From a virus, in IMG/VR virus record IMGVR_UViG_3300032271_002374, positions 1 through 20,144 of that record: 20,144 nt of DNA, one strand, 5' to 3'. The notes under the pieces are model-generated. The model was given only the letters and a program-made list of their open reading frames with translations, was not told the DNA's origin and made no database searches. Of this stretch, positions 1 to 20,144 are shown in pieces; positions within the stretch are counted from its first letter, which is position 1, and every line of letters begins with the position of its first letter. Both the position numbers and the translations under genes were made by a program.

Positions 1-792
1 GTATATATTGCGGCCCAGTTGTCTGGGACGCCCGGCGGGACCGGCACATACCAGACCACCGCTTCCATCTCGTCAAACACGGGCTCCCAGACATTTACGG
101 CCGCACCGATCGACGCCACGTCGGGCGCTATGTCGTTCGCGGGTGTGGCCGATCAGCCCGGCATCCTCGTCTCTGAGCGGACGCCCAAAGGCGGTGTTCA
201 CGTCATCGTCAGCCAGACCAACGACACGGTCAATGGCAACTACAAGGGCATCTTGGGCAAGCCCGCGCTGCAGGCTTACATCACTGCCAATCGCGGCCAC
301 TCGTTCTACATCTCGCAGTGGGCGCGCTGGACGCGTTCAGCGACCGTAACTTCTACGCAAGCACCAATTCGAGGCGGGATCGGCACCGGCGGCACGAACT
401 ACGTTACACAGCTTCTGCAAGCAATGAACACTGGCACAATGCAGTCTGCACCAACCCCGCTGGGCTCCTTCTACGATCCACCCGTCCCGACATTGGGTGT
501 CACCGGCAACAGTTTCCGGGCAGACGGCGCGATCGGACCAGGCCCGGGAGCAGTCACCTCCCTTCTGGGCATTGCGCTCAATTTGTGGGGCTTGGGTGGT
601 TCCTACTCCAATGCCGCCACCTACGGGAACAAGTCGGGCAGCTACATCGCATACCGGTCCTACATCGAAGACCTGACGATCTCCGGGCGGACGTTCGCAC
701 AGGTGCAGGCAGCCGATTACGCACTTTACCAGGCCGCGTTCGGTGCTGGGGGGCGCTACGCCGGAGACACCTGGACGGCGCCGGCGATTTGA
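1..792 (+). CDS. Tail-fibre-like structural protein, 5'-truncated by window edge
   Basis: The reading frame is open from the first base, so the gene begins outside the window; an internal TTG at base 19 is not a believable start. About 263 residues are visible. The chain is rich in Gly, Ser, Thr, Ala and aromatic residues, with no membrane segment and no enzyme motif. Near the left edge it has a GTPGGTGTY segment of the type found in phage fibre and adhesin proteins. The C-terminal half contains repeated Gly/Tyr/Ser stretches. Its place just before the lysis cassette and tail genes of a P2-like phage suggests a tail fibre or another baseplate-attached structural protein. The family was not identified, and the function is inferred from composition and position only. 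It ends in TGA, two bases before a small membrane-protein gene. Confidence 0.55.
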   Translation, partial: VYIAAQLSGTPGGTGTYQTTASISSNTGSQTFTAAPIDATSGAMSFAGVADQPGILVSERTPKGGVHVIVSQTNDTVNGNYKGILGKPALQAYITANRGHSFYISQWARWTRSATVTSTQAPIRGGIGTGGTNYVTQLLQAMNTGTMQSAPTPLGSFYDPPVPTLGVTGNSFRADGAIGPGPGAVTSLLGIALNLWGLGGSYSNAATYGNKSGSYIAYRSYIEDLTISGRTFAQVQAADYALYQAAFGAGGRYAGDTWTAPAI

Positions 793-793
793 T

Positions 794-985
794 ATGTGGG
801 CAACATTCGGGATGGCGGTCGCATGGGTTGCTGCCCTGTTGTGGACGGGCTGGACCACGCTGTGCGCCATTGCGTTGCGTCCCGATGACCAAGCCAGCGC
901 TTTGGAGCGCCTGTCGCGGCTATGGCCGTTGACGGGCGCTCTGCCTTTGGCCGGGCTGAGCTACGCTCTGGCCTGGACGACATAA
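794..985 (+). CDS. Small membrane protein, 63 aa
   Basis: The ATG lies one base after the stop of the fibre-like gene, so the two are probably translated from one message. An upstream in-frame start at 743 would overlap the fibre gene by 50 bases and is less likely. The protein has two hydrophobic stretches, at about residues 5-26 and 46-60, separated by a charged loop containing ALRPDDQASALERL. It is probably a two-pass inner-membrane protein. Small membrane proteins next to phage lysis genes are often holins or antiholins, but no family signature is visible, so the role is unknown. A convergent minus-strand gene ends two bases past its stop codon. Confidence 0.5.
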   Translation: MWATFGMAVAWVAALLWTGWTTLCAIALRPDDQASALERLSRLWPLTGALPLAGLSYALAWTT

Positions 986-986
986 A

Positions 987-1154
987 TCAGTCGTTGTCGA
1001 ATGCGCTGTCGCGTAGCGACACGTCGTCTCCGCATTCAGCAAGGATCCTGCGCTCCAACTGCGTGATTTGCAGCATGTTCATGCCGTCGACAGGCCAGCG
1101 CATAACCTCCTGACCGGTTCGTTCGTCGAGCAGATACAGATAGCGATCAGGCAT
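987..1154 (-). CDS. Small unknown protein on the opposite strand, 55 aa
   Basis: This 55-codon frame runs against the late genes. It starts at an ATG (1154 to 1152), preceded on the minus strand by GAGAAGGGACGAAA, a good ribosome binding site. It begins MPDRYLYLLDERTGQEV, contains a WPVDGMNMLQITQLERRI stretch, and ends in a Ser/Asp-rich tail, so it looks like a soluble, acidic small protein. No family was recognised. It fills most of what would otherwise be a 325-base gap between the upstream membrane-protein gene and the holin-like gene, and ends tail to tail with the former. Support comes from the Shine-Dalgarno sequence, plausible amino-acid composition, and a snug fit in the gap. A gene transcribed against the late operon could be a lysogen-expressed extra gene or an antisense regulator. 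Confidence 0.55.
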   Translation of the reverse strand: MPDRYLYLLDERTGQEVMRWPVDGMNMLQITQLERRILAECGDDVSLRDSAFDND

Positions 1155-1310
1155 TTTCGTCCCTTCTCATCGACAGGTCGGACCTCGACCAATCCATTTC
1201 AAGTCAGAAGGTAAGCGCCCGCTTTACCCGACCCGCCTGACCACTCGCGCGCGCGACCACGCTACCACGGTCTGACGATGCGCCCCCTCGCAAGCCAGTC
1301 AGGACCGCCA

Positions 1311-1505
1311 GTGAAACCCTCGTTCGACAACCTGCCCGACGGCCTGAAGCACGCGCTCGACGCCACCTCCATCGTCGCCTTGCTCGGGAGCCTGATCAGC
1401 GTGCTGCCTGCCATCGCCTCAGTGCTCACCATCGCCTGGACCATGATCCGGATCTATGAGACGCCCACGGTTCAGGCGCTCCTCCATCGAAAGGAGCGGC
1501 CATGA
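1311..1505 (+). CDS. Holin-like small membrane protein
   Basis: This is a 64-residue protein with one long hydrophobic region at about residues 18-47, followed by RIYETPTVQALL and a basic tail (HRKERP). It is probably the holin, which would make inner-membrane holes that let the downstream endolysin reach the cell wall. The GTG at 1311 was chosen because AGGA lies six bases upstream; an ATG at 1278 adds 11 residues but has no ribosome binding site. The gene overlaps the endolysin through ATGA, which is typical of coupled lysis genes. The holin call rests on size, membrane segment and position rather than a distinct motif. The 156 bases upstream, between this gene and the divergent small gene, hold no gene that I can see and may carry promoters. 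Confidence 0.6.
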   Translation: MKPSFDNLPDGLKHALDATSIVALLGSLISVLPAIASVLTIAWTMIRIYETPTVQALLHRKERP

Positions 1506-2182
1506 CTCCCATCGATTTGCAGCGCCTAGTCGGCGCCAAGCCCGACGGCGTTTGGATGTTGAAATCCAAGGCCTCGCTGCTCGCCCACTTCGCCAACCGC
1601 AAGGCGCCGGCCATCAGCAGCGCCGACATCACCAAGGTCGCCCAGCGCCTAGGCTGCTCATATCGCCAGCTGGAGGCGGTGCGCACCGTCGAATCCGCCG
1701 GGCGTGGCTTCGACGCCGACGGTCGTCCGAAGATCCTGTTCGAGCGCCACAAGTTCCATCGCTACACCGGAGGCCGGTTCTCGCCGGCACGCTTCAGCAT
1801 GTCCGCCGCGGGCGGATACACGATCGATGCGGACGGCAACGGCATCAACGACAGCTGGGACAAGCTGTCCGATGCCATCGCCACCGGCGAGGTCGACGCC
1901 GCCTTCATGTCTACCAGCTGGGGCGCCTTTCAGGTGATGGGCGAGTGGTGGGATGAACTGGGCTATGACAGCCCGTTCGCGATGGCCGCCAGCTGCATTG
2001 CCAGTGAAGCGGCACATCTCGAAATCCTCGCCCGGTATATCGAGTACCATCGGCTCATGCCGGCACTGGCCGCCATCACCAGCAACCCGGTGACCTGCCG
2101 CCCGTTCGCTGCCGCCTACAACGGCCCGGGCTATCGGGCGAACCGCTATGACGAGAAGCTCGCGGAAAGGATGGCGGCATGA
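1502..2182 (+). CDS. Endolysin, N-acetylmuramidase (DUF3380 family)
   Basis: The 226-residue protein matches the muramidase endolysin family (Pfam PF11860), which cleaves the glycan strand of peptidoglycan at host lysis. The family pattern is clear: a helical N-terminal part with ITKVAQRLGCSYRQLEAV, then VESAGRGFD with probable catalytic Glu64, then GRPKILFERHKFHR (about residues 74-87), STSWGAFQVMG, and a C-terminal AAYNGPGY near residue 205. The start ATG overlaps the stop of the holin-like gene and is preceded by AAAGGAG. No signal peptide or membrane segment is visible at the N-terminus, so export should depend on a holin. The stop overlaps the start of the next gene through ATGA. Length is normal for the single-domain form. 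Confidence 0.92.
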   Translation: MTPIDLQRLVGAKPDGVWMLKSKASLLAHFANRKAPAISSADITKVAQRLGCSYRQLEAVRTVESAGRGFDADGRPKILFERHKFHRYTGGRFSPARFSMSAAGGYTIDADGNGINDSWDKLSDAIATGEVDAAFMSTSWGAFQVMGEWWDELGYDSPFAMAASCIASEAAHLEILARYIEYHRLMPALAAITSNPVTCRPFAAAYNGPGYRANRYDEKLAERMAA

Positions 2183-2436
2183 ACCGGCAGATCCTGTCGC
2201 AGTTGCGCGCCCTCCATCGCTACTGGAGCGTTCGCCTGTCGGTGCTCGCTGGCCTGCTGGCCGGTTGGATCATGAGCGACCCGAGCATCCTGCCGCGCCT
2301 GGTACATGTGGTTCCACCGGAATGGCGCCCTTTCGTCGCGCTGGCGGTTGGCTTCGCAACCTACGCCCTGCCAACCGCCGCGCGTGCACTCCCTCAGACC
2401 AAGCTTGGTGCCGATGATTGGAGTACAGTCGAATGA
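2179..2436 (+). CDS. Small two-pass membrane protein of the lysis cassette
   Basis: The 85-residue protein has hydrophobic stretches at about residues 18-34 (VRLSVLAGLLAGWIM) and 49-67 (WRPFVALAVGFATYALP). Together they suggest a two-pass inner-membrane protein with a charged C-terminal tail. It sits between the endolysin and the spanins and overlaps both neighbours by ATGA, so it is co-translated with the lysis genes. Candidate roles are a second holin or an antiholin partner of the 1311-1505 product. It resembles small holin-class proteins of alphaproteobacterial prophages in size and layout, but no diagnostic motif was found. Membership in the cassette is well supported; the exact role is not. 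Confidence 0.6.
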   Translation: MNRQILSQLRALHRYWSVRLSVLAGLLAGWIMSDPSILPRLVHVVPPEWRPFVALAVGFATYALPTAARALPQTKLGADDWSTVE

Positions 2437-2978
2437 TCGGGCGCGCATGGGCATTCGTCACGGCACACCCTGCCGCCATCATCGCGAGCATCTGGATACT
2501 CGCGCTTGTTGTGCTCTCGGGCACGCTATTCGTCGACCGCGCCGCCCTGCGCGGCCAGCTCGCCGTCGCGCAGGCAGACTTGGCTCTGGCCAAGGCTGCT
2601 CAAGCGCCAGCCCGTGCCGCCCAAGTGGCGGTGAACCATCATCCGGCCGTCGTTTCGGCCACCATTGCGGAGATGTCCGATGCGCAAGCCTCAGCCTACT
2701 ATGAGCGCGGGCGTGCTGCTGGCGCTGCCTATGCTGCTGCTAACCGGGTGTGCACCAGCCCTGCGGATCAGCCCGGAAACGCCGATCTGTCCGGAGCCGA
2801 TTACCCTACCCCGTTCGATGACCGATCCGGTGACGCTGCCGACATGGTTGCCCTTTCCCGCGCCGACTTCGACCTCCTTACCGGCAACAGCGCCCGGCTC
2901 GCTCAGGTGCACCAAGATGCAGACGCGCTAATCTCGGCAGGTATCGCCATTGCACCGTCCGGGGCGACGCCCCGGTGA
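2433..2978 (+). CDS. Inner-membrane spanin (Rz-like)
   Basis: The 181-residue protein has one N-terminal membrane anchor at about residues 12-34 (PAAIIASIWILALVVLSGTL), followed by an Ala/Gln-rich helical, coiled-coil-like stretch (about 38-70) and a less ordered periplasmic tail. This is the i-spanin layout: the protein spans the periplasm with the outer-membrane lipoprotein partner and fuses the two membranes at the last step of lysis. The ATG at 2433 was chosen because it overlaps the previous stop as ATGA; an ATG at 2418 would add five residues. The Rz1-like gene is nested inside it in another frame, which is the strongest evidence for this identity. Its stop overlaps the GTG of the spike gene. 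Confidence 0.75.
   Translation: MIGRAWAFVTAHPAAIIASIWILALVVLSGTLFVDRAALRGQLAVAQADLALAKAAQAPARAAQVAVNHHPAVVSATIAEMSDAQASAYYERGRAAGAAYAAANRVCTSPADQPGNADLSGADYPTPFDDRSGDAADMVALSRADFDLLTGNSARLAQVHQDADALISAGIAIAPSGATPR
2680..2931 (+). CDS. Outer-membrane spanin lipoprotein (Rz1-like), nested
   Basis: This frame lies wholly inside the i-spanin gene. It starts at the ATG at 2680, with GGAG seven bases upstream. The 83-residue product begins with a basic tip, a hydrophobic stretch (AGVLLALPMLLLTGC) and a lipobox LLTGC with the acylated Cys near residue 23, so it should be an outer-membrane lipoprotein. The rest is strongly proline-rich (PICPEPITLPRSMTDPVTLP), as expected of Rz1. Nested Rz1 in Rz is known from lambda and P2 (LysB/LysC). 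The product would join the i-spanin across the periplasm. An in-frame TTG at 2665 is a weaker start. The lipobox, proline content and nesting together make this call firm. Confidence 0.82.
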   Translation: MRKPQPTMSAGVLLALPMLLLTGCAPALRISPETPICPEPITLPRSMTDPVTLPTWLPFPAPTSTSLPATAPGSLRCTKMQTR

Positions 2979-3508
2979 TCGAAGACGAGGACATCCCGGC
3001 CGACCTTTCGACCCTGATCCGCCTCGGCACCGTCGTATCGGTCACGCTCTCACCGCCCCGGTGTGTCGTGCGCTACGGCGATCCCGACGCGGATGAGGAC
3101 TGCGAGACGCCCCCCATCCGCTGGGCCGCAGGGCGCGCGGGAAAGACCAAGACCTGGTCGCCGCCAAGCGAAGGCGAAGAGGTGGTCCTCCTGTGCCCGG
3201 ACGGTCAGATCGGCAACGCCGTCGCAATCCTCGGCCTGCCCAACGACACTGCACCCCCACCCGGGCACACGCTCGCAGAGCTGACCGAATACGGCGACGG
3301 TGCCCGGATCGGCTATGACCCCGAAAGCCACGCCCTTACCGCGATCCTGCCCGCCGGCGCCACCGCCGCGATCGACGCACCCGGCGGCATCACGATCCGC
3401 GGTGATGTGACGATCGAAGGAAAGCTCACAGCCAGCGACGATGTGATCGGTGGCGGGAAAAGCCTCAAGGGGCACGCCCACCCCGGGAATGGTCAGCCGC
3501 CCGCCTGA
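2975..3508 (+). CDS. V: Baseplate assembly protein V, tail spike
   Basis: The 177-residue protein is the P2 gpV type: an N-terminal OB-like domain (about residues 14-90) with RLGTVVSVTLSPPRCVVRYG and EGEEVVLLCPDG, followed by a beta-helical spike region with Gly/Ile/Asp repeats (GGITIRGDVTIEGKLTASDD). The C-terminal tip carries His167-Ala-His169 in GHAHPGN. In gpV spikes, paired histidines of this HxH type bind iron at the sharpened tip that pierces the outer membrane. It starts with GTG overlapping the spanin stop (GTGA). It is the first gene of the visible tail module and is followed by a 71-base gap and the W gene, as in P2. Confidence 0.9.
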   Translation: MIEDEDIPADLSTLIRLGTVVSVTLSPPRCVVRYGDPDADEDCETPPIRWAAGRAGKTKTWSPPSEGEEVVLLCPDGQIGNAVAILGLPNDTAPPPGHTLAELTEYGDGARIGYDPESHALTAILPAGATAAIDAPGGITIRGDVTIEGKLTASDDVIGGGKSLKGHAHPGNGQPPA

Positions 3509-3534
3509 TATCTCCGTAGCGCCGCCCTTTACCA

Positions 3535-3568
3535 GCGCCCCGCCTCGCCTGCGCGCGAAGCGGGGCGC
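3535..3568 (+). other. GC-rich hairpin between V and W
   Basis: GCGCCCCGC (3535-3543) pairs perfectly with GCGGGGCGC (3560-3568) across a 16-base loop. It lies in the 71-base non-coding gap before the W start at 3580 and has no following T-run, so it is not a classic intrinsic terminator. It may act in RNA processing, message stability or control of W translation. The pairing is seen directly; any function is inference. Confidence 0.4.
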
Positions 3569-3579
3569 ATGGCATTGGC

Positions 3580-3939
3580 ATGAACGGAATGGACGCCACC
3601 ACCGGAAAACCCCTCTCAGGAACTGCGCACCTTGCGCAGCGGATTGGCGACATCCTGAGCACCCCGATCGGCACACGCATCATGCTGCGCGACTATGGCT
3701 CCCTGTGGCGCGAGCTGATCGACCAGCCCACCAATGCCGCGACCGCCCACCTTCTTCGCGCGGCGACGGCCCTGGCTATCCAGACCTGGGAGACGGAGTT
3801 TACCGTCACCAAGGTCACGCTTTCCGGCGCGCCGGCCGAGGGCAACCTCGCGGCCAACATTACCGGCAGATCCACCGAGGCAGGCCTCGCGAACAGCCTG
3901 ATCACCCTCACCATCCCGCTCCCCACGTTCTCGCGCTGA
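3580..3939 (+). CDS. W: Baseplate protein W (gp25/IraD-like wedge protein)
   Basis: The 119-residue protein has the conserved core of the gp25-like baseplate wedge family: HLAQRIGDILSTPIGTRIM, then RDYGSLWRELIDQP, then a beta-rich C-terminus ending in LITLTIPLP. P2 gpW belongs to this family. It helps form the inner baseplate around the spike and triggers sheath contraction. The ATG at 3580 gives a normal length; an ATG three codons later is possible, and no strong ribosome binding site marks either. In P2 the J and I genes follow W, but here the next gene, 13 bases on, is the tail sheath. Confidence 0.88.
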   Translation: MNGMDATTGKPLSGTAHLAQRIGDILSTPIGTRIMLRDYGSLWRELIDQPTNAATAHLLRAATALAIQTWETEFTVTKVTLSGAPAEGNLAANITGRSTEAGLANSLITLTIPLPTFSR

Positions 3940-3952
3940 AGGACAGCAGGCC

Positions 3953-5116
3953 ATGACTCACGGCATCACCCTCACCGAATCCACTGCCGGTACCCGCACG
4001 ATCAGCACGCGATCGAGCGCGGTGATCGGCCTTATCGGCACCTCCATCGCCGTCGCACCCGAAAGCCAGGCGACGATCGACGCCGCCTTCCCGCTCAACA
4101 CGCCCGTGCCGTTCACCTCGGCCGCAGTCGCTGCGGGCTTGGCGGGCAGCGGCGGCACCCTCAAGGCCGCGCTCGATGCCATCGACGACATCGTCACCCC
4201 GCGCATCGTGATCGTGCGCGTTGCCGTCGGCCAGGATGCGGATGCGCAGGACACCGCCGTGATCGGCGCCACCGACGGCGCCAGCTACACCGGCATGCAG
4301 GCGCTGCTAAAGGCCGAAGCCCTTACCGGTCACCGCCCGCGCATCATCGGCGCGCCCGGCCTCGACACCCAGGTGGTGACGACGAAGCTGGCGATCCTTG
4401 CCAAGAAGCTGCGTGGCATGGCCTATGCCCGCGCGATCGGCGACACCAACGCCGCGGCGCGCGCTTACCGCGAGGAATTCGGTGCGCGCGAGCTGATGCT
4501 GATCTGGCCCAATACCTCGGCCACGGTGGTTGGCGATGCCGTCGCCCGCGCGCTCGGCATGCGCGCCTACATCGATGAGGCCATCGGGTGGCACAAGACG
4601 ATCTCCAACATCACCGTGCCCGGGATTTCGGCCCTCACCCACGACGTCCACTACGACCTGCTCGACAACGACACCGATGCCGGCCTCCTCAACGATGCCG
4701 ACATCACCACCATCATCCGCACCCCGGCGGGCTATCGCTTCTGGGGCAATCGCTCCTGCGCTGGCGACGATCAGACCCAGTATGTGTTCGAGAGCGCGGT
4801 CCGCACGCTCTACGCGCTGCAGGACATCATCGCGGATTCGTTCTCGCCATTCTTCGATCAGCCCATGACCGTCGGCTTGGTCAAGGACACGCTGGAAACC
4901 GTCAACGCCCAGTTCCGCAAGCTCACCACCAAGGGCTGGGTCATGGGTGCGCGGGCGTTCTTCGACGCCGACGACAACACCTCCGGCGAGCTGGCCGCCG
5001 GTCGCCCCAACTTCCGCATCCAGTTCACCCCCTGCGCTCCGATGGAAAACCCGCAGGTCAACCTCGTGATCACCGACGTTTACTACTCCGGCTTCGCCGA
5101 GAGCGTCACCGGCTGA
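3953..5116 (+). CDS. FI: Contractile tail sheath protein (gpFI)
   Basis: The 387-residue product is a P2 gpFI-type sheath subunit. It polymerises around the tail tube and contracts to drive the tube through the cell envelope. Family landmarks include the N-terminal HGITLTESTAGTRTISTR, the strand AVIGLIGTS, a central domain with EFGARELMLIWPN (about residues 175-187), the YRFWGNRSCAGDD segment (about 261-273), and a C-terminus with VNLVITDVYYSGFAE. Length is that of P2 FI (396 residues). AAGGA lies upstream of the ATG. The gene is followed by the tube gene after a 38-base gap that contains a strong ribosome binding site, matching the paired high expression of sheath and tube. Confidence 0.95.
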   Translation: MTHGITLTESTAGTRTISTRSSAVIGLIGTSIAVAPESQATIDAAFPLNTPVPFTSAAVAAGLAGSGGTLKAALDAIDDIVTPRIVIVRVAVGQDADAQDTAVIGATDGASYTGMQALLKAEALTGHRPRIIGAPGLDTQVVTTKLAILAKKLRGMAYARAIGDTNAAARAYREEFGARELMLIWPNTSATVVGDAVARALGMRAYIDEAIGWHKTISNITVPGISALTHDVHYDLLDNDTDAGLLNDADITTIIRTPAGYRFWGNRSCAGDDQTQYVFESAVRTLYALQDIIADSFSPFFDQPMTVGLVKDTLETVNAQFRKLTTKGWVMGARAFFDADDNTSGELAAGRPNFRIQFTPCAPMENPQVNLVITDVYYSGFAESVTG

Positions 5117-5154
5117 TCGCGCCCCTTCCCCGCATCGCCTGAAAGGAGACGGCC

Positions 5155-5664
5155 ATGGGCCTCCCGCGCAAGCTCAAGAACATTAACGCCTACGGCGCAA
5201 ACACCAGCTACCTCGGCACGATCGGCGAATTCGAAGAGCCGAAGCTGGCCATTGCCACCGACGACTGGCGCGGCGGCGGCATGATCGGCTCGGTCAAGGT
5301 CGACAAGGGCCTCGAGGCGATGGAAGCCAGCGTCACGATGGGCGGCCACACCGCCGAACTCATCCGTACGTTCGGCACCACCGACGTTGCCGGCACCCCG
5401 CTGCGCCTCGTCGGCGCCTACCAGGCCGACGACGGCAGCGCCGCCCAAGCGGTCGAGATCTTCCTCGGCGGTCGCTTCACCGAAATCGACTTGGGCAAGA
5501 GCAAGGCCGGCGACGACACCGAGCACAAGTACAAGCTGCCGGTCGCCTACTACCGCCGCGTCGTCGACGGGGTCGAGGAGATCGAGATCGACATGGTGGC
5601 GGGCGTCTTCCGCGTCGGCGGCATCGACCGCTACGCCGAGATCATGGCGATCCTCACCAGCTGA
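5155..5664 (+). CDS. FII: Major tail tube protein (gpFII)
   Basis: The 169-residue protein is the inner tail tube subunit of P2-like phages, which stacks as hexameric rings inside the sheath. It begins MGLPRKLKNINAYGAN, near-diagnostic for the family, and shows GEFEEPKLAIATDDWRGGGM and VDGVEEIEIDMVAGVFRVGG in a beta-sandwich pattern. A strong AAAGGAG precedes the ATG. Length matches P2 FII (172 residues). It follows the sheath gene directly and is followed by a 107-base gap holding a strong hairpin, so its transcript may end or be processed there. Confidence 0.95.
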   Translation: MGLPRKLKNINAYGANTSYLGTIGEFEEPKLAIATDDWRGGGMIGSVKVDKGLEAMEASVTMGGHTAELIRTFGTTDVAGTPLRLVGAYQADDGSAAQAVEIFLGGRFTEIDLGKSKAGDDTEHKYKLPVAYYRRVVDGVEEIEIDMVAGVFRVGGIDRYAEIMAILTS

Positions 5665-5711
5665 TCCACAGATCCGCCGGCCGGTCCTGTTGCGGGGCGC
5701 CGGTCTGCGGT

Positions 5712-5741
5712 GGCCGGGGGCGCGAATGTGCGTCCCCGGTC
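5712..5741 (+). other. Strong hairpin between tail tube and chaperone genes
   Basis: Bases 5712-5723 pair with 5730-5741 as a 12-base-pair stem (two G-T pairs) around a six-base loop GAATGT. It lies inside the 107-base gap (5665-5771) between the abundant tube protein and the scarce chaperone. The stretch after it is C-rich, not a T-run, so a classic terminator is doubtful. It could be an attenuator, an RNA-processing site or a 3'-end protector that keeps sheath and tube messages in excess. The pairing is read from the sequence; the role is inference. Confidence 0.5.
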
Positions 5742-5771
5742 TTCCCGCCCCGCCGCACAGGAGCCCCGCAG

Positions 5772-6125
5772 ATGGCCGACAATACGACCCCACCTCCGGC
5801 ACCCGGCGCCCCGCAGATGGAAGCCCTCACCCTCGGTGAGCCGATCAAGCGTGGCGAACAACTGCTCGACACCATCCACGTCCGCAAACCCAAGAGCGGC
5901 GAGTTGCGCGGCCTGTCGCTGCAGGACCTGCTGCGGGCCGACATCACCTCGCTGCTGCAACTCGTGCCGCGCGTCACCGTCCCCCCGCTTACCGCGGTCG
6001 AGGCGGACAATCTCGCACCCGATGACCTGGCCCAGTTCGGGGGCATCATCCGCGATTTTTTTATGACGGCTTCGGAGAGGAAGATGCTGATGGCGGTGCT
6101 CGAGGAATACGCCCCGAAGACCTGA
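5772..6125 (+). CDS. E: Tail assembly chaperone E
   Basis: The 117-residue protein belongs to the P2 gpE type of tail assembly proteins, which help wrap or load the tape measure during tail building and are not in the finished virion. Typical features are LGEPIKRGEQLLDTIHVRKP (residues 21-40), GELRGLSLQDLLRADITSLL, and LAPDDLAQFGGIIRDFF. The N-terminus is a Pro-rich extension that makes it longer than P2 E (91 residues). Codons 96-97 are TTT TTT within a run of seven T, a -1 slippery site that makes the longer E+E' form. CCGCAG precedes the ATG, so the ribosome binding site is weak. It ends TGATG, overlapping the E' start. Confidence 0.88.
   Translation: MADNTTPPPAPGAPQMEALTLGEPIKRGEQLLDTIHVRKPKSGELRGLSLQDLLRADITSLLQLVPRVTVPPLTAVEADNLAPDDLAQFGGIIRDFFMTASERKMLMAVLEEYAPKT
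6056..6119 (+). promoter_or_regulatory. Programmed -1 frameshift site joining E and E'
   Basis: The heptamer T TTT TTT (6056-6062) is in the correct register of gene E, with zero-frame codons TTT (6057-6059) and TTT (6060-6062). A -1 slip leads to TAT GAC GGC and stays open to the TGA at 6254-6256, giving a fusion of about 161 residues encoded by 5772-6256. Seven bases after the heptamer, CTTCGG (6070-6075) pairs with CCGAAG (6114-6119), and GGCG (6092-6095) with CGCC (6110-6113), so an RNA structure may stimulate the slip. P2 uses T TTT TTG at the equivalent place. The frames and pairings are seen directly; frameshifting in vivo is inferred. Confidence 0.85.
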
Positions 6126-6256
6126 TGGCCGACATCGCGGCCGTATTCCACTGGCCGCCCGCCGTGCTCGAAAGCATGGACATTGCTGAATTGGCCCGGT
6201 GGCGCGCCCTTGCCGTGGACCGCTGGAATAAGATGCAGGGCGCGCCGGAGACCTGA
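6125..6256 (+). CDS. E': GpE'-type tail protein, -1 frame part of E+E'
   Basis: Read alone from the ATG at 6125 this gives 43 residues: MADIAAVFHWPPAVLESMDI, then AELARWRALAVDRWNKMQG. It matches the short GpE family of P2-like phages (Pfam Phage_P2_GpE), with the conserved FHWPP. In P2 this segment is made as the C-terminal part of a frameshifted E+E' protein. Here the frame continues upstream without a stop to the slippery site at 6056-6062, so the fusion is the likely product, with E' supplying a tape-measure-binding end. The E stop and this ATG overlap as TGATG, so some independent translation cannot be excluded. It ends two bases before the tape measure GTG. Confidence 0.88.
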   Translation: MADIAAVFHWPPAVLESMDIAELARWRALAVDRWNKMQGAPET

Positions 6257-6258
6257 TC

Positions 6259-8715
6259 GTGAGCGACCGCAAGCTGTCCCTGCTGGTGAATTTCGTCGGC
6301 ATCGATCGGATGACGCCGGGCATGCGCAAGCTGGTCGATACCGGGCGGAGCGCCAACAAAGAGCTCGAGGCTCTCAAGAAGGAGACGAAAGCGCTCAACG
6401 CGCAGATGGGTCAGGCCAAGGCCCTGCGCACCGTCAGCGATGATCTCAAGAAGGCCAAGGCCGCCTCAGCCGCCGCTGCCGACAAACTGAAGGCTCTGCG
6501 CAGCCAGATCGTCGCGGGCGAGGCGCCGACCAAGAAGCTGGTCTCGGCGATCCGGGGGGCTTCGAACAGTCTCGAGACCATGCAGGCCAAGGAAAAGGAG
6601 GCGGCACAGCGCGCGCGGCAGCTCACGTCGGAGATGCGCGCTGCGGGCGTCGATGTCGCGCGCCTGGGGCAACACGAGCGCACGCTTGGCCAGAACATGG
6701 AGGGCGCCAACCGCCGGATTGAGGAGCAGCGCCGCCTGCTCGACCAGACCCGCGAGGCCCAGCGCCGCGCCTATGCCGTACGCGCGCAAGCCGAGAATAT
6801 TCGCAACCGCGGCGCCGAACATCGCGAGGCAGGCGGGCGGGCGGTAATGGGCGGCATTGCCATGGCCGCGCCGCTGGCGCTGGCAGCCAAGCAGGCGATC
6901 ACGTTCGAGGCGGCGATGGCCGACGTGCGCAAGGTGGTAGATTTCCCGACGCCGCAGGCCTTCGCCCGGATGTCCGATGATGTGCTCACGCTCAGCACGA
7001 AGATCCCCATGGCCGCCGAGGGCATCGCCCAGATCGTTGCCGCCGCCGGCCGCGCCAACGTGCCCCGACAGGAACTGCTGCGCTTTGCGGGCGACGCCGC
7101 CAAGATGGGTGTGGCCTTTGACATGACCGGCGACGAGGCCGGCGAGATGATGGCCAAATGGCGCACCGCCTTCAATCTGTCGCAGACCGGCGTGGTGTCG
7201 CTGGCCGATCAGGTCAACGCGCTGACCAACGCCTATGGCGGCAATGCCACCTCGGTCTCCAACATCGTCACCCGGATCGGCGCGCTCGGCAAGGTTGCCG
7301 GCGTTTCGGCCAGCCAGGTCGCCGCCATGGGCCAGCTGCTCAACAGCGTCGGCGTCGAGGAGGAGATCGCTGCCACCGGCATCAAGAACATGATGCTGGC
7401 CATGACCGCCGGCGCCTCGGCGACCAAAAGCCAGCAACAGGCCTTCAAGGCGCTTGGCCTCGATGCGGGCAACGTGTCGAAGCGGATGCAGACCGATTCA
7501 GCCGGTGCAATCAACGATGTGCTGGCGCGCGTCGTCCGGATGCCCAAGGCGGCCCAGGCGGGCTTGCTGACCGAATTGTTCGGCTCCGAATCCGTCGCTG
7601 CCATCGCACCCATGTTGACCAACCTCGACAAGCTGCAGACGAACATGCGCATGGTCGGCGATCAGGCGCAGTATGCCGGATCGATGCAGAAGGAATACCT
7701 TTCCCGCATCGCCACGACCGAGGGGGCGATGGGGCTGGCGACCAACTCGCTCAAGGCACTCAACATCGAGCTGGGCAAGCAGCTGCTACCGGCAATCACC
7801 GAGGGATCGGGCAGTCTCGTCGGCATGGCCACCAGCATGCGCAACTTCGCATCCGCCCACCCCGAGCTGACCAAGTTCTTCATCCAGGCGGCGGCCGGCG
7901 GCGTCGCAATGCGCATTGCGTTCGGTGGCATGCGCTTCGCACTGGGTGGCCTGTTCGGCCCGCTCGCCAAGGGATGGGAGATCTACTCCAAGTTCCGCGA
8001 GGCAGGCTCGATCGCTGCTGCGTTCCCACGCGTTGCCGCTGCGTTCGGCATGCTGCGCACCGCAGCGATCTTCCTCGGCCAGGGCTTCCTGCGCGCAGGC
8101 GCGATGATGCTCGCCAATCCGATGGTCCTCGTCATCGTCGCGATCGGTGTGGCGATCACCGTGCTGGCCTATCTGGTTTATTCGAACTGGGACAAGATCA
8201 AGGCCGCATTTGGCGCGGGCTGGCAGTGGGTGAAGGACACCCTATCCGCCGCGCCAGCCTGGCTCAGCAATGTGGGCAGCATGATGATGCAGGGCCTGCT
8301 GGCGATGATCGACCCGTACGGGCTGCGCAACCGCCTGCTCGAAGTGGCCCGCAACGGGGTGGACGCGTTCAAGCAGTTCTTCGGCATCAAGTCGCCCTCG
8401 CGCCTGATGATGCAGATGGGCGGCCATGTTGCCGACGGCTTTGCCTTGGGCATCGACGGCAAGGGCAAGAACGCCGCGCAGGCCGCGCGCCGCATGGCAA
8501 CTGGTGTTGCCGCCGCCAGCACGCTGGCGCTCTCACCCGCATCGGCAAGCGCAGCAGGCGCGGCGGGGCAATCCGCAGCCCCGGTCACGATCATCGTTCA
8601 CGTCCACGGGGCCCCGGGCATGAACACCGACGAGCTGGCTGACAAGGTCATCCGCAAAATCGAGGATGCCCAGGGCATAACCGCCCGATCGCGCTATGAC
8701 ACGGAGGGCCGGTGA
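6259..8715 (+). CDS. T: Tail tape measure protein (gpT)
   Basis: The 818-residue protein is the tape measure that sets tail length and helps DNA passage into the host. About residues 25-170 are Lys/Glu/Ala/Arg-rich coiled coil. A TP901-type core follows (about 190-500), with ITFEAAMADVRKVVDFPTP, AGRANVPRQELLRFAGDAAK and SVGVEEEIAATGIKNMMLAM. Hydrophobic segments lie at about 195-212 and 617-641 (LANPMVLVIVAIGVAITVLA), followed by a GIKSPSRLMMQMGGHVADGF motif common near tape measure C-termini. Start is GTG at 6259, just past the E' stop; no better start is visible. Length agrees with P2 T (815 residues), predicting a tail of similar length. Confidence 0.93.
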   Translation: MSDRKLSLLVNFVGIDRMTPGMRKLVDTGRSANKELEALKKETKALNAQMGQAKALRTVSDDLKKAKAASAAAADKLKALRSQIVAGEAPTKKLVSAIRGASNSLETMQAKEKEAAQRARQLTSEMRAAGVDVARLGQHERTLGQNMEGANRRIEEQRRLLDQTREAQRRAYAVRAQAENIRNRGAEHREAGGRAVMGGIAMAAPLALAAKQAITFEAAMADVRKVVDFPTPQAFARMSDDVLTLSTKIPMAAEGIAQIVAAAGRANVPRQELLRFAGDAAKMGVAFDMTGDEAGEMMAKWRTAFNLSQTGVVSLADQVNALTNAYGGNATSVSNIVTRIGALGKVAGVSASQVAAMGQLLNSVGVEEEIAATGIKNMMLAMTAGASATKSQQQAFKALGLDAGNVSKRMQTDSAGAINDVLARVVRMPKAAQAGLLTELFGSESVAAIAPMLTNLDKLQTNMRMVGDQAQYAGSMQKEYLSRIATTEGAMGLATNSLKALNIELGKQLLPAITEGSGSLVGMATSMRNFASAHPELTKFFIQAAAGGVAMRIAFGGMRFALGGLFGPLAKGWEIYSKFREAGSIAAAFPRVAAAFGMLRTAAIFLGQGFLRAGAMMLANPMVLVIVAIGVAITVLAYLVYSNWDKIKAAFGAGWQWVKDTLSAAPAWLSNVGSMMMQGLLAMIDPYGLRNRLLEVARNGVDAFKQFFGIKSPSRLMMQMGGHVADGFALGIDGKGKNAAQAARRMATGVAAASTLALSPASASAAGAAGQSAAPVTIIVHVHGAPGMNTDELADKVIRKIEDAQGITARSRYDTEGR

Positions 8716-9113
8716 TGGCTGCCATTGCAACGCCCGCCCAGCTGCTCACCCTGGGCATGTTCGTGTTCGGCTTGGACACCCTTGCCTATTCCGAGCTGCA
8801 GCGCCGGATCACCTGGCGCCACGAGGCCAGCGAGCGCTTCGGCGCCCGCCCGGCGGTCCAGTTCATCGGCCCGGGCGACGATGACGTGACGATTGGCGGT
8901 AGCTGCATTCCCGAGATCGCCGGCAAGTACAGCGCGATCGACACGCTGCGCGGCATGGGCGACACCGGCGACGCCTGGCCGCTAATGAATGGGCTGGGAG
9001 AGGTCTGGGGCCGCTATGTGATCGTCGGCCTCGACCTCACCCACCAGACCATCATGGCCGGCGGCATCCCGCGGCGCATCGACTTCACCGTGACGCTCAA
9101 GCGCAAGGACTGA
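8715..9113 (+). CDS. U: Tail terminator/completion protein U
   Basis: The 132-residue protein is of the P2 gpU family, which caps or completes the tail tube. Landmarks are LGMFVFGLDTLAYSELQRRITWRH (shown in part: LDTLAYSELQRRI), GSCIPEIAGKYSAIDTLRGM and the C-terminal IMAGGIPRRIDFTVTLKR. The ATG at 8715 is preferred because GGAGG lies seven bases upstream and TGATG couples it to the tape measure stop; a GTG one codon earlier is the alternative. It is followed after a single base by gene D, the same T-U-D order as in P2. Confidence 0.92.
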   Translation: MAAIATPAQLLTLGMFVFGLDTLAYSELQRRITWRHEASERFGARPAVQFIGPGDDDVTIGGSCIPEIAGKYSAIDTLRGMGDTGDAWPLMNGLGEVWGRYVIVGLDLTHQTIMAGGIPRRIDFTVTLKRKD

Positions 9114-9114
9114 C

Positions 9115-10110
9115 ATGGCCGTCAACAAGGCTGGGATCCGCCTCACCCTCGACGATGGCACCGATTTGGCCGACAAGATCGACCCACGCTTCCTCGAGCT
9201 GACGCTGGTGGAAAAGCGCGGCGGGGAGGCCGACGAGCTGTCGCTCACGCTGCACAATCATGACGGGCAACTGCAAGCGCCCACCACCGGCCGCTACATC
9301 CGGCTCTTGCTGGGGTGGGAGAGCGGCGACGACGTTACCGTCGGCTTGGTCGACAAGGGTGCGTTCAAGGTCGACGAGGTCGAGGAAAGCGGCCCGCCTG
9401 ACAAGATCCTGATCCGCGCGCGCTCGGCCGACTTCACCGGCCCGGCGCGGCAGCGGCGCGTGAAGGTCTGGCGGGACGGAACGCTAGGCGCGATCTTGTA
9501 CATGATCGCTGCGCGCTACGGGCTGACCGCCCAGGTCCACCCTGACCTCGCCTCACTGGCGGTCGCCACGATCGAGCAGCATAACAAAAGCGACCACGCG
9601 TTCGTGCGCGATCTGGGGCAGCGCTATGACGCGGTCGCCACATGGAAAAACCGACGACTGGTTTTCATGCCCGTGGGCAGCGCCACCACTGCCACCGGGG
9701 CGGTGCTGCCGATCGTCACTATTACCCGGCAGAGTGGGTGGCAATGGTCCTGCCGTCAGGCAGATCGCGGTCGCTACGATGGCGCCGAGGCGCAATGGCA
9801 TGATCCGAGCACCGGTAATCGCCGCACCCACAAGACGTCCGGCGAAAACCGCAAGCGTCTGAAACGGGTCTATGCGAGCGAGGCCGAAGCGCGGCAGGCA
9901 ACAGCGGCAGAGGCGAAGAAGCGGGCGCGGGGGAAGCTCGCCTTTACCTATGAACTTGCGGCCGCCGATTTGCAGCTCCAGCCCAATGGGCCTGTGCAGT
10001 TGTCGGGCTGGACAGGTCCGATCGATGCAGCTTCCTGGCTGATCGAAAGCGTCGAGACATCAATGGGGGCGAGAGGGTTACGCCAGCGGCTCGAACTGGT
10101 GAGCCGCTGA
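9115..10110 (+). CDS. D: Baseplate hub / late control protein D
   Basis: The 331-residue protein is a gpD-family baseplate hub, the adaptor between tail tube and spike V. Landmarks: FLELTLVEKRGGEADELSLT near the N-terminus, GRYIRLLLGWESGDDVTVGL, the KVDEVEESGPPDKILIRARS and DFTGPARQRRVKVW segments (about 83-123), LGQRYDAVATWKNRRLVFMP and a C-terminal domain with SWLIESVETSMGARGLRQRL. The name late control reflects P2 history; the protein is structural. It is the last gene of the rightward tail operon. Its stop is only five bases from the end of the convergent DUF3037 gene, and no standard terminator is visible between them. Confidence 0.92.
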   Translation: MAVNKAGIRLTLDDGTDLADKIDPRFLELTLVEKRGGEADELSLTLHNHDGQLQAPTTGRYIRLLLGWESGDDVTVGLVDKGAFKVDEVEESGPPDKILIRARSADFTGPARQRRVKVWRDGTLGAILYMIAARYGLTAQVHPDLASLAVATIEQHNKSDHAFVRDLGQRYDAVATWKNRRLVFMPVGSATTATGAVLPIVTITRQSGWQWSCRQADRGRYDGAEAQWHDPSTGNRRTHKTSGENRKRLKRVYASEAEARQATAAEAKKRARGKLAFTYELAAADLQLQPNGPVQLSGWTGPIDAASWLIESVETSMGARGLRQRLELVSR

Positions 10111-10115
10111 CGCCT

Positions 10116-10976
10116 TCAGTGTGTCATGCCAGCGGCATGCGCCTCGTATTCATTAGCCATTTGGTCGACGAGCAGCGGAATTTCATTCTCTTCGAAGACC
10201 TCGACCCCATCGGCCTTGCTCAGCACCTTCTTCGCCTTTTCGAAGGCGCCCTTCAACTCGGGAGCCGATGGGGCGCCAAGTATGAAGTGGGGCACGAAGT
10301 GTTCGGTGGCATCTTGGACCGATTGAAGATTGCCAAGCCAGCGCCGGGCCTTCTCCATAATTCTGTCCGCGTCTGCCAGATCCAGCGAGAGCGGCTCGTA
10401 GGCATGCCACACGCCGTTCTTCCAGGCATGCTTGAACTCGATGGTATCGTCGGCCGCTACGATTGTCTTCGTTTCCAGCGGGACGTTGATTTCCCGCTGC
10501 TCGAGCATTTCGCGGACGGGACGCCAAACGTCATCGTCGGTGCGACGCGCTGAGCCAGCGGTTTCGTATTTTCCCACGAATCTTTGGTAGATGCGTTCGA
10601 ACGTCTTCTCGAGTGAGGAGGAAACACCACTGGATGCATGCGACCAACGCAATGAGCTATCGTTGTTCTGCATGATGGTCCGAATCACGGAGTCGATCTG
10701 CAGATTGCCGTCCAGCAAGTCCTGCTTTTGAAAGCGCGTCTTGGCCCGTTCGATCGCACGATCCATCATGTGCATCGTGTCCAGGAAGGCGGCGCGGGTG
10801 AGACTTGGAAACATCTGGCGGAACCGGCCAATTCGATGGGTCGTTTTCGCAAGCAACACAGCGGGATCGCAGCCCACCGACGGCGCGATCAAGATGACCC
10901 CCACGTTCACGAACTCCGCCGAGATCGGATCATGGACGTACCGCAGGGTCACATATGAGTAGGAGCGCTCGTTCAT
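10116..10976 (-). CDS. DUF3037-family protein, partner of HipA-like kinase
   Basis: The 286-residue protein starts MNERSYSYVTLRYVHDPISA, followed by EFVNVGVILIAP: the conserved N-terminal pattern of DUF3037. No signal peptide or membrane segment is visible. The middle is charged and helical; the C-terminus has FVPHFILGAPSAPELKGAF. The biochemical role is unknown. Its start overlaps the stop of the kinase gene by ATGA, with AAGGG seven bases upstream, so the two are translationally coupled. Genes of these two families commonly occur side by side in bacteria, from general knowledge. It could be the kinase's substrate, regulator or antitoxin; this is inference. Local GC is about 55% in a sampled line, lower than the tail genes, suggesting separate acquisition. 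Confidence 0.78.
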   Translation of the reverse strand: MNERSYSYVTLRYVHDPISAEFVNVGVILIAPSVGCDPAVLLAKTTHRIGRFRQMFPSLTRAAFLDTMHMMDRAIERAKTRFQKQDLLDGNLQIDSVIRTIMQNNDSSLRWSHASSGVSSSLEKTFERIYQRFVGKYETAGSARRTDDDVWRPVREMLEQREINVPLETKTIVAADDTIEFKHAWKNGVWHAYEPLSLDLADADRIMEKARRWLGNLQSVQDATEHFVPHFILGAPSAPELKGAFEKAKKVLSKADGVEVFEENEIPLLVDQMANEYEAHAAGMTH

Positions 10977-11761
10977 GCCAGAACCCTTCTCAGCTCTTCA
11001 ATCAGCCCTTCGATGTTGTCTCGCGCGCGTCTAATCTGCAATCGCGCATCCGTTACCACCGCACCTGATCCCAGCCATTCCATTGGCAGATCGCGCCCAT
11101 AGTCGTCGATCATGCCATCGGACAAGCTTTTCCAGCGTTCAACGACCGGCGCCCAGTCCACGTTCCGCCGACGCAATGCGTCGGCGAAGATCTGGACGCC
11201 AGGCGCCTCAAAGGCTCGCAAACCTCCCGGCGCCCAAGGCTTCGGTCCGAGCAGGAACTGAGGAAAGCACAATTCATGATCGAAAACGTAAAAGCTCTCC
11301 CCGGAACGTATGCAGTTGACGTTCCCCCCGCGCCGATCGCTGTTTTCAATTGCAGAGTCGAAGGCCAAAGCCGCGGCGACATCAGCGGTCATCTGTTCGC
11401 TCATCGTCAAAGGCGGGAGCCAATCTACATAGCCCCCGCCGATGAACCTTGATCCGAATGCGACCAGTGAACCACTTGCAGCACGCGCAACCCATGCTCG
11501 ATCGAGCAAGCTGTTGAGCCACTGCGACGACATGTCGACATAAAATGGCTCTGGAACCTTGATACCAAGATCATAGGCCAGCTGAGCGCAGATGATTTCG
11601 CAGGCTAACCCCACGACACCCCTATCGCATCCACCCGCAGGCTTCAGTACCAACTCGACGTCGCTGCCATCGCTGGCTTCAGCGACAATGATGCCTGGAG
11701 TGGTACGTCCCGCTATGGTCTTCTGATAGAATTCGACGGCACGGACACGTCTAATCACCAT
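10973..11761 (-). CDS. HipA-family kinase (HipA_2 type)
   Basis: With the ATG at 11761 (AGAAGGGGG just upstream) the protein has 262 residues; a longer frame from 11821 adds 20 residues without better support. Kinase features: VELVLKPAGG with probable ATP-binding Lys40, an AFDSAIENSDRRGGNVN catalytic loop with Asp142 and Asn147, and FYVFDHELCF with metal-binding Asp161. This corresponds to the HipA-like kinase domain found as a stand-alone protein, lacking the N-terminal HipB-contact domain of E. coli HipA (440 residues). HipA itself phosphorylates a tRNA synthetase; the target here is unknown. It is coupled to the DUF3037 gene and is part of the repressor-led minus-strand operon. GC is low (about 47% in a sampled line). 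Confidence 0.78.
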   Translation of the reverse strand: MVIRRVRAVEFYQKTIAGRTTPGIIVAEASDGSDVELVLKPAGGCDRGVVGLACEIICAQLAYDLGIKVPEPFYVDMSSQWLNSLLDRAWVARAASGSLVAFGSRFIGGGYVDWLPPLTMSEQMTADVAAALAFDSAIENSDRRGGNVNCIRSGESFYVFDHELCFPQFLLGPKPWAPGGLRAFEAPGVQIFADALRRRNVDWAPVVERWKSLSDGMIDDYGRDLPMEWLGSGAVVTDARLQIRRARDNIEGLIEELRRVLA

Positions 11762-11851
11762 GCGCCCCCTTCTCCGATCACGGAATAAGCAATGCTGTTC
11801 CCAAGACGCTGCGTCGGCCATTGCGCGCCGACCTGACGTGCATCGGGAGAA

Positions 11852-12370
11852 TCAACACGCCCCAGCCTTCTTTGCGCCATAGGTGGCCTGACTCACGGTG
11901 TACTTGTCCCCTGCCCGCGACGAGAGCTGGTTGATCAAGCCCTTGCACGAGAAGCCCTGCATGCTGAGGTATTGCTTCGCGGATTCCGCCGCCTGTTCGT
12001 TCCAATCGACGTCCATGCTGTCGACTGCAGCGGTCGCATCCGCGACATCGTAACCATCACCGGCCCGTGACGAGAGCTGGTTGATCAGTCCGTTGCGCGA
12101 AAAGCCCTGCATGCTGAGGTACTGCTTGGCCGAGCGAAGCGCGTTCTCCTGCGGCCCGGTGAGCGACGGCGTGGGCTTCTCGGCCACCTGTGTTGCGGCG
12201 GAGGCACCACTGGCGGGCTGATCAATTGCTGCAGCCACCGGTGCCTTTCCGGTCCCGTTCTTGTCGCCGACGATCGCGCCGATGATCCCCAGCGCGACGA
12301 AAGCCCCAATCACGCCAAGGCATCCGATGCCCAGCTTTTTGCCCCAGCCCATCTTTTTTGGTTCAGTCAC
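11852..12370 (-). CDS. Ltp-repeat membrane protein, possible superinfection exclusion
   Basis: The 172-residue protein has a basic N-terminus, a membrane anchor at about residues 13-35 (LGIGCLGVIGAFVALGIIGA), an Ala/Pro/Thr linker, then two copies of a helical domain at about 76-125 and 127-170. Each has AKQYLSMQGFS, then GLINQLSSRAGD. This is the Ltp-type repeat (Pfam PF07553), best known from the lipoprotein of Streptococcus thermophilus phage TP-J34, which blocks DNA injection by incoming phages. No proper lipobox is seen, so this version is anchored by a helix, not by lipid. GTG start at 12370 has AGGGGA seven bases upstream. It is 15 bases after the HIRAN gene in the lysogenic operon. 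Exclusion is inferred from family and context. Confidence 0.72.
   Translation of the reverse strand: MTEPKKMGWGKKLGIGCLGVIGAFVALGIIGAIVGDKNGTGKAPVAAAIDQPASGASAATQVAEKPTPSLTGPQENALRSAKQYLSMQGFSRNGLINQLSSRAGDGYDVADATAAVDSMDVDWNEQAAESAKQYLSMQGFSCKGLINQLSSRAGDKYTVSQATYGAKKAGAC
11906..11980 (-). repeat. Direct repeat copy 2 within the Ltp gene
   Basis: This 75-base unit encodes residues 131-155 and matches the unit at 12056-12130 in 64 of 75 positions by hand comparison. The copies are spaced exactly 150 bases (50 codons) apart. The high nucleotide identity points to a fairly recent internal duplication or to gene conversion. Confidence 0.8.
12056..12130 (-). repeat. Direct repeat copy 1 within the Ltp gene
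   Basis: Partner of the unit at 11906-11980; encodes residues 81-105 of the same protein. Only conservative changes separate the encoded segments (for example SRNG versus SCKG). Confidence 0.8.
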
Positions 12371-12385
12371 TTCGGTGTCCCCTGT

Positions 12386-12823
12386 TCAGTAATCATCCCA
12401 GACCGGATCCGGGAAAAACCCCGGATCATGGTCGAAATCTGCTCGCGGTTCTTGCCCCCGCTCATCCAGTGCCGGCTCAAACTCGACCGCCGGCACAGCG
12501 CCATTAAACGCGACGCGGATCCACGCGCCGAACGGCGAAGGTCGCTGGAAGACGGCCTGGATCTCGATGCCTGATGCGATCAGACTGCCGATGCGGCCAC
12601 ACCGTTCGGCCGTCAGGTAACCTAGCTGGACGCCTCGCACGGAAAACACTGCCACCGCCCGGCTGTCGTGGCGATTGCGCGGCTCAGGGCGCAGCTCGAC
12701 CATCTCGCCGGGCTTGCACAACAGGATTTCAAAGCGACGGTCTGAGCCGTCACGGTTGGCATGGTCCGCACCGACCACGGCCAGCGACATCGCGGGGAGC
12801 GGAGCCGCAGGCGCCTGGGTCAT
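12386..12823 (-). CDS. HIRAN-domain protein
   Basis: The 145-residue protein is almost entirely a HIRAN domain (about residues 13-110): SLAVVGADHANRDGSDRRFE, CKPGEMVELRPEPRNRHDSR and AVAVFSVRGVQLGYLTAERC. HIRAN domains bind DNA ends, notably 3' single-stranded ends in the eukaryotic remodeller HLTF, and also occur alone in bacteria and phages. A short acidic C-terminal tail follows (residues about 115-145). The ATG overlaps the stop of the repressor gene (ATGA), so it is made together with the repressor. A role in sensing or handling damaged DNA, or in prophage induction, is possible but not shown. Confidence 0.82.
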   Translation of the reverse strand: MTQAPAAPLPAMSLAVVGADHANRDGSDRRFEILLCKPGEMVELRPEPRNRHDSRAVAVFSVRGVQLGYLTAERCGRIGSLIASGIEIQAVFQRPSPFGAWIRVAFNGAVPAVEFEPALDERGQEPRADFDHDPGFFPDPVWDDY

Positions 12824-13506
12824 AGTTTCCGGACGACGGCCACCACCCGGCCGACGATGTGCAGTTCGCCGTCGGTAGCGCGCGCGTCGCGGACGAGCTG
12901 GTTGTCGGAGCTGATCTGCATCGAGCCGTCCGGCAGCTGGCGCAGGCGCTTGATCATGGCCATGCCGCCGTAGACGATCGCCCAGATCTTGTCGCCAAAC
13001 TCGGGCACGCGCTCCGACTTGTCGACCACCACGATGTCGTGATCCGAGATCGTCGGTGACATCGAATCTCCGATACCCTTGGTCGTGAAGAGATGGCTCG
13101 GCGCCGACTGGGTAAACTGGCGAAGCCAGCGACGCGAAAAGCCTACCTTCTCTGCATCCACGTGATCGGTGTCTGTGAACGTACCGCCCAAGCCGTAAGC
13201 GAAGTCGATCAGGTCGATTTCCACCTGATCGGCATCCGGCTCGGGCACGGCCGTTGCGCGAGGTTTGGAACCCCCGCCCGAAAGCGGAGGCTGTTCGCCA
13301 CCGTCGGCGACCTCAGTCTCGTCCATTAGATATTCGGAGGTCGTGCCAAGCTCACGTGCAATCCGGTGGGTATGCTTAGAGCCTTGTGCCGGCTCGTTGA
13401 GCAGTTTCCAGATGGTTGTGGCAGACACGCCTACGCGCCTTGCCAGCTCACTCTGGCTAACGTCGTGGGCTGCCATCAAGGCAAGAAGTCGATCGCTTCG
13501 AAACAC
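12820..13506 (-). CDS. CI/LexA-like prophage repressor with S24 peptidase domain
   Basis: The GTG at 13506 gives 228 residues and a start just downstream of an operator, with TAGGG eight bases upstream; the open frame reaches 13635, but that would run through both operators. An N-terminal helix-turn-helix is at about residues 17-37 (QSELARRVGVSATTIWKLLN). The C-terminal S24 domain has GIGDSMSPT with Ser148 and MIKRL with Lys186, the usual spacing of the catalytic pair. No Ala-Gly or Cys-Gly cleavage dipeptide is seen in the linker, so self-cleavage is uncertain. It should bind the CAACCATGGTTG sites, block the early genes at right, and drive the lysogenic operon at left. Confidence 0.88.
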   Translation of the reverse strand: MFRSDRLLALMAAHDVSQSELARRVGVSATTIWKLLNEPAQGSKHTHRIARELGTTSEYLMDETEVADGGEQPPLSGGGSKPRATAVPEPDADQVEIDLIDFAYGLGGTFTDTDHVDAEKVGFSRRWLRQFTQSAPSHLFTTKGIGDSMSPTISDHDIVVVDKSERVPEFGDKIWAIVYGGMAMIKRLRQLPDGSMQISSDNQLVRDARATDGELHIVGRVVAVVRKL

Positions 13507-13591
13507 GGTCGGAACCCTACAACCATGGTTGAAATCTGCGATCCAAGTTTTGTTGTTGCATGCACCTGCAACTTTGGGTAAATCTTCAACC
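13507..13591. promoter_or_regulatory. Divergent repressor/cro control region
   Basis: This 85-base stretch separates the minus-strand repressor start from the plus-strand cro start and must contain both promoters. It is more AT-rich than its flanks. It holds one operator palindrome and most of a second, plus an inverted repeat GTTGCA (13555-13560) / TGCAAC (13567-13572) midway between them. A rightward promoter could use TTGCAT (13556-13561) and TAAATC (13579-13584) at 17-base spacing, but the match to consensus is weak. No leftward promoter boxes were chosen with confidence. Confidence 0.7.
13520..13531. promoter_or_regulatory. Operator palindrome, repressor-proximal
   Basis: The perfect 12-base palindrome CAACCATGGTTG lies 14 bases upstream of the repressor start. 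The same core recurs at 13587-13598. Two identical palindromes between divergent regulators are typical of repressor operators, so this is the likely site of autoregulation. Binding is inferred. Confidence 0.75.
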
Positions 13592-13600
13592 ATGGTTGAA
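13585..13600. promoter_or_regulatory. Operator palindrome containing the cro start codon
   Basis: The perfect 16-base palindrome TTCAACCATGGTTGAA shares its 12-base core with the other operator, centre-to-centre 67 bases away. The ATG at its centre (13592-13594) is the best start of the Cro-like gene, so the operator extends into the coding sequence. Repressor bound here would cover the translation start region of the early operon. Confidence 0.78.
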
Positions 13601-13915
13601 ACACCCACCCCATATGAAGCCCTGATGGACGCCATCGAAGTGCTCGGATCTCAATCTGAGCTGGCTCGCGTGTGCGGCATCTCCTCCACCGCAGTTTGGA
13701 AATGGGTCCAAAGTTCGAAGCGCATTCCGGGAGAATATGTTCTTCGGGTTGAAGCGAAGAGCGGCGTGTCGCGCCATCATCTGCGGCCTGACCTTTACCC
13801 TGTTGACCTTGCTCCCGGCCCTCGCTGGCACGGTGTCGATCAGCGGGTAGACCGCTACCAGGCGGCGGTCCTCTTCAATCAGCGCTCGGGCGCGAAGCGC
13901 GGAGCTGCGGCATGA
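13592..13915 (+). CDS. Cro/YdaS-like transcription regulator
   Basis: The 107-residue protein has a Cro/YdaS-type helix-turn-helix at about residues 20-38 (SQSELARVCGISSTAVWKW), then SKRIPGEYVLRVEAKSGVSR and HHLRPDLYP, the usual ending of this domain. The C-terminal 40 residues are less conserved. It is transcribed away from the repressor and should be the Cro counterpart that shuts off lysogeny after induction. The ATG at 13592 lies inside an operator; the frame is open further upstream, but no better start is found, and an internal ATG at 13625 would leave the helix-turn-helix intact. No strong ribosome binding site is seen. It overlaps the next gene by ATGA. Confidence 0.82.
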   Translation: MVETPTPYEALMDAIEVLGSQSELARVCGISSTAVWKWVQSSKRIPGEYVLRVEAKSGVSRHHLRPDLYPVDLAPGPRWHGVDQRVDRYQAAVLFNQRSGAKRGAAA

Positions 13916-14367
13916 CCAAGCGTCGCGAACCCCTGACCTATCAGCTCATCCTGACCCGGGTTGCCGGCGCCATCGGATGGGACCGTTGCGCGGCTATCTG
14001 CGGTGTGAGCGAACGCGCCGTCCGCCTCTGGTCCGACCATGATTGCGAAACGGAAATCCGCATGATCGACGCCGAGCGGCTCGATCGTGCCTTTCTCGAG
14101 CATGGCGGCGATCACGCGCCGTTCCACCGCCTGATGGCCCTGCGCCTCGACATCGCCGCGCGGGACACAAAGGCGCGCAACCTGGCCGAGATCGCGGCCG
14201 GCGCTGCCAAGGAGACCGGAGAAGCAGTCGCCGCTCTGATAAAGGTCAGCGCAGCGAACAACCCGGCTGCGCGCCGCGAAGCGCGGCAGGAGGTGCAGGA
14301 GGCGATCGAAACGCTGACTACCAGCCTTGCCACCATCGACAGTGCCGAAAAGGAAACCATCCAGTGA
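13912..14367 (+). CDS. CII-like early regulator (putative)
   Basis: The 151-residue protein begins MTKRREPLTYQLILTRVAGA and shows a helix-turn-helix-like stretch CAAICGVSERAVRLWSDHDC (about residues 25-44). It continues with EIRMIDAERLDRAFLEHGGD, and then a helical Ala/Glu-rich C-terminal half (about 85-150) that may form a coiled coil. The N-terminal part resembles phage CII-type regulatory proteins, and the position after cro fits. The match is by pattern only. Its start overlaps the cro stop and its stop overlaps the ogr GTG, so cro, this gene and ogr are one translation unit. Confidence 0.55.
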   Translation: MTKRREPLTYQLILTRVAGAIGWDRCAAICGVSERAVRLWSDHDCETEIRMIDAERLDRAFLEHGGDHAPFHRLMALRLDIAARDTKARNLAEIAAGAAKETGEAVAALIKVSAANNPAARREARQEVQEAIETLTTSLATIDSAEKETIQ

Positions 14368-14726
14368 GCGGCGAAGGACACCTGCAGTCGCGGCCCCTGA
14401 TCCACGCGCCGCTCGAATTCCGCATGCGCAACGGTGGCACCCAGGCCAACCGCGCCTTCCTGCTGTGCCCCAAGTGTGATGCACCGGCCTACATCCGCTC
14501 GTCCGAACGGATCACCGCCACGGTCAAGCACATGAACGCCCACTGCACCAACACCGGCTGCGGGCACACCTTCCTTATGGAACTGAGCTTCGTGCACAGC
14601 TTCAACCCCGGCCTGATCGACCGGCCCGACCTCAACCTGAAGGTCTGCCCGCGCGATCAGGTGCCTCATGTCCTGCCGCCCGAGAAGACCGCCAGCGCGG
14701 ACCAGCTGAGCATGTTCTCGGGCTGA
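14364..14726 (+). CDS. ogr: Ogr/Delta-type zinc-finger late transcription activator
   Basis: The protein has 120 residues from the GTG at 14364 (GTGA overlap with the previous stop). The Ogr/Delta domain (Pfam PF04606) spans about residues 33-80: LLCPKCDAPAYIRSSERITA, then HCTNTGCGHTF. The metal-binding cysteines are Cys35, Cys38, Cys61 and Cys66. Ogr proteins bind zinc and turn on late promoters of P2-type phages through the RNA polymerase alpha subunit, so this should activate the tail and lysis genes at left. P2 Ogr has 72 residues and starts near the first Cys pair; here about 30 extra residues precede it. A later ATG at 14424 would shorten the extension to about 13 residues. Confidence 0.88.
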   Translation: MSGEGHLQSRPLIHAPLEFRMRNGGTQANRAFLLCPKCDAPAYIRSSERITATVKHMNAHCTNTGCGHTFLMELSFVHSFNPGLIDRPDLNLKVCPRDQVPHVLPPEKTASADQLSMFSG

Positions 14727-14777
14727 TCCCGGCCCGGCTTCGGCCGCGACCACCACCGACAACCAGTGAATTTTCAG

Positions 14778-14794
14778 CGGCCCTGTCCGGGCCG
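14778..14794 (+). other. GC hairpin beside a ribosome binding site
   Basis: CGGCCC (14778-14783) and GGGCCG (14789-14794) form a six-pair stem with loop TGTCC. The G-run used as ribosome binding site for the gene at 14807 begins at its 3' edge. It sits in the 80-base gap 14727-14806 after ogr. It may affect translation of the next gene or mark a transcript boundary; function is inferred. Confidence 0.4.
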
Positions 14795-14806
14795 GGGGGG
14801 AAAAGT

Positions 14807-15166
14807 ATGCCCAGCGCACACCGCGCCACCAGCCAGACTGCCGAGGCCCAGCCTCGGCGCATGTCGTTCGACTATGCCCTGCAGCGCACCGCGCCCCACC
14901 TGAATGCCGCCGAGCGCGGGTTCATCGCAGCGGTGGCCGGGTTCGCCCCCACCTCCACTTTCGCGCCCGCAGCGTGGCGCCGGATCGAAGGCGCTCCCTT
15001 CGGGACCGGAGAAGAGCTGGTCACCTACATCGGCGCCCCATGGCAACGCCACCTGCCGCTGCTGCGGGGCAAGCGGGATCGGCACAGCAGCACACGCTTC
15101 GCCATGACCGCCGCCGGCCGTGCCCTCGTGATGCGGACGGTCCGCGTGATCGAGGTGATTGCGTGA
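14807..15166 (+). CDS. Unknown early protein, 119 aa
   Basis: No family was recognised. The product is basic and soluble, with a disordered, polar N-terminus (about 18 residues) followed by MSFDYALQRTAPHLNAAERG and FIAAVAGFAP, and a C-terminal RFAMTAAGRALVMRTVRVIE helix. The ATG is well placed behind GGGGGGGAAAAGT. An ATG at 14861 is possible but lacks this site. The stop overlaps the GTG of the primase/helicase gene, so a role alongside replication is suggested by context only. Confidence 0.6.
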   Translation: MPSAHRATSQTAEAQPRRMSFDYALQRTAPHLNAAERGFIAAVAGFAPTSTFAPAAWRRIEGAPFGTGEELVTYIGAPWQRHLPLLRGKRDRHSSTRFAMTAAGRALVMRTVRVIEVIA

Positions 15167-17811
15167 ACCTCGAGGCGGAAATCCTGAAGGGCCTGCAGGC
15201 CCAGTTCCAGTTCAAGAAGACCAAGGGCTCCTGGCTGCAGGAGGGCGTGTGCCCGGCCTGCAGCAAGCGCGAGGCGTTCTGCGCGGCGAAGGACCCCAAG
15301 ATCGTCCGTTGCGGCCGGCAGGATCGCTGTGGGTGGGAAATCTCCGTGCGCGACGCGCTGCCCGACCTGTTCGAGGACTGGTCCAAGCGCTTCCCCGAGA
15401 CGGAAGAAAACCCCACCGCGACCGCCGATGCCTATCTGCAGCACGAGCGGTGCCTCGATCTGCGGTTGCTGCGCGGGAGCTACACGCAAGAGGTCTATCG
15501 CGACCACAAGACCAGCCACACCTCGGCGACCGTCCGTTTCGCGGTCGGCGATACTTATTGGGAGCGCCTGATCGACCGGCCCGGCCGGTTCGAGAAGAAG
15601 GCGCATTTCCGCAAGGGCGGGACATACAAGGGCCATTGCTGGATCCCGCCGCGGCTTTCGATCGAAGAGATCGCCAAGGCGGAAGAGATCCTGATCACCG
15701 AGGGCATCTTCGACGCCATCGCCTTGTGCCAGGTGCGCAAGGTGGCGGTGTCGGCCATGTCGACCAACAACTGGCCCGAGCACTTCCTCGCCGATCTGCG
15801 CGCCGAGCTGGAGCGCATCAAGCGCACCGTTCGCCCCAGGCTGGTCTTCGCCTTCGACGTTGGCCGTGCCGGCGTCGAATACACGATCAAGTACGTGAAG
15901 CGCGCCACCGCCGAGGGCTGGGACGCCAGCGCCTTGCAGGTGCGCCCTGACGGCGAGGGCACCAAGAAGGACTGGAACGACCTCCTTCGCGACCACCTCG
16001 ACTGGGCCGGAGACAAAGACAAGGCGCCCCTCTCCGACTGGGCCTTCGAGCAATACGCCTACAATGGCGCGATCACGATCGCCGAGACCGCGCGCGACAA
16101 GGCGCGGCTGATCGCCGACCACAAACAGGCCGTCTCCTCGTTCGAGTTTCGGCACAAGAACCGGCTGTGGTCCTGCAAGGTGTCGTTCGACGACGAGAGC
16201 CAGAAGCGCCGCATCGTCGTCGAGGAAATCGCCAACTGCGCCTTCCGCCTGCTCTACCGCGAACGCGACGAGATCGCAGACGAGACCAGCTACTTCCTCA
16301 GCATCGACTTCCCCTGCGAGGACCGGCCTGTGAAGGCACGGTTCTCGTCCGCCGCCTGCGCCAACAGCGGCGAGTTCAAGAAGCGCATGATGGCGTTCGC
16401 CGGCATGTGGAGCGGCACGGGCGAGCAGCTGGACCGCATGATGCGGACCCAGACCCGCGCCCTCAAAGTGGTCGAACCGATCTACTTCACCGGGTACTCC
16501 GCCGCGCATCGCGCCTGGCTGATGGGCGATCTGGCCGTGCGCGAAGGCCGCGTGGTCAAGATCAACACCGAGGCTTACTTCGACTTCGGCAAGGCCGCGG
16601 TGAAGCCGCGCAGCAGCGAACGCCTGCTCGACATCGCGTACGATCCCGACGCCCTCGACCTGGACTGGGTTCCCGACTTGTGGACCGCTTGGGGACCCAA
16701 GGCGATGGTCGGGCTGGCGTTCTTCGTCATGTCGCTGTTCGCCGTGCAGATCCGCCAGCGAGAGAAGTCGATCGGCTTCCTCGAAATCACCGGCCCCCCA
16801 GGCTCGGGCAAGTCCACGCTGGTCGAGTTCCTGTGGAAGCTGCTGGGCCGCTCCGGGTACGAAGGGTTCGATCCGAATAAGGCCACTCCGGCCTTCATCG
16901 CGCGCAGCCTGATCAAGGTGTCGAACCTGCCGGTCGGCCTGATCGAAGGCGGGCGCCAGGATGACAAGCGCGGCGGCCGGCAATTCGATTACAACGAACT
17001 GCTCGTGCTGTTCAACGGGCGCTCGCCGCGCGGTACCGGCCAGAAGAGCAACGGCGTCGAGACCAGCGAACCGCCGTTCCTGGGCACGATCTATCTCGTC
17101 CAGAACGAGCGCATCGACGCCATCCCCGCGGTGCTCGAGCGCCTCATGTCGATGTCGATCGACAAGGGCGGACGCAATGAGGCGACCCGCGACGCGGCGA
17201 TCCGCCTCGAGCAATGGCCGATGGAGAAGGTCTCGGGCACCATCGTCCATGTCGTTCGCAACGAGGCGAAGTGGCTGCCCTTCTATTTCGAGCGGTCCGA
17301 GTTTCACGAACGCGACATGCGCACCCGCGTCGAGGGTCTGCACAACGACCGCGTCATCAAGAACCACCGCCAGCTCGCCGCCGCTGTGGAGAGCCTGCCG
17401 CACCTGTTTCCGGCCGTGCGCCCTGAATGGGTCGCAGAGACGCTCAAGCTGATCGAGGAACTGGCGCTCGATCGCCAGCAGAGCGCCGGTGGCGATCATC
17501 CGAGCGTCGCGGATTTCTGGGAGAAGGTCGAATACCTGATCTCGCGCGAAAAGCCGGATGATCATGCCGAGGGCAAGTCCCTCAACCAGCATCGCGTCTA
17601 CGACCAGTTCATCGCGATCCAGCTGCCCGAGTTCGAGTCCCGCTGCCGCAATGCCGGCCTCTCTCCCCCGAACATCGACCTGCTCAAGAAGGTGCTGCGC
17701 GGCAGCAAGAGCCGCAAGTTCATCGACTGCAAGAAGGTGAATAACCCGGTAAGCCGCTCGACCCACTGCTGGGTGTTCGAGCAGCCGGCCAAGGCGGAGC
17801 GCATCATATGA
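15163..17811 (+). CDS. Phage primase/helicase with Toprim and P-loop domains
   Basis: The GTG at 15163 overlaps the previous stop and yields 882 residues; the open frame extends left to 14974 but would cover the preceding gene. Domains: an N-terminal zinc-binding region with Cys30, Cys33, Cys50 and Cys56; a Toprim region with EEILITEGIFDAIAL (Glu180) and FAFDVGRAG (Asp232); a middle region of unclear fold; and an ATPase with P-loop GPPGSGKST (544-552). This is a replication protein that should make primers and unwind DNA at the phage fork. In Toprim the second motif is normally DxD; here it is D-V-G, so priming activity is uncertain. It replaces the rolling-circle gpA of P2 within this window. 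The next gene overlaps by ATGA. Confidence 0.85.
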   Translation: MNLEAEILKGLQAQFQFKKTKGSWLQEGVCPACSKREAFCAAKDPKIVRCGRQDRCGWEISVRDALPDLFEDWSKRFPETEENPTATADAYLQHERCLDLRLLRGSYTQEVYRDHKTSHTSATVRFAVGDTYWERLIDRPGRFEKKAHFRKGGTYKGHCWIPPRLSIEEIAKAEEILITEGIFDAIALCQVRKVAVSAMSTNNWPEHFLADLRAELERIKRTVRPRLVFAFDVGRAGVEYTIKYVKRATAEGWDASALQVRPDGEGTKKDWNDLLRDHLDWAGDKDKAPLSDWAFEQYAYNGAITIAETARDKARLIADHKQAVSSFEFRHKNRLWSCKVSFDDESQKRRIVVEEIANCAFRLLYRERDEIADETSYFLSIDFPCEDRPVKARFSSAACANSGEFKKRMMAFAGMWSGTGEQLDRMMRTQTRALKVVEPIYFTGYSAAHRAWLMGDLAVREGRVVKINTEAYFDFGKAAVKPRSSERLLDIAYDPDALDLDWVPDLWTAWGPKAMVGLAFFVMSLFAVQIRQREKSIGFLEITGPPGSGKSTLVEFLWKLLGRSGYEGFDPNKATPAFIARSLIKVSNLPVGLIEGGRQDDKRGGRQFDYNELLVLFNGRSPRGTGQKSNGVETSEPPFLGTIYLVQNERIDAIPAVLERLMSMSIDKGGRNEATRDAAIRLEQWPMEKVSGTIVHVVRNEAKWLPFYFERSEFHERDMRTRVEGLHNDRVIKNHRQLAAAVESLPHLFPAVRPEWVAETLKLIEELALDRQQSAGGDHPSVADFWEKVEYLISREKPDDHAEGKSLNQHRVYDQFIAIQLPEFESRCRNAGLSPPNIDLLKKVLRGSKSRKFIDCKKVNNPVSRSTHCWVFEQPAKAERII

Positions 17812-18299
17812 CCGCGCCCGAGCAGGCCTTTCGAGTGTGGCACGGGATCGAAAGCCCCGAGCCGCCGGCCGCCGCTTTCGATTACGCTGAGATCCGGCAG
17901 ATGGCACAGCGTATGCTGGAAACCCGGCGCAGCCGCTTCCCCCAGCTCATCGCCAAGGGCCGCATGTCGGCCGACGATGCGGCCGGCCAGATCGGCGTGT
18001 TCGAGGCCATCGCCGCCGAATGGCACTGGATGGCGACGGGCACCGGTGCGCCGGCCGAGGTCGAGCAGCTGCCAGCGATGCGCGAGGCGCTCGACCAGAG
18101 CATCGCGACGATCGCCGAGATCGCCCGCGAACAGCGCGGCTTCTCCACCGAGCTGCGACAGCAGGCCGAATGGGTGATCGCGATGGCCTGGCACATCGAG
18201 CCCGGCCGCCGCACCCGCGCCTGCCGTGCGCGAACCTTCATCCTGCGCCAGATGCTCGCCGCCGAGGCCGCAGGGCGGGAGATTGCCCGTGCCGCATGA
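17808..18299 (+). CDS. Unknown soluble helical protein, 163 aa
   Basis: No family was recognised. The protein is mainly helical, Ala/Glu/Arg-rich, with AAFDYAEIRQMAQRMLETRR (about residues 22-41), GRMSADDAAGQIGVFEAIAA and a basic C-terminus (RRTRACRARTFILRQMLAAE). There is no signal peptide or membrane segment. The start overlaps the primase/helicase stop (ATGA), so the two are translated together, which suggests a replication or recombination accessory role. The basic tail would fit nucleic-acid binding; this is inference. Confidence 0.65.
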   Translation: MTAPEQAFRVWHGIESPEPPAAAFDYAEIRQMAQRMLETRRSRFPQLIAKGRMSADDAAGQIGVFEAIAAEWHWMATGTGAPAEVEQLPAMREALDQSIATIAEIAREQRGFSTELRQQAEWVIAMAWHIEPGRRTRACRARTFILRQMLAAEAAGREIARAA

Positions 18300-18438
18300 C
18301 CTGCACCCCATGCGCTGCCGCTGCACCGCCTGCCGCCCCGTCGCCGGCCCACGCCCATCGCGCTTCCCGATCCCCGCCGGCCTGCGCCGGCGCATTGCCA
18401 CCGCCGGAGCGAGGCTCCTGGCGATCCTTCCTCGCTGA
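18289..18438 (+). CDS. Small basic protein with CxCxxC, 49 aa
   Basis: It starts at GTG with GGGAG seven bases upstream and overlaps the previous gene by 11 bases. The product has a Cys motif RCRCTACRP at about residues 9-17 and a basic remainder (RFPIPAGLRRRIATAGARLL). A competing ATGA-coupled ATG at 18296 in another frame has no ribosome binding site of its own. No family was recognised, and the short length limits confidence. Confidence 0.4.
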   Translation: MPHDLHPMRCRCTACRPVAGPRPSRFPIPAGLRRRIATAGARLLAILPR

Positions 18439-18451
18439 CCGGAGACATTCG

Positions 18452-18646
18452 ATGCCCAACGCTACCCGACCAACCGCCGCGCACGTCGAATGCCAGTGCG
18501 GTAACACCCACAACTCGCCCAACGGCCAGATCCCGGTTGGCTGGACGATCTGCGGCGCCAAAACGTGGTGTGACGATTGCACCCGCGCCGGCGTCCCTGT
18601 CCGCGAACAGCTGGAGAGCCGGCGCAACCGGCGCCGCGCGGCGTGA
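18452..18646 (+). CDS. Small Cys-rich protein, possible zinc ribbon, 64 aa
   Basis: The ATG at 18452 has GGAG seven bases upstream. The product has CQCG at about residues 14-17, ICG at 33-35 and WCDDC at 39-43, so five cysteines could bind zinc, followed by a basic tail ending RRNRRRAA. The frame is open further left to 18296, but the internal ribosome binding site favours this start. No family was recognised; a nucleic-acid-binding role is plausible by composition only. Its stop overlaps the next gene as GTGA. Confidence 0.5.
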   Translation: MPNATRPTAAHVECQCGNTHNSPNGQIPVGWTICGAKTWCDDCTRAGVPVREQLESRRNRRRAA

Positions 18647-18777
18647 TCGCCCGCCGCCCGCGCGAAATCGCGTTCCTCGCTGCCTACGCCCTGGCGCTGT
18701 GGGCAGCCCTGCACTTCCTCGACCGGATCGCCACAGGCTTCGCCCGCTGCCCGGTCGAGGGCTGTCTCCCGCGATGA
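18643..18777 (+). CDS. Tiny membrane protein, 44 aa
   Basis: It starts with GTG overlapping the previous stop. The product has a basic start (MIARRPRE), one hydrophobic helix at about residues 9-27 (IAFLAAYALALWAALHFL), and a C-terminus with two Cys (RCPVEGCLPR). It is probably a single-pass inner-membrane protein with the Cys-containing end outside. Function unknown. Support comes from the overlapping starts and stops on both sides and from a clean membrane segment. Confidence 0.45.
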   Translation: MIARRPREIAFLAAYALALWAALHFLDRIATGFARCPVEGCLPR

Positions 18778-18872
18778 CAATCGCCCTCAACCGATCAGCG
18801 AGCGTACAAATGCACCTTCCGTTTGAATTCGCCTCTCAGGCCCGGAGCAGGCAAGAAGGGTTTCCATCGTGA
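18774..18872 (+). CDS. Tiny unknown protein, 32 aa
   Basis: A 32-codon frame starting at ATGA overlap with the previous gene and ending at GTGA overlap with the next. No recognisable features (MTIALNRSASVQMHL, then polar residues). The gene is supported only by the chain of overlaps; it could be a spacer read by translational coupling and not a functional protein. Confidence 0.3.
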   Translation: MTIALNRSASVQMHLPFEFASQARSRQEGFPS

Positions 18873-19057
18873 CCAGCAAGGCACCCGTGAAGCAGGCAGA
18901 CATCGAACGTACAGTGAAGGCGGTTATCCGCGCTGGCGTGAACGTCGGTGCCGTTACCATCTCGCCTTCGGGCGAAATCAACATCTATGCCGAGGGCGGC
19001 AACAAGGACGTGCCCCGGCTCAACCCGTTGGATCGATTGCTGCCCAATGGCCCGTAA
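18869..19057 (+). CDS. Small unknown protein upstream of integrase, 62 aa
   Basis: The GTG start overlaps the previous stop and has AAGAAGGG upstream. The product has a helix ADIERTVKAVIRAGVNVG, two short strands VGAVTISPSGEINIYAEGG, and a polar tail. Small proteins of this helix-strand layout often sit directly before integrases in alphaproteobacterial prophages, from general familiarity; no function is established. Its last ten bases overlap the integrase start, so the two are probably coupled and it might help integrase expression or action. Confidence 0.6.
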   Translation: MTSKAPVKQADIERTVKAVIRAGVNVGAVTISPSGEINIYAEGGNKDVPRLNPLDRLLPNGP

Positions 19058-20144
19058 AGAAAAACTGCCACCCAACGTCAGCGTGTTCACCGACCGCCAT
19101 GGCAAGCGCCGCTACCGCTGGCGCATTGCCGGGCGGTCGGCCTATTTTACGGCCCATCCCAACAGTCCTGAGGGCAAAGTCCAGCTGGCGGCATTCATCG
19201 CCTCGCAGCAAACCGTGCAATCCGACCGTTACGCTTATGGCTCAGTAGGCTGGGCCGCCACTCGCTACTATGCTTCCACTGCGTTCCTCGGTGCCAAGAG
19301 CCCGAGCACCGCGCGCACCGCCCGGCTGATCCTCGAGAAATTCGTAGCGGATGTTGAGCACGACCTCATCGCCAATTTCCGCTTTGACCATATCGAGGCG
19401 CTGCTGTTGCGCGCGGCCGAGAAGCGGAAGAACGAAAAGGGCCGCATGGTCGGTGGCCCGAGCGCAGCAAACAACCTGCGCGGCGAACTCAAGCCGTTCT
19501 TCGACTATGCGATCAAGCTGCTCGGGCTGCTGCGCCCCAACCCGGTCGACCAGGCTGACACGATCTCGGTGCCAAAGGGCGGTTTCCACACGTGGACCGA
19601 GGACGAAATCCAGCAATACCGCACCCATCACGCCTTGGGCACCAAGGCCCGTCTTGCGTTGGAGATCTTCCTCTGGACGGCGCTTCGCCGTGGCGATGCC
19701 TCCACGTTTGGCCGCAGCCACCTCAAGGACGGCAGGATTGAGGTGACGCCCTCGAAGACCAAGGACAGCACGGGCCAAACTCTCTGGCTGCCGGCAGCGC
19801 CGCAGCTGATCGAAGCGATCGAGGCTATGCCGGTCACCGGCACAGATACCTTCCTCGTGACCGACTACGGGCTGCCCTTCACGCGCGCCGGCCTCGGGCA
19901 GCGTATGCGCAAGTGGTGCGACGACGCCGGCCTGCCCCATTGCAGCGCACACGGCCTGCGAAAAGCCGCCGCCCGCCGCGCCGCGGAGAACGGTGCGACG
20001 AATCAAGAATTGAAAGCTGTGGGTGGCTGGACGACCGACCGTCAGGTGTCGGTTTATACCGCTGCAGTGGAGCAAAAACGGATGGCCGAGCAGGCCATGG
20101 GACCGGTTATCGACTTCGATTTGTCTAACCGGTCTAACCGCTAG
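19047..20144 (+). CDS. int: Tyrosine-recombinase integrase
   Basis: The 365-residue protein starts at the ATG 19047 inside the end of the previous gene; the open frame reaches 18948, but the start chosen gives the typical MARKEKLPPNVSVF beginning. An N-terminal arm-type DNA-binding segment (RHGKRRYRWRIAGR), a core-binding domain (about 70-170), and a catalytic domain follow. Catalytic residues: Arg214 (TALRRGDAS), Lys237 (PSKTKDS), His302 and Arg305 (AHGLRKAAAR), Trp328 in the last His/Trp position (GGWTTD), and nucleophile Tyr337 (VSVYTAA). All are present, so it should be active in insertion and excision. The gene's stop is the last codon of the window; the attachment site is not visible and probably lies just beyond. 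Confidence 0.95.
   Translation: MARKEKLPPNVSVFTDRHGKRRYRWRIAGRSAYFTAHPNSPEGKVQLAAFIASQQTVQSDRYAYGSVGWAATRYYASTAFLGAKSPSTARTARLILEKFVADVEHDLIANFRFDHIEALLLRAAEKRKNEKGRMVGGPSAANNLRGELKPFFDYAIKLLGLLRPNPVDQADTISVPKGGFHTWTEDEIQQYRTHHALGTKARLALEIFLWTALRRGDASTFGRSHLKDGRIEVTPSKTKDSTGQTLWLPAAPQLIEAIEAMPVTGTDTFLVTDYGLPFTRAGLGQRMRKWCDDAGLPHCSAHGLRKAAARRAAENGATNQELKAVGGWTTDRQVSVYTAAVEQKRMAEQAMGPVIDFDLSNRSNR

Follow-up and report, generated by a model that had tools for sequence, protein, structure and literature searches.

The closest described relatives of the locus analyzed here are two defence systems in which a kinase gene is coupled to a gene for a DUF3037 protein. In the Retron-Sda1 operon, deletion of the kinase abolishes defence against phage Bas51 and deletion of the DUF3037 gene is toxic, with the reverse transcriptase and ncRNA being dispensable for defence (PMC12548924). 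In E. coli DS-6, since renamed HipAD, mutation of the kinase site leads to loss of defence, and an AlphaFold3 model of the kinase–DUF3037 complex has an ipTM of 0.76-0.79 (PMC13092281); for HipAD, that paper cites Brenes & Laub 2025, a study of defence systems in the prophages of E. coli.

The DNA considered here, henceforth the window, is a 20,144-base IMG/VR virus record. Tail genes of P2 type (base-plate V, sheath, tube, tape measure, U and D) occupy its left part; to their right lies a minus-strand block, beyond which come early genes on the plus strand, a primase and an integrase. Read 5'->3', the minus-strand block encodes an S24 repressor, a HIRAN protein, an Ltp-type lipoprotein, a HipA_2 kinase and a DUF3037 protein:

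9115..10110, plus strand: P2 gene D-type tail protein (phrog_52, 5.6e-99), the left border of the cargo slot
10116..10976, minus strand: DUF3037 protein (HipAD / PDC-M66B), predicted neutraliser, 286 aa (PF11236, 7.9e-14)
10973..10976, minus strand: ATGA start/stop overlap of the kinase and DUF3037 genes, read from the sequence
10973..11761, minus strand: HipA_2-family kinase (HipAD / PDC-M66A), predicted toxin, 262 aa (PF20613, 5.7e-12)
11852..12370, minus strand: Ltp-type lipoprotein of a superinfection-exclusion family (PF07553, 2.6e-28; phrog_15667, 1.1e-47)
12386..12823, minus strand: HIRAN-domain protein, 145 aa (PF08797, 2.2e-11, its sole Pfam match)
12820..13506, minus strand: S24 CI-like repressor (PF00717, 3e-16; phrog_4, 3.1e-39)
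13518..13533, no strand assigned: putative repressor operator 1, a 16-base palindrome with one mismatch
13585..13600, no strand assigned: putative repressor operator 2, the perfect palindrome TTCAACCATGGTTGAA

The kinase and the DUF3037 protein

The pair presents the features by which HipAD is recognized: the kinase gene comes first with the DUF3037 gene adjacent to it; both products match their PADLOC families over nearly their full length (kinase against PDC-M66A, 2.3e-53, residues 3-261; DUF3037 protein against PDC-M66B, 1.3e-77, residues 4-281); and the active site of the kinase is intact. The two proteins also match PHROGs families without an assigned function, phrog_3162 and phrog_5137, respectively. 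Hence, on sequence grounds, it is well supported that the window carries a new example of the known HipAD (PDC-M66) system and not a new system. A first-pass annotation of this DNA had credited such pairs with no established function, a statement now outdated, as the DS-6/HipAD and Retron-Sda1 homologues have been tested as phage defence.

At the level of the genes that annotation fared better. The ATGA overlap of the two genes beside gene D of a P2-like prophage is confirmed from the sequence, the ORFs, Pfam and phrog_52, with gene D ending (10110) 6 bases from the stop of the convergent DUF3037 gene. The four kinase residues it had listed as intact, namely Lys40, Asp142, Asn147 and Asp161, are all present; K40 and D142 are invariant across 28 aligned relatives, as are E55, D135, N140 and R143, with N147, N149, D161 and H162 being at least 90% conserved in the same set. 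The lower GC that it had noted for the pair is a real contrast, but its size was overstated: the pair stands at 57% against 66% in the tail genes, with 60-base lines ranging from 45 to 70%, and the neighbouring repressor is likewise low at 59%.

An AlphaFold2 model of the kinase (pLDDT 93, pTM 0.92) retrieves PI4K-II-alpha, CtkA and HipA in Foldseek searches, and a profile search with the kinase family recovers HipT, HipA_C-domain proteins and PI4K by sequence. The model of the DUF3037 protein combines good local confidence (pLDDT 90.5) with low global confidence (pTM 0.58). Its C-terminal half displays an alpha-beta-beta-beta-alpha-beta layout, as in the PD-(D/E)XK fold, and in the model looks like a degenerate fold of this type. 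Its Foldseek matches are weak (Can2/Card1, an fdxN excision factor, BstEII and Shedu, with 3.8e-3 as the best E and no match under 0.001), and sequence searches yielded no convincing solved structure for the family. We considered an active nuclease in view of this layout and these matches, and rejected it on account of an EFK motif that is not conserved in relatives, where it is replaced by EFR, EFQ or KFD; because the motif varies, we make no catalytic claim for the protein. That it binds DNA or a partner is a guess.

Coupling and distribution of the pair

The kinase and the DUF3037 protein co-evolve as one unit: in a mirror-tree comparison of 26 pairs their distances correlate with r=0.95, the best of 2000 permutations reaching 0.28, and within the core clade r=0.97, with 0 of 2000 permutations as high. 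The 4-base overlap recurs in the nearest relatives (L001-L005, L007, L086, L090 and L092-L095), the ORF limits in relatives being six-frame ORF calls made in this analysis. Across 398 sampled Pseudomonadota species, 23 encode DUF3037, with an adjacent HipA_2 gene in 23/23, some by weak matches; across 385 sampled alphaproteobacterial species, DUF3037 occurs in two. One of these two alphaproteobacterial DUF3037 proteins (L018) shows no HipA_2 match within the 3.3 kb examined. Neither the window kinase nor the window DUF3037 protein found a match among 50,697 phage records; a relative led to one diverged pair in a Klebsiella phage.

Residence mostly in core housekeeping operons was what the first-pass annotation had named as telling against its own reading, and this is not the case: the chromosomal copies of the long class share no flanking genes between loci and the presence of the pair is patchy (2/385 and 23/398 in the samples above), whereby we rejected a housekeeping operon. 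The nearest kin of the pair are located within restriction operons or behind a phage repressor, several of the nearest non-repressor kin adjoining type I or type III restriction–modification (R-M) genes. The proteins flanking chromosomal HipAD pairs are rich in matches to defence families, with 166 PADLOC families matched in 67 flanking proteins versus 26 in 61 control-region proteins of the same genomes, a rough contrast in that one protein can match many families and the control regions included one real restriction-like gene. The PDC-M66A/B matches, the tested homologues, the defence-gene slot described below and the absence of a conserved housekeeping neighbourhood support that annotation's suggestion of a two-gene toxin–antitoxin or anti-phage module carried as prophage cargo.

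As a separate observation, in five loci (L087-L090 and L009) the HipAD pair directly follows the type I specificity gene within a type I R-M locus, the R-M calls being by named hsdR/M/S genes for L087, by M/S for L009 and by matching layout for L088-L090.

A module of this kind might act mainly as a prophage addiction toxin–antitoxin, such that loss of the prophage would entail loss of a labile DUF3037 protein and poisoning of the cell by the kinase, with defence as a by-product. We hold this to be quite unlikely: toxin–antitoxin behaviour in a homologue and placement on a mobile element agree with it, but homologues are also chromosomal and sit inside type I/III R-M operons, many defence genes fill the corresponding slot in relatives, and defence by DS-6 requires kinase activity.

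A variable slot from gene D to the repressor

Relatives of gene D were found in 40 viral loci. From this gene D set and from loci found via the repressor, with two contigs common to both sets, we obtained 38 gene D-to-repressor slots with ORFs, which span 410-5094 bases and hold 30 distinct contents and 61 protein clusters. The slots of related loci contain IetS, beta and cll (Gop-beta-cll), PDC-M53A, NACHT, an HD-CE/HSP90-type ATPase and a STAND NTPase; the Ltp gene (also in L041, L049, L055, L064 and L065) and the HIRAN gene recur across slots; and HipA/DUF3037 was found in none of these slots other than that of the window. The gene D-repressor interval is a variable defence-cargo hotspot of this P2-like family.

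Some of the individual slot proteins merit mention in their own right. The NACHT protein at L073:7903-11820 (1305 aa) has a weak N-terminal TIR-type match. At L074:4744-7446, and also in L079, L083 and L084, the slot encodes a 900-aa protein with HD-CE and HSP90-type ATPase domains alongside two small partner proteins; no PADLOC family matches it over its full length. Proteins of 280-423 aa at L046:9009-9851, L051:8581-9492, L053:9580-10596 and L077:8990-10261 have no Pfam or PADLOC matches and are candidates for new defence genes.

Repeated placement after repressors

The pair is co-directional with the genes for the S24 repressor, the HIRAN protein and the Ltp superinfection-exclusion-type lipoprotein. 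The longest ORF of the repressor extends to 13635, but its start is probably the GTG at 13506, with relatives aligning from residue 44-48. The palindrome TTCAACCATGGTTGAA occurs at two sites in the window, where chance would give 0.03; they lie where the repressor gene and a small, divergent Cro/YdaS-like HTH ORF (ATG 13591, plus strand) begin, and these two copies are probable repressor operators. Because the palindromes lie at both of these gene starts, and in keeping with the gene order, it is plausible that the minus-strand block forms a repressor operon and is expressed in the lysogen. A scan for sigma-70-type promoters found none in the region, and is ill suited to alphaproteobacteria, hence uninformative.

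Similar placements recur elsewhere. The sister pair of the window pair (L086) has a related repressor on one side and, directly after DUF3037, a HIRAN gene on the other; no tail genes of P2 type were seen in that locus. In the Klebsiella phage and in E. coli prophages, a homologous pair lies immediately 3' of an S24 repressor, the position of lambda rexAB; in E. coli EC9 a lambdoid prophage has it directly behind its S24 repressor. A repressor-adjacent pair is present in 283 of 5426 complete E. coli genomes (~5%), one E. coli locus having been inspected along its whole length. The repressor-linked pairs fall into more than one clade of the tree (three changes; p-AU 1.3e-6, with the long-branch L114 included). 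Thus, judged from this phylogeny, the repressor-linked placement arose independently at least twice, and three times if L114 is trusted.

This repeated capture into repressor operons is best explained by the pair having to be expressed in the lysogen; HipAD could conceivably be tied to the repressor in function. One form of such a tie would have the pair act with its operon, the kinase or DUF3037 protein targeting either the repressor or the decision to induce, or cleavage of the repressor freeing the kinase. The occurrence of an S24 repressor upstream of the pair in lineages outside one clade, per the above test with L114, is consistent with this. However, most homologues have no repressor neighbour, and the position after the repressor suits any gene needing expression in the lysogen, as exemplified by rexAB of lambda; we regard this form as very unlikely. 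More broadly, unrelated prophages might have taken HipAD into their repressor operons repeatedly and independently because what frees it depends on the repressor or on lysogeny itself, in which case it would be a sensor linked to lysogeny and not a defence pair of general use; for example, an incoming phage could disturb the resident repressor, upon which HipAD would fire. This we view as an unlikely extension.

As to the neighbours of the repressor, HIRAN genes lie beside or near it in L046, L047, L049, L050, L054, L055, L059, L061, L077, L085 and L086, often with a 4-base overlap. It is extremely improbable that the module includes the HIRAN protein as a third part, in the manner of the HipN/HipL families, whose Hip proteins carry a fused HIRAN (PMC8262856): the protein does sit in the window operon and directly 3' of DUF3037 in the sister locus, but it shows no HipS-like domain by Pfam, accompanies the repressor without HipA in about 12 relatives, and has no counterpart by HIRAN match beside the other HipAD pairs checked, so that a place for it in the module is not supported.

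Proposed mode of action and significance

We propose, with good though not full confidence, that the pair is a lysogen-expressed kinase-toxin abortive-infection module of the HipAD type. The proposal starts from what is direct here, viz., the genes, their coupling, the kinase motifs and fold, the co-evolution, the slot setting and the homology to tested systems, from which we infer the activity of the window copy and its expression, complex, trigger, target and abortive outcome. Briefly, by analogy with the tested homologues, the HipA_2 protein would be a toxic protein kinase that is bound and restrained by the DUF3037 protein. A lysogen probably makes both from the distal end of the repressor operon. 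A second phage, on infecting the cell, might then upset the restraint by DUF3037, and the freed kinase would phosphorylate a host target to stop growth. The incoming phage could consequently not multiply, and the remaining population would survive along with its prophage.

These findings add a family of P2-like prophages to the settings of a kinase-based defence pair that was described recently, define the gene D-repressor interval as a defence-cargo slot of this family, and point to the unnamed proteins of the slot as candidate new defence genes. The most interesting point is that HipAD has come into repressor operons on more than one occasion; the locus is otherwise ordinary in kind.

Comparison with known systems

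P2, P4 and Vibrio K139-like prophages carry published defence hotspots (PMC9122126), which the slot of the window family resembles in being a variable interval of 1-5 kb, flanked by two conserved phage genes and filled with defence genes. The borders differ: gpA-gpQ next to cos in E. coli P2 and cI-integrase in the K139-like prophages, as against gene D-repressor here. With lambda rexAB the pair shares the status of prophage cargo downstream of, and co-directional with, the repressor, but the HipAD proteins are unrelated to RexAB.

HipBA and HipBST share with the pair a HipA/PI4K-like kinase fold and active-site motif, the kinase being the toxin in those systems. In contrast, the window kinase has 262 aa and its predicted neutraliser is encoded downstream and belongs to a different family: the partner is DUF3037, with no HTH match, and the operon neighbours include no HipS-like small antitoxin or HipB match. 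Retron-Sda1 contains the same two-gene module, in which defence is retron-independent, the kinase is the toxin and DUF3037 the neutraliser, whereas no reverse transcriptase or ncRNA was seen in the window.

The closest likeness is to HipAD/DS-6/PDC-M66, with the same two families, the same gene order, overlapping genes and PDC-M66 matches; the likeness to the tested DS-6 and Sda1 pairs is by family and published description, the identities being measured against the E. coli prophage pair, to which the window pair is only ~20-24% identical. The DUF1829 domain reported for DS-6B was not found by Pfam in the window protein. Finally, unlike the E. coli HipAD prophages, the element in the window is P2-like, with the HIRAN and Ltp genes separating the repressor from the pair.
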